From contig VGIR01000012.1 of assembly GCA_016867815.1 (NCBI GenBank), positions 1-47,963 of the forward strand: a stretch of 47,963 nucleotides of DNA. Reading direction: 5' to 3'. Both the position numbers and the translations under genes were made by a program. The notes beneath the pieces were generated by a model. That model did no database searches and was not told where the DNA came from. It saw only the letters and a program-made list of their open reading frames with translations. Source of the DNA: a candidate division WOR-3 bacterium. GTDB taxonomy: Bacteria > Hydrothermota > Tepidihabitantia > Tepidihabitantales > Tepidihabitantaceae. This document shows, one piece after another, positions 1-47,963 of the stretch; positions within the stretch are counted from its first letter, which is position 1, and every line of letters begins with the position of its first letter.

Positions 1-192
1 AGAGCTGGGGGAGGAACTTGCCAGAGAGCTGGGGAGAGAGTCTACCAGAGAGCGGGGGGAGGAGCCTACCGGAGAACGGGGGGAAGAGCTTACTAGAGAG
101 CAGGGGGAGGAGCTTGCCGGAGAGTTGGGGAGAGAGTCTACCAGAGAGCTGGGGGGAGAGCCTACCGGAGAGCTGGGGGAAGCATCCCCCCA
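1..192. repeat. 24-bp tandem repeat array (about 8 units)
   Basis: Units of 24 bp modelled on ccagagagctggggagagag plus a 4-base connector (tcta/ccta/cttg) run from the window edge to about 192, with point differences between units. The plus strand is strongly purine-rich (G and A). One frame is open through the array and would give an 8-residue repeat (PESWGESL-like), but it runs on into non-repetitive DNA without protein character, so I treat it as non-coding. The array is cut by the window start. Confidence 0.85.
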
Positions 193-878
193 GGGGAGGA
201 GTGGATAGCCCTCGTATTGCCCCCGTATGGCTTTTACCGCGATTCTGGACTAGGTATCCATCGGGATTGGGGCACTGCTGTATTCCGCCCGGGAGTCAGG
301 CCGATAGCCGCAGTCGTTGGCCGGTTCGGCGGGCGGTAGGAACCTCGTACAGGGCCGGATGACCTCCCGGATGTCCGGGGATATGTCTACCCATATGACC
401 TCAGGGATACCCCGAGGGTAGACCGGGGAGGACCGGGTAGGGTAGCCAGCCGGGGTACCCGCCCGGTAGCCCGTCGGGTAGCGGTCTGAGTAGCGGGTAG
501 GGTGGCCCGGACAGCTCTTCTCCCTGTACCCCACGGTGGTGCCGACCGGTTTGCCCGCCGATATGGCCTGGGAGTAGACCTCGGGGTAGCTTGAGGGGCT
601 GAATCCGGGATAGGGGGGAGATGCTTGAGGGCGGACTACCCCCCTACTACCCCCGGACGTGGAATGCGTGACTTACGCGATGTCATTTGGGCTAGAAACA
701 CCTGTTTAGGGGTCTGAAGGTCCTGTCTAGGCTGGTCGAGGGCCATTTGCAGCGGGTTAGAAGACCCACAACCTGTAGTATGGGCTGGGCGTCGGACCAC
801 AATTCTGCCGCCCACTCCTCGGCCCACGGGCCGCCTGGGGGGTAGCGGCGGCGGACTCAAGAAGTCAAAGACCAAAAG
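193..878. other. gene-poor region with degenerate GGTAG-rich repeats
   Basis: No convincing gene is visible. Between about 370 and 520 the sequence is built of degenerate short units such as ccgggtagggta and cccggtagcccg, with a period near 12 bp, probably a decayed relative of the tandem array at the window start. At 840-895 it ends in heptamer-like words (aagtcaaagacc, agaagtcagaagccag) of the kind that recur through the window. No promoter, RNA gene or terminator is recognisable. Confidence 0.5.
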
Positions 879-1172
879 CTAGAAGTCAGAAGCCAGCGCG
901 GCGAGCATCGAGTCGAGCAACGTCGCGAACAACCGCTGGAGCAACGACTGGCTCGACTTCGCGAAGAACGCGCGGTACAGCAGAGGATTCAGGTTGAGGT
1001 TGAGGTCAAGGTTGAGGTCGGGATGAAGCGAAGGACACAGCTCAAGATACAAGCGAGTACGCAACCGGCGATACTCCTGCCGATACTTCCCGACGTACTT
1101 CGACGGGTGCTTCGCGAGACTCAAGTGCGCGCAGCGCAGGTTCCAGATTAAACGCTCCGACGTGTTCAACAT
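879..1172 (-). CDS. small hypothetical protein, 97 aa, doubtful
   Basis: I do not recognise this protein. It begins ATG (MLNTSERLIWNLRC) preceded by ggag at a workable distance, and its first half is basic and probably helical (KYVGKYRQEYRRLRTRLYLE). The second half looks repeat-derived: the stretch DLNLDLNLNLN is encoded by iterated aaccttgacctcaacctcaa, and the last codons and stop lie in a heptamer-type word (cttctgacttctag). The frame also stays open upstream through the palindromic element at 1204-1267. It may be a genuine small gene with a repeat-invaded tail, or an accidental frame. Confidence 0.3.
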   Translation of the reverse strand: MLNTSERLIWNLRCAHLSLAKHPSKYVGKYRQEYRRLRTRLYLELCPSLHPDLNLDLNLNLNPLLYRAFFAKSSQSLLQRLFATLLDSMLAALASDF

Positions 1173-1203
1173 CGCGGCTCCGATCAGGCCGTAGCGCTGC
1201 CGC

Positions 1204-1267
1204 GGAAAGCGGGGACAGTCCCGCGGAGCGCCGACGTCGAACTTGGCGCGGTACAGTCCCCGTTTCC
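1204..1267. repeat. palindromic element, copy 1
   Basis: An imperfect palindrome of about 64 bp with ends ggaaagcggggacagtccc and gcggtacagtccccgtttcc around a short centre. It shares its arms with the copies at 21602-21658 and 22667-22738. In the metG reading frame it encodes ARYSPRFP, the same peptide as the copy inside the second HTH gene, so the element keeps one preferred open frame. Here it lies upstream of the predicted metG start. Confidence 0.8.
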
Positions 1268-1339
1268 CGCACGTGCACCTGTCACCCCGTTGGGGCGAAA
1301 GCCGTCCTGCGGACTCGCTGCCGGACCCCGGCCGTGTCC

Positions 1340-1367
1340 TTGACTTGGCGTCCGGGCGATGTATCCT
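1340..1367 (+). promoter_or_regulatory. metG promoter, leaderless type
   Basis: TTGACT at 1340-1345, a 16-bp spacer, and TATCCT at 1362-1367. The metG start TTG follows after only 7 nt, where transcription should begin, and no Shine-Dalgarno sequence precedes it. Confidence 0.65.
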
Positions 1368-1374
1368 TTGCGCC

Positions 1375-3456
1375 TTGAAGATACTGGTGACGAGCGCGTT
1401 GCCATACGCCAACGGGGAACTCCACTTCGGACACCTCGCCGGTGCCTATCTGCCCGCCGACATCTTTGTTAAGTATCACCGCCTGAAGGGTTCGGACGTC
1501 GTCTACATCTGCGGCTCGGACGAGCACGGGGTGCCGATCACGATCGCGGCCCAGCAGGCGTGCGTTTCGCCCCAGGAAATCATCGATCAGTATCACCCGT
1601 CCATCAAGCGTTCGTTCGAGGAGTTCGGGATGGAGTTCGACAACTACTCCCGGACCTCGCTGCCCATCCATCACAAGACCGCGCAGGAATTCTTCCTAAA
1701 CGTCTACCGGAAGGGCCTCCTGCAGCCGAAGACGACGCGCCAGCTCTATTGCCCGAAGGACCGGATGTTTCTTGCCGACCGGTACGTCGAAGGTACGTGC
1801 CCGAACTGCAAGTCCGAGGAGGCGAGAGGCGACCAGTGCGAGGCGTGCGGCCGCTGGATTGAGCCGTTCGATCTCGTCAACCCGCGCTGCAAGACCTGCG
1901 GTACCACGCCGGAGATACGCGAGACCACGCACTGGTTCTTCGCTCTCTCGAAGTACCAGGAGCGGTTGAAGGAGTGGGTCGCATCCAAGCCGGACATGAA
2001 GCCGAACGTGAAGCGTTTCTGCGAGGGTTGGTTCGAACGCGGGTTGCAGGACCGGGCGGTGACGCGCGATCTGACCTGGGGCGTGAAGGTGCCGCTGCCC
2101 GAGGGACAGGAGAAGGTGATGTACGTCTGGTTTGACGCGCCCATCGGCTACATCTCGTCCACCAAGGAATGGGCCGAGCGGATCGGCAGGCCGGACCGGT
2201 GGAAGGACTACTGGCACGACCCGGACACGAAGCTGGTCCATTTCATCGGCAAGGACAACATCGTTTTCCATGCGATTGTCTGGCCAGCGATGTTGATGGC
2301 GCACGAGGGGCTGGTGCTGCCCAAGGACATCCCGGCGAATGAGTTCCTGAACCTGGAAGGCGCCAAGCTCTCCACGTCGCGGAACTGGGCGGTGTGGCTG
2401 CCGGACTATCTGAAGCAGTTCCCGGCCGACCCGCTGCGCTATGCTCTGGCCGTGAACCTGCCTGAGAACCGGGACGTGGATTTCACCTGGCGCGACTTCC
2501 ATGCGCGGAACAACAATGAGCTGGCCGACGTGCTCGGTAACTTCGTGAACCGGGTCGCGGTGTTCATCAAGAAGAACTACGGCGGCAGGGTGCCGGAGGC
2601 GTGCCCGGATGACGAGCAGAGTCTCGAGGTGCTCGCGGCAATTGCCGAGGCACCCGGCAAGCTCGGCCGGATGATCGAGGCCTACGAGATGAAGGATGCG
2701 GCGCGCGAGGTGATGACCCTGCCGGCGCTGGGCAACCGCTACTTCGACTACGAAGCGCCGTGGAAGACGTTCAAGTCCGACAGGGCGAAGTGCGACCGGA
2801 CGATGAACGTCTGCATGCGGCTGGTTTCGTCGCTCGAGGTGCTGCTCTACCCGTTCCTGCCGTTCACGAGCCGGAAGATGGCGAAGCTGCTGTGGGGACA
2901 CGACCGGGTCCAGAGTCCAGAATCCAGAATCCAGAGGCCGGAGCGCCGATGGGATGATGCCGCGAAGCCGGCGCTGCCGTCCGAGTTGGGTCCGGCTGAG
3001 ATCCTGTTCAACAAGATTGAGGACTCGGCGATTGCGGTGCAGGTAGAAAAGCTCCAAGCCACAAGCCACAAGCCGCAAGCCGGGGCGGAAATTCCCAAGT
3101 CTCAAGTCCAAAGTCCAAAGTCGGAGGCGAGGACCGTGATTACCTACGACGATTTCAAGAAGCTGGAACTGAGGGTCGCGAAGATAGTGAGCGTGGAACC
3201 GGTGCCCGGCGCGACCAAGCTACTCAAGCTGCAGGTTGACCTTGGCAGCGAGCAGCGGCAGATTGTGGCCGGCATCGCGCTTGCCTACAAGCCGGAGGAG
3301 CTAGTCGGCAGGTCGATTGTGGTCGTTGCCAATCTGGCACCGGCCGTGATTCGCGGGGTCGAGTCGAACGGCATGCTGCTCGCCGCCACCGGTCCTGCCG
3401 GACTGGCCATCGTAACACCCGAACGTGAAACCGCCCCCGGTTCGACGGTGTCATGA
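1375..3456 (+). CDS. metG: methionyl-tRNA synthetase
   Basis: Charges tRNA-Met with methionine in the cytoplasm. The class I signatures are present: HFGHLAG (HIGH-type) near the N-terminus and KLSTS in place of KMSKS. Between them lies a zinc-binding insert with CPNC, CEAC and CKTC pairs. The C-terminus is a tRNA-binding OB domain (starting ITYDDFKKLELRV), as in long MetG forms. The protein is 693 aa from TTG 1375; the frame is open further upstream, but KILVTSALPYANG is the usual family N-terminus and the promoter ends just before it. Three heptamer arrays (2906-3123) lengthen the linker before the OB domain without breaking the frame. Confidence 0.95.
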   Translation: MKILVTSALPYANGELHFGHLAGAYLPADIFVKYHRLKGSDVVYICGSDEHGVPITIAAQQACVSPQEIIDQYHPSIKRSFEEFGMEFDNYSRTSLPIHHKTAQEFFLNVYRKGLLQPKTTRQLYCPKDRMFLADRYVEGTCPNCKSEEARGDQCEACGRWIEPFDLVNPRCKTCGTTPEIRETTHWFFALSKYQERLKEWVASKPDMKPNVKRFCEGWFERGLQDRAVTRDLTWGVKVPLPEGQEKVMYVWFDAPIGYISSTKEWAERIGRPDRWKDYWHDPDTKLVHFIGKDNIVFHAIVWPAMLMAHEGLVLPKDIPANEFLNLEGAKLSTSRNWAVWLPDYLKQFPADPLRYALAVNLPENRDVDFTWRDFHARNNNELADVLGNFVNRVAVFIKKNYGGRVPEACPDDEQSLEVLAAIAEAPGKLGRMIEAYEMKDAAREVMTLPALGNRYFDYEAPWKTFKSDRAKCDRTMNVCMRLVSSLEVLLYPFLPFTSRKMAKLLWGHDRVQSPESRIQRPERRWDDAAKPALPSELGPAEILFNKIEDSAIAVQVEKLQATSHKPQAGAEIPKSQVQSPKSEARTVITYDDFKKLELRVAKIVSVEPVPGATKLLKLQVDLGSEQRQIVAGIALAYKPEELVGRSIVVVANLAPAVIRGVESNGMLLAATGPAGLAIVTPERETAPGSTVS
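2906..3123 (+). repeat. three tandem heptamer arrays inside metG
   Basis: Array 1 (about 2906-2938) iterates tccagaa, array 2 (about 3055-3082) iterates caagcca, and array 3 (about 3096-3123) iterates aagtcca. All fall in the linker between the anticodon-binding and C-terminal OB domains. A 7-bp period passes through all three codon positions, so the peptide is low-complexity but not strictly periodic. Confidence 0.85.
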
Positions 3457-3469
3457 TGTCAGTGAGTCG

Positions 3470-3557
3470 CAAAGAGATAGAGGGACAAAGGGATAGAGTG
3501 TCGGACTGCGGGCACTTGATTCCTCGATCCCATTGTCCCTTGAGTCTTTCTCTCTAG
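3470..3557. repeat. inverted word repeat between metG and tatD
   Basis: The left half holds aaagagatagagggacaaag and the right half cattgtcccttgagtctttc. The halves are imperfect reverse complements, so the spacer could fold as a long interrupted hairpin. It is the only DNA between metG and tatD and could end or protect the metG transcript, but there is no T-tract. Confidence 0.5.
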
Positions 3558-3600
3558 CCCCATGTCGCGCCGGTCCAAGGAGAACCCCGAAGGTCTGAAG

Positions 3601-4353
3601 ATGTTCGATTCGCACTGCCATCTGACCGACGCCCAGTTCGGGGCGGACTTGGCGATGGTGCTCAAACGGGCGCACAGCGCCGGCGTCCGATACATGATGA
3701 CCGCGAGTCAGAGCGTGCCGGATAGCCGGCAGGTCGTGGCCCTTAGCCGCCATCGCGAAGGAGTCTACTGCGCCGTGGGTGTGCATCCGCACGATTCCGA
3801 CCAGTTCCGCAGCTGGGACGTGCAGGCGCTCAAGGATATGTGCATTGAGTCCAAAGTGAAAGCAATCGGCGAGATCGGGCTCGATTTCTTCCGCGGCATC
3901 TCGTCGCGCGGCAACCAGGAGACGGCTTTTCACGCCCAGGTAGAACTCGCCAGGATGCTGGCGATGCCGATGATCATCCACATCCGCGACGCGGCCAGCC
4001 GGGCTCGCAGCATAGTCGACGAACACGGGTACTATGCCGGAGTGTTGCACTGCTTCTCCGCCGACAAGAAGTTGGCGGAGTGGGCGGCGGAGAAGGGCCT
4101 GTTCGTCTCCTTTTCCGGCAACATAACCTACGGCGAGGAACGCCTGGAGGATATCGTCAGGGCAATTCCCCGTGACCTCTTGATGGTCGAGACCGATGCA
4201 CCATTTCTCGCGCCGGCACCCAGCCGCGGGCAGCGTAACGAGCCGGCGATGATCCGGCTGACAGTGGAGAAGCTGGCGCAGTTGGTCGGCATCACTCCGG
4301 TCGAGGCCGCGGACTTGACCCGCGAGAACGCCCTGCGCTGCTTCCGCATCTGA
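3601..4353 (+). CDS. tatD: TatD family metal-dependent hydrolase/nuclease
   Basis: A TIM-barrel metal-dependent deoxyribonuclease family member, probably cytoplasmic and acting in DNA turnover or repair. All metal ligand regions are visible: DSHCHL at the N-terminus, GEIGLDFF, IHIRDA, LHCFS and ETDAPFLAP. The length of 250 aa is typical. The frame is open from an upstream ATG at 3562, but MFDSHCH is the conventional start. Downstream, TGA is followed by one base and then the ATG of a short ORF that reaches the rsmA start, suggesting coupled translation with rsmA. Confidence 0.93.
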   Translation: MFDSHCHLTDAQFGADLAMVLKRAHSAGVRYMMTASQSVPDSRQVVALSRHREGVYCAVGVHPHDSDQFRSWDVQALKDMCIESKVKAIGEIGLDFFRGISSRGNQETAFHAQVELARMLAMPMIIHIRDAASRARSIVDEHGYYAGVLHCFSADKKLAEWAAEKGLFVSFSGNITYGEERLEDIVRAIPRDLLMVETDAPFLAPAPSRGQRNEPAMIRLTVEKLAQLVGITPVEAADLTRENALRCFRI

Positions 4354-4354
4354 C

Positions 4355-4441
4355 ATGAACGGGTTCAAGGGTCAAAGGGTTCAGGGGTTCGAGTTTGCGG
4401 CCAGAACCCTGGAACCCCAGACCCCCGGAACCCGTCTCTGA
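4355..4441 (+). other. 28-codon bridging ORF between tatD and rsmA
   Basis: ATG 4355 begins one base after the tatD stop (TGACATG). The frame runs through heptamer-like spacer words (gggttcaagggtcaaagggt) and stops with the TGA of CTGA at 4438-4441, where CTG is the likely rsmA start. Its probable role is to carry ribosomes to the rsmA start rather than to make a functional peptide. Confidence 0.35.
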
Positions 4442-5229
4442 GACACCTCCGTCCCCGCCGCGGGCTAGGCCAGTCTTTTCTTACCCACGAGCCGGTGGCC
4501 GATGCGCTGGTCGAGGCGCTGAGTCCGGGCCCGAGCGACACCGTGCTCGAGGTCGGACCAGGCAAGGGAATACTGACCAGGCGGCTCGTGGACTTGGCCG
4601 GCCGGGTGGTCGCGGTGGAGATCGACGACCGGCTGGCAGAGGGACTGCGGGTTGAACTGGGTGGACGCGGGAACCTGGAAGTGGTCCATGCCGACTTCAT
4701 GAGTTTCGACCTGGGACCGTACCGGCATCTGAAGGTGCTGGGCAACCTGCCATACAACCTCTCTTCTCAGATACTCTTCAAGCTGCTGGAATCTCTGGAT
4801 GTGTGGGACGTTGCGGTGCTCACGACCCAACGGGAGTTTGCGTACCGGGTCGTCGCCTTGCCTGGGTCCAAGGCATATGGCGCTCTCTCGGTCTTCTTCG
4901 ACCGCCTGACTTTCCGGGAACGACTATTCAACATCGAGCCGGAGAGCTTCAAGCCGAGACCGGATGTCGTGTCAACGTCGTTCCGTCTGAGACGCCGCGA
5001 GCAGCCGCTCTACCCGGTTCCCGATGAAGCGTCGTTCCGTCGCGTGGTCAAGGTCTGTTTTGCCCAGCGACGTAAGACGATTGCTAACAACCTGGTGGCG
5101 GGGTTGGAGCTGACAAGGGAAGCGGTTGTCGCGCACCTGGAGCAGGCGGGAATCGAACCGTCAGCCCGCGCGGAAACCCTGGGCGGCGAGCAGTTCAGGG
5201 AACTCGCAGAGGCACTTGCAGGCGGCTAG
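4438..5229 (+). CDS. rsmA: 16S rRNA dimethyladenosine transferase (KsgA/RsmA), CTG start
   Basis: Dimethylates two adjacent adenines near the 3' end of 16S rRNA using S-adenosylmethionine. Visible motifs: GQSFL at the N-terminus, VLEVGPGKGILT (SAM-binding motif I), AVEID, and the catalytic NLPYN. The C-terminal part FAQRRKTIANNL is characteristic. The first ATG/GTG/TTG in frame is GTG 4495, which would delete the conserved RGLGQSFL segment. The frame is open back to 4354, and the only plausible initiator giving a normal N-terminus (MRHLRPRRGLGQSFL, 263 aa) is CTG 4438, overlapping the TGA of the bridging ORF. The stop shares CTAG (5226-5229) with the stop of the convergent glycosyltransferase gene. 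Confidence 0.92.
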   Translation: MRHLRPRRGLGQSFLTHEPVADALVEALSPGPSDTVLEVGPGKGILTRRLVDLAGRVVAVEIDDRLAEGLRVELGGRGNLEVVHADFMSFDLGPYRHLKVLGNLPYNLSSQILFKLLESLDVWDVAVLTTQREFAYRVVALPGSKAYGALSVFFDRLTFRERLFNIEPESFKPRPDVVSTSFRLRRREQPLYPVPDEASFRRVVKVCFAQRRKTIANNLVAGLELTREAVVAHLEQAGIEPSARAETLGGEQFRELAEALAGG

Positions 5230-6401
5230 ACCGGGCGAGTCTTCAACAGTTCCTGGTAGAACTCGAGGGTCCGCTGCGCTATCTTGGGCCAGGCATATTC
5301 CTGCGCGCGCCTGAGCCCGGCGTCAGTCAGCGCCCGGCGCTGAGTCTCGTCGGTCAGGACACGGATGAGAGCCGCGGCCAGGGCATCGGCGTCGCCGGGA
5401 GGAACCAGGATGCCGTCAACCCCGTCCCGCACCGTTTCGTCATATCCGGGGATCCGCGAGGCGACTACCGGTGTGCCGCTGGCCATTGCCTCGAGGAGGA
5501 CGATGCCGAGGGTCTCTCCGCCCAGACCCGGTGCGCAGTAGACGTCACAGTTCGCGTAGTGACGCGGCAGTTCCTCGGGATGTGCGACGCCGAGGAAGTC
5601 GACCGAAGCCGCAATCCCAAGCTCTCCGCAAATCCGGCGGGCACGTGGTTCCACTGGACCACGACCCACTACCGCCAATCTGACGCCCGGAATCGATTTG
5701 AGTACCCTCGGCAGTGCCCGCAGCAGAGTCTCGATGCCTTTTCGTGCGTCGAGGCGGCCGAGGAACAGGATGGTGGGAGAAGCGGGATTCCGGTGTCCAG
5801 GGGTTCCAGGGCTCAGGGCCGGACGGAACCGGTTGAGGTCGATCCCGCAAGGGATGATGCGGAATTCGCCTGGAACGTAGGGCTCGGCGGCTTCCCGCGC
5901 CCGCTGGGAGATGGCGATGCGACCGTGTATCTTGGCGAGCTGCTGCCTGAACAGGAACCGGAAAGTGCTTGCCCCCGTGGTCTGGATCTTGAAGCCGGCG
6001 GTGAGGAACGTGATCAGGTTCACCGACCGGCTGTGCCGAATCGCCCAGTAGGAGATCTCCGGCCAGAACAGCCCGTGGCAGTGAACCACGTCGAATCCGC
6101 CCTCAGCCAGGAAGCGCCTTACCTCTCCGGGCATCCTGAGGCCGACCGGCACAGTCGCATATGAGCGGTTCATCGGGATGAGCATTGCCCGGCCGAATCG
6201 GGTCACCGGCAAGGAAGTCTGGCAGTCGCCGAATCCGGAGAAAGTGGTCGTCAGGATGTTCACATCCTGGACAAGGTCGCGCAGCCCCTCTGCCAGGTGG
6301 TGGACGTGTTCGCTTACGCCCGAAGGGTAGGGACGGTAGGCGGCCGATACGAGGCAGATACGCAGCCTGTCCTTTGTCCCTCGTCCCTTGTCCTGAGTCA
6401 C
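5226..6401 (-). CDS. glycosyltransferase family 4 (GT4)
   Basis: A GT-B fold glycosyltransferase using a nucleotide-activated sugar, likely in cell-surface glycan or glycolipid synthesis. The N-terminal Rossmann half starts RICLVSAAYRPYPSGVSEHV; the C-terminal half has ILFLGRLDARKG and GGETLGIVLLEAMASG, the EX7E region of GT4 enzymes. Length is 391 aa. The first residues (TQDKGRGTKD) come from heptamer words, as does a short insert in the interdomain linker (near SPGTPGHRNPASP, DNA about 5790-5822). Acceptor and sugar cannot be deduced. It converges with rsmA and lies downstream of dut on the same strand. Confidence 0.88.
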   Translation of the reverse strand: MTQDKGRGTKDRLRICLVSAAYRPYPSGVSEHVHHLAEGLRDLVQDVNILTTTFSGFGDCQTSLPVTRFGRAMLIPMNRSYATVPVGLRMPGEVRRFLAEGGFDVVHCHGLFWPEISYWAIRHSRSVNLITFLTAGFKIQTTGASTFRFLFRQQLAKIHGRIAISQRAREAAEPYVPGEFRIIPCGIDLNRFRPALSPGTPGHRNPASPTILFLGRLDARKGIETLLRALPRVLKSIPGVRLAVVGRGPVEPRARRICGELGIAASVDFLGVAHPEELPRHYANCDVYCAPGLGGETLGIVLLEAMASGTPVVASRIPGYDETVRDGVDGILVPPGDADALAAALIRVLTDETQRRALTDAGLRRAQEYAWPKIAQRTLEFYQELLKTRPV

Positions 6402-6513
6402 GGTTGGCCAATCTCAAGTCTGCAACCTGAAGTCTGCAATCTCTTGAGAGACAGGTCAAGGCTGAGGTTGAGGCTAAGACAGGACATGAGTCCTTCCAAC
6501 CTCCACCTTGACA
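6402..6513. repeat. repeat-rich spacer upstream of the glycosyltransferase
   Basis: Built from words such as tcaagtctgcaacctgaagtc and an imperfect inverted pair (caaggctgaggttgaggcta against caacctccaccttgacatca). No clear promoter for the glycosyltransferase is seen, so it may be read from the dut operon. Confidence 0.45.
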
Positions 6514-6945
6514 TCAACCTCGTTCTCCTGTGTGGCCGAAGCCCCCGGGCCCCCGGCGGGTCTCGGAGAGCGAATCGGTCTCGATCAGCTCGACATCGGT
6601 CAACGTCGCGAAGACGAGCTGAGCGATGCGGTCACCACGGCGTACCCCGTAGTTCCGGTCGGATGCGTTGAAGAGAATCACCCGGATTTCTCCTCGGTAG
6701 TCAGAGTCAATGGTGCCCGGGCTGTTCAGTATCCCTATGCCATGCTTCGCGGCCAGACCGGACCTCGGTCTCACTTGAGCTTCCGTACTCTCCGGCAGCT
6801 CTAGGGAGAGACCTGTTCCGATCGAGCCGAACCCGTGTGCCGGTATCACCATGTCCTCGGCGGCACAAAGGTCGAAGCCGGCCGAGCCCGTGGTGTGGCG
6901 GCAGGGGAGAGGGGCATCGACCAGACGCTTGAACTTGACTTTCAC
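6514..6945 (-). CDS. dut: dUTP diphosphatase (dUTPase)
   Basis: Hydrolyses dUTP to dUMP and pyrophosphate, keeping uracil out of DNA and feeding dTMP synthesis. All five trimeric dUTPase motifs are present: AGFDLCAAED, PRSGLAAKHGI, GTIDSDYRGEI (uracil pocket and catalytic Asp), RGDRIAQLVF and the flexible C-terminal RGPGGFGHTG. The protein is 143 aa. The start GTG 6945 overlaps the stop of the upstream acyltransferase gene as GTGA, which argues for translational coupling and fixes the start. Confidence 0.95.
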   Translation of the reverse strand: MKVKFKRLVDAPLPCRHTTGSAGFDLCAAEDMVIPAHGFGSIGTGLSLELPESTEAQVRPRSGLAAKHGIGILNSPGTIDSDYRGEIRVILFNASDRNYGVRRGDRIAQLVFATLTDVELIETDSLSETRRGPGGFGHTGERG

Positions 6946-7826
6946 GGTTGCGTCTTCCACCCGGCCTTGAACACCAGCCATTGGTCGGGAAATCTGCGAA
7001 TCAGGTCGTTGATCTCGGAGGCTATCAGGCCCGTGAACGCCTTGACATCTGCATTCGTGTCTCCGGTCGGAGCGAACTCCACCGACTTGTACTCCATGCG
7101 ATAGGGCCGGCGGCCGGGTTCGTGCTGGAACATCATTCCGGCAATGATCACGGGGCTTCCAAAGCGCAGCGAGTAGGCTGCCGCGCCCTTGGGGTAGTGA
7201 CGGTACGCGTCGAAGGCCGGACAGAGCAGGCCGTTGCCAGTCAGGTCGCGGTCGGAGACGAGGGCAAGCATGCGACCCTGGCGCAAGGATTCCAGCATGG
7301 CTTTCCGATCCTGAATGGGTATCGTTTCCATCGCCGTTGCTCCGCGGTAGCGATTGTAGGTCCTGGCCCAACCACGCGGTACCGGCTCAATCACCGCGGA
7401 CATCGGATACCCACGAGCTGCCATGTAGACACCGGCGAGATCGTAGTTGCCGAAGTGGCCCGTGACAACCACAATGCCTCGCTTCTTTGACAGCTCATTG
7501 TCCACCCCGGACGTGTCCATCTCGACCAAGTCCAGAACTCGACGTTTCATTACCGGCACGCGCATCAGGTCCAGGACGTTGAGGACGTAGTGAAGGAAGA
7601 GGCGCCTGGCCGTTGCGCGAAGTTCAGACTCGGAAGTGCCGGGGCCGAGAATGTGGCGGCAGTTTTCTATGAAACGCTCACGGCCTTTGTGGTTGAAGCG
7701 GTACGTGAGAGATGCTGTGACGCGCGCAATCCTTACGACTACCCAGCGCGGCAGCATAAATTGGACAAGGGTGCCAAGCGGCATCAGCCAGGTGACGGCT
7801 GCCTGGCGTTCTCTATGTCCGGCCAT
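6942..7826 (-). CDS. LpxL/HtrB-like lysophospholipid acyltransferase
   Basis: Belongs to the lipid A biosynthesis acyltransferase family, which adds an acyl chain to a membrane glycolipid from the inner face of the inner membrane. The catalytic HX4D motif is GHFGNYD near residue 122. Hydrophobic segments near the N-terminus (VTWLMPLGTLVQFMLPRWVVV) would anchor it. Length (294 aa) is normal. The family also includes PatA-type mannoside acyltransferases, so the substrate is inferred, though presence of the family favours a diderm envelope. It overlaps rnhA by 14 nt and dut by 4 nt. Confidence 0.85.
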   Translation of the reverse strand: MAGHRERQAAVTWLMPLGTLVQFMLPRWVVVRIARVTASLTYRFNHKGRERFIENCRHILGPGTSESELRATARRLFLHYVLNVLDLMRVPVMKRRVLDLVEMDTSGVDNELSKKRGIVVVTGHFGNYDLAGVYMAARGYPMSAVIEPVPRGWARTYNRYRGATAMETIPIQDRKAMLESLRQGRMLALVSDRDLTGNGLLCPAFDAYRHYPKGAAAYSLRFGSPVIIAGMMFQHEPGRRPYRMEYKSVEFAPTGDTNADVKAFTGLIASEINDLIRRFPDQWLVFKAGWKTQP

Positions 7827-8295
7827 GTCCCGGGCGATTGTCGGCCGCCTGAGCAGCAGCCTTGGCCAGCCTGTCGGTCTCTTTGTTCTGCTCGCGGCGA
7901 ACCAGTTGTATGCTGACGTTGGGCAGCTGCAACACGATCTCCCGTGCCCTGGAGTGCAGCTGTCTCAGTTCCGGATTCTTCACCTTGTACCTGCCGGCCA
8001 TCTGGAAGTAGACGAGTTCGGAATCGGTTCGGATTATCACCGATCCAGTGCCTAGTTCGCTGCTCTCACTGAGGGCGCAGAGCAGACCCTCGTATTCGGC
8101 CTGATTGTTGGTGCGGATACCGATGAAGCGGCTGATTTCCTTGAGCACGGTGCCGTCCGGGCGGGTGATGCGCACGCCGATTCCCGCCGGACCCGGATTG
8201 CCGAGTGATGAGCCGTCGATCTGGACCAGGAACCCGGCGAGCTTCGGGTCGACTATTCCTGGGCGACGATCAGAATCCGGCCGCAGGCTTCGCAA
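7813..8295 (-). CDS. rnhA: ribonuclease HI family protein
   Basis: Degrades RNA in RNA-DNA hybrids. The four acidic active-site positions are visible: QIDGSSLGNPG (Asp), NNQAEYEGL (Glu), IRTDSEL (Asp) and KETDRLAKAA (Asp). It resembles the short RNase HI-like group often annotated as reverse-transcriptase-like proteins. The start is uncertain: TTG 8295 is the only standard initiator before the first catalytic strand and would overlap the upstream zinc-ribbon gene by 43 nt; a start nearer the conserved domain would need a non-standard codon. Cotranscribed with its overlapping neighbours. Confidence 0.87.
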   Translation of the reverse strand: MRSLRPDSDRRPGIVDPKLAGFLVQIDGSSLGNPGPAGIGVRITRPDGTVLKEISRFIGIRTNNQAEYEGLLCALSESSELGTGSVIIRTDSELVYFQMAGRYKVKNPELRQLHSRAREIVLQLPNVSIQLVRREQNKETDRLAKAAAQAADNRPGHGRT

Positions 8296-8960
8296 AGGTA
8301 GAGATGGTCCTGGCGGTCAACTTCCAGTATGCGCTGGGCCGGAATCGGGCTCAAACAGCCGCTGCACCGTTCCTTCCGGACCGTGGCGACGGCGATTCCC
8401 CCTTTGCTGGCGCGGACCCGCTCGTAGCGTTTCAGCAGTTCGGGCGGTATCGCAGCGATGGTTGTCTCGCGCTGCTGCTTGCGCTCGGCGATGGCGGCCT
8501 CGAGTTCCTTCGTCTCGCTCTCAAGCATCTCGACCTTGCGGGTGGTCTCGACGTCGAGGTCGGCGCTCTGCTTCTCGTTCTCCTTGACCTTGCGGTCGAG
8601 TGCCTCCGTCTCCTCCATCAGCACGATCATCCGGTCCTCGATGCCGTTCTTGAGCCGCTTCTGGCCTTCGATTTCCTTCAGGAAGGCTTTGTATTGCTCG
8701 TTCGTCTTGGCCGAGTAGAGCTGTACCGAATAGCCGGCGACCTTTTCCTCCGCGCTCTTGAGCTCGACTTCGCTGAGCTTGTAATGCTTCTTGTGATCGA
8801 TGATGTCGGTCCTGGCCTGGTCCAGCTCGGCCTTGATTGCGGCGGCCGCCTTCTTCAGGTCGTTCACGCGTGCGGGAATCTGGCTAAGCTTCTCGGTCAG
8901 GGTGCGGAGTTCGGTGTCGAGTTGCTGCAGGGACCAGAGAAGCTCGAAGGACTGCTTCAC
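8253..8960 (-). CDS. coiled-coil protein with C4 zinc ribbon (DUF164/FlgZ-like family)
   Basis: A long antiparallel coiled coil (residues about 5-175, rich in Glu, Lys, Ala and Leu) is followed by a C-terminal zinc ribbon with CSGCLSP and CEACGRIL. This is the layout of the zf-RING_7/DUF164 family (for example HP0958/FlgZ of Helicobacter), whose members bind nucleic acids or protein partners; a specific role cannot be assigned here. Start GTG 8960, 235 aa. The gene lies between tRNA-Val and rnhA on the same strand, and the tRNA promoter may serve the whole run. Confidence 0.85.
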   Translation of the reverse strand: MKQSFELLWSLQQLDTELRTLTEKLSQIPARVNDLKKAAAAIKAELDQARTDIIDHKKHYKLSEVELKSAEEKVAGYSVQLYSAKTNEQYKAFLKEIEGQKRLKNGIEDRMIVLMEETEALDRKVKENEKQSADLDVETTRKVEMLESETKELEAAIAERKQQRETTIAAIPPELLKRYERVRASKGGIAVATVRKERCSGCLSPIPAQRILEVDRQDHLYLCEACGRILIVAQE

Positions 8961-9018
8961 CGCCGGCCCCTAAAAAGAGAGCGGGGCGTGAAGGCTGTTG
9001 CCGTCACACCCCGGTGGA

Positions 9019-9093
9019 TGGGCGATACCTGACTTGAACAGGTGACCTCTTGCGTGTCGAGCAAGCGCTCTAGCCAAGCTGAGCTAATCGCCC
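9019..9093 (-). tRNA. tRNA-Val (GAC), unusual C33
   Basis: The minus strand folds as a full cloverleaf: acceptor GGGCGAT/ATCGCCC, D-arm GCTC/GAGC, anticodon stem CTTGC/GCAAG with loop TCGACAC, variable region AGGTC, T-arm ACCTG/CAGGT with loop TTCAAGT, and discriminator A. The anticodon is GAC, reading GTC and GTT valine codons. CCA is not encoded. The base before the anticodon is C instead of the near-universal U33. Confidence 0.93.
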
Positions 9094-9123
9094 GGTTGCC
9101 ATGGAGCATGCTCACGTGGACTG

Positions 9124-9152
9124 ACTATATTGATACTATGTCCGTATGTCAA
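9124..9152 (-). promoter_or_regulatory. tRNA-Val promoter
   Basis: On the minus strand TTGACA (9147-9152), a 17-bp spacer, then TATAGT (9124-9129), about 30 bp before the tRNA. A perfect 10-bp palindrome GAGCATGCTC (9104-9113) lies between promoter and tRNA. It is divergent from the hbd promoter, whose -35 box starts 26 bp away. Confidence 0.75.
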
Positions 9153-9177
9153 GGTCGCGCAGGCGCAGCCGTGCGGC

Positions 9178-9205
9178 TTGACACCGGGTCGGTTTCATAT
9201 ATTTT
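9178..9205 (+). promoter_or_regulatory. hbd promoter
   Basis: TTGACA at 9178-9183; the -10 is TATTTT at 9200-9205 with a 16-bp spacer, or the overlapping TATATT at 9198-9203 with 14 bp. A Shine-Dalgarno sequence (aagga) and ATG follow. Confidence 0.7.
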
Positions 9206-9236
9206 AGCTTCGAGACCGAACCCACAAGGAGCAAGA

Positions 9237-10088
9237 ATGAACCGGAAGATCGGAGTTGTCGGTGCCGGCACGATGGGCAACGGCATCGCCCAGGTGTTCG
9301 CCACGGCCGGGTACGACGTCACCCTCAACGACATAGACCAGAAGTTTGTAGACCGCGGCATCGGTGCGGTGAAGAAGTCGCTGGCCAGGATGGTAGAGAA
9401 GGCCAAGCTGACCCAGGAGGCGGCTGACGCAGTCATGTCCCGTATCAAGCCGAGTCTGGAACTCGGTGACCTCAAGGACTGCGGGCTTGTGGTTGAGGCA
9501 GCGACCGAGAACCAGAAGCTCAAGTGCGAGCTGTTCGGCAAGCTGGACAGCCTGTGCGGGCCGGACACGGTTCTCGCGACCAATACCTCGACGATATCGG
9601 TTACGGCCATCGCCGGGGTCACGAAGCGGCCGGGCAAGGTTGTCGGGATGCACTTCATGAACCCGGTGCCGTTGATGCAGCTAGTTGAGGTCGTGCGCGG
9701 CCTCGGAACTCTGCCCGAAGTGACCGATGCTGTCGTAGCGATGTCCCGGGAACTGGGCAAGACCCCGGTCGTGGTCAACGATTCACCCGGTTTCGTGTCA
9801 AACCGCGTGCTGCTCCCGATGATAAACGAGGCGATATTCTGTCTCGAAACCGGGGTGGCCGACAAGGAGGCCGTCGACACCGTGATGAAGCTGGGCATGA
9901 ACCACCCGATTGGCCCACTGGCACTGGCCGACCTCATCGGTTTGGACGTGTGCCTTGCCATCATGAACGTTCTGCACAACGACCTCGGCGACTCCAAGTA
10001 CCGTCCCTGCCCGCTCCTGAAGCGGATGGTCGCGGCCGGCCATCTCGGGCGCAAGACGGGCAGAGGGTTCTACGAGTATCAGAAGTAG
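9237..10088 (+). CDS. hbd: 3-hydroxybutyryl-CoA dehydrogenase
   Basis: Oxidises or reduces the 3-hydroxyacyl-CoA/3-oxoacyl-CoA pair with NAD(P), as in fatty-acid beta-oxidation or butyrate-type fermentation. The Rossmann motif [14 protein letters not shown] starts at residue 6. The catalytic region [16 protein letters not shown] carries the His-Glu pair, and the C-terminal dimerisation domain ends in [11 protein letters not shown]. At 283 aa it is the usual length of the single-domain enzyme. ATG 9237 is preceded by caaggagcaag and a clear promoter. No thiolase, crotonase or acyl-CoA dehydrogenase is nearby, so pathway direction is open. Confidence 0.93.
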
Positions 10089-10116
10089 GTCAGGGGTCTA
10101 GGAGTCGAGGATTCCA

Positions 10117-11499
10117 GTGGCCGGAGCACTCGACCCCTTGAATCCCGGACCCCTTGAATCCACGCCGGGCCGTCGCGTCCTGTCCGTATCCCAGGTCAAC
10201 AAGCTGGTTGCCGGGATGCTGGGGGAGCACTTCTCCGATGTCTGGATTGAGGGAGAGATCTCCAACTTCCGGGCCTATGCATCCGGGCATCGCTACTTCG
10301 CTCTGAAGGACGAAGGTTCGCAGCTGCAAGCAGTCTGCTTCCGCCACTCGGCCCAGCGGCTGAAGTTCGAGCTCGAGGACGGCCTGCAGGTGGTCGCTCA
10401 CGGCCGACTTGAAGTCTACCAGCCGACCGGCAAGTACCAGGTCATTCTGGACGTGATCGAACCCAAAGGCCTCGGCGCTCTGCAGAAGGCGTTCGAGCAG
10501 CTCAAGCGGAAGTTGGAGAAGGAAGGGCTGTTCGCTGCCGAGCGGAAGCGGCCGCTCCCCTCGCTTCCGCGTACGGTCGGCATAGTCACCTCGCCGTCCG
10601 GCGCGGCAATACACGACATGCTGAAGACGTTGCGGCTGCACAAGGCGCAGGTGAAGGTCGTGCTGTTTCCGGCACAGGTGCAGGGCGAAGGGGCGGCCGA
10701 GCAGATCGCCGAGGGCGTGGCAACCTTGTGCGCCCGACCCGACGTCGACGTCATCATCGTCGGCCGGGGCGGAGGATCGATCGAGGACCTCTGGTCGTTC
10801 AACGAGGAGGCAGTGGCGCGGGCAATCGCCGCCTCACGCGTGCCCGTGATTTCGGGGGTCGGACACGAAACCGATTTCACTATTGCCGATTTTGTGGCAG
10901 ATGTCCGGGCGGCAACTCCGACCGCGGCTGCGCAGCTCGTGGCCAGGCCCTGGGAGGAGCTAGAGACCCGGCTGAGTGATACTGCGGGGAAGCTGCTTGA
11001 AGCGGTCGAGCAGCTCCTGTTCGAGAAGCAGCAGGCGGTCGATGAGTTGACCCGTCACCGGGCATTCGAACTCGTGGCCGCGGATCTTGCCAACCTCGGA
11101 CACAGGGTCGAAAGGATGGCAAGCGCTGCTGAAGGAGCCGCACGCGCGAGCCTGAGAGACGCGGTAACTGTCCTGACCGTGCTGGATCGGAGTCTGAACA
11201 GCCTGAATCCAGTAGCGCGGATTCTGCGCCAGAAGGTTGCGCTGCAGGCCCTGGTCGCACGACTGGAGAAGCCGACGCTGGCGTTCCTGTTCCGGCAGAA
11301 CGTCCGGCTCGGTCAGGCCGGCGCCAGGCTGGATGCGCTTAGTCCGCTGGCGAGCCTCGGGCGGGGCTACTCGATCTGCCTCAAGCCCGACGGCTCGATT
11401 GTCAGCCGCATCGGTGAGGTTGAGGTCGGTGAAGGCGTTCATTTGAGAGTGTCCGATGGCGCAATTGACTGCCGGGTGGAACGAACAGGAGAGAACTAG
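10117..11499 (+). CDS. xseA: exodeoxyribonuclease VII large subunit
   Basis: Catalytic subunit of ExoVII, which degrades single-stranded DNA from both ends. An N-terminal OB fold (VSQVNKLVAGML to VIEPKGLGALQKAFEQLKRKL) is followed by the catalytic core with GIVTSPSGAAIHDML, IIVGRGGGSIEDLWSFN and PVISGVGHETDFTIADFVAD, then a long coiled coil and a C-terminal tail with LGRGYSI. The first about 15 residues (LDPLNPGPLESTPG) come from a word repeat, so GTG 10117 is tentative; TTG 10138 is an alternative. xseB follows immediately, as in many genomes. Confidence 0.94.
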   Translation: MAGALDPLNPGPLESTPGRRVLSVSQVNKLVAGMLGEHFSDVWIEGEISNFRAYASGHRYFALKDEGSQLQAVCFRHSAQRLKFELEDGLQVVAHGRLEVYQPTGKYQVILDVIEPKGLGALQKAFEQLKRKLEKEGLFAAERKRPLPSLPRTVGIVTSPSGAAIHDMLKTLRLHKAQVKVVLFPAQVQGEGAAEQIAEGVATLCARPDVDVIIVGRGGGSIEDLWSFNEEAVARAIAASRVPVISGVGHETDFTIADFVADVRAATPTAAAQLVARPWEELETRLSDTAGKLLEAVEQLLFEKQQAVDELTRHRAFELVAADLANLGHRVERMASAAEGAARASLRDAVTVLTVLDRSLNSLNPVARILRQKVALQALVARLEKPTLAFLFRQNVRLGQAGARLDALSPLASLGRGYSICLKPDGSIVSRIGEVEVGEGVHLRVSDGAIDCRVERTGEN

Positions 11500-11751
11500 A
11501 TGGCGAAGAATGAGAAGCCGACCGAGGGGATTGACTTCGAGAAGTCGCTGGCCGAGCTTGAGGGTATCGTGAAGCAACTCGAGGCCGGCAACCTGGCGCT
11601 GGACAAGTCGCTCGCGCTGTTCGAGCGCGGGGTGCAGCTGGCCAGGGCCTGCAAGGAGAAGCTGGCCGAGGCCGAGCTCAAAGTCAGCCAGTTGGTCAAG
11701 GACAAGCAGGGCATCTTCTCGGAGGAGACGTTCAAGGAAGAGCGAGATTGA
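11500..11751 (+). CDS. xseB: exodeoxyribonuclease VII small subunit
   Basis: Small helical subunit that binds the XseA coiled coil. The conserved core DFEKSLAELEGIVKQLEAGN and LDKSLALFERGVQLARAC is intact; length is 83 aa. The start codon directly abuts the xseA stop (TAGATG) with aggaga in front, so the subunits are cotranslated. Confidence 0.95.
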   Translation: MAKNEKPTEGIDFEKSLAELEGIVKQLEAGNLALDKSLALFERGVQLARACKEKLAEAELKVSQLVKDKQGIFSEETFKEERD

Positions 11752-11782
11752 GGCTCGTCCCTGGGTCCGACCCAGGACACTG

Positions 11783-11856
11783 CCACCAAGACACAAAGAG
11801 GGTGGAGAAGGAAACCGGCTCTGCCTGCCTGGTGTTCTTGGTGTCTTTGTGGTTCA
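11783..11856. repeat. inverted CACCAAGACACAAAG element
   Basis: The arms gccaccaagacacaaagag and ttcttggtgtctttgtgg are near-perfect reverse complements separated by about 35 bp. The position after xseB and before the dnaN promoter suggests a transcript-end hairpin. The same family recurs at 14981-15083, 21021-21146, 22498-22585 and 45800-45992. Confidence 0.8.
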
Positions 11857-11884
11857 ATATCGGGTTTCGGGCTCTGGACTGAGC

Positions 11885-11912
11885 TTGACTCCGGGTTGGA
11901 ATCGGGTAGAAG
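11885..11912 (+). promoter_or_regulatory. possible dnaN promoter
   Basis: TTGACT at 11885-11890, 16-bp spacer, TAGAAG at 11907-11912. The -10 box is weak; TATAGC further on would need a 22-bp spacer. ATG 11951 follows with aaaggaga in front. Confidence 0.4.
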
Positions 11913-11950
11913 TATAGCCAGTAACACGCCTTGCTGGCAAAGGAGACACG

Positions 11951-13045
11951 ATGCGCTGTGAGATTGACCGCGGCATTTTTGCAGAATTGCTCGCAGGCGT
12001 AACCAACGCGCTGCCGAGCAAGTCTGCCTATCCGGTTCTTAGCAACATCACGCTTGATGTGAACAACGGCAAGCTGGCGCTCGCCGGGACGGACCTCGAC
12101 ACCTACGTGCGCCGTACGTTCACGCTCGATGGTCAGTCGGAAAATGGCACGGTCGTCGTGTTGGGCCGTAAGCTGGCCGAAATCGTCCGCGAAATCAGCG
12201 CACCAACCATCAAGCTGTTCAGCAAGGAACGTAGCCTCAGTCTTGAGGCCGGGCGCGTGAGAGCTTCGCTCGTCAGTCTCGAACCGTCTGAGTTTCCGGA
12301 AGTCCCGAAGCTGCCGGAGGGCGTGACCATGGAGTTTCCACTCTCGACCTGGTTCGAGATGTTCGAAACGGTCTCGTTCGCGGCTTCCAAGGATGAGTCC
12401 CGGCCGGCCATGACCGGCGTCAATTGGGAGGTGTCCAAAACCGAGACCCGCATGGTCGGCACCGACGGTCACCGTCTGGCCTACGTTTGCCGCAAGGGCA
12501 AGTTCGCCGGCAAGCTTAAGGTGGTCGTATCGCCCAAAGTGTTTCCCCTGTTCCCTCGCGGAGAGGAGACGCTCACCGTGCATATGGACCCGGCGAAGGT
12601 CGGGTTTGTCTTCCAGAACGCCACCGTCATAACCCGGCAGATCGAGGGGCCGTATCCCGACTACGAACGCGTCATACCCAAGGGATATCCGGCCCGGGCC
12701 GTCATCGAACACGAGGTGTTCTCGGCTTCCTTGCGTCGCGCTGCCGTGTTCGCGCACCCGGTCGGCCGGCTGGTCGCTCTCGATTTCTCCAAGAACAAGC
12801 TCGGGCTCAAGGCTGAGACTCCGGACGTGGGGCGCAGCGAGGAAGAAGCCGAATGCAGCTATACGGGTGAGCCGGTGCGCATCGGGTTCAACGCCAGCTA
12901 CATGTTGGAGATACTTCGCCGACTTCAGTCGGAGAAGGTGGCCATTGAGCTCTCGAATCCACTTTCCGCGGGGCTGTTCAAACCCGTCGACGAGAAGCCG
13001 GATACCGAGCAGACGTTCCTGTTGATGCCGATTCGGCTCGACTAG
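11951..13045 (+). CDS. dnaN: DNA polymerase III beta subunit (sliding clamp)
   Basis: Forms the ring-shaped dimer that holds DNA polymerase III on DNA. The three-domain clamp is complete at 364 aa; recognisable parts are LPSKSAYPVLSNITLDV, GTDGHRLAYV, RQIEGPYPDYERVIPK and the C-terminal LLMPIRL. An aaaggaga Shine-Dalgarno precedes ATG. dnaN usually sits by dnaA/recF near the origin; neither is seen here, so the window gives no evidence for oriC. Confidence 0.95.
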   Translation: MRCEIDRGIFAELLAGVTNALPSKSAYPVLSNITLDVNNGKLALAGTDLDTYVRRTFTLDGQSENGTVVVLGRKLAEIVREISAPTIKLFSKERSLSLEAGRVRASLVSLEPSEFPEVPKLPEGVTMEFPLSTWFEMFETVSFAASKDESRPAMTGVNWEVSKTETRMVGTDGHRLAYVCRKGKFAGKLKVVVSPKVFPLFPRGEETLTVHMDPAKVGFVFQNATVITRQIEGPYPDYERVIPKGYPARAVIEHEVFSASLRRAAVFAHPVGRLVALDFSKNKLGLKAETPDVGRSEEEAECSYTGEPVRIGFNASYMLEILRRLQSEKVAIELSNPLSAGLFKPVDEKPDTEQTFLLMPIRLD

Positions 13046-13135
13046 TCGGTGGAGGCGCCCGTCCGAGGTGAGCGCCTCGAGGTCCGGCTGCGCGACCGGA
13101 TGCTACGAGCCTGGCCGTCATCTGACCAGAGAACC

Positions 13136-14965
13136 ATGGCGGTGAAGCGCAAGGTGCGTTTTGTTCTTGGCGGCATCTTGGCCATTCTGCCGCTGCTGGC
13201 CGCGGCGAAGTCCTACTACTACCCTGAGATATCAACCGATGTGATGCTGCAGGCCGACGGCAGCGCGCGAATCGTCCAGGAGCGGACCTACGAGTTCGAC
13301 GGCCGCTTCTCCTGGGCGGACCTCGATCTCAGAAAGCAGGGAGCTGCCGACATCCGCCTCAACCGACTGGCGCTTAAGACCAGCGCCGGCTGGCAGGACC
13401 TGACGCCGGAGCAGGGCAACAGCGACCGGTCGCTCTACCTGCGCTGGGGGTACTCGGCCGAGGACGAGCAGCGGACGTTCCTGATCGACTACACGATCCT
13501 GGGTGCGGTCAAGCGCTACGAGGACGTGGCCGAATTCTACTGGAAGGTGATCGAAGACGAGCACCAGCCCGTAAGCCGGATCTCGGTCAGGATCATCCTG
13601 CCTGGTCAATCACCTGACCTGTTCAAGATTTACGTCCATGCCGTTGCACGACCGGGAACCCTTCACTTCGCGGGCACGTTCGACACCGCGTACATCAATC
13701 AGACCGGAATCCCGCGGAACGCGTTCGTCGAGGTGCGGGCGCTAGCCAGCCCGGGCCTGTACCCTCAGGCTGCGCAAATCCCGCAGAGGAGATATGAGCA
13801 GATACTGGCGGAGGAGAAGCAGAACTTCCTGACAGCCACTTTCCGTAGCCACTTCTTCATTCCGCTGGGGCTGTTCCTCATCCTGGTGCCAGCGGTTCTG
13901 CTCATCATCTTCTACCGGAAGTTCGGACGAGAGCCGAAGCTCGACTACGAGGCCATGTACGAGCACGAACCGCCGCGCAAGGCGCCGCCCTTCGTCGTAC
14001 CCCTCATACTGCACCAGAGACCGGACAAGTCCGGGATGACCCAGGAGTTGTTCCGCGGCCTCATGGCTGCCCTGCTCGGCCTGGCCAGGCAGGGCGTAGT
14101 CTCCGTGCACGAGGTCAAAGAGGGACGCAAGATCAAGTATGAGTTCAGGCTGGACAAACCCGACAAGTTGGCGGCGTCGGGTGAGTTCGACCGGATGGCG
14201 GTCGAATACCTGTTCGGCAAGTTCGGAGGTGGCGGCAACGTCCTGACCGAGGAGATGATCAAGAGCTACGGCAGGACGCATCCCAGCAGCGTCCGGGAGA
14301 TGGTGTCCAGCCTCTATTCGGCCGGCATTGGATGGTGGCCCGCACAGCTCGGGGTCGAGTTCACCGAGGCTGCCAGCCGCCGGGCCTACTCAACATACTG
14401 CGGGCTCGCCGCGCTCTGCTTCATCCCCGGTGCGTGGCTGCTGCTCGGCGGACTTGCGGCAATCGCTCCTGAGTCGGCGGCCGCGAGGATCCCGCTCACC
14501 GTCGTCGCGGCTGTCCTCTGCGGGGCGGTCTACTTTCTGACCGGTCGCGTCATCACTCGCTGGGATCCGATTGCCTACCTTGAGCACAAGCGCTGGCGGA
14601 GCTTCCGCAAGTTCCTCAAGGACTTTTCGGCGATCGAGCAGGCGCCGGTCAATCTGCTCGCCATCTGGGAGGAGTACTACGTCTACGCGGTTGCGCTGGG
14701 TGTGGCCGCCGAGTTCCTCAAGCATGTCACCAGACTGGCCGAGCAACGCGGAACCGGCCTTGCCCTGCCGGTATGGTACATCGGCGCAAGCGGCATGCCG
14801 GGCGGCTCGCTTGCCTCGCTGAGCGATGGTCTGGGCGGGTTCGGCGCCTTTGCCTCCAACATGAGCAGCATGATGTCGTCCTTCTCTACCGCCTCGTCCT
14901 CCGGCGGCGGTTTCTCCGGTGGCGGTGGTGGTGGCGGCGGCGGCGGCAGTTCCGGCGCGGGCTAG
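13136..14965 (+). CDS. DUF2207 family membrane protein with Gly-rich tail
   Basis: An envelope protein of unknown function. From ATG 13136 it has a signal/anchor segment (VRFVLGGILAILPLLAAA), a large exported DUF2207-type region (STDVMLQADGSARIVQERTYEF onward), a membrane segment FIPLGLFLILVPAVLLIIFY, a cytoplasmic region, two more hydrophobic segments (LAALCFIPGAWLLLGGLAAI, IPLTVVAAVLCGAVYFLTG), and a C-terminal run of about ten Gly flanked by Ser. This order matches DUF2207 proteins. The frame is also open from GTG 13049, but the signal sequence favours 13136. 609 aa. Confidence 0.85.
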   Translation: MAVKRKVRFVLGGILAILPLLAAAKSYYYPEISTDVMLQADGSARIVQERTYEFDGRFSWADLDLRKQGAADIRLNRLALKTSAGWQDLTPEQGNSDRSLYLRWGYSAEDEQRTFLIDYTILGAVKRYEDVAEFYWKVIEDEHQPVSRISVRIILPGQSPDLFKIYVHAVARPGTLHFAGTFDTAYINQTGIPRNAFVEVRALASPGLYPQAAQIPQRRYEQILAEEKQNFLTATFRSHFFIPLGLFLILVPAVLLIIFYRKFGREPKLDYEAMYEHEPPRKAPPFVVPLILHQRPDKSGMTQELFRGLMAALLGLARQGVVSVHEVKEGRKIKYEFRLDKPDKLAASGEFDRMAVEYLFGKFGGGGNVLTEEMIKSYGRTHPSSVREMVSSLYSAGIGWWPAQLGVEFTEAASRRAYSTYCGLAALCFIPGAWLLLGGLAAIAPESAAARIPLTVVAAVLCGAVYFLTGRVITRWDPIAYLEHKRWRSFRKFLKDFSAIEQAPVNLLAIWEEYYVYAVALGVAAEFLKHVTRLAEQRGTGLALPVWYIGASGMPGGSLASLSDGLGGFGAFASNMSSMMSSFSTASSSGGGFSGGGGGGGGGGSSGAG

Positions 14966-14980
14966 CACGGCTCGGGCACC

Positions 14981-15083
14981 CACCACAAAGACACAAAGGC
15001 ACAAAGCCGGTTTCCGGTCCTTTCCTGATCCGGTCTCTCCGGGTTCATCCTTTCCTCTTCGTGTCTTGGTGCCTTGGTGGTTG
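14981..15083. repeat. inverted CACAAAGACACAAAGGC element
   Basis: The left arm ccaccacaaagacacaaagg and right arm tcgtgtcttggtgccttggt are imperfect reverse complements around a roughly 60-bp centre. It separates the DUF2207 gene from ssrA and its right edge overlaps the ssrA -35 box. Confidence 0.75.
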
Positions 15084-15109
15084 ACTCCTATTCGATTCCG
15101 GTATACAAT
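15081..15109 (+). promoter_or_regulatory. ssrA promoter
   Basis: TTGACT at 15081-15086, 17-bp spacer, TACAAT at 15104-15109, about 43 bp before the mature tmRNA 5' end. The -35 box is made by the last bases of the inverted repeat upstream. Confidence 0.7.
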
Positions 15110-15152
15110 TGTCCGACAATCTGGAGTCCGCACGGTCTTTCAGACTCAGGTC

Positions 15153-15501
15153 GGGGGCGATTGGCTTCGACGGAGTGCCTGAGGGGCCAGAGTGCATGGC
15201 GAGGTTCCTCGGTTACCTCGTAAATCCCGACCGGGGAAACACAGCTGCCAATAACAGCTACGCACTGGCTGCCTAACTAAGGGAGCCCCTTGACCCGCGA
15301 CCTCACCCGGCGCGAAGTCAGGGTATAAAAGGGTGATCTGGGTTCCGGTTGTGTCTCAGGGCCGGAACCCGAGAATCTCTGGGGCTGGGTTCACCGCGCC
15401 TGTCGGTCGGCTAACGGTGAACCGAGACACATCGACTGACTAACCATGTAGGTCGCTGGCGCCGAACTCTTCGGACGCGGGTTCAATTCCCGCCGCCTCC
15501 A
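15153..15501 (+). ncRNA. ssrA: transfer-messenger RNA (tmRNA)
   Basis: One-piece tmRNA that frees stalled ribosomes by acting first as tRNA-Ala and then as message. The 5' GGGGGCG pairs with 3' CGCCTCC plus discriminator A, giving the acceptor stem; the 5' region GGCTTCGACGG and the T-arm GCGGGTTCAATTCCCGC are diagnostic. CCA is not encoded. The tag frame begins at GGA 15235 and encodes GNTAANNSYALAA then TAA. The length of 349 nt is normal. Confidence 0.96.
15235..15276 (+). CDS. tmRNA proteolysis-tag reading frame
   Basis: Thirteen codons from GGA to TAA encode GNTAANNSYALAA, ending in the YALAA degron recognised by ClpXP-type proteases. It is read only after the ribosome switches onto tmRNA, so it has no start codon or ribosome-binding site. 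Confidence 0.9.
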   Translation, partial: GNTAANNSYALAA

Positions 15502-15507
15502 TATCGG

Positions 15508-15542
15508 TAATGGGCGGCTGCCGCTGAGGCGCCGCCCGTTAA
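15508..15542 (+). terminator. hairpin after tmRNA
   Basis: GGGCGGC and GCCGCCC pair around a ten-base loop, extended by taa/tta at the base. There is no T-tract, so this may be a processing or weak terminator structure. Beyond it, to 15615, lie word repeats (ggggctagggactaggga). Confidence 0.45.
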
Positions 15543-15615
15543 GTTGGTAGGTTGGGCGTCAGGGGCTGGGGGCTAGGGACTAGGGACCGTGGCCCGGGGA
15601 CGATTCGGGACGGGG

Positions 15616-16560
15616 CTACTCCTGAGAGACGACGCCGTACGCCTCGTCGACCGCTCGTTTGATGCCTTCAAACGTGAAGGACAGGGCGCACGTCGGGTAC
15701 ATCTCCGACAGCACTTCGGGAGCGACGTGGTCCCGGTCTATCCTGACTACAATCAAACGTTTGTCCAGTTCGATAGCCTGCTTCAGTTCCCATTCTGTCC
15801 AGGCGCTCGAGCTGGACTTCTCGCCAATCACGCAGAGGAACGCAGTCGCCGCCTTGATCTTCTCGGCTATCACGTGTTTGAGCGGTTCGGCCTGGTCGCT
15901 GTCTGGTGAGTAGATCATGGGCTGGTCATTCACACTGAGGCGGGGAAAGTCGGGGCTCTTTCCCCAGGTCAACAGGACGTCCCTGTAGTAGCCGTCGTTC
16001 TCGTACTCGTATGAGACATAGACCAGCTTCGTCCCGGCCTTCTTCTCAGTGGCGGGCTGCGGCCGGCGAATCGCGTGGGGCAGCTTGAAGTCAGCTATGG
16101 CCCGTTTTTCGGGCCTCGGACTGGTACGTTGTTGGAGAACGGCCTTGAGGTCCTCGTAGCCCTGCTGCCAGCCACGGCCGTAGAAATCTACGTAGGATTG
16201 CGATGCCAGGTAGTCCGGCAGTGGGGTGCTGTCGATTCTCGCCGGAAGTACCCTGACCCGGCGGCCGTTGAAGTCTCTGGCCGTGACCGTCTTGAGTTCC
16301 TGCTGGACCCAGCGCCACCTGAGCGAAGCCACGGAAACCAGCGGGACGACGAAGTCTACGGGCCGAACCGCGTGGGATATCCGGCTCACGAGGAGTACCC
16401 CTGCGGACATGTCCACTTCGTCAACCAAGGGACTCACGCCGTCGCGACGCAGCGTTCCAGCCAGCTTGCGGGCGAACTGGTTGTCCGCGTAGTTGTACGG
16501 AATGACCACGTGAGGCTGGCTGCCTCCCGACGGGCTTTGATTCGAACCGTTCACGCTCAC
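15616..16560 (-). CDS. tandem double-TIR-domain protein, candidate defence gene
   Basis: Two TIR-type domains in one 314-aa protein. TIR1 (about residues 16-126) is TIR_2-like: HVVIPYNYADNQFARKLAG, LVDEVDMSAG, then SLRWRWVQQELK with Glu88 at the usual NADase position. TIR2 (about 177-275) looks like the PF08937/ThsB-type fold: KLVYVSYEYENDG, VIGEKSSSSAWTEWELKQA with Glu258 at the equivalent place, then LDKRLIVVRID. Both halves therefore keep the putative catalytic glutamate. No transmembrane or signal segment is present. GTG 16560 is chosen because gggaggcgg lies just upstream; the frame runs open to 16692. A promoter is at 16693-16720. No ThsA-like effector is in the window. NAD-derived signalling or NAD depletion in antiphage defence is inference. 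Confidence 0.85.
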   Translation of the reverse strand: MSVNGSNQSPSGGSQPHVVIPYNYADNQFARKLAGTLRRDGVSPLVDEVDMSAGVLLVSRISHAVRPVDFVVPLVSVASLRWRWVQQELKTVTARDFNGRRVRVLPARIDSTPLPDYLASQSYVDFYGRGWQQGYEDLKAVLQQRTSPRPEKRAIADFKLPHAIRRPQPATEKKAGTKLVYVSYEYENDGYYRDVLLTWGKSPDFPRLSVNDQPMIYSPDSDQAEPLKHVIAEKIKAATAFLCVIGEKSSSSAWTEWELKQAIELDKRLIVVRIDRDHVAPEVLSEMYPTCALSFTFEGIKRAVDEAYGVVSQE

Positions 16561-16692
16561 TACCGCCTCCCTGCAAAGGCGCCAATCAGCCGCGTGAGGT
16601 CTGTTCGGGTCCGGGCCGGCGCATCGGGGGCCTCGGGCAGCGTAAGGGCCGCCTACCGATGAACTTCGGCTGCGGGCCGCCTCACTCGCCAC

Positions 16693-16720
16693 ATCGTAGC
16701 CGACCCGGTCTGGATGTCAA
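16693..16720 (-). promoter_or_regulatory. promoter of the double-TIR gene
   Basis: Minus strand TTGACA (16715-16720), 16-bp spacer, TACGAT (16693-16698). The predicted 5' leader before GTG 16560 is about 125 nt, long compared with most genes here. Confidence 0.65.
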
Positions 16721-17114
16721 GCGGGTGAGTAGAGGCCGCAGCGGCGGTCGCCAGTTTCTCTCAGCTCGGGATAGGGTGACCGGCGGGCAGCCGCCCGTGC
16801 CGGCTCAACTCAGGTTGCGGAAGAGACGGTCCCCGCGGTCCCGCCAGAGTATCGCTGACCTCCGCGGGCTCGTCTAGCGCGTAGATGTGCGAACCATCAT
16901 GCGTTGCCGGCGAGTCTCGCGCCGATCGCGGCAGACACTACGCTGCGCCTGCAGGCTGGCGAAGTACGCCGGCCGTCAATCCTGGTGCACGCGATGCGAG
17001 TCGGCAGTCAAGACCACCACAAGCCAGGCGTCCAGTACCGGGAGCCAATACCTCGCGAGCCCGGACGCGGTCCGGCCTTTGTCACGGCACAATGCTGTCT
17101 TGCTGGCTAGACGG
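16721..17114. other. gene-empty stretch upstream of the double-TIR gene
   Basis: Several short frames exist on both strands, but none has a ribosome-binding site plus protein-like composition. I see no RNA gene, repeat family or promoter beyond the one at 16693-16720. Confidence 0.45.
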
Positions 17115-17192
17115 TCATCCGATCGCCAGCATGAGATAGCTCAGCACCATGCCCACGGCTGCCAACAGCAGCCAATTGATGCTGTTCTTCAT
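17115..17192 (-). CDS. possible 25-aa single-span membrane peptide
   Basis: ATG 17192 is preceded by gaggaacaaatact, a reasonable Shine-Dalgarno. The peptide starts MKNSINWLLLAAVGMVL and ends SYLMLAIG, i.e. a short polar/basic head and one continuous hydrophobic segment. This resembles tiny membrane proteins such as subunit-stabilising peptides (KdpF- or CydX-like) or type I toxins, but the sequence matches none that I recognise. A strong hairpin lies 19 bp upstream of the start. It is on the same strand as the double-TIR gene, about 550 bp upstream of that gene. Confidence 0.4.
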   Translation of the reverse strand: MKNSINWLLLAAVGMVLSYLMLAIG

Positions 17193-17210
17193 AGTATTTG
17201 TTCCTCACCG

Positions 17211-17262
17211 CTACCTGCCGGCCGGGCAGGGGCAGCAAGATGCTGTCCCTGCCCGGTAGGCA
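17211..17262. repeat. long GC-rich hairpin
   Basis: ctacctgccggccgggcagg pairs with cctgcccggtaggcag, with an inner stem CAGC/GCTG closing on aagat. The stem is over 18 bp with a few bulges. It sits immediately upstream of the 25-aa ORF on the minus strand and could terminate transcription from either side or regulate that ORF. Confidence 0.7.
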
Positions 17263-18254
17263 GTTGTCAACACTCTCGGACCGGGCGATGTTAGTTGCCG
17301 GAGCTCAGCTACCGCCCACCGGAGATGGGCTCGAAGCGCCGCACCGGCCAACGAGTACCGACGGCGCTTCCCGTTGGTGCTCGGCTCTCGACGAATGGCC
17401 TCCATCCGAACGTGCGGCACTCCAAGGGAACCTTGCCCAAGGTTCCCCTGCAGACCGGCAAACAGCCTTCCGAACCCATGCGTTCGCAAGCTGTCGCACT
17501 CGGAACTGCGCGGAGGTGCAGTCGCAGCCCCGTTTGCCAGTCGCCCCTGCGACTGACGGTTTCCTGCCGCCGGGTTGGAGCCAAGGCAATCAGCTTCACC
17601 GGCATCGGCCACGAACTTCCCGTGACAATCGTTCCGGCGGCGCGCTCTGGCCTCGCGTATGAGGCTGGCTCGCTCCAGCTTCGGTTGTGAAGGGGTTTCC
17701 ACGGCGACAGGATACCGACAGTATGAGCGACGCGTCAGCATGAGTTCGCTGCCGTCCTCGATCTCGCCGAAGCGGACATCGGCATTCGACTTCATCGACC
17801 ATGGGGTTGCACAAAACATGCCATGGGTATTGCGTTGGATTCTTGACGTATCTCTTTGATCTGCGGGCACTAAGCCGCACTGAGCTTGGTTGATTCGGGC
17901 CCGGCGCAGCTGGAATCTGCCGACGACTGCTGCTGTAGGTCACTCAATTACGAGACTTGCGAATGTGCGACATGATACGCACCAGCGTCGCACTCGTCCG
18001 CAACTGCCGAATTACTAAGGGCTTGTTGCTGCCGTTGTCTGCAGTAGCAATGCCACGAGGAGACGCCCGCCGTGGCCCGGACTGACTTGGCGATGCCGCG
18101 GCGACCGGATTCGGGTAGCAGCACGGTCCCAGGGCTCAACCTTCACCGCATGGCGGTGAAAACCGACCGGCACCTGAGAGACATCCTTATGGGCTGATTC
18201 CGAGTGACTCGTGCCGGCGGCAGTGGGCTTGAGCGCTAGGCTTGTGGCCTCGCG
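17263..18254. other. gene-poor stretch with palindromes
   Basis: About 1 kb without a supportable gene; long frames occur on both strands but lack ribosome-binding sites and family resemblance. At 17426-17447 there is a perfect 22-bp interrupted palindrome (gggaaccttg/caaggttccc), and at 18146-18167 a smaller hairpin (tcaccgc/gcggtga). The first resembles the palindromic element family only in layout, not sequence. The stretch may be decayed accessory DNA. Confidence 0.45.
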
Positions 18255-19610
18255 TCAGTGTGGAGACAGGCGGAGCAGGCTGACGGTGGAACGTCGGCGG
18301 CCTTCGGTCCAGCAGGCAACGTACGCACCGGCCGGCAGCTCCTGACCCCGGTCGTCGCGGCCGTCCCATGTTCCGCTCAAGCCGGCTGCGAATCTCCGCA
18401 CCTGCGATCCGGCGGCGTTGTAGATGGCCAGCGTGCCGAAGCCGGGCGCGTCCGGCCGCAACTCGACCGCCGAGACGAACGGGTTGGGGTGAACTCTGAT
18501 ACTGCGAACGGGCCGGATCCGGTCGCCGCGTTGCTGCAGCGCCATGGACGGCTCGGTCCAGATTGGTGCGGATACGACCAGTGCGGTGTCCTTGATCACG
18601 GCCCGGACAAAGAAGTAGCGATGGGCGCCGCTGTCCGTGTCCACTACCGGCTGCCACTCAACGTAGTTGGTATCTCCCGGTAGCAGCGACTCGACGACAA
18701 CACCGCCGTTTGATACCAGTTCAACGCGAAGGATGGTGTCTTCGCTGTCCGGGTCGGCGACAACGATGTCGAATTCGATCTGACCGTTCGCAACCGTGGA
18801 CCCCATCCAGGCGTCGCCGGCCTTGAATCGGAGCCAGGCGTTTCTGTTCAGAGTACCGAATGTGCGCATCTGCGACAGAGCCGCCAGTATTGAATCACGT
18901 GCGAGCGCGCCGGCCCAGATGCCGGTGAGTCGCTCGGCTGCGCCCCAATTGCCGCCGTGGTTGTCCTGGTTGGCGGACATGCTGGCGTGCCAGCCGCTGT
19001 CGAGCGCCACGTCATAGCTCGCGGCGTAGCTCGTGTCCTGCATCTCGTACATGACGAAGGACTGGTCGCCCGTTTGCGAGTATGCGAATGCGCGGAAATT
19101 GCCTGCGGTCGGATGGTTGAACTGAGCCCGCGCCTGGGGTTCGGTAGCCAGCCATTCGTACAGCAACTCCGGGGTAGGGTGTCGGAGTATGCTGGTCCGG
19201 TCCACTGAGTTCAGCACGTTCGCGTGTCCGTAGGTCGGGCTTGTCCATTCAAAGCCGGCCAGCCCGACAAACGAGTCCGGTACGGTCGCCGAATCGGCCT
19301 GGGCCTTGGTGTCGTTCCACTCGCTGTCCGACAACATCACGCTGTGGTCGGTCACTGCCAGAACGTCGATGTGCGCGGTGTCGCGGGCGTAGGCGAACGC
19401 GTGGCGAGGGACGCTTGCGCCCGTCGAGTAGCTCGTGTGTGAATGGAGGTTACCATAGTAGAGCTCGTAGGCCGGCGCTGCCGCAGCTAGTGCAAGGAAA
19501 AGCAACAGAGGTAGAAGGTTCGCGGTGCTTCTGGGTGACTGCAGGGCAGTCGGCGGGGTGCTCTCAGAAAAGCCGGCGCCGCACGCGGGCGCGTCTCCGC
19601 AGCCTGGCAT
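18255..19610 (-). CDS. secreted CehA/McbA-like PHP metallohydrolase with C-terminal sorting domain
   Basis: A PHP-fold metal-dependent phosphoesterase-like enzyme. After a signal-like segment (NLLPLLLFLALAAAAPAYE) come the metal motifs NLHSHTSYS, VLAVTDHS, AGFEWT, FNHPT and DNHGG. The middle is a beta-rich domain. The C-terminus has VHPNPF, IYNAAGSQV, WDGRDDRGQELPAGAYV and a final STVSLLRL, the pattern of FlgD-like/type IX-like sorting modules, so the protein is probably exported and surface-bound. ATG 19610 is preferred, giving 451 aa; GTG 19619 sits exactly where transcription should begin and would be leaderless. The natural substrate is unknown. Confidence 0.85.
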   Translation of the reverse strand: MPGCGDAPACGAGFSESTPPTALQSPRSTANLLPLLLFLALAAAAPAYELYYGNLHSHTSYSTGASVPRHAFAYARDTAHIDVLAVTDHSVMLSDSEWNDTKAQADSATVPDSFVGLAGFEWTSPTYGHANVLNSVDRTSILRHPTPELLYEWLATEPQARAQFNHPTAGNFRAFAYSQTGDQSFVMYEMQDTSYAASYDVALDSGWHASMSANQDNHGGNWGAAERLTGIWAGALARDSILAALSQMRTFGTLNRNAWLRFKAGDAWMGSTVANGQIEFDIVVADPDSEDTILRVELVSNGGVVVESLLPGDTNYVEWQPVVDTDSGAHRYFFVRAVIKDTALVVSAPIWTEPSMALQQRGDRIRPVRSIRVHPNPFVSAVELRPDAPGFGTLAIYNAAGSQVRRFAAGLSGTWDGRDDRGQELPAGAYVACWTEGRRRSTVSLLRLSPH

Positions 19611-19625
19611 CTTGCCCACATAGTA

Positions 19626-19653
19626 AGTGTATCAGTTCGGACCAGAATGTCAA
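19626..19653 (-). promoter_or_regulatory. promoter of the PHP hydrolase gene
   Basis: Minus strand TTGACA (19648-19653), 16-bp spacer, TACACT (19626-19631). GTG 19619 begins 6 nt after the -10 box and ATG 19610 15 nt after, so the mRNA has almost no 5' leader. Confidence 0.7.
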
Positions 19654-19789
19654 GGCCGGGAGCCGCAGCCGGTGTCCGGTTCGGCGTGCAGGGCGGAGGA
19701 AACTGCGTACCTGCACATGCCTAGGAGCGGGGGATAGGGCGGAGGGTAGATCTGACTCTGCTACCTGCTCTGGAGCGGTGGGGTAAGCA

Positions 19790-20105
19790 CCGGGCAAGCG
19801 AATTGCCCTGCATCCCTCCGAGTAGTTCTCCCAACTCCCCTCCGAATTGCCCGGCAGGCTGTTCTCCGGACTACCTGCTGAGCGATTCTCCGGACACACT
19901 GCGGAGCAGCTCGGAGAACAGCTCTCCCTGCGGCTCGCCGGGCAGCTCGCCGAGCTCTCCTCCCAGTAGCCCGCCAGGTAGCTGACCGAACAACCGTCCA
20001 GGCAACTCTTCGGATTCCTCTCCGGATAGCCTGTAGGGCAGTCCTCCGAACTGCTTTCCGGACAGCTTGCCGAACTGCCTCCCAAACAACCCGGGGGGCG
20101 GGGTA
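19790..20105. repeat. degenerate 12/24-bp repeat tract
   Basis: About 300 bp of diverged units, clearest on the minus strand as words such as ccggagaacagc, ctgccgggcaat and ctgccgggcgag. Read on the minus strand, Gly-Glu-Leu-Pro motifs recur every 4 or 8 residues. Related in length and wording (ccggagagctgg) to the array at the window start. Non-coding as far as I can tell; 20106-20200 holds nothing further except gcttgacttcaggaggacat before the HTH gene. Confidence 0.65.
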
Positions 20106-20200
20106 GGGGAGGAGAGTGAATGTCCAATAACCAATTGCTAATGACGAAGTTGCGGCGATTCGGCGCTTGACTTCAGGAGGACATATAGGAAACTAGAGAT

Positions 20201-20944
20201 GTGCAACCCGCCTCAAATTGGCTGTCAGATTCTTCCCTACTTACGAAGGAAGTAGGGGTACGGTTGCGGCTACTGCGGGAGCAAGCCGGCTTGTCGCAGG
20301 AGGCGGTGGCCGTGATGCTCGGACTTGAGCCGACAACGGGCAAGGCGCAAGTCTCGAAGATCGAGACCGGGCACTATCGGTACGGGCCGGGGCTCGTGCG
20401 GCTGCTGGACTTTCTGCGGGCGTGCGGGTGCGGGGTTGATGCGGTGCTGGATATCCTAGACCGGCATACGTCGCGCGAGACTGTCGTGGAGGAGCGGGCG
20501 ACTGCGGACGTGCTGAAGGCGATAGAGACGCTGCCACCGAAGTCCGGACGCCGCGCGTTCTACTACCATGTCGGTCTGAGCCACAAGGCCGAACTGCGCC
20601 TGGCGAACTCGGCCGCGGCCAGGGAGCGGGTCAGGCGAGCGCTTGCCCGGGCCGGCGCGGAATCGCGGGAACTGCGGCTGAAGCGCGAGTTCAACTACCT
20701 GCTGAACAAGATGCACATCGGCTGGGCAGACCCGAGCGGCATCGGGCTGCGTTCGTACGGAAGAAAGGTGTTCGCGACCCTGCGCCGGCTGCGCAAGGCT
20801 CGACCCGACAGGCGGCAACGGGCGCTTGACCGCCTGGACGAGTGGCCGGTCAGGATGGGGCTTGACCCGACTCAGGCTCGGCGAGTGAAGCAGGCGATGA
20901 TGAAGCTGTTTGAGAGGATGGTTCGTTCAGGTTCCGTGGACTGA
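20201..20944 (+). CDS. XRE-type helix-turn-helix protein 1
   Basis: Residues about 18-85 form an HTH_3 domain: VRLRLLREQAGLSQEAVAVMLGL, then KAQVSKIETGHY, then LLDFLRACGCGVDAVLDILDRHT. The rest (to 247 aa) is basic and helical with no known family: FYYHVGLSHKAELRLANS, FNYLLNKMHIGWADPSGIGLRS. The same HTH-plus-DILDRHT layout occurs in the downstream gene (LVEYLRAIRAGFGDLKEVLDRYT), so the two are paralogues. Probably DNA-binding; target unknown. GTG 20201 is used; an aggagg lies about 20 bp upstream, rather far. Confidence 0.75.
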   Translation: MQPASNWLSDSSLLTKEVGVRLRLLREQAGLSQEAVAVMLGLEPTTGKAQVSKIETGHYRYGPGLVRLLDFLRACGCGVDAVLDILDRHTSRETVVEERATADVLKAIETLPPKSGRRAFYYHVGLSHKAELRLANSAAARERVRRALARAGAESRELRLKREFNYLLNKMHIGWADPSGIGLRSYGRKVFATLRRLRKARPDRRQRALDRLDEWPVRMGLDPTQARRVKQAMMKLFERMVRSGSVD

Positions 20945-20954
20945 GAGGGAGTCG

Positions 20955-21146
20955 GCCGAAGTCAGAAGGCAGAAGGCAGAGTGCAGAAGGCAGAAGTACC
21001 AGACCGGACAGCGGATTCTTACCACCAAGGCACCAAGACACCAAGATGCAGGCGAAGTCAGAAGGCAGAAGGCAGAGTGCAGAAGGCAGAAGTGGCGGAC
21101 CGAGGAGCGGATTCTCACCACAAAGACACAAAGACACCAAGGACTC
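20955..21146. repeat. tandem duplication, 96-bp period, of mixed word repeats
   Basis: Two copies (20955-21050, 21051-21146) each start with cgaagtcagaaggcagaagg, continue gagtgcagaaggcagaagt, then gcggattct, then an accacnaagncaccaagacac word. The copies differ at a minority of positions. They form the spacer between the two paralogous HTH genes, and each joins an AAGTCAGAAGGC-type word to a CACAAAGACACC-type word. Confidence 0.85.
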
Positions 21147-21164
21147 TTGCACGGCGGTCGGGAT

Positions 21165-21222
21165 CTCCTCACCCCATCCCTTTCCTCTTGGAGGAGAGGG
21201 AGAGTGAAGCGAGGGTGAGGAG
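21165..21222. repeat. inverted CTCCTCACCC element
   Basis: The outer arms ctcctcaccc and gggtgaggag are perfect reverse complements; the centre holds ccctttcctcttggaggagagggagag, itself largely self-complementary. The same family is found at 26590-26644 inside a gene and at 32317-32368 between genes. With the duplication just upstream it fills the space before the second HTH gene. Confidence 0.8.
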
Positions 21223-21260
21223 GTCGCGTCCGGTCAACCGGTGGCGATCCATCCTGGAAC

Positions 21261-22442
21261 ATGAGCGGGACTGAGTCGAGGGCTGGAAGAGATACGCTTG
21301 TAGGGGAGCTGTCGTCGCGGCTTGTCGCTCTGCGGAAGCGGGCCGGGATGTCGCAGGAGGCGGTGGCGGAGGCGATGGGGAGGCCAAAAGCAGGTGAGAG
21401 GCTTGCCCGCAGGCTGGAGCGCGGTGGAGTAGAGGGCGCGAGCCTAGCCACGCTGGTCGAGTATCTGCGCGCAATCCGGGCCGGATTCGGCGATCTGAAA
21501 GAAGTGCTCGACCGCTACACGTCCATCCCGATTCCCGAGTCGCAGCGGAAGCGGGCTGCGGAGGCGCCGATGCCACGGGCTCAGATGAGCGCGCGTGCTT
21601 GGGAAAACGGGGACAGTCCCCCGGAGCGCTCGGACGCGCGGTACAGTCCCCGTTTTCCTGGAAAGCGGCAGCCCTTTGGCGGCGCTCCAGGCAGGCAGGA
21701 GGAACTGCGCGTGCTGCGGATACGTCGGAGGGCCGGGTACTGGGCGCTGCGCAGGCTGTTTGAGTACTATCTGCACGCGGGGCTGAACAGCGTCGCGATA
21801 CCGCCCTGCATGAAGTACCGACGCGTCACGGCCGCCCACTCGCGGAGGGTGTTCAATGCACTGTACCGGACACACCGGGCGAAGGCGGCCAGGCGGGCCG
21901 AACGGCTGGCCAGGCTGAGGACATCGGCCGAGAAGCATGCTATCGAGAGCGCGTTCGTTGAGTGCGCGGAGGCAATCGCGGAATTCGCCTATAGCGAGAT
22001 GTGCGAGCACGACGAGATTGGTTGGATGCCGCCGGAGGCCGAGGCGCGCGCCGTCATGGCGGTAAAGCCGAAGCACCGGGTCGTGACCGACTTTCAGATG
22101 TGCCTGGCCGAGTGGGCCGAGGTGGTGAGCCGCTACAACGCCGCGCTGATGGTAATCTACGAGCGCCCGCACCGGGCCGCGCTGGACATCGCCGAGTCTG
22201 CCGGATCCGACGCACGCACTCGCCTACGCTACCGTGGGGCAGCCCTGCGGGCGGCGAACATCGCGCGAACCACTGCGCCGGATACGCCGCGGCGAGCGAA
22301 GAGCATCAGCGACTGGCGCGCGACCGGCTGGCCGGAAGAGCTGGACCGCGGATTGCTCGAGCGGATGCTTGCCGCTGCGCTCACTACCTGGGACGCGCTG
22401 CTTCCGACCCTCCCGCCCGCCCCCGGGCCGAGGCCCGTGTAA
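21261..22442 (+). CDS. XRE-type helix-turn-helix protein 2, with in-frame palindromic element
   Basis: Paralogue of the upstream HTH protein. Residues about 18-90 form the HTH region (RLVALRKRAGMSQEAVAEAM, then LVEYLRAIRAGFGDLKEVLDRYTS). Residues 114-133 (WENGDSPPERSDARYSPRFP) are encoded by palindromic element copy 2, an insertion between the HTH part and a helical C-terminal part of about 260 residues that I do not recognise. Because the element is 57 bp, the frame is kept. The rest is basic and Ala/Arg-rich, with two Cys (MCEHDE and MCLAEWAE). ATG 21261 follows repeats, without a clear ribosome-binding site. Confidence 0.7.
   Translation: MSGTESRAGRDTLVGELSSRLVALRKRAGMSQEAVAEAMGRPKAGERLARRLERGGVEGASLATLVEYLRAIRAGFGDLKEVLDRYTSIPIPESQRKRAAEAPMPRAQMSARAWENGDSPPERSDARYSPRFPGKRQPFGGAPGRQEELRVLRIRRRAGYWALRRLFEYYLHAGLNSVAIPPCMKYRRVTAAHSRRVFNALYRTHRAKAARRAERLARLRTSAEKHAIESAFVECAEAIAEFAYSEMCEHDEIGWMPPEAEARAVMAVKPKHRVVTDFQMCLAEWAEVVSRYNAALMVIYERPHRAALDIAESAGSDARTRLRYRGAALRAANIARTTAPDTPRRAKSISDWRATGWPEELDRGLLERMLAAALTTWDALLPTLPPAPGPRPV
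21602..21658. repeat. palindromic element, copy 2, inside the HTH2 gene
   Basis: The ends ggaaaacggggac and gtccccgttttcc are perfect 13-bp reverse complements. The middle contains agtcccccggagcgc and gcgcggtacagtc. Length is exactly 57 bp, i.e. 19 codons, with no stop in the host frame. Confidence 0.9.
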
Positions 22443-22497
22443 GCAGGTCGAGTCGGCGGCCGTTTCGTGCCGATCCCCATTCCCTGATTCCGACATG

Positions 22498-22585
22498 GAC
22501 GGCCACGAAGACACGAAAACGGAGTGAAACGGACTTGTAACATCCGGCACCCGTCTGTTTCGTGTCCTTCGTGCTTTCGTGGCTC
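22498..22585. repeat. inverted CCACGAAGACACGAAA element
   Basis: ggccacgaagacacgaaaac and gtttcgtgtccttcgtgctttcgtgg are inverted arms around about 45 bp. It is a variant of the CACAAAGACAC family and separates HTH2 from the DUF2520 gene. Confidence 0.8.
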
Positions 22586-22614
22586 AACGCCGGTTCGGGG
22601 GCCGGGCCTTCTTC

Positions 22615-22643
22615 TTGACTAGTTCCGTTAGAGCGGCTATCTT
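22615..22643 (+). promoter_or_regulatory. promoter of the DUF2520 gene
   Basis: TTGACT at 22615-22620, 17-bp spacer, TATCTT at 22638-22643. The ATG follows 10 nt later, so the leader should be only a few bases. Confidence 0.65.
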
Positions 22644-22653
22644 CGGTTCCTAC

Positions 22654-23595
22654 ATGAAAGAGCGTGTTCCGAAAACCAGGGAGAGTCCCTCGGAGCGCGT
22701 GCGCCGGACTTCGCACGGTACAGCCCCCGTCTTGCGGAAGCGGGTCGGCTTCATCGGCGCGGGTCGGGTGGGTTGCGCAATGGCGTGGCATTGCCGGCGG
22801 CTGGGCTATCCGATAGCCGGCGTGACCGACCTGAAGCCGAAGCAGGCGTGGGTCGTGTACGGGTTGATGAAGAAGGAGTACGAGCGGCTGAGTTCACGCG
22901 AGGTCGCGGCAGGAAGCGACGTTCTGTTTCTGACCGTGCCCGATACCCACATTGCGGCGGTGTTCGAGTCGGTGCGGAAGTGGCTCATGCCGGGTACAAT
23001 TGTCGTCCATTGTTCGGGCGCACTCGGAACCGATGTCCTTTCGGGCGCGCGCGAGCAGGGACTCGGAGCCCTGGCCCTGCACCCGGTGCAGTCGTTTTCG
23101 AGCCACTCCCAGGCCATCAAGGGTCTGCCCGGCTCCTATTTCGCGGCCGACGGTTCGGTCACCGGCCTGAGGTTCGGCCGTCATCTAGTGAGGCAGCTTC
23201 ATGGCGGCTGGGTGATCGTGCGCGGGGCCGACCGGTCGCTGTACCACGCGATGTGCGTGTTCGCATCGAATCTCGTGAGCGCCTTGTTCGACGGGGCAGA
23301 GGAGATCGGGCGCGAGCTTGGCATTTCGCAGCGCCGCGCCGGCGTGATGCTTGCGCCGCTGGCGCGAACCGTGCTCGACAACGTCGCGGAGCAGGGCGCT
23401 GAACCGAGCTTGACCGGACCGGTCGAACGCGGGGACGCGCTGACGGTGGCGGCGCACTTGCGGGCCTTGGAGAAGCGGACGCCGCGGCTGGCGCCGATGT
23501 ACCGGGTGATGTCGGGCCGGTTGGTTGAGATGGCCAGGCGCAGAGGGCTGGCTGGGGCGGCGGTAAGGAAGCTGCAGAAGGCGCTTGAGGAGTAG
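22654..23595 (+). CDS. Rossmann-like/DUF2520 domain protein, N-terminus made by a palindromic element
   Basis: An oxidoreductase-like protein of the Rossmann_2-like plus DUF2520 family, of unknown substrate. After the N-terminal extension, RVGFIGAGRVGCAMAWHCRR is the dinucleotide-binding motif; VLFLTVPDTHIAAV and VVHCSGALGTDVLS are family hallmarks, then the helical DUF2520 domain (ALHPVQSFSS, HAMCVFASNLVSAL). Residues about 5-29 are encoded by palindromic element copy 3 (22667-22738), so the element has supplied an extended N-terminus ahead of the fold. ATG 22654 is placed by the promoter; the frame is also open from GTG 22579. 313 aa. Confidence 0.85.
   Translation: MKERVPKTRESPSERVRRTSHGTAPVLRKRVGFIGAGRVGCAMAWHCRRLGYPIAGVTDLKPKQAWVVYGLMKKEYERLSSREVAAGSDVLFLTVPDTHIAAVFESVRKWLMPGTIVVHCSGALGTDVLSGAREQGLGALALHPVQSFSSHSQAIKGLPGSYFAADGSVTGLRFGRHLVRQLHGGWVIVRGADRSLYHAMCVFASNLVSALFDGAEEIGRELGISQRRAGVMLAPLARTVLDNVAEQGAEPSLTGPVERGDALTVAAHLRALEKRTPRLAPMYRVMSGRLVEMARRRGLAGAAVRKLQKALEE
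22667..22738. repeat. palindromic element, copy 3, at the start of the DUF2520 gene
   Basis: Diverged copy: gagagtccctcggagcgc and gcacggtacagcccccgtct match the arms of copies 1 and 2, with ttccg and cggaa-type outer ends. Length is about 72 bp and the DUF2520 frame is open through it. Confidence 0.75.
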
Positions 23596-23747
23596 AGAAT
23601 GACCAATCGCCGATTCCCAGTTGCCAACGAATGTCAAGTGAAGAGAACGCGAGTGCCGCTCCGCTGTGCATTGGCCGCTTTGTCATTCGTTAGGAATTGG
23701 GTGTTGAGATTTGGGAATTGGAGAGCAGTGGCGAGCAGGGAGGGCTG
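23596..23747. repeat. word-repeat spacer before the Ig lipoprotein gene
   Basis: Contains gaatgaccaatcgccgattcc and, inverted, ttgtcattcgttaggaattgg, with ttgggtgttgagatttggga words after it. Another member of the heptamer-word spacer class. A clear Shine-Dalgarno (agggagggctg) ends it. Confidence 0.55.
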
Positions 23748-24797
23748 GTGAGACGAAGCTTGGTTCTGGTGTGCGCCGTGGCCTTGGTAATGCTGTTCGC
23801 CTGCGCCAAGAAGATGCTTCCGCCCAATCCCGACCGGTTCGCTCCGCGTCTGCAGGGGGTTGAGACAAAAACCCGGAGCCAGATTACGCTCGTGTTTGAT
23901 GAGGAGATCAACGGCGCCAAGTTGAGGCCGGACAGCTTCCTCGTCACCGGGCCATCGGGCGAGACGCTTGCCCTGCGCGGCGCTTCTCTGGGAGGTGACA
24001 TGAGAGAGGTGCAGCTCTGGACGCCCATCCAGGAGGTGAAGCTCTACGAGGTACGGGGGGTGGTCGCGGACCGAACCGGCAACCAGGCACGCTTTCGTGC
24101 CCGCTTCCGGGGTTCGTCGATGCAGGACACAATTGCACCTCGAGTAGCGAGCGTGGAGCCTGCGCCGGGCGCCACACGACAGAAGCTCGGGGTGAGGATC
24201 AGGGTCAAGTTCAGCGAGCCGGTTGATACGTCCGTAGTGGTGCGCAGTATGTTCGTGCCCCTCGGATATGACACTCTCTTCAAACGTTCCTGGTCTACCG
24301 ATTGGCAGACCCTGAACTTTGCGCGTCTTGATACCGTGCCGGGCGGAGCCAACATCTACTTCATGGTGCAGCCTGGGGCAAGAGACCTCGAGGGAAACCG
24401 CGCCCAGGCCCCGGCGTTCACCTACTTCACCAGCGATACGATCCTCGACGCCGTCGCCGTAAAGGGCAGGGCGCTGGGGATAGGCGCGCTCAAGACCGGC
24501 GCAGTCTTCTTCACCGAGTCCGCGGCCGTCCGGGTCATCACCGATTCTCTTCAGCCTCCCCGCACCGAGTCGCTCCCCGTGCGCACGACGGGTCTTGCGC
24601 CGATTCTGGCTGACGGCTCTTTTGCGACCAGATTGCGGAAGGGCGAGTATGAGGTCATAGCCGCGGCCGATACCAACGGTGACGGCCTGGCGGAGCTGGT
24701 GAGCACGCCCGTGAGGTTCAATACGGAGTTAGAGAGCCTGAGTCTGAGTCTCCTGCCCGAGCCACTGCCCCAGCATCTCGATGCTTATCGCCGTTAG
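23748..24797 (+). CDS. lipoprotein with SbsA-type Ig-like domain
   Basis: GTG 23748 gives a lipoprotein signal: RRSLVLVCAVALVMLFAC with the lipobox LFAC, then a probably periplasmic or outer-membrane protein. PRLQGVETKTRSQITLVFDE and PRVASVEPAPGATRQKLGVRIRVKFSEPVD look like two Big_5/SbsA Ig-like domains of the kind found in surface proteins. A C-terminal region (VRVITDSLQPP to AADTNGDGLAELVS) may be a further beta domain. The stop overlaps the start of the VWA gene by 17 nt, so the two are coupled. 349 aa. Confidence 0.8.
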   Translation: MRRSLVLVCAVALVMLFACAKKMLPPNPDRFAPRLQGVETKTRSQITLVFDEEINGAKLRPDSFLVTGPSGETLALRGASLGGDMREVQLWTPIQEVKLYEVRGVVADRTGNQARFRARFRGSSMQDTIAPRVASVEPAPGATRQKLGVRIRVKFSEPVDTSVVVRSMFVPLGYDTLFKRSWSTDWQTLNFARLDTVPGGANIYFMVQPGARDLEGNRAQAPAFTYFTSDTILDAVAVKGRALGIGALKTGAVFFTESAAVRVITDSLQPPRTESLPVRTTGLAPILADGSFATRLRKGEYEVIAAADTNGDGLAELVSTPVRFNTELESLSLSLLPEPLPQHLDAYRR

Positions 24798-27057
24798 CGC
24801 GATACTGCTGGTCCTCGGCGTATTGGCGTATCGCAGAGCCCTGTTCGGGCAAGCGGCAAGCAGGAAGGACAAAGGACAAAGCAGGTCTCGGAAGGCCGAA
24901 GTCGCGGACGTGGGGCTTCTGGTGCTGCGGCTGGTGGTACTGTTGTTGTTCGCCGCGGTCTTCATCGGGGCGGTCTTTTCGCGCGCATGGACAGAGCGGT
25001 CGAGGCGAGTCGCGGTCATGCTCGACATCTCCGAGAGCATGACTGCGGTCGGGGCCGAGAGCGCGGCGGCAGCGGTTGCCGAGGTGTTCCCGCTGCCGAC
25101 AGAGGGGACAGGACAGGAGTGGGTCTTTGCCGACTCGGCCGAGGTCAGAAGCAAGAAGCCGGCAGCCGGTAGTCAGGGTGCGAAACGGACCAGGATCGGG
25201 GTGGCGCTGAAGACCGTAGGGAAGACAAGACCGGGCGCCGTCGTGCTGCTGAGTGACGGGCAGGATAACGGCGACGTTGATGCGGTGGCGGCAGCGCGCG
25301 ACATCGGTGTGCCGGTGTACACCGTCGGGTTCGGGGGCCGGGCGAAGCGAAATGCAGGCGTCGGACGAGTAGTGCTACCGGCGGTTGTCTACTCAGGAGA
25401 GACCGTCGAGGTACAGGTGCGCGTGCTGACGACGGGTTTCGATGCGGAGAACGAACCTCCAGGAGGAGCAGTTTCAACCACCCAGACACCAGGGCGCAAG
25501 GAGGATGGAAACGCGGTACCGGACCCCTCAAGCCCCAGAACAACTGAACACGGCATGAAAGGAATCGGCACGACGCGGATCCGGCTACGCGGGCAGGAAC
25601 GCGAGGTGCCGATCGGGTCGGGCACATCCGAGCAGGATGTTCAATTCCGTCTTGTCTTTGACAGGCCGGGCAGGCAGATTGTAGAGGCGAGTCTGGACAG
25701 CATGACAGGAGAGAGCAACTACGCCGACAACAGGCGCAGCACTACCGTTGATGTCAAACCCGGACGGGTGCGTGTCGCTTACGTGACGAATCGTCCCGGG
25801 CCGGGCACGCGGATGATGCTGAGGGCATTGGGAGGCGACGAGAGGATCCAGGTGGAGTCACTAGTCGCGGTCAGCGGAGCGCTCAGCGATGAGCGCGGAG
25901 TGCTGAATGCGGGAGTGGATGCGTTCATCCTTGACGATGTCGTCGAGAACGGAAGTCCGGCTGTGTGGCAGTCGGTTGCCGACCGCGTGCAGGCCGGTGC
26001 CGGCGTTCTGTTGCTTGCCGGCCCAAGTTTCCAGCCGGGTCCCAGCATCGGAGGCATCGTCAGCGGGCCGATCGGACGATTGGAGGGAGGTCCCTACACT
26101 CCCGAGTTGGCCTCTGCAGGCAGTGTGTTGCCATGGTGGAAGCCTCAGTCCGAGGCCGCTCAGAGCGGCGGCGGGGAAGTAGACCTTGGCAGGGTGCCGC
26201 CTTTCTCTGGACTACGTCAACTGCCCGGCGGCGATTCCAGTAGTACCAATCGCTGGTCTGCCTGGCTGGTCGCCAGAGAGAATGGAGTCCCCCTGCTGAT
26301 GGAAGGGAAAGCAGGCAGAGGCAAAGTTGTCTACTTAGCCGGCTACCCGCTGTGGCGCTGGGGATTCGGCTCGCAGGAGAATCCGGAGCAGACTTCGCCA
26401 CTCTCGGCTCTGCTGACCGGGGTCGTGCGCTACCTGGCGGAGAGTGATACCAGTCCCTTCTGGCTCCAGGTCGACCGGCCCGACATCTACCAGGGACAGC
26501 GAGTCCACCTGACAGCGAGAGCGGTTGCGCCTGACGGCCGGCCGTGGACCGGACTGAGTGTGATGGTTGCGGTTCGGACTGACAGTTCGTCACTCCGTCC
26601 CTCTCCTCCAGGAGGAGACGGAGGGCGAAGCGAGGGCGAGGGGGCGGATCGCAGGCGGAGCATGAAGCCGGTCTCGGTGCCGATGACTGAGACGGGCGCG
26701 GGTGTGTATGAGGCGTCCCTCGAGGCGTTGAGACCGGGTCAGTATCAGGCGACCGCACTCGTTGGTACTGCCGATACGGTGCTCGGCATGGCGACCACCG
26801 AGTTCGCGGTCGCCGATCAACCAGTGGAACTCGCAAGCACCGGCATGAACGAAGGACTGCTCCGAGCGATAGCCGAGGCCAGTGACGGCAGGTTCATGTC
26901 TGCCGACAGCCTCGCACGGGAGGGCAGTCAGATGACGTTTGGTTCCTATGAACGCCGCCTGGTGTTTGACCCCAGGCGAGCCGCGTGGGTATACGTCCTG
27001 ATAGCGTTGCTGGCGGGCGCGGAATGGCTGATGCGCCGGAGAAGAGGGCTGTTGTGA
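24781..27057 (+). CDS. VWA-like membrane protein (BatA-like)
   Basis: Membrane-anchored protein with a von Willebrand A domain in the style of BatA/aerotolerance proteins. Two N-terminal membrane spans (residues 1-19 and about 43-66) are followed by the metal-binding DISES motif (Asp82, Ser84, Ser86) and LLSDGQDN. A middle CARDB-like beta domain and a class-I-amidotransferase-like module (AYVTNRPGPGTRMMLRAL, VLLLAGPSF) follow, then a last membrane span near the C-terminus (YVLIALLAGAEWLM). Three repeat-derived inserts keep the frame: near residues 28-40, 225-260 and 602-625, the last being the CTCCTCACCC element. Function in envelope stress or transport is only inferred. 758 aa. Confidence 0.78.
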   Translation: MLIAVSAILLVLGVLAYRRALFGQAASRKDKGQSRSRKAEVADVGLLVLRLVVLLLFAAVFIGAVFSRAWTERSRRVAVMLDISESMTAVGAESAAAAVAEVFPLPTEGTGQEWVFADSAEVRSKKPAAGSQGAKRTRIGVALKTVGKTRPGAVVLLSDGQDNGDVDAVAAARDIGVPVYTVGFGGRAKRNAGVGRVVLPAVVYSGETVEVQVRVLTTGFDAENEPPGGAVSTTQTPGRKEDGNAVPDPSSPRTTEHGMKGIGTTRIRLRGQEREVPIGSGTSEQDVQFRLVFDRPGRQIVEASLDSMTGESNYADNRRSTTVDVKPGRVRVAYVTNRPGPGTRMMLRALGGDERIQVESLVAVSGALSDERGVLNAGVDAFILDDVVENGSPAVWQSVADRVQAGAGVLLLAGPSFQPGPSIGGIVSGPIGRLEGGPYTPELASAGSVLPWWKPQSEAAQSGGGEVDLGRVPPFSGLRQLPGGDSSSTNRWSAWLVARENGVPLLMEGKAGRGKVVYLAGYPLWRWGFGSQENPEQTSPLSALLTGVVRYLAESDTSPFWLQVDRPDIYQGQRVHLTARAVAPDGRPWTGLSVMVAVRTDSSSLRPSPPGGDGGRSEGEGADRRRSMKPVSVPMTETGAGVYEASLEALRPGQYQATALVGTADTVLGMATTEFAVADQPVELASTGMNEGLLRAIAEASDGRFMSADSLAREGSQMTFGSYERRLVFDPRRAAWVYVLIALLAGAEWLMRRRRGLL
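26590..26644. repeat. CTCCTCACCC-family element inside the VWA gene
   Basis: cgtccctctcctccaggagg and agacggagggcgaagcgagg match the centre and right half of the element at 21165-21222. It encodes a Ser-Pro-Gly-Gly-Arg stretch (LRPSPPGGDGGRSEGEG) that breaks an otherwise normal domain, with no frameshift. Confidence 0.75.
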
Positions 27058-27779
27058 AAGACCGGTCGAAGTCAGAAGCTGGAAGTCAGAAGCTGGAAGT
27101 CGTGGTTCAGGTCCGAGGCGCTCGCCGGGCACGTCTCGCCGCCAGGGTGGTAGTCGCCGCCCTTCTGCTCCTGATTGTCGTTGGCACGGCTCAGGCGGAT
27201 ACCGGGCAGGAGGCGGCCAGCTGGCTGCGCGCCCGGGGACTCAGTCCGGAACTCGTGGTCGTGCTGATAGCGGCCCTGCCGATAGTCGAACTCAGGGGCG
27301 CGGTGCCCGTCGGCATCCTCTTCTTCTGCATGCCGTGGTGGCAGGCAGTGCTCTGGGCTTTGGTTGGTAACGTAGCGCCGATCCTGCTTGTACTGCTGCT
27401 ACTTGAGAAGATCGTCGCCTGGCTTAGTCACATCAGTCTGTTCAGGCGCTTCTTCGCATGGCTCTTCGCGCGGGCGCGAAGCAAGAGCGCGTCCATCGAG
27501 AAGTACGAATTCTGGGGGCTCGCCACCTTTGTCGGGATCCCGCTTCCCGGCACCGGAGCGTGGACCGGCGCTGTCGCGGCCGAGGTGCTGGGGCTGTCCT
27601 ACTGGAAGTCACTATCGGCCATAGTCGTCGGCGTGCTGATGGCCGCGACCGTGGTGACGTTCCTGTCTGTGCTCGGCAAGCAGTATCGCTGGGTGGGAAT
27701 CGGGCTTATCGTCCTCATCACGCTCGGCTTCATCTACGCGGTTGTAGCTGCGGTCAGGAAGCCGCGCAAGAAGTCCTGA
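27054..27779 (+). CDS. PF06695 small multidrug export-type membrane protein
   Basis: Polytopic inner-membrane protein of the putative small multi-drug export family, related to DedA-like proteins; transport activity is not established. Conserved stretches are ALPIVELRGAVPVGI and ATFVGIPLPGTGAWTGAVAA. About five membrane spans are visible. GTG 27054 overlaps the stop of the VWA gene as GTGA. The first about 17 residues contain a 15-bp tandem word (aagtcagaagctgg), making a charged N-terminal tail ahead of a signal-like first helix. 241 aa. Confidence 0.82.
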   Translation: MKDRSKSEAGSQKLEVVVQVRGARRARLAARVVVAALLLLIVVGTAQADTGQEAASWLRARGLSPELVVVLIAALPIVELRGAVPVGILFFCMPWWQAVLWALVGNVAPILLVLLLLEKIVAWLSHISLFRRFFAWLFARARSKSASIEKYEFWGLATFVGIPLPGTGAWTGAVAAEVLGLSYWKSLSAIVVGVLMAATVVTFLSVLGKQYRWVGIGLIVLITLGFIYAVVAAVRKPRKKS

Positions 27780-27831
27780 CTCCGAATGCGCTGACGATTC
27801 CGTCGTATCGAGTCCAGCCCGACTGCTACTT

Positions 27832-27859
27832 TTGACATCAGGTCATGTTGACCTAGTAT
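27832..27859 (+). promoter_or_regulatory. nfo promoter
   Basis: TTGACA at 27832-27837, 16-bp spacer, TAGTAT at 27854-27859. GTG 27871 begins 11 nt after the -10 box with no Shine-Dalgarno. Confidence 0.7.
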
Positions 27860-27870
27860 CTAACCACCTA

Positions 27871-28707
27871 GTGAGATTCGGTTTCCACGTGTCAATGGCC
27901 GGCGGATTCAGCAAGGTCTTGGAACGGGCCAGGGCGGCCGAGTGCGAGACCATGCAGATGTTCTCGTCGAACCCGCGGGGCTGGGCCGCGGCCGAGCTCG
28001 ACCCCGAGGACGTGGCCCGGTTCCGCGCCGACATGAAAGGTTCCGGCATTTCGCCGGTATTCGTCCACGCGCCGTACCTGCCTAACCCGGCGGCTGCCGG
28101 GGCCGATGCGAAGCACGCGGTCAAAGTGCTCATCACCCAAGCGGAGCGTTGCGCCGTCCTGGGCGTGCGTTTCCTGATCCTGCACATGGGCAAAGGGCTG
28201 GGCGCCAGTGAGGCGAGGGTCGTTGCCAGAACCGTGAAGAACGTGAACTCGGTACTCGCCAACTCACCGGATAGCGTGAAGCTCCTGCTTGAGAACACGG
28301 CGGGCGCGGGCTCCGAGTTCGGCTATCGGTTTGAGCAGATCGCCGCCATCATCGTCGGGGTGAAGCAGCGGGACCGGGTCGGGGTGGTGGTCGACACAGC
28401 CCACGCCTTCGCAGCCGGGTACGAGTTCCGGACCAGGGCCGGACTGGATGCGACATTGCGTGAGTTCGACCGGCTGGTCGGCATCAGCCGGCTGCATCTC
28501 GTTCACCTGAACGACTCGAAGGTCGATTTCGGCTCGCGCGTGGATCGGCACTGGCACATCGGCGAAGGGAAGATAGGGAAAGAAGGGATGAGAGAGATAG
28601 TCAACCATCCTCTGCTTCGGAATCTGCCGGCCGTGATGGAGACGCCGCGCGATTCGGTCGCAGATGACCTGCGCAATCTCAAGACGATCAGGAGTCTCGC
28701 AGCGTGA
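27871..28707 (+). CDS. nfo: endonuclease IV (deoxyribonuclease IV)
   Basis: Zinc-dependent AP endonuclease of base-excision repair. Metal ligand regions are all present: VHAPYL, LHMGKG, LLENTAGAGSEFG, VVDTAHAFAAGY, VHLNDSK, DRHWHIGEG and AVMETP. The usual CHAFAAG cysteine is Ala, which is not a ligand. RFGFHVSMAGGF is the standard N-terminus and fixes GTG 27871 (278 aa); an earlier in-frame start at 27832 would lie within the promoter. The stop overlaps the next start as GTGA. Confidence 0.95.
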   Translation: MRFGFHVSMAGGFSKVLERARAAECETMQMFSSNPRGWAAAELDPEDVARFRADMKGSGISPVFVHAPYLPNPAAAGADAKHAVKVLITQAERCAVLGVRFLILHMGKGLGASEARVVARTVKNVNSVLANSPDSVKLLLENTAGAGSEFGYRFEQIAAIIVGVKQRDRVGVVVDTAHAFAAGYEFRTRAGLDATLREFDRLVGISRLHLVHLNDSKVDFGSRVDRHWHIGEGKIGKEGMREIVNHPLLRNLPAVMETPRDSVADDLRNLKTIRSLAA

Positions 28708-30083
28708 ACATCCGATTCTGCGGCGGCACACGGACGGTCACCGGCTCCAAGCATCTGCTGACTTCGGGCAAGCAGCGGCTGCTGCTCGAGTGCGGGCTCT
28801 TCCAGGGGCACCGGGCCGAGGCCGAGCACACGAACCGGAGCTTTCCGTTCAAGGCGCGTGAGGTCAACTGGTGCGTCATCAGCCACGCCCACATCGACCA
28901 CGTCGGCAATATCCCCAACCTGGTGAAGTACGGATTCCGTGGGCCGATCCTCATGACGCAGGGCACGGCCGCGCTCTCCCGGCTGCTGGTCGAGGACTCG
29001 GCCAACATCCAGGAGTCAGACATCCGCTACCTGAACAAGAAGCTGCGCGAGAAGGGCGAGCCACCAAAGGAGCCGGTCTACACCGTCGAGGATGCCGAGG
29101 AGTCGCTCAAGTATGTTGAGGGTATCCCGTACGCGAAGTCGCGCAAGCTGGGACCGTACAAGGTAGTGCTGCACGACGCCGGGCACATCCTCGGGTCCGC
29201 GTTGGTGGACATCGAGGTCGAGGGAAAGCGCGTGCTCTTCACCGGTGATCTCGGCCGGAGGAAGATGCCGATTATCAACGACCCGGTGCTGGTTACCGAA
29301 GCTGACTACCTGATCATGGAAGGCACATACGGCAACCGCCGGCATGGCGACTACCGGGACGTGGACACCCGGCTGGCCGAGGTCGTGAACCGCGTCTATA
29401 CACGCGGCGGCAGGATAGTCATCCCTGCCTTCGCGGTCGAGCGGTCGCAGGAGATTGTCTACACGCTGAACCGCCTGCGCCAGAACAAACGGATTCCGGA
29501 CGTACCGGTCTTCGTTGATTCGCCGCTTGCGAGCCGCGTTACCGAGGTCTACCGGAACTACCCGCAGTACTACGACGCCGAGGCGGTTCAGATGCTCAAC
29601 GGCCACCAGTATCTGTTTGACTTCCCCGGACTCCGCTATACCGAGTCGGTTGAGGAATCCAAGGCACTAAATGCGGGCAAGGAACCCTGCATCATTATCT
29701 CAGCTTCCGGCATGTGCGAAGCCGGCCGGATCCTGCACCACTTGAAACACTCGGTCGAGGATGCGAAGAACCTGATACTGATTGTCTCCTTCCAGGCCGA
29801 GAACACCCTCGGCCGAAAGATAGTCGAACGTCAGCCGGTCGTCCGGATCTACGGCGAGGAGCACCCGTTGCGGGCTGAGGTCGAGGTGATGAACGAGTTC
29901 AGTGCACACGCTGACCATGACGGGTTGCTCCAGTACGTCAGCGCCATGAACGTGCCGAGGCTGAAGAAGCTGTTCATAGTCCACTCCGAGCCGGAGGCAG
30001 CGCTGGCGATGGTCGACCCGCTGAGGGCTTTGGGAGTGCGCGAGGTCGTGATTCCGGAGATTGGGGACGAACATGAGATCTAG
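28704..30083 (+). CDS. MBL-fold/beta-CASP RNA nuclease (CPSF-like)
   Basis: Metallo-beta-lactamase-fold ribonuclease with the beta-CASP insert and RNA-specificity domain, a relative of bacterial YSH1/CPSF73-type enzymes. The zinc signature SHAHIDHVGNIP is near residue 60; LHDAGHILGSA, FTGDLGR and the C-terminal EFSAHADHDGLLQYV complete the site. ISASGMCEAGRILHHL is typical of the family. GTG 28704 overlaps the nfo stop (GTGA). The frame is intact at 459 aa. Likely acts in RNA turnover; the specific target is unknown. Confidence 0.9.
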   Translation: MNIRFCGGTRTVTGSKHLLTSGKQRLLLECGLFQGHRAEAEHTNRSFPFKAREVNWCVISHAHIDHVGNIPNLVKYGFRGPILMTQGTAALSRLLVEDSANIQESDIRYLNKKLREKGEPPKEPVYTVEDAEESLKYVEGIPYAKSRKLGPYKVVLHDAGHILGSALVDIEVEGKRVLFTGDLGRRKMPIINDPVLVTEADYLIMEGTYGNRRHGDYRDVDTRLAEVVNRVYTRGGRIVIPAFAVERSQEIVYTLNRLRQNKRIPDVPVFVDSPLASRVTEVYRNYPQYYDAEAVQMLNGHQYLFDFPGLRYTESVEESKALNAGKEPCIIISASGMCEAGRILHHLKHSVEDAKNLILIVSFQAENTLGRKIVERQPVVRIYGEEHPLRAEVEVMNEFSAHADHDGLLQYVSAMNVPRLKKLFIVHSEPEAALAMVDPLRALGVREVVIPEIGDEHEI

Positions 30084-30804
30084 GAAAGTGCAAAGGACAA
30101 AGGCCAAAGGACAAAGTGCGGCCAGGCTGGCCATGGTCGCGGTCGCGCTGGCTGCGATGGCGGCGTTCGCCGGGTGCGACTGGCTGCTAGGTTTCGACAC
30201 GACTCCGCCGACCTGCCAGGTTGTCAGCCCGCCTGATTCGGCAGCGGTCAGCGGTTCGGTGCCGATAGCCGCGACAGCATCTGACAGCGTCGGGGTCGAG
30301 TGGGTCGAGTTCTACGCCGACGGTGCGCTTGTGGGCGTCGATAGCGCCACGCCCTACTCGAGCAGTTGGGATGCCTCGGCGCTGGCTGAGGGGACCTGGC
30401 ACGCGCTGAGCTGCATCGCGTATGACCTTGCCCAGAACAGAGGGTACAGCGATACTATTGCGGTCGTGATTGCCGCCGCGGGCCAGAGGAGCGTGTACCA
30501 CGGTGAATTGAGCATTGCGGCAGGAGGTAGGGAGGCAGTGCAGTTCGATGCGCAGGATGGAGATACTCTGGCCGGCGACGCGCAGGTAGTCGCCGGCGGC
30601 TCACTTTCGAGTTTACTGTGGCTGAACAACGCCAACTACCAGAAGTACTTGGCGAACCAGGCCTATACCGCCTTGTTTCGACAGGACGGCTTCCAGCAGC
30701 TGAGCATGCGCCGTCCTGTCGCCTCCGGCGGGAGCTACTTCCTGGTCTTCGTCAACTCCGGTGGTTCCGTAGTGAAGTGTTGGGCAAGGTTCGTTCTGGA
30801 GTGA
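30073..30804 (+). CDS. Ig-domain lipoprotein
   Basis: A short lipoprotein: LAMVAVALAAMAAFAGC is a signal with lipobox, then DTTPPTCQVVSPPDSAAVSGSV begins an Ig-like domain of the Big_7/Big_9 style (WVEFYADGALVG, YSSSWDASALAEGTW). The second half (about residues 140-243) is a beta-rich region without a recognised family. The N-terminal charged stretch is encoded by iterated acaaagg words (30087-30121). ATG 30073 overlaps the preceding gene by 11 nt and follows ggggacgaac. Probably an envelope-bound accessory of the following protease. Confidence 0.72.
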   Translation: MRSRKVQRTKAKGQSAARLAMVAVALAAMAAFAGCDWLLGFDTTPPTCQVVSPPDSAAVSGSVPIAATASDSVGVEWVEFYADGALVGVDSATPYSSSWDASALAEGTWHALSCIAYDLAQNRGYSDTIAVVIAAAGQRSVYHGELSIAAGGREAVQFDAQDGDTLAGDAQVVAGGSLSSLLWLNNANYQKYLANQAYTALFRQDGFQQLSMRRPVASGGSYFLVFVNSGGSVVKCWARFVLE

Positions 30805-30810
30805 TCTGTC

Positions 30811-32310
30811 ATGAACATACTGTTACTGTTTCTCGCGCTCTTTCCGCGGCCGCAGGTCGGTCCAATTGGGCAGTCTGAAGTCGCAGCCGCGCAACGGATG
30901 CTCTCTGCAGAGCGCTCCGGCACCAGGTTCCCCGTCTCCGCTTGCCCTTCGGCTTGGGATAGCCCTGACGAGGTCAGGGTTCCGGGCAGGTTCGTAATTG
31001 GATTCAATTCGGGGACTGCCGATGCAGTCGCCTCCTGGGTCGGAGAGCAGGGCGGGGGCATTGTGCGGGTCGATGAGGCGTCCGGCTTCGTCGTGGCCGA
31101 CTTGCCGCCATGCAGTGAGTCGCCGACGGGCCGATGGGATCTGTCTGCATCGCGGACCGCTGCCATCCGCTATCTCGAGCCATCGATCAGGGCTACGGTT
31201 GCCGGGATACCGAACGACCCTTACTTCATTCCCTATCAGTGGGACAAGTGGGTGATGTATGCCGACCAGGCCTGGGACGTTGTCGGGGGTTCGATGGATG
31301 TAAAGGTCGCGGTCGTGGATTGTGGAGTCGACTGGCAGCACCCTGACCTTGCTGCCAACTTCAAGACCGGCGAGCTGGGCTATGACTTCATTGGCAATGA
31401 CAACGATCCCAGACCGGACGACCCCGGAATCCCGGAATCGTTCCACGGAACCCACGTCGCGGGCATCATCGCCGCCACCCGCAACAACGGTCAGGGAGTC
31501 GCGGGCTGGTCTCTGGTCCAGTTGCTGTCACTTCGCGTATTGAATGACTCCGGCTCAGGTACGACTGACGTGGTTGCGTCCGGTATCCGGTGGGCGGCCG
31601 ACCACGGCGCGAGGGTCATCAACATGAGTCTGACCTCGTCCTCGTCGTCGACACCGATGGAGGAGGCATGCGCGCACGCGGAGTCGCTAGGTGTGGTTGT
31701 TGTCGCGGCTTCGGGCAACGAAGGACAGCAGGCCATCGGCTACCCGGCAGCATTGAGCCAGTGCATCGCGGTAGGCGCGAGTTCGGCGGACTCGCGACTC
31801 GCGTCCTTCTCGAACTACGGACCGGAGCAGGAGGTGGTTGCCCCGGGCACCACCATTCTCTCCTGCGTACCCGGCGGTGCCTATGGACAGGCGGACGGTA
31901 CCTCGATGGCTGCTCCGCAGGTGGCCGGAGTGGCCGCGCTGCTGTTGGCAAGGAACTGGGGACTGAATGCGTCAGAGGTCAGGGCGGCAATCGACGCCTC
32001 GGCGGTTGATATGGGTGCTGCCGGCCGGGACGTGCAGTATGGGTACGGGCTGGTAAATGCCAAGCGGGCGTTGGAGCTTGCAGCGGCGCTACGCGCACCG
32101 CAGGTCGTCGCCGCCGAGCCACCGAGCTCCGACGCAGGGACCCTCATTCTGCGCCGCGGCCGTGGTCTTCGGTCTTGGCTTGACCGGGCCGACGTCTACG
32201 ACGGTTCAGGCCGGCGGGTTCAGACCGGCAGGTCGAGCCTCGGACCCGGAACCTATTTCGTCAGGACGAGTTCAGAGTCCAGAGTCAGCAGGCTGCTGGT
32301 GCTCGACTAG
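30811..32310 (+). CDS. secreted subtilisin-like serine protease (S8)
   Basis: Peptidase S8 with complete triad: Asp170 in VVDCGVDW, His212 in HGTHVAG, Ser365 in GTSMAAPQVAG, and oxyanion Asn303 in ASGNEG. A short hydrophobic signal (NILLLFLALF) and a propeptide-like inhibitor region (about 55-130) precede the catalytic domain. The C-terminal about 60 residues (DVYDGSGRRVQTG, GPGTYFVRT, RVSRLLVLD) match a FlgD-like sorting tail, as in the PHP hydrolase, so the enzyme is likely surface-exposed. A heptamer word (gttcagagtccagagtcag) encodes part of that tail. ATG 30811 follows ggagtgatctgtc. 499 aa. Confidence 0.9.
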   Translation: MNILLLFLALFPRPQVGPIGQSEVAAAQRMLSAERSGTRFPVSACPSAWDSPDEVRVPGRFVIGFNSGTADAVASWVGEQGGGIVRVDEASGFVVADLPPCSESPTGRWDLSASRTAAIRYLEPSIRATVAGIPNDPYFIPYQWDKWVMYADQAWDVVGGSMDVKVAVVDCGVDWQHPDLAANFKTGELGYDFIGNDNDPRPDDPGIPESFHGTHVAGIIAATRNNGQGVAGWSLVQLLSLRVLNDSGSGTTDVVASGIRWAADHGARVINMSLTSSSSSTPMEEACAHAESLGVVVVAASGNEGQQAIGYPAALSQCIAVGASSADSRLASFSNYGPEQEVVAPGTTILSCVPGGAYGQADGTSMAAPQVAGVAALLLARNWGLNASEVRAAIDASAVDMGAAGRDVQYGYGLVNAKRALELAAALRAPQVVAAEPPSSDAGTLILRRGRGLRSWLDRADVYDGSGRRVQTGRSSLGPGTYFVRTSSESRVSRLLVLD

Positions 32311-32316
32311 CGCTTG

Positions 32317-32368
32317 CCTCTTTTCTCTGGCCCCGCTTGCGGGGAGAGGGTCAGGGTGAGGGGTGGGA
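32317..32368. repeat. CCCCGCTTGCGGGG / GGGTGAGG element
   Basis: Contains the perfect hairpin CCCCGC-TT-GCGGGG followed by agagggtcagggtgagggg, the end of the CTCCTCACCC family. It lies between the stops of the convergent subtilase and queD genes, where it may serve as a terminator. Confidence 0.7.
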
Positions 32369-32369
32369 A

Positions 32370-32711
32370 CTAGTCGACCGAATAAGTGGCGCAGGAATCG
32401 TCGGTTTCCCACACCGTCACGCGCGTGACCGGGTAGAACTGCTGCATCTCGTCGTAGAACCGGCGGGCCAGATTCTCTGACGTCGGGTTCGACTCGTATA
32501 CCTGGTTCAGCATCTTGTGGTCGGGCAGGATGCTCTCCAGCTTTTTGCCGACGTCGATGAAGTCGGCAATCATTCCCGGCCTCTTCAGCTTCTTCGCGCT
32601 GATCTCTACCTCAACACGGTAGTTGTGGCCGTGGACGCCCTCGCACTTGCCGCCCATGCCGTGTATCTGGTGCGCGGCGCTGAACCTGCGGCTCACTTTG
32701 ATGGTCCACAT
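32370..32711 (-). CDS. queD: 6-carboxytetrahydropterin synthase-like protein (QueD/PTPS family)
   Basis: Converts 7,8-dihydroneopterin triphosphate to a tetrahydropterin in queuosine (or pterin) synthesis. The signature FSAAHQIHGM, CEGVHGHNYRVEV supplies the zinc histidines and active-site Cys; ETDDSCATYSV ends the fold. 113 aa is typical. An excellent Shine-Dalgarno (gaggaggtagcag) precedes ATG 32711. No other queuosine gene is in the window, so QueD versus a PTPS-type role is not proven. Confidence 0.88.
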   Translation of the reverse strand: MWTIKVSRRFSAAHQIHGMGGKCEGVHGHNYRVEVEISAKKLKRPGMIADFIDVGKKLESILPDHKMLNQVYESNPTSENLARRFYDEMQQFYPVTRVTVWETDDSCATYSVD

Positions 32712-32758
32712 CTGCTACCTCCTCGATAGTGCGATCTGGTCAGCTCTCGTCACGAGCG

Positions 32759-32787
32759 ATGATACCCCGTCTCACCATGGAGGTCAA
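32759..32787 (-). promoter_or_regulatory. queD promoter
   Basis: Minus strand TTGACC (32782-32787), 17-bp spacer, TATCAT (32759-32764). Divergent from the recJ promoter 17 bp away. Confidence 0.6.
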
Positions 32788-32804
32788 GCAAACGGGGGTG
32801 CGGT

Positions 32805-32832
32805 TTGACTGGTATGGGGCAAGCGGTAGAAT
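32805..32832 (+). promoter_or_regulatory. recJ-like gene promoter
   Basis: TTGACT at 32805-32810, 16-bp spacer, TAGAAT at 32827-32832. An ATG of a short ORF begins 8 nt later. Confidence 0.65.
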
Positions 32833-32840
32833 GGCATCCC

Positions 32841-32921
32841 ATGGCAGACTTCGAAGTCCGGATTCCCGTTTCCGAATCCTCCATTCGTCATCTTGACTTG
32901 GAGCTTCGTCATTCCTCCTGA
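32841..32921 (+). other. 26-codon leader ORF ahead of the RecJ-like gene
   Basis: ATG 32841 lies where the transcript should begin and the frame runs through word repeats (cgaatcctccattcgtcatc) to TGA 32919, one base before the ATG of the RecJ-like gene (TGACATG). The same junction links tatD to its bridging ORF. It may couple translation of a leaderless leader peptide to the gene, which has no Shine-Dalgarno of its own. Confidence 0.4.
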
Positions 32922-32922
32922 C

Positions 32923-34542
32923 ATGTGGCCCTTGCGTGAAGTCGCTGAGCCCGCAGTCGCACGGCTGGCTGCCGAATCGGGCATCTCCAACCTGACCGCG
33001 CGGCTGCTCTGGCTGCGCGGGGTGCGCGATGCCGAGGCCGCCCATCGCTGGCTCGCACCGGAGTTGAGCCATCTCTACCCGCCCGAGCTGCTGCCCGACT
33101 TCGAGCCGGCGGTGGCGCGGATCCGCAAGGCCATCGCCGGGCGTGAGACGATTCTCATCTGGGGGCACGACGACCTCGACGGCATCACCTCGGTGGTGAT
33201 CCTCTACCGGCTGCTCACAGACCTGCAGGCAAAGGTCAGGTACTACATACCTCAGAAAGGCAAGGAAAGGCACGGGCTGAACGGTGAACTGGCGGCCGAG
33301 CTTGTCGGCAAGGGCGAGGGCCTCGTTGTTACCGTTGACTGCGGGATAACTAACCGCGAGCAGGTCGCGTTCCTGCGGTCGAAAGGCATCGATGTCGTGG
33401 TAACCGACCACCACGAAGTGACGGAGTCCATGCCGGAATCGGTCGCCAACGTCGATCCCAAGCGTCCGGATTCGAAGTACCCGTATCGCGGGCTGGCGAG
33501 CGCCGGCGTGGCGCTCAAGGTGGCGATGGGGGTCGCGCGCGAGGCCCTGGGCCTGTCGGTCGCGGAGTTCATCTCGGTTCAGCCCCAGCAGTTCGCCATG
33601 GCCGTGCTCGGCACTCTGGCCGACCGGGTCCCGCTTGCCGGAGAGAACCGGACCATAGTTGCCGCCAGCCTGGGCAAGTTCAGGTCCATACCGGTCGCAG
33701 CGGTGCGCGCGGTGTTCGAATACCTCAATGCCGACGAGAAGCTGACCGTGCACCGTTTCGTCACTGAGTTGCTGCCGCTGTTTGCCGCGGCCGACGGCAA
33801 CGAAGGCGTGCAGAAGTTCCTGACCGCGACCGTAGATGAGGCGCGCACCTGGGTCGATGAGCTAGTCCGTCGGCGCGAGGAGTGGCAGCAGCAGGTTGAG
33901 CTGACCTACGAACTTGCCGTCGAGCATCAGTCGGTCGGTGACGGAGTCGTCTTCGCCCGGGACCGGGAGCTGAACCTGCGCGCCCTCGGTTCCTGCGCCA
34001 TGCGTCTGAAGGACAAGTACCAGTTGCCCGCGATCGTGATGGGCTGGCGCGGAGACGCGTGGGTCGGCGAAGGCCGCGGGGTCGAGGGGGTCAACCTGAT
34101 GGACCTGCTTTCGGCCTGCAGTCGTTTCTTCATCGACTACGGCGGGCACAAGAAGGCGGCCGGGTTCTCGATGAAGGACGAACTGGTCGAGGAGTTTGTC
34201 CGTACCGCCGAGGCCTACGCGCACGAGCATTTCGCGGGCAGGACACAGCCTGAGAATGTGACTAGAGCCGATGCCTTCCTGCCGGTGGCCGAGTTCGACC
34301 ATGAACTGGTGAGGCTCGCGCCGTTCGGTGAAGGCAATCCCCAGCCCGTCTTCGCGACCGGACCGACCGATCTACTGTCGGCCGACGACGGTTGGACGGT
34401 ATCCGGCAGGCCTGACCTCGTCCTGCAGACGTCCGGCAATGGAGTCCAGATTGATACGCGGTTGAGCTATCGACTGCTCTACACGCTCGACGACTTCGGC
34501 CGTCTCACGATACTCGACGCGCAACCGGCGACAGGCTCCTAA
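32923..34542 (+). CDS. recJ: DHH-family phosphoesterase, RecJ-like
   Basis: A single-strand-specific 5'-3' exonuclease-type protein of the DHH/DHHA1 superfamily. LIWGHDDLDGITS, VVTVDCGITN and VVVTDHHEVTE are the DHH active-site motifs; FIDYGGHKKAAGFSM is the DHHA1 signature; an OB-like C-terminus ends it. 539 aa from ATG 32923. The frame is also open from TTG 32893. Compared with RecJ the first motif carries DD rather than a typical DxD, so it could be a relative with altered specificity. Confidence 0.85.
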   Translation: MWPLREVAEPAVARLAAESGISNLTARLLWLRGVRDAEAAHRWLAPELSHLYPPELLPDFEPAVARIRKAIAGRETILIWGHDDLDGITSVVILYRLLTDLQAKVRYYIPQKGKERHGLNGELAAELVGKGEGLVVTVDCGITNREQVAFLRSKGIDVVVTDHHEVTESMPESVANVDPKRPDSKYPYRGLASAGVALKVAMGVAREALGLSVAEFISVQPQQFAMAVLGTLADRVPLAGENRTIVAASLGKFRSIPVAAVRAVFEYLNADEKLTVHRFVTELLPLFAAADGNEGVQKFLTATVDEARTWVDELVRRREEWQQQVELTYELAVEHQSVGDGVVFARDRELNLRALGSCAMRLKDKYQLPAIVMGWRGDAWVGEGRGVEGVNLMDLLSACSRFFIDYGGHKKAAGFSMKDELVEEFVRTAEAYAHEHFAGRTQPENVTRADAFLPVAEFDHELVRLAPFGEGNPQPVFATGPTDLLSADDGWTVSGRPDLVLQTSGNGVQIDTRLSYRLLYTLDDFGRLTILDAQPATGS

Positions 34543-34555
34543 CTGCTAACTCCCT

Positions 34556-35722
34556 GTGCCTGATAAGCTCGTTCACGTCGTCCGGAAGAAGAGCCGGGGC
34601 CAGCATGCCTGGGTCTTCTCCAACGAAGTCACAAGAACCGAAGGCAATCCTATGCCGGGGGACACGGTCCAGGTCTTTGACCGCAAGCGGCTGCTTGGAT
34701 CCGGTATCTACAATCCTCATTCACTCATCCGCGTGCGGCTCTATTCGGAGCAGAACGAGGAGCTGGATGCGGCTTTCCTCCGGCACCGTATTGAGGCGGC
34801 GCTCCAATACCGGAAGACGATGCTGCCGGGGGAGGACGACTTCCGGCTGGTGTTCAGCGAGAGCGACCGCGTCCCCGGCCTGGTGATAGACAAATACGGC
34901 AACCACTTCGTGGTGCAGACCTATGCGCTTGGTCTGGACATGCGACATGATCTGGTCGTCGCCGCGCTACGCGAGGTCTTCGCTGTCGCTTCCATAATCG
35001 AGAAGAACGACTTCCGGCTGCGCGACCCGGAGGGTCTGCCGAGGCGTGCCGGCGTGCTCTTTGGCACGCCCGAGCCGCGAATCGTGATCTCCGAGAGCGG
35101 GGCCAGGTTTTACGTGGACGTTGCCGGAGGCCAGAAGACCGGGTACTACTTCGACCATCGTCTTACCCGGCGCAAGGTAAGGCAGCTTTCCGCTGGGAGT
35201 AGGGTGCTCGACGTCTTCTCGTACACCGGTTCCTTCGCTATCAACGCGGCTCTGGGCGGGGCAGAAAGCGTGCTCGCTGTTGACGCTTCGGCCTCGGCCG
35301 CGACCATCGCTACCTCCAACTCGGTCCTGAACGGAGTCGCGGATAGGTGCGAGTTCGCCACCGACAACGCTTTCACGGCCCTGGAGAGGCTAGACGGGCA
35401 GGGCAGGAAGTTCGACCTCGTCAACCTTGACCCGCCAGCGTTCATCAAGGCGCTGAAGGACAAGAATGCCGGGATGCGCGGGTATAGGCAGATCAATGCG
35501 CTGGCGATGAAGCTGCTGCCTGCAGGCGGCATACTCGTCTCGTCATCATGCTCGCACTACCTGTTCTGGCAGGACCTGCTCGACATGCTTGTAGCGGCCG
35601 CCCAGGATGCGGGTCGCGAGTTCAACATTCTCGATCGCACGGCCCAGGGGCCGGACCATCCGGTGCTGCTCTCCATGCCCGAGTCCGAGTACCTACGCGG
35701 GTTCATACTGCAGGTATGCTGA
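34556..35722 (+). CDS. RlmI-like 23S rRNA cytosine-C5 methyltransferase
   Basis: A SAM-dependent RNA methyltransferase with an N-terminal PUA domain (HVVRKKSRGQHAWVFSNEV) and a Rossmann-fold domain: VLDVFSYTGSFAINAALGGA (motif I), VNLDPPAFIK (motif IV) and SSSCSHYLFW with the catalytic-type Cys. 388 aa matches RlmI. GTG 34556 follows the RecJ-like gene by 13 nt and lacks an obvious Shine-Dalgarno. Cytosine 1962 of 23S rRNA is the E. coli substrate; here it is inferred by homology only. Confidence 0.9.
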   Translation: MPDKLVHVVRKKSRGQHAWVFSNEVTRTEGNPMPGDTVQVFDRKRLLGSGIYNPHSLIRVRLYSEQNEELDAAFLRHRIEAALQYRKTMLPGEDDFRLVFSESDRVPGLVIDKYGNHFVVQTYALGLDMRHDLVVAALREVFAVASIIEKNDFRLRDPEGLPRRAGVLFGTPEPRIVISESGARFYVDVAGGQKTGYYFDHRLTRRKVRQLSAGSRVLDVFSYTGSFAINAALGGAESVLAVDASASAATIATSNSVLNGVADRCEFATDNAFTALERLDGQGRKFDLVNLDPPAFIKALKDKNAGMRGYRQINALAMKLLPAGGILVSSSCSHYLFWQDLLDMLVAAAQDAGREFNILDRTAQGPDHPVLLSMPESEYLRGFILQVC

Positions 35723-35872
35723 CGGCCGTCTGACCTCTCCGGCCTGCGTCTGGTAAGTGGCTATCATACAATCCTTTAGGGATTAGTCCGGCACTCCCCG
35801 CCGGCGCCCGGCATCATCTCGGGCGGGAGTCTGGCCCGGCTCGGGCGTTGAGACGCCTCGCCTTTAGTTCCC
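35723..35872. other. spacer before the nfnAB promoter
   Basis: Contains GC-rich partial hairpins (ccgccggcgcccggc with gggcgggagt) that might end the methyltransferase transcript. No gene is seen. Confidence 0.4.
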
Positions 35873-35900
35873 TTGACTTTGCTGAGGATATTGGTATACT
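35873..35900 (+). promoter_or_regulatory. nfnAB promoter
   Basis: TTGACT at 35873-35878, 16-bp spacer, TATACT at 35895-35900. The predicted 5' leader before the first gene is about 130 nt, with no recognised riboswitch. Confidence 0.75.
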
Positions 35901-36029
35901 TGCAGCCGCTGCGGTTCGAGGCAAGGCCGCTTCCCGGACGAAATCGGATCTCAGGTGCTAGATGTTGGAAGTCCGGACATGACGAACCAGATGCCTGTAG
36001 CCGCTGTTCTCTCGCCATCAACCCTTTCT

Positions 36030-36036
36030 AAGGAGG
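36030..36036 (+). promoter_or_regulatory. Shine-Dalgarno AAGGAGG of nfnA
   Basis: A perfect AAGGAGG followed by cgtt and then ACG. It decides the start of the gene, because no ATG, GTG or TTG lies at a workable distance; the next in-frame GTG (36065) is 28 bases away. Confidence 0.7.
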
Positions 36037-36040
36037 CGTT

Positions 36041-36910
36041 ACGACCAGGATTCTGAAGAAGCAGGTGCTCTCTCCGGGAATAAAGCGTTTTGAGTTGGAT
36101 GCTGCGGAGATAGCACGTAAGGCTCTGCCCGGGCAGTTCGTTGTCCTTCGGGTTAACGAAGAGGGCGAACGGATTCCGCTGACCGTGGCGGATACCATGC
36201 CCGACAAGGGCATTCTCGTCATCGTGTTCCAGGAGGCCGGCAAGTCGACAAAGCTCCTGGGTTCGCTCAACGAGGGCGACTCGATACTCGACCTGATCGG
36301 CCCGTTGGGCCGGCACTCGCATATCGAGAAGTTCGGAACCGTGGTCTGTATCGGTGGCGGGGTCGGGACGCCCGAGATCTTCCCGGTGGCCCGGGCCCTT
36401 AAGCAGTCCGACAACAAGGTCATCTCCATCATCGGGTTCCGAAGCCAGGACCTGATACTGATGGCCGATGAGATGAAATCCGTTTCGGATGAGTTGATTG
36501 TCGCTACCGACGATGGCTCGAACGGAAACAAGGGTTTCGTCACCGACATGCTGAAGAAAGTAATTGACCGGGGCGAGAAGATCGACCACGTCTTCGCGGT
36601 CGGGCCGGTGATAATGATGAAGATGGTGTCGAAGACAAGCGAACCGTACAAGATTCCGACCGTTGTTTCACTCAACCCGATCATGCTCGACGCGACCGGG
36701 ATGTGCGGTGTCTGCCGAGTGGATGTGGGCGGCGAGTCGAAGCTGGCCTGCGTGGACGGGCCGGAGTTCGATGGGCACAAGGTTGACTTCGACGGCTTGA
36801 TGGCCCGGCTGCGTACGTATCTGCCGGAAGAGAAGCTGTCGCTCGAGCAGTACGAGGCGGCCAAGCCCAAAGGCGGCTGCTGCGGGGGCAAAGGAGGCTG
36901 CTGTGCCTAA
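36041..36910 (+). CDS. NfnA/SudB-type NAD(P)-ferredoxin oxidoreductase subunit, ACG start
   Basis: FAD/NAD-binding subunit of the electron-bifurcating NADH-dependent ferredoxin:NADP oxidoreductase, or of a sulfide dehydrogenase. The N-terminus TRILKKQVLSPGIKRFEL matches family members that start M-x-K-I-L; PGQFVVLRVNEEGERIPLTV is the FAD site, CIGGGVGTPEIFPVARAL the NAD site, and MCGVCRVDVGG with a later Cys binds a [2Fe-2S] cluster. A Cys-rich tail (GGCCGGKGGCCA) ends it. ACG 36041 is the only codon giving a normal N-terminus and it follows a perfect AAGGAGG. 289 aa. Confidence 0.88.
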   Translation, partial: TTRILKKQVLSPGIKRFELDAAEIARKALPGQFVVLRVNEEGERIPLTVADTMPDKGILVIVFQEAGKSTKLLGSLNEGDSILDLIGPLGRHSHIEKFGTVVCIGGGVGTPEIFPVARALKQSDNKVISIIGFRSQDLILMADEMKSVSDELIVATDDGSNGNKGFVTDMLKKVIDRGEKIDHVFAVGPVIMMKMVSKTSEPYKIPTVVSLNPIMLDATGMCGVCRVDVGGESKLACVDGPEFDGHKVDFDGLMARLRTYLPEEKLSLEQYEAAKPKGGCCGGKGGCCA

Positions 36911-38300
36911 GTCGAGTCCGACCAAAACACCGATGCGCGAGCAGGACCCCCAGGTCAGGGCTCGCAACTTCGAGGAAGTGCCCTACGGCTACACGCCGGA
37001 GGAGGCGGTCGAAGAGGCGAAGCGGTGCCTGAAGTGCAAGAAGCCGAGTTGCGTGCAGGGCTGTCCGGTCAACATCGACATACCTGGTTTCGTCGGCCAG
37101 ATCGCCCTGGGCAACTTCTGGGAAGCGATGAAGGTGATGAAGACGACGAACACGCTGCCGGCAATCTGCGGCCGCGTCTGTCCCCAGGAGTCGCAGTGCG
37201 AGGGTTCGTGTGTGCTGGCCAAGAAGATGGAGCCGGTAGCCATCGGCAATCTCGAGCGTTACATCGCCGATTGGGAGGCACAGCAGAACGAGTGCGTGAT
37301 GTGCGAGATGAAGCCCAGGACGGGTAAGAAGGTGGCGGTGGTCGGCGCCGGGCCGGCCGGTCTGACCGTGGCCAGCGATTGCGCCAAGATGGGCCACTCG
37401 GTTGCCATGTTCGAGGCCCTGCACAAGCCGGGTGGCGTCCTCGTGTATGGCATCCCCGAGTTCCGGCTGCCCAAGGCGATCGTCGAGCGCGAAGTCAACT
37501 TCGTTCGTTCGATGGGAGTGGACCTCCAGCTCAACTACGTCGTGGGGAAGCTGAAGACGCTCGACGACCTCCTGCAGGAGTTCGACGCGGTCTTTGTCGG
37601 TACCGGCGCAGGCAAGCCGTCGTTCATGGGCATACCCGGTGAGAACTGCCTCGGTGTCTATTCGGCGAACGAGTACCTGACCCGCTCGAACCTGATGAAG
37701 GCGTACCTGTTTCCTCGGTACGATACGCCGATTGTGCGCGGCAAGCGGGTGGCGACGATCGGCGGAGGCAATGTGGCGATGGACTCAGCCCGGACCGCAC
37801 TTCGGCTCGGAGCCGAGAAGTCCATCCTAATCTATCGACGGTCCCGGGAGGAGATGCCGGCGCGGACAGCCGAGGTACACCATGCGGAGCAGGAAGGGAT
37901 CGAATTCAACCTGCTGACGAACCCGGTGCGGTATATTGCCGATGAGAAGGGCTGGGTCAAAGCGGTGGAGTGCCTGCGGATGGAACTGGGTGAACCGGAC
38001 GCGAGCGGCCGTAGACGGCCGGTACCGGTCAAGGGCAGCGAGTTCCAGATTCCGGTCGACACGGTGGTCGTGGCGATAGGCAACAGCCCGAACCCGTTGA
38101 TAGCCCAGACCACGCCCGGGTTGGAGACGGCGAAGCACGGCAACGTCGTGGCCGACCCGAAGACGGGCCGGACGTCAAAGCAGGGGGTATTCGCGGGCGG
38201 CGACATCGTAACGGGAGCGGCGACCGTCATTCTGGCCATGGGTGCGGGCCGGCTCGCGGCGAACTCCATCGACGAGTATGTCAGAACCGGCCAGTGGTGA
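36903..38300 (+). CDS. NfnB/GltD-like flavoprotein oxidoreductase subunit
   Basis: Partner of the preceding gene; the family is related to the small subunit of glutamate synthase. CLKCKKPSCVQGCPVNIDIPGF and CGRVCPQESQCEGSCV bind two [4Fe-4S] clusters; VAVVGAGPAGLTVASDC is the FAD motif, GGVLVYGIPEFRLPK is characteristic, VATIGGGNVAMDSARTALRL the second dinucleotide site. In Nfn this half holds the bifurcating FAD. GTG 36903 overlaps the NfnA end by 8 nt. 465 aa. Glutamate synthase small subunit is an alternative, but the pairing with NfnA favours Nfn. Confidence 0.9.
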   Translation: MPKSSPTKTPMREQDPQVRARNFEEVPYGYTPEEAVEEAKRCLKCKKPSCVQGCPVNIDIPGFVGQIALGNFWEAMKVMKTTNTLPAICGRVCPQESQCEGSCVLAKKMEPVAIGNLERYIADWEAQQNECVMCEMKPRTGKKVAVVGAGPAGLTVASDCAKMGHSVAMFEALHKPGGVLVYGIPEFRLPKAIVEREVNFVRSMGVDLQLNYVVGKLKTLDDLLQEFDAVFVGTGAGKPSFMGIPGENCLGVYSANEYLTRSNLMKAYLFPRYDTPIVRGKRVATIGGGNVAMDSARTALRLGAEKSILIYRRSREEMPARTAEVHHAEQEGIEFNLLTNPVRYIADEKGWVKAVECLRMELGEPDASGRRRPVPVKGSEFQIPVDTVVVAIGNSPNPLIAQTTPGLETAKHGNVVADPKTGRTSKQGVFAGGDIVTGAATVILAMGAGRLAANSIDEYVRTGQW

Positions 38301-38369
38301 AGGCGAGCTACCTGCAGGTGATAGGCAAAGAGGCGCGTGGTTTGACAAGCCGAAAGCGAGGAGCTGAGA

Positions 38370-39317
38370 ATGAGCAGAAGTGACATCGTCCGGCGTTTGC
38401 GCAAGCGGAAGATCGGTGTGCTGATGGGGGGCTGGTCGAGCGAACGTGAGATATCGCTGCTGTCCGGACAGCGGGTTCTTAACTCGCTGAAAGGTCAGGG
38501 GTTCCAGGCGGTTGGTATCGACATCAGCCGCAACTTCACAGACCAGATAAAGCGTGCCAAAATCGACCTTGCGTTCGTCATCCTGCACGGCCGTCCCGGC
38601 GAAGACGGGACGGTCCAGGGCTATCTTGACTTGCTCGGGATACCCTACACTGGCTCAGGTGTGACTGCGTCGGCCATCTGCATTGACAAGGTGATCACCA
38701 AGATGCTCTTCGAGCGAGTCGGCATACCGACGCCGCCGTACTTCGTCATCGAGTCGGGCGCGGACGTAGCCGCGATCGTAGCCGAGGCGGAGAAGCAGTT
38801 CGGTTATCCCATGATTGCGAAACCGCGCGCCGAGGGCTCAAGCGTCGGGATCGAGCTGCTTGAAGGACGGCGCGGAGCGGTTGAGCGGAGCGAGCGGGTG
38901 CGCCGAGGATTCGGCGACATCCTGCTGGAGCAGTTCATACCCGGTATGATTGCGACCGTCGGCGTTCTGGTAGAAGAACCGCTGCCGATTCTGGAGTTGG
39001 TGCCGAAACGGCAGGCGTTCTACGACTACGAGGCGAAGTACACGCGCGGGGAAACCGAGTTCGTGCTACCAGCAAGGCTTGACTCCAAGGTCGCCGACAG
39101 GATCAAGGAACTGGCGCTCAAGGCACACAAGCTCATGGGTTGTTCCGGTTTCTCGCGCATCGATCTGGTGATCAAGCAGGGCAAGCTGCCGTTTTTCCTG
39201 GAGCTGAACACGCTGCCCGGTCTCACGGACATCTCCGACTTCCCGGCCGAAGCCGAGAACGCCGGCATTTCCTACGACGAGATGATCTTTCGAATCCTTG
39301 CTGACGCGTTGGCGTAG
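38370..39317 (+). CDS. ddl: D-alanine-D-alanine ligase
   Basis: Joins two D-alanines for peptidoglycan. Motifs: GVLMGGWSSEREISLLSG at the N-terminus, HGRPGEDGTVQGYLDLLGIPYTG, ATP-grasp residues (MIAKPRAEGSSVGI, ILLEQFIPG), SRIDLVI and FLELNTLPGLTDISDFP. 315 aa is normal. Here E-R-E-I-S is followed by LLSG, and the second glycine of the typical SxVS loop region is changed modestly. ATG 38370 has ggagctgaga upstream. Isolated from other peptidoglycan genes, and directly upstream of the ribosomal run. Confidence 0.93.
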   Translation: MSRSDIVRRLRKRKIGVLMGGWSSEREISLLSGQRVLNSLKGQGFQAVGIDISRNFTDQIKRAKIDLAFVILHGRPGEDGTVQGYLDLLGIPYTGSGVTASAICIDKVITKMLFERVGIPTPPYFVIESGADVAAIVAEAEKQFGYPMIAKPRAEGSSVGIELLEGRRGAVERSERVRRGFGDILLEQFIPGMIATVGVLVEEPLPILELVPKRQAFYDYEAKYTRGETEFVLPARLDSKVADRIKELALKAHKLMGCSGFSRIDLVIKQGKLPFFLELNTLPGLTDISDFPAEAENAGISYDEMIFRILADALA

Positions 39318-39335
39318 TTTGAGAGGATGATTGGC

Positions 39336-39363
39336 TTGACTTCCGACCGTTTCTCATTAGTAT
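39336..39363 (+). promoter_or_regulatory. promoter of the rplR-secY operon, leaderless type
   Basis: TTGACT at 39336-39341, 16-bp spacer, TAGTAT at 39358-39363. ATG 39371 begins 7 nt after the -10 box, so transcription should start at or within a base or two of the start codon. Confidence 0.75.
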
Positions 39364-39370
39364 TCACGGA

Positions 39371-39718
39371 ATGATTCGCCAAACGCGTCAGCGCAGGCAC
39401 CTCAGCATTCGGCGGAGGATTGCCGGGACACCAGAACGCCCCCGGCTGTGTATCAAACGCAGCAGTCGCTACATTTACGCGATGCTCATCGATGACAGCC
39501 GGAATAGAGTCTTGACCGGGATTTCCTCGCAGATAGCCGCGGTCCGGGAGAAGAAGCTCAAGCGGACCGAAGCGGCCAAAGAAGTCGGCAAGCTCATCGC
39601 CGGCAAGTCCAGGGAACTCGGCATCAAACAGGTCGTTTTTGACCGGGCAGGCTATCGTTATCACGGCCGCGTCAAGGCGGTGGCTGACGGCGCGCGCGAA
39701 GGAGGTCTGGAGTTTTGA
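39371..39718 (+). CDS. rplR: 50S ribosomal protein L18 (uL18)
   Basis: Binds 5S rRNA in the large subunit. RRRIAGTPERPRLCIKRSSRYIYAMLIDD and FDRAGYRYHGRVKAVADGAREGGLEF are conserved. 115 aa. It is the first gene of this ribosomal run, and its own promoter and possibly leaderless start set it apart from the usual spc operon, in which rplF precedes it. The stop overlaps the rpsE start by one base (TGATG). Confidence 0.96.
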   Translation: MIRQTRQRRHLSIRRRIAGTPERPRLCIKRSSRYIYAMLIDDSRNRVLTGISSQIAAVREKKLKRTEAAKEVGKLIAGKSRELGIKQVVFDRAGYRYHGRVKAVADGAREGGLEF

Positions 39719-40266
39719 TGCACCAACAAGCACGGGGCGCGACGCTCGAGCCGGAACTGATTGAACGCGTCATCAGCATCAAGCGCGTGTCGAAGGTCAT
39801 GAAGGGCGGCAAGCGGATGAGGCTGTCGGCATCCGTCGTCGTCGGCGACGGAAAAGGCATGGTCGGGCTGGGTCACGGCAAGGCTGCGGAAGTCGCGGTC
39901 GCCGTGCGCAAGGCGACGACGCGGGCGCGCAAGGACATGGTGCGGGTGTCGATAGCCGGTCACACGATACCTCACGACACCAAAGGCAAGTATGGGGCCA
40001 GTCGCGTACTGGTGAAGCCGGCAGCGCGTGGCACGGGTCTAATCGCCTGCCCGCAAGTGCGAGCGGTGCTTGAAGCGGCCGGGTTGAACGACGGTCTTTC
40101 CAAGTCCCTCGGGTCGCGCAACGCCTACAATACGGCCCGGGCGACGATCGTCGCTCTGCAGCAGCTACGAACTATTGAACAGGTGGCGGCGGCCCGGAAC
40201 AAACCGGCAAGCCATCTCGCCAAGAAACAAACAGAGAATGAAACAGCTGAAAGTCACACTGGCTAA
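39718..40266 (+). CDS. rpsE: 30S ribosomal protein S5 (uS5)
   Basis: Contacts the decoding region of the small subunit. The double-stranded RNA-binding N-terminal domain and core are conserved: VISIKRVSKVMKGGKRMRLSASVVVGDG and HTIPHDTKGKYGASRVLVKPA, then GRGTGLIACPQVRAVLEAAG. ATG 39718 follows gaaggaggtc. The C-terminus runs 29 nt into rpmD. 182 aa. Confidence 0.96.
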   Translation: MHQQARGATLEPELIERVISIKRVSKVMKGGKRMRLSASVVVGDGKGMVGLGHGKAAEVAVAVRKATTRARKDMVRVSIAGHTIPHDTKGKYGASRVLVKPAARGTGLIACPQVRAVLEAAGLNDGLSKSLGSRNAYNTARATIVALQQLRTIEQVAAARNKPASHLAKKQTENETAESHTG

Positions 40267-40417
40267 GAGCCTGATTGACCAGAAGCAGTCGTTGAAGCGG
40301 ACGGCGCGTGCCCTCGGGCTGCGCCGGATCGGGGCAACGCGTGTCCACGCTGACACAGCCGTAATCAGAGGAATGGTGTTTCAGGTGAAGCATCTCCTCA
40401 AAGTGGAGGAGTTGTGA
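40238..40417 (+). CDS. rpmD: 50S ribosomal protein L30 (uL30)
   Basis: Short bacterial L30 of 59 aa: MKQLKVTLAKSLIDQKQSLK, ARALGLRRIG and VHADTAVIRGMVFQVKHLLK are the family pattern. ATG 40238 lies inside the end of rpsE; a frame exists upstream, but this start matches the family. The stop overlaps rplO as GTGA. Confidence 0.95.
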   Translation: MKQLKVTLAKSLIDQKQSLKRTARALGLRRIGATRVHADTAVIRGMVFQVKHLLKVEEL

Positions 40418-40851
40418 AAATCGGCGGACTCAAGCCGGAGCCGGGCTCTACCCATCGCAAGAAGCGGATCGGCCGCGGTGTCGGCTCCGGCCATGGCAAG
40501 ACATCAGGGCGGGGGCACACGGGCGCCGGCCAGCACTCGGCGCCCAGGCACGATGCGCGGTTCGAGGGCGGTCAGATGCCCTTCTACCGCCGCATACCGA
40601 AGCGGGGGTTCGTCAATCCAACCCGCAAGGAGTTCGCCCCGGTCAACCTGAGCGATCTGACGAAGCTTGAGGTCGAGGTTGTGACGATTGATCTGTTGCG
40701 TGAGAAAGGGTTGGTGGGCAGGCGCGAGTCCGTGAAAGTGCTGGGCAACGGCGAGCTCGGCCGCGCTCTGTCAGTTACGGCACATGCTTTCTCGAAGTCG
40801 GCGCGCGAGAAGATCGAGAAGGCCGGAGGTAAGGCCGAGGTCGCAAGTTGA
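40414..40851 (+). CDS. rplO: 50S ribosomal protein L15 (uL15)
   Basis: Large-subunit protein with the Gly/Arg-rich N-terminal tail KRIGRGVGSGHGKTSGRGHTG and the core RIPKRGFVNPTRKEFAPVNL. 145 aa. GTG 40414 overlaps the rpmD stop (GTGA) and has ggaggagtt in front. The stop overlaps secY as TTGA. Confidence 0.96.
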   Translation: MKIGGLKPEPGSTHRKKRIGRGVGSGHGKTSGRGHTGAGQHSAPRHDARFEGGQMPFYRRIPKRGFVNPTRKEFAPVNLSDLTKLEVEVVTIDLLREKGLVGRRESVKVLGNGELGRALSVTAHAFSKSAREKIEKAGGKAEVAS

Positions 40852-42158
40852 CCGGTTCGTTCGGCAGCATCTTCAAGATTCCGGACCTGCGCCGGAAGAT
40901 ACTTTTCACCCTGGGCATGGTAGTGGTGTATCGCCTGGGTTCACATATTCCGACCCCTGGTATCAACGCTCAAGCCCTTGGCTACATGCTCGGTCAGATG
41001 CGGGGAACGGTGTTCGGTCTCTACGACATCTTTGTCGGTGGCGCGCTCTCCCGGGCTTCGATCTTCGCGCTCGGGATCATGCCCTACATCTCGGCATCGA
41101 TCGTCTTTCAGCTTCTTGGTTCGGTCTTCCCCTATCTTGAGCGCCTGCAGCGCGAGGAGGAGGGCCGTAAGAAGGTCAACCAGTACACGCGCTACGCGAC
41201 CGTGGCTCTGGCCATAATCCAGTCGTCGACCATAGCCATCTACCTTGAGAGCCAGCCGGCGACGCAGTTCGGCCCGATTGTCATGCAGTCCGGGTTCTTC
41301 TTCCGGCTGCTGACGATCATCACCCTCACTTCTGGTACTATGCTTGCGATGTGGCTGGGTGAACAGATTACTGATCGCGGAATCGGCAACGGTATCTCGT
41401 TCCTGATCTTCATTGGCTGCCTGGACAGCACTCCCCAGGACATCGGCCGGACGATCGCGATGGTCCAAGCGGGTGAGATCTCGTGGCTGGCGCTGGTACT
41501 GCTGGCCGCAGTGGTCTTTGCGGTCTACGCCGGAGTCGTTCTTCTGACGATGGCAGTGCTCAAGATACCGGTCGTCTATCAAGGCCGAGTCGTGGGCCGG
41601 CAGATGTACCGAGAACACCGGACCCATCTGCCGATACGGGTGTGGACTGCGGGCGTGATCCCCATCATCTTCGCCCAGTCGCTGGTGGTATTCCCCTCGA
41701 CGTTCGCGCAGTTCATCAAGGCTCCGTGGCTTCAGTCGATGCAGCGGATCCTCAGCGCCGGCGGATGGCTCTACGATCTGCTCTACGCCGCTCTGATCAT
41801 TTTCTTCACCTACTTCTATACGTCGGTTGTGTTCAATGCGCGCGACATCGCCGACAACCTGCGGAAGTACGGTGGCGCAGTTCCAGGAAAACAGGCCGGG
41901 GAGAAGACTGCCGAGTACATCGACCGCAGCCTTACCCTCATCATGTTGCCCGGTGCAGTCTCGCTGGTGATAATCGCGCTACTGCCCTCGTTCCTGATGA
42001 ATGCGCTGCGCGTGCCCTTCTACTTTGGTGGCACCACGCTGATGATTATCGTCGGCGTCGCACTCGACACTCTGCAGCAGATAGAAGCTCACCTGGTAAT
42101 GCGACACTATGAAGGTCTGGTCAAGGGTGGCAAGTTCCAGGGTCGTCGGTTCGGATAA
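40848..42158 (+). CDS. secY: preprotein translocase subunit SecY
   Basis: Channel-forming subunit of the Sec translocon with about ten membrane spans. Markers: FTLGMVVVYRLGSHIPTPGIN, MGLYDIF-type region (FGLYDIFVGGALSRASIFALGIMPYISASI), GNGISFLIFIG and the C-terminal RHYEGLVKGGKF. 436 aa. TTG 40848 overlaps the rplO stop. map, adk and infA, which usually follow, are absent. Confidence 0.96.
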   Translation: MTGSFGSIFKIPDLRRKILFTLGMVVVYRLGSHIPTPGINAQALGYMLGQMRGTVFGLYDIFVGGALSRASIFALGIMPYISASIVFQLLGSVFPYLERLQREEEGRKKVNQYTRYATVALAIIQSSTIAIYLESQPATQFGPIVMQSGFFFRLLTIITLTSGTMLAMWLGEQITDRGIGNGISFLIFIGCLDSTPQDIGRTIAMVQAGEISWLALVLLAAVVFAVYAGVVLLTMAVLKIPVVYQGRVVGRQMYREHRTHLPIRVWTAGVIPIIFAQSLVVFPSTFAQFIKAPWLQSMQRILSAGGWLYDLLYAALIIFFTYFYTSVVFNARDIADNLRKYGGAVPGKQAGEKTAEYIDRSLTLIMLPGAVSLVIIALLPSFLMNALRVPFYFGGTTLMIIVGVALDTLQQIEAHLVMRHYEGLVKGGKFQGRRFG

Positions 42159-42768
42159 TCCCAGGAATACTACTCGCCCGACAACGGTAGATCTAGTAGG
42201 CGAGCCCGGGGCGCGGGCAAGTGACGTTGAACTCATACACCGCGTTCAATCGGGTGATACCGAAGCTTTTGACGAACTAATGAAACGATATGCTGCGAGC
42301 GTCTACAAGGTGACCTACGGACTTACGCGCAACCACGCGGATGCGGATGACCTTTCCCAGGAGACCTTCATCCGGGCATATCGAGCAATCGCCCGCTTCG
42401 ATGAGCACTATCAGTTCTACACCTGGGTGCGCAGAATTGCGGTGAATCTCTGCTTCAACCATATCAAAAGGGGCAAGAAGTTCCGCTTTGTGCCTTTGCC
42501 GATTGCCGACGGCGACGACGAATCGGCCGATATCGCCGACCCCCAACCGCAGTCAGCGGACTGCGGGCTAGGGCGGGATCTGGAGCAGGCTCTGGTCAAG
42601 CTGCCACCGGACCAACGGGCAGTCTTCGTCCTCCGGGTGAACGAGGAGATGAGCTACGAAGAGATCAGCCAGGCGCTGGGTATCCCGGTTGGCACGGTGA
42701 TGTCGCGTCTGAACCGGGCTCGCGAAAAGCTCCGTGAGCTGCTACGGGAGTACATGCCGGCAACATGA
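42109..42768 (+). CDS. ECF-type RNA polymerase sigma factor
   Basis: Region 2 (LIHRVQSGDTEAFDELMKRYAASVYKVTYGLTRN, DLSQETFIRAYRAIARF, FYTWVRRIAVNLCFNHIKR) and region 4 (ALVKLPPDQRAVFVLRVNEEMSYEEISQALGIPVGTVMSRLNRAR) are intact, typical of RpoE-like sigma factors. ATG 42109 overlaps the end of secY by 50 nt; GTG 42127 is an alternative, and a later start would also leave the domains whole. The stop overlaps the anti-sigma gene as ATGA, the normal arrangement for a sigma/anti-sigma pair. The stimulus is unknown. Confidence 0.92.
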   Translation: MKVWSRVASSRVVGSDNPRNTTRPTTVDLVGEPGARASDVELIHRVQSGDTEAFDELMKRYAASVYKVTYGLTRNHADADDLSQETFIRAYRAIARFDEHYQFYTWVRRIAVNLCFNHIKRGKKFRFVPLPIADGDDESADIADPQPQSADCGLGRDLEQALVKLPPDQRAVFVLRVNEEMSYEEISQALGIPVGTVMSRLNRAREKLRELLREYMPAT

Positions 42769-43937
42769 AACAGACGTGCGGCTCCGTTCGAGAGTGGCTC
42801 GGCGCATTTGCCGATGGAGAGCTCGACCCGGGGCGTGCCGAGCAGGTTCGTGTCCACCTTGAGACCTGCGCCGCGTGTCGGCGCGAGCTCGACCAGATAC
42901 TGGCGCTCCACAAGCTGACGAAGAGCGTGGAGCACCCGCGTCTTGCCGAAGACTACTGGGATTGGCACCGGGCCAAGGTCTGGCACGGGATCCACAACCG
43001 GAAGCGCGCCCCGATGCCTTCGTACCGGCCTTCATTTGCCTGGCCCAAGCTGGCTACGGCTGCGGCCGGGCTCGTAGTCGTGCTGGTCGTGGTCATCGCC
43101 GGATGGCGGTCGCTCCTGGAGCGACCAGGTGCTGTCGGCAGGACGCTTGCCGAGAGGCAGACGAAGGCCGTGGCTCCGGTTGTAGCAGAGCCCGGGACCA
43201 AGCGTTCAGCAGAAGTTAGGGAGACCGGTAGGGTCACTGAAGGGATACCGGCCCGGGTCGAGGGCCGGTTCGACGAGGTTGCTCAGGTTCCCGCCGCAAC
43301 TGGGCGGGACGCGGAGAAGGTCAGTATCGGCTACGCGTCCAGGGCCGCCGGGACATCCGGCGCAGATGGTGCCTCCAAGCCCGCCATCGCTTCTGTGCGT
43401 AGCTCTGAAGAGGCGGAGTTGAAGGTCGCCGCCGAGCAGCCGGACAATGACCTTGCCTCAGCTCCGTCTGGCAGCGCGCAGCACCTCCGCTCCTCCTCCA
43501 CGAAGCCGAAGGGTCGCATCGTGTCCGGACCGGTACTGCTCGACCAACCTCCGCTGGCCGACGCGGACGCGCTCGACACCGGTACCGTGCTGCTCAACGT
43601 GGAGACTGATAGCTCCGGGCGGGTGCTGAGCGCGGGAGTGCGCCGTAGCTCGGGGTCAGTCAGGCTCGACAGTGTGGCCGTACGCCAGATACGCCAGTCA
43701 CGGTTCAAGGCAGCGGTCAAGAACAACCGCAAGGTCGCCAGTTCATTCGAATACCACTTCCGGGTCCAGAAGAAGATGGACGACCTGGAGGAAGGGCAGA
43801 ATCCGGGGATCAAGCAAGGGCCGGCGGAACTTCGGGAATCGAAGGGACAGCAGGATTCACCGACCCATGGAGAGAAGTCCCAGAAGCCGGACAGCGGCAG
43901 CAAAGACGCTCCTCTCAAGGAAAAGACCTCGAAGTAG
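42765..43937 (+). CDS. membrane anti-sigma factor fused to a TonB C-terminal domain
   Basis: A zinc-finger anti-sigma domain (zf-HC2, His31, Cys35, Cys38 with Cys5) in the cytoplasm, a single membrane span at about 95-114 (LATAAAGLVVVLVVVIAGW), a long low-complexity periplasmic linker, then a TonB C-terminal domain at about 258-337: GTVLLNVETDSSGRVLSAGV, SVAVRQIRQSRFKAAV, SFEYHFRV. A charged 53-residue tail ends it. ATG 42765 overlaps the sigma factor stop (ATGA). This topology would let an envelope signal sensed by the TonB-like domain release the sigma factor; that is inference. No ExbB/ExbD or TonB-dependent receptor is nearby. 390 aa. Confidence 0.85.
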   Translation: MKQTCGSVREWLGAFADGELDPGRAEQVRVHLETCAACRRELDQILALHKLTKSVEHPRLAEDYWDWHRAKVWHGIHNRKRAPMPSYRPSFAWPKLATAAAGLVVVLVVVIAGWRSLLERPGAVGRTLAERQTKAVAPVVAEPGTKRSAEVRETGRVTEGIPARVEGRFDEVAQVPAATGRDAEKVSIGYASRAAGTSGADGASKPAIASVRSSEEAELKVAAEQPDNDLASAPSGSAQHLRSSSTKPKGRIVSGPVLLDQPPLADADALDTGTVLLNVETDSSGRVLSAGVRRSSGSVRLDSVAVRQIRQSRFKAAVKNNRKVASSFEYHFRVQKKMDDLEEGQNPGIKQGPAELRESKGQQDSPTHGEKSQKPDSGSKDAPLKEKTSK

Positions 43938-44397
43938 ACAGGTTTGGTCGGTGTTGGTTTCGCGGTGTGATGTCGCCGCTCTTTCTCTTCACAGGGACGG
44001 AATGAGCGAGCTGATGGGGTGAGTGCCAATTCACTGAGCCACCCTTGAGGCACGAGGCAAGGTGTTCGACTACGGTCGCTAGACCGGCAGCGACTCCGGG
44101 GCTTCCATGCCGTCCTGCCCAAGCTGCTTGCGCTTTCCTGTCTGCGTCTTGGCGCAATCCGGAGTTCTGCTGGTCGTGCAGGACTCGGCGGAATGCCCGC
44201 GGCCGGCGATGTCCGGGAGTCCCTTGCATCCGATACCGACGTCGGCAGGCTTGGAACCACCATCACTTCCTGGTTGTCGGGACCAACACCCCGTTGCGGA
44301 ACTGGCGCACAGATTTGGGTCTGTTTCGCTACGAGTTCCAACTGCCCGGCAAGCGGCGTCGTGGCCATGACGAATCGTAGTCCATCATGATCAGCGT
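43938..44397. other. gene-poor spacer between anti-sigma and nucleoside phosphorylase genes
   Basis: Open frames exist on both strands (for example a minus frame starting MATTPLAGQLELVAKQ near 44369), but none has a ribosome-binding site or a family I recognise. No repeat family of this window appears here. It may be decayed coding DNA. Confidence 0.4.
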
Positions 44398-44425
44398 TTG
44401 ACAGCGGGACCCCGGGCGCTATCAT
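44398..44425 (+). promoter_or_regulatory. deoA/pdp promoter
   Basis: TTGACA at 44398-44403, 16-bp spacer, TATCAT at 44420-44425. ATG 44440 follows 14 nt later without a Shine-Dalgarno, so the leader should be about 8 nt. Confidence 0.75.
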
Positions 44426-44439
44426 GCGCTTGGAATCTC

Positions 44440-45840
44440 ATGCATCTGTACGAGTTGATTCGGCGCAAGCGGGACGGGGGCAGTCTAGGCGAAGAGGAAA
44501 TCGAGGAGCTCGTTGCCTGCTTTGCGTCCGGGACTGTGCCAGACTATCAAATGGCGGCAATGCTGATGGCGGTCTTCTTCAGCGGGATGACCGCGGAGGA
44601 AACCGCGGCACTGACTCTTGCAATGATGAACTCGGGCGACGTCTTCGACCTATCCGGCGTCCCGGGTCCGAAGGTGGACAAGCACTCCACCGGCGGCGTC
44701 GGGGACAAGGTGTCGCTTATCCTCGCGCCGCTGGTTGCGGCCTGCGGAGTCAGGGTGCCGATGGTCTCGGGCAGGTCGCTCGGCCACACCGGCGGGACGC
44801 TGGACAAGCTCGAGTCGATTCCCGGGTTCCGTACCGACCTCTCGTATGCGCAGTTCAAGAAGAACGTCTCAGACATCGGGCTGTGCATTATGGGGCAGAC
44901 GCAGCGGATGTGCCCGGCTGACCGCAAGCTCTATGCGCTGCGCGACGTGACCGCGACCGTGGATTCCGTGCCGCTGATTGCCGCGAGCATCATGTCGAAG
45001 AAGCTGGCTGAGGGAATCGACGGGCTGGTGCTGGACGTGAAGACTGGTAGTGGCGCGTTCATGAGCCGGACCTCTCAAGCGCGGCAACTGGCCCGGGCGA
45101 TGATCAGCATCGGGACGCAACTGGGTAAGAAGGTTGTTGCTTTGGTCACCGACATGTCGGAGCCGCTGGGCGAGGCGGTGGGCAACGGGGTCGAGGTGAT
45201 CGAGGCGATCGAGGCTCTGAAGGGACGGTGGCAGCCTGACTTGGAGGAGGTCACGCTGGCGCTCGGCGAGGAGATGCTGGTTTTGGCCGGTCTTGCTGGC
45301 ACCCTGGCTCAGGCGCGACGGCTCCTGATGAGGGCGCTCTCACAGGGGCTCGGACTTGAGAAGTTCCGGCAGATGGTTAGGGCCCAGGGTGGCGACCCGA
45401 AGGTCGTTGATGACTACGGCCTGCTTCCTCAGCCTGCCTGTCGAGCCGGTGCCGTTGCCGCGTCAGCCGGATTCGTGAGGAGCATAGACCCGCTGCGGGT
45501 TGGTCTCTTGGGAGTAGGGCTGGGTGTAGGCCGGCAGCACCTCGACTCCAGGATAGACCACAGCGCCGGGTTCCTGTTCAGGAAGAAGGTCGGGGAGAAG
45601 GCGGCAAAGGACGAGGTCATCGCCGAGGTGGCGGGCTCGAACGAGGCCGCAGTCAAGGAAGCAGCGTTGCGGCTGCCCGCGCTCATCGCTATCGGGCCCA
45701 CGCCACCGCGTCGCAAGGACATGGTTCTCGCCCGGTTGATCGGCAACGGAAATGACAATCAGGCCCGCCGACCCCAGGTTTCTGAGACCGACTCAGCCAC
45801 TTACCACAAACGCACAAAGACACGACCGGCCAGAGCCTGA
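44440..45840 (+). CDS. deoA: pyrimidine-nucleoside/thymidine phosphorylase
   Basis: Phosphorolysis of thymidine or uridine to base and (deoxy)ribose-1-phosphate in nucleoside salvage. Motifs: YQMAAMLMAVFFSGMT, KVDKHSTGGVGDKVSL (phosphate-binding), MVSGRSLGHTGGTLDKLESIPG (family signature) and VLDVKTGSGAFM. The C-terminal swivel domain is present (IDHSAGFLFRKKVGEKAAKDE). The final about 25 residues (QVSETDSATYHKRTKTRPARA) are encoded by a CACAAAGACAC-type element, extending the protein beyond its normal end. ATG 44440 gives the usual MHLYELIRRKRDG start. 466 aa. Confidence 0.93.
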   Translation: MHLYELIRRKRDGGSLGEEEIEELVACFASGTVPDYQMAAMLMAVFFSGMTAEETAALTLAMMNSGDVFDLSGVPGPKVDKHSTGGVGDKVSLILAPLVAACGVRVPMVSGRSLGHTGGTLDKLESIPGFRTDLSYAQFKKNVSDIGLCIMGQTQRMCPADRKLYALRDVTATVDSVPLIAASIMSKKLAEGIDGLVLDVKTGSGAFMSRTSQARQLARAMISIGTQLGKKVVALVTDMSEPLGEAVGNGVEVIEAIEALKGRWQPDLEEVTLALGEEMLVLAGLAGTLAQARRLLMRALSQGLGLEKFRQMVRAQGGDPKVVDDYGLLPQPACRAGAVAASAGFVRSIDPLRVGLLGVGLGVGRQHLDSRIDHSAGFLFRKKVGEKAAKDEVIAEVAGSNEAAVKEAALRLPALIAIGPTPPRRKDMVLARLIGNGNDNQARRPQVSETDSATYHKRTKTRPARA

Positions 45841-46010
45841 GTGCCAAGCAGACAAGCCCCAGGCTCGAGACACGAGTATCGGATCAAGTACGAATCCCGA
45901 GGTCCGAACGGGGCATTCCACTCCACTAGAGCTTCAAGCGGACTTCTAGCTTCCTAGATCGAATCTAGCGTCCATTGGTGTCTTGGTGGTTCAATGCCGG
46001 GGTTCTGGAC
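45790..46010. repeat. word repeats around the deoA end and downstream spacer
   Basis: ttaccacaaacgcacaaaga at 45800-45820 and ggtgtcttggtggttcaatg at 45977-45996 are inverted members of the CACAAAGACAC family, 160 bp apart. Between them is a weak hairpin GAGCCTG/CAGGCTC (45833-45866). No gene lies in 45841-46125. Confidence 0.6.
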
Positions 46011-46021
46011 GGACCTGGCGT

Positions 46022-46050
46022 TTGACTTTGCCGTTTGCGTGAAATATACT
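46022..46050 (+). promoter_or_regulatory. bactofilin promoter
   Basis: TTGACT at 46022-46027, 17-bp spacer, TATACT at 46045-46050. The leader to ATG 46126 is about 69 nt. Confidence 0.75.
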
Positions 46051-46125
46051 GGCACACCCCAATGTCGAACGACGAAGTCCGAATGCCGACGTGCCAGCGG
46101 CAGGCCTCGGCCAAGGAGAAGCGGC

Positions 46126-46479
46126 ATGGCGAAGAACCAGAGTGACGGCAGGCTGGACACGGTCATCGGACCCGACACGAGCGTCAGAGGAGACTTCCGC
46201 GTCGCGGGCGGTGTGCGGCTGGACGGGCAGGTCGAGGGCCGAATGGATATCAACGAGACACTCGTCACCGGGCCGAAGGCACTTCTGAAGGGCGAGCTTC
46301 ACTGCCGGGATGCGGTCGTCGCAGGCCGGATTGAGGGCGATATCTATGCGGCTGATAACGTTGAGCTTCAGACCGGGGCCCAGGTCTTCGGTAACATCAG
46401 ATGCAGGGGACTGGTGATCCAGCCGGCCTGCCTTTTCCAGGGCAACTGCTCGATGGTGCAGGCGGGCGAGGGGAGCTAG
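46126..46479 (+). CDS. bactofilin
   Basis: Cytoskeletal beta-helix protein that polymerises at the membrane and helps shape or scaffold the cell envelope. TVIGPDTSVRGDFRVAGGVRLDG, GRMDINETLVTGPKALLKGEL, GRIEGDIYAADNVELQTGAQVFGNI are the repeated right-handed beta-helix turns. 117 aa is short but typical, with almost no disordered tails. ATG 46126 follows aaggagaagcggc; the frame is open further upstream but starts inside the promoter. Confidence 0.9.
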   Translation: MAKNQSDGRLDTVIGPDTSVRGDFRVAGGVRLDGQVEGRMDINETLVTGPKALLKGELHCRDAVVAGRIEGDIYAADNVELQTGAQVFGNIRCRGLVIQPACLFQGNCSMVQAGEGS

Positions 46480-46572
46480 ATGACGGCGGGCGAAGTGAGA
46501 GGTCAGAAGTCCGATGTGAGATGTGCGGATTGCGGGGTGGAAGGCTTGCTGCTGCGGGACTAGGAGAACAAC

Positions 46573-47319
46573 ATGGATTTGAATCTTGCGGGGAAGAGGG
46601 CGGTGATAACCGGCGCGGGCTCGGGCATTGGCAGGGAGATTGCCGTTAGGTTCAGCGCGGCCGGCGCCGCGGTCGCGGTGTGCGACGTGGTGAAAGAAGC
46701 GGCTGACAAAGTTGCGGCCGAGATATCACGCGCAGGCAGGCAGGCGCGGGCGTATGCAGTCGACGTGTCAGACTTCGCCGCTGTCCAGCAGTTGTGCGAG
46801 CAGGTCGCAACCGACCTGGGCGGCATCGACATCCTTGTGAACAATGCCGGCATCACGCGCGACAACCTGCTGCTGCGCATGACCGAGGCGGAGTTCGACC
46901 GCGTCATTGCCGTCAACCTGAAAGGCGCGTTCAACTTCACCAGGGCTTGTTCTCGCGGGATGATAAAGAGCCGCTGGGGTCGCATCATCAGCATCGCTTC
47001 AATCATGGGCCAGATGGGCAACGCCGGCCAGGCCAACTACGCCGCGGCCAAGGCTGGGATCATCGGCCTGACCAAGTCGGTAGCCAGGGAGTTGGCGTCA
47101 CGAAACGTCACGGTCAACGCGGTTGCGCCGGGCTACATAGCGACGGCCATGACCGAGAAGCTGGATCCAGCTACTCGAGAGGCTTACGTCGCCGGGATAC
47201 CACTGAAGCGGGCCGGAACACCTGATGACGTGGCGAACGTCTGCCTTTTTCTTGCTTCAGACCTGGCGAGCTATGTAACGGGCCAGGTTCTGAGGGTTGA
47301 CGGTGGACTGCTGATGTAG
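46573..47319 (+). CDS. fabG: 3-oxoacyl-ACP reductase (FabG, SDR family)
   Basis: NADPH-dependent reduction of 3-oxoacyl-ACP in fatty-acid elongation. TGAGSGIG is the cofactor loop, LVNNAG follows, and the catalytic residues are Ser143 (IASIMG), Tyr156 and Lys160 (YAAAK). NAVAPGYIATAMT and the C-terminal GQVLRVDGGLLM complete the fold; 248 aa is typical. ATG has aggagaacaac in front. Other short-chain dehydrogenases share this fold, but the sequence is close to the classical FabG pattern. No other fab genes are adjacent. Confidence 0.9.
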   Translation: MDLNLAGKRAVITGAGSGIGREIAVRFSAAGAAVAVCDVVKEAADKVAAEISRAGRQARAYAVDVSDFAAVQQLCEQVATDLGGIDILVNNAGITRDNLLLRMTEAEFDRVIAVNLKGAFNFTRACSRGMIKSRWGRIISIASIMGQMGNAGQANYAAAKAGIIGLTKSVARELASRNVTVNAVAPGYIATAMTEKLDPATREAYVAGIPLKRAGTPDDVANVCLFLASDLASYVTGQVLRVDGGLLM

Positions 47320-47338
47320 CATCCCGCAGCCCACAGCG

Positions 47339-47363
47339 AGGGGGACGCATCTGGCATCCCCCT
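47339..47363 (+). terminator. hairpin between fabG and the convergent gene
   Basis: AGGGGGA (47339-47345) pairs with TCCCCCT (47357-47363) around an 11-base loop, 20 bp after the fabG stop and followed by gttttat. Could end both convergent transcripts. Confidence 0.5.
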
Positions 47364-47397
47364 GACCTTCACGTTTTATCTGCTGGTCAGTTCCCGA

Positions 47398-47664
47398 CTA
47401 GAAGCTGTGCCCGCAGTCGACGCAGTAGGAGAATGCCGGGCTACCCGTTGGGTTCCGGGCGTCGGCGTAGCAGCCGTTGATCGGGCACGGTTGAGGTTGG
47501 GGCACAGCATTCCTTGGGATTGCCGGGGGTGGCGGGGGTTGGTCGTTCAGTATCTCGAAGTCGTGGGAGGGGATGGCAGTGGGTGGGGCTGGAATGGGAT
47601 CGTGGTGGTAGTGAGTCACGGTCCTCCAGTTCTGGCAATTCGGGCATTGGACTTGTCCTGGCAT
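47398..47664 (-). CDS. small Cys-rich, Pro-rich putative zinc-ribbon protein
   Basis: Eighty-eight residues: CPNC at 7-10, a Pro-rich middle (QPPPPPAIP), CPINGC at 60-65 and YCVDCG at 80-85, giving six Cys in three pairs that could hold one or two zinc ions. No recognised family. ATG 47664 has a very good Shine-Dalgarno (ggaaggagacctag). A promoter (47804-47831) would give a leader of about 130 nt that also contains an earlier ATG with ggaggatagag in front, encoding about 29 residues that overlap this gene. Function unknown. Confidence 0.6.
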   Translation of the reverse strand: MPGQVQCPNCQNWRTVTHYHHDPIPAPPTAIPSHDFEILNDQPPPPPAIPRNAVPQPQPCPINGCYADARNPTGSPAFSYCVDCGHSF

Positions 47665-47803
47665 CTAGGTCTCCTTCCGGCTGCCAAATGTCGCAGCAGC
47701 CGCATCTCTATCCTCCTGGGAGTAGACACGTTCGGGGGATGCCCATCGAGCGTCGCTGTCACTGTTCCCGGGGCGGCACCCGAACCCCATCTCTCCGCTC
47801 GTC

Positions 47804-47831
47804 AGTGTAACTTCCGGCGGTCGCCTGTCAA
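47804..47831 (-). promoter_or_regulatory. promoter of the Cys-rich gene
   Basis: Minus strand TTGACA (47826-47831), 16-bp spacer, TACACT (47804-47809). Confidence 0.65.
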
Positions 47832-47838
47832 GAGAGCG

Positions 47839-47903
47839 CGTTGCCTCACCAGAAATCTACTCGAAGCCACCCCGTTGCCTCACGTAAGAAACCTACTCGA
47901 AGC
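47839..47903. repeat. direct repeat pair at the right edge
   Basis: cgttgcctcaccagaaatct and cgttgcctcacgtaagaaac each continue to ctactcgaagc, giving copies at 47839-47867 and 47873-47903, 34 bp apart. It lies just outside the minus-strand -35 box, so it might be an operator for the Cys-rich gene and for a rightward gene. Confidence 0.65.
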
Positions 47904-47948
47904 GGAGGCACAATCTGACCATGTTCTATCTGGAAAGGAACCGGTCAG

Positions 47949-47963
47949 ATGGCTTTGACTATG
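47949..47963 (+). other. possible truncated gene start at window end
   Basis: ATG 47949 is preceded by aaaggaaccggtcag and the frame (MALTM) is cut by the window end. An alternative in-frame-independent ATG at 47921 exists. Too short to judge. Confidence 0.25.

Follow-up and report, generated by a model that had tools for sequence, protein, structure and literature searches.

A probable mobile palindromic repeat inserted in frame in an HTH gene and in unrelated conserved genes of the candidate division WOR-3 lineage

The window analyzed here is the whole stretch of 47,963 nucleotides at the start of contig VGIR01000012.1 from a candidate division WOR-3 bacterium, read on the forward strand. 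It contains an HTH gene, HTH2, whose reading frame runs through a palindromic element, together with two further copies of this element. The features concerned are as follows:

21261..22442, + strand: host gene HTH2, an ORF of 393 aa; its N-terminal part gives a weak HTH_3 match and its conserved C-terminal part is common to the orthologues in genomes G001-G004
21602..21658, + strand: palindromic element of 57 bp, short type with loop GGAGCGC...GCGC, in frame in HTH2 and encoding ENGDSPPERSDARYSPRF
21602..21614, + strand: 5' arm of the element, GGAAAACGGGGAC, from the sequence and the covariation of the arms across copies
21646..21658, + strand: 3' arm of the element, GTCCCCGTTTTCC, from the sequence and the covariation of the arms across copies
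1199..1269, + strand: copy 1 (long type), intergenic, upstream of metG, 75.3 bits
22666..22736, + strand: copy 3 (degenerate), at or in the N-terminus of the DUF2520/Rossmann gene, 39.7 bits
22654..23595, + strand: DUF2520/Rossmann-like gene adjoining copy 3, true start uncertain (ATG at 22654 or later)

The palindrome at 21602-21658 is 57 bp long with its outermost 13 bp at each end forming a perfect inverted pair, and repeat detection on the same interval gave arms of 22 nt at 86%. Inward of the 13 bp, the stem shows two conserved mismatches (A.A and C.T), followed by GT/AC and CC/GG pairs, and ends in a loop that has its own stem. The ORF at 21261-22442 has no stop across the palindrome, where its translation, ...ENGDSPPERSDARYSPRFP..., joins the HTH part to the C-terminal part. 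A sequence-only reading of this DNA had claimed both a 57-bp palindrome with perfect 13-bp inverted ends and its stop-free, in-frame position between the HTH part and the remainder of HTH2, and both claims were borne out. HTH2-like genes form a large paralogous family in the genus and family, with up to 23 matches per genome (G000-G005 and G015, G000 being the genome of the window). Upstream of HTH2, positions 20957-21141 of the window hold an 89-bp sequence in two near-copies (89%) that have GAAGTCAGAAGGCAGAAGGCAGA and ACCACAAAGACACAAAGACACCAAG motifs, ACCACAAAGACACAAAGACACCAAG recurring elsewhere in the window, and an array of 24-nt tandem repeats with diverged copies occupies positions 1-206 at the contig start.

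The arm GGGGACAGTCCC occurred 28 times in the 3.37-Mb genome against one occurrence of a reversed control pattern, and a covariance model built from an alignment of 18 copies scored the HTH2 copy at 77.9 bits (E 2.8e-21), so that the HTH2 palindrome cannot be attributed to chance. With this model, about 51 distinct copies were recovered in the own genome. When 150 candidates were scored per genome, the congeners G001, G002 and G003 gave 65, 80 and 101 matches, respectively, at E<=1e-6 (both strands of one copy being sometimes counted), G004, G005, G007 and G014 gave few matches, and no match to the element model was found in the other searched members of the family and order. The loops fell into subtypes, GGAGCGC...GCGC (57 or about 65 bp), GGCCGCG...CGCGGCCGCAATCC (about 64 bp) and a minimal one spanning about 38-44 bp. 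Copies 1 and 3, previously proposed as relatives of the HTH2 palindrome, are members of this family by score; the additional argument that copy 1 encodes the same peptide in the same frame upstream of metG carries no weight since copy 1 is spacer there. Across the copies, 24 stem cells were changed on both sides compared with 12.7 +/- 2.4 in shuffles, and the covariation score was 0.187 compared with 0.116 +/- 0.014, a value reached by 0/500 shuffles. This covariation indicates that what is conserved is a DNA hairpin and not a peptide. Strict arms were also present in Hydrogenedentota, Nitrospirota, Planctomycetota and Firmicutes. The strict arm pattern also occurs in two IMG/VR viral contigs (L211 and L212).

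The proposal of an insertion would have failed if the residues encoded by the palindrome were ancestral to HTH2, and comparison of the orthologues indicated that they are not. The element is absent from four orthologous copies (both copies in G003 and those in G001 and G004), in which the linker is different and shorter. A near-identical element is found at the same site in G002, with 56/57 positions identical in a gene whose remainder is just 67% identical, and therefore behaves as an element and not as inherited protein sequence; the two element-free G003 copies are closer to the own gene (78-81% identity). An ancestral low-complexity linker that is palindromic by chance would be in keeping with a peptide common to G002 and with the element-free linkers being rich in hairpins themselves (GGAGTGCGTGCAGC...GCTGCCGCTCTTCC; GCGGGAGC-TGT-GCTCCCGC), but it is hardly credible against the four copies lacking these residues, the divergence of the G002 gene around its nearly unchanged element and the recurrence of the same DNA at about 50 unrelated places. 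The history of the HTH2 site may have involved separate insertions into a hot spot, a gene conversion event or a loss of the element from G003, all of which are possible. Local sequence seems to have been replaced by the element rather than just split and, given this apparent replacement and the hairpin-rich insert-free linkers, the HTH2 copy is a less clean case than the one in hypE described below. In the HTH2 orthologues (L067, L066 and L083), a second in-frame hairpin, GCGGGAGC-N3-GCTCCCGC, lies just downstream of the insertion site and is decayed in the window (21670-21690).

Based on matches to curated families, the hosts in the own genome encode HypE, PheS, LysS, CarB, ThrC, TrmFO, a RsmF-like methyltransferase, a DUF763 protein, an alcohol dehydrogenase, POR and a FAD-binding flavoprotein, while those in relatives include MnmG, AlaS, aspartase/fumarase, MnmA and IOR alpha among others, and one element was found inside cbiD of a Nitrospirota genome. 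Essential enzymes are among the hosts. The own hypE gene is exactly 57 nt longer than in G002, G004 and G005, and a different, nested palindrome is present there in G003. No target-site duplication was visible in this clean comparison; such duplications were not scored systematically, and the outer boundaries of the element vary. Among the orthologues compared (G001-G006), the carB insert was restricted to the own genome and those in thrC, por and pheS to the own genome and G003. In rsmF, the element is present in the own genome, G001 and G003, a different palindrome (GGGACATGACC...GGATCGTGTCCC) in G002 and G004, and the site is empty in G005 and G006; in the DUF763 gene, the own genome and G003 have it, G001 has a degenerate version, and the site is empty in G002, G004 and G006. 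Sites were thus hit recurrently, as in hypE, adh and rsmF, where the same codons hold a different palindrome from one species to another. In G003 (L243), the loop of the first palindrome in both rsmF and the DUF763 gene contains a second one, GGGGACACGTCC...GGATGTGTCCCC, also in frame. The residues of the element are absent from the PDB relatives of LysS (LysRS), ThrC and TrmFO. At HTH2, por and thrC, insertion seems to have been accompanied by a loss of local sequence. The trmFO gene (L104:2889-4454, G000:C45) carries three in-frame palindromes, one mid-gene and the other two close to the C-terminus. Further palindrome families, GGGGACACGTCC...GGATGTGTCCCC (L243: rsmF and DUF763 of G003) and GGGACACGATC...GGTCATGTCCC (L237: adh of G004), nest in or around the element in frame.

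Across four genomes, 68 of 152 copies (45%) were located wholly in called genes, whose frame they left intact, and spacers held another 77, the remaining 7 being at gene edges; the genic share was 24/51 in the own genome and 44/101 in G001-G003, each genic copy adding about 13 to 25 amino acids. Genes were called with a home-made phased Markov model trained on long ORFs of the own genome, restricted to the stretches around copies rather than the whole genome, and the element was masked during scoring. A count of genic and spacer copies had been suggested as a check on the in-frame claim, which it upheld, many of the genic copies being in highly conserved enzymes with insert-free relatives. Genic copies were depleted relative to the called coding fraction of 0.75 (binomial p 5e-15), as is expected if many genic insertions are purged. 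The location of about half of the copies in spacers, together with a strand that has a more stable fold than most of its shuffles (z -2.16 as DNA), would also be compatible with a transcribed regulatory or terminator hairpin over which chance ORFs were called as genes. This is very improbable given the masking during gene scoring, the absence of any Rfam family reaching threshold for the element and the mid-gene position of copies in pheS, lysS, alaS, carB, hypE, thrC, mnmG and trmFO, with homologous protein on both sides.

All six frames were open in 48/68 genic and 37/77 (48%) spacer copies; the corresponding shares were 12% for dinucleotide shuffles and 9% for genomic windows, coding or non-coding. 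As spacer copies are also stop-poor, this property belongs to the element itself and is sharpened in genes. The test for a frame bias that the sequence-only reading had suggested showed only a modest excess of one sense frame (E-N-G-D-S-P; 21/59 de-duplicated copies, six-way p = 0.005), all six frames being used by genic copies. This sense frame is the most hydrophilic on average (-1.5), and support for the used frame being the most hydrophilic open one was weak (hydropathy one-sided p 0.03; rank test p 0.13, not significant). No difference in element length modulo 3 was found between copies in genes and those in spacers (p 0.68), so that insertion of a fixed-length unit alone cannot explain frame keeping, which must result from selection on net length, with flanking bases that were gained or lost counted in. 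Inserts might also be kept for a useful added peptide, acting on linker length or regulation beyond mere tolerance, as the excess of the most hydrophilic frame and the recurrent hits on the same loops could be taken to suggest. We consider this improbable, since every frame is used, fewer copies are genic than the share of coding DNA would predict, the hosts are functionally unrelated, orthologues do without the insert and the rank test was not significant.

We infer, with a probability of about 85%, that the sequence in HTH2 represents a mobile repeat of the WOR-3 lineage, non-autonomous, hairpin-forming and REP/MITE-like, which was inserted in the interdomain linker of an HTH gene. The observations are of a dispersed, stop-poor family with covarying arms, in which about half of the copies are genic with the frame kept and orthologues are insert-free or differently filled. 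In the mechanism inferred here, insertion would not be targeted to genes; as the element rarely has a stop, an insertion with a net length that is a multiple of three would add only a short, mostly polar peptide, and insertions in tolerant loops or linkers would survive while others would be purged. By a weaker inference, which we regard as about equally likely to be right or wrong, copies may have been moved in trans as single-stranded hairpins by a RAYT/IS200-type Y1/HUH tyrosine transposase, the GGGACR/YGTCCC inverted ends that bound Y1 genes appearing to resemble the GGGGACA 5' arm of the element.

Spread without a transposase, in which palindromes would have undergone gene conversion or recombined with one another and hairpins would have templated replication errors, with nesting and local replacement as the products, remains possible but doubtful. 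It would accommodate the site at which G000 and G002 have nearly the same element although the flanks have diverged, the lack of a visible target-site duplication in hypE, the palindromes nested in palindromes and the apparent replacement of local sequence at HTH2, por and thrC, but it fits less easily with other findings: hypE genes with and without the insert differ cleanly by 57 nt, copies are scattered over dozens of unrelated places, several phyla have the same arms, and Y1 transposases are present in every tested element-bearing genome.

With regard to the transposase, Y1_Tnp was encoded in 17/17 tested strict-arm genomes from several phyla, compared with 5/14 named control genomes. Among 18 related genomes, all seven with the element have Y1 and the seven without Y1 have no element. 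G010, G011, G018 and G021 have Y1 genes in the absence of the element, and the co-occurrence is confounded by phylogeny. For 36 distinct RAYT genes, GGGACR was found just upstream in 32, with YGTCCC also just downstream in 25, each motif being expected in <10% of random windows. No RAYT gene was bounded by the exact element among the six Y1 genes in G000 and 56 further RAYT loci (L281-L336), related GGGACR ends being found instead. The suggested search for a REP-associated tyrosine transposase thus succeeded only in part, Y1 transposases being present and none being bounded by the exact element. In a Hydrogenedentota genome (L308), a RAYT with a GGTGACTGTCCCC end adjoins a near-copy of the element. 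At loci from Petroclostridium, Syntrophomonas, Prevotellaceae and Planctomycetota, the element had no recognizable transposase beside it. Of the two arms, the 5' one (GGGGACA) conforms to the GGGACR style but the 3' one, read outward, is GGGACT and not GGGACR. Because of this off-style arm and the lack of a RAYT bounded by the element, the RAYT link is just an inference, with no data on hairpin binding or cleavage, and the case for Y1/RAYT as mobilizer stands evenly balanced. A broader proposal, possible but with the odds against it, is of a cross-phylum family of GGGGAC-armed hairpins, its sequence shaped to be stop-free in six frames so as to colonize coding DNA, which in WOR-3 repeatedly and nestedly supplied loops and linkers to essential enzymes and was moved by a RAYT subgroup with GGGACR ends.

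The best-known case of protein-extending palindromes is that of Rickettsia, an intracellular parasite with a reduced genome. According to PMC2229807 and PMC10969869, which review the work of Ogata (2000, 2002), the Rickettsia palindromic elements (RPE-1 and others) are short palindromes found in frame in unrelated conserved genes and in spacers, with nearly half of the copies in ORFs and peptides added to housekeeping enzymes. The WOR-3 element is likewise palindromic, dispersed, multi-copy and in frame in unrelated, conserved genes with insert-free homologues. The analogy originally drawn with these elements is therefore supported by the insert-free orthologues and the 68/152 copies in genes in frame. 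It is a functional match and an analogy only; no sequence relation is claimed, and expression and activity of the hosts are inferred. The WOR-3 element differs in being shorter (about 38-65 bp versus 105-150 bp for RPE-1), in being stop-poor in six frames with all six used, in its nested copies, in having arms in several phyla and in residing in a free-living-type, multi-megabase genome.

The accompanying claim that such palindromes are rare outside Rickettsia needs qualifying, as intragenic GTAG and CGTC REPs have been described in several genera, including O. terrae, Thauera, Xanthomonas, R. conorii and others (PMC3733652). These are dispersed imperfect palindromes, some in ORFs where they encode 20-30 aa, with tRNA synthetase genes among the hosts; they are mostly intergenic, and GTAG-REP genomes encode RAYTs (PMC3733652). 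Unlike them, the WOR-3 element has no GTAG or CGTC tag, has conserved arms GGGGACAGTCCC / GGTACAGTCCCC, forms just one nested hairpin, in which the A.A and C.T mismatches are conserved, has an intragenic share of about 45% and was not found flanking a RAYT in inverted orientation (6 Y1 genes in G000, loci L281-L336). As for RAYT and TIR-flanked tyrosine transposases (PMC2817692; PMC3733652), GGGACR...YGTCCC inverted repeats bound Y1_Tnp genes in element-bearing genomes, but these repeats resemble the WOR-3 element without being identical to it. The element also shares a non-autonomous, protein-extending character with MITEs carrying ORFs fused in frame (ERIC, the 107-bp Correia element and RPE; PMC2229807), from which it differs in sequence and structure and in the lack of a visible target-site duplication in one clean comparison. 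No Rfam family was at threshold, and literature searches found no paper for the arm sequence and surfaced none on such repeats in WOR-3. The family is new, non-GTAG and RPE-like, in WOR-3.

WOR-3 offers a dense case, in which congeners have both filled and empty sites, insertions are nested, and recurrent hot spots lie in aminoacyl-tRNA synthetases and in tRNA-modifying and metabolic enzymes; this makes it directly testable whether inserts are tolerated or protein-shaping and which enzyme moves them. It also serves as a warning that some loops in WOR-3 proteins, and in at least one Nitrospirota protein, are mobile DNA.

A shared, sorting-domain-like C-terminal domain (VVRNVLFLP...LLDxxGRKVxDLxPGxNDVRxLxPGVYFV) was also observed; in many secreted-type proteins, this domain has elements at one and the same variable loop (L092, L112, L114, L120, L338, L390 and L391).
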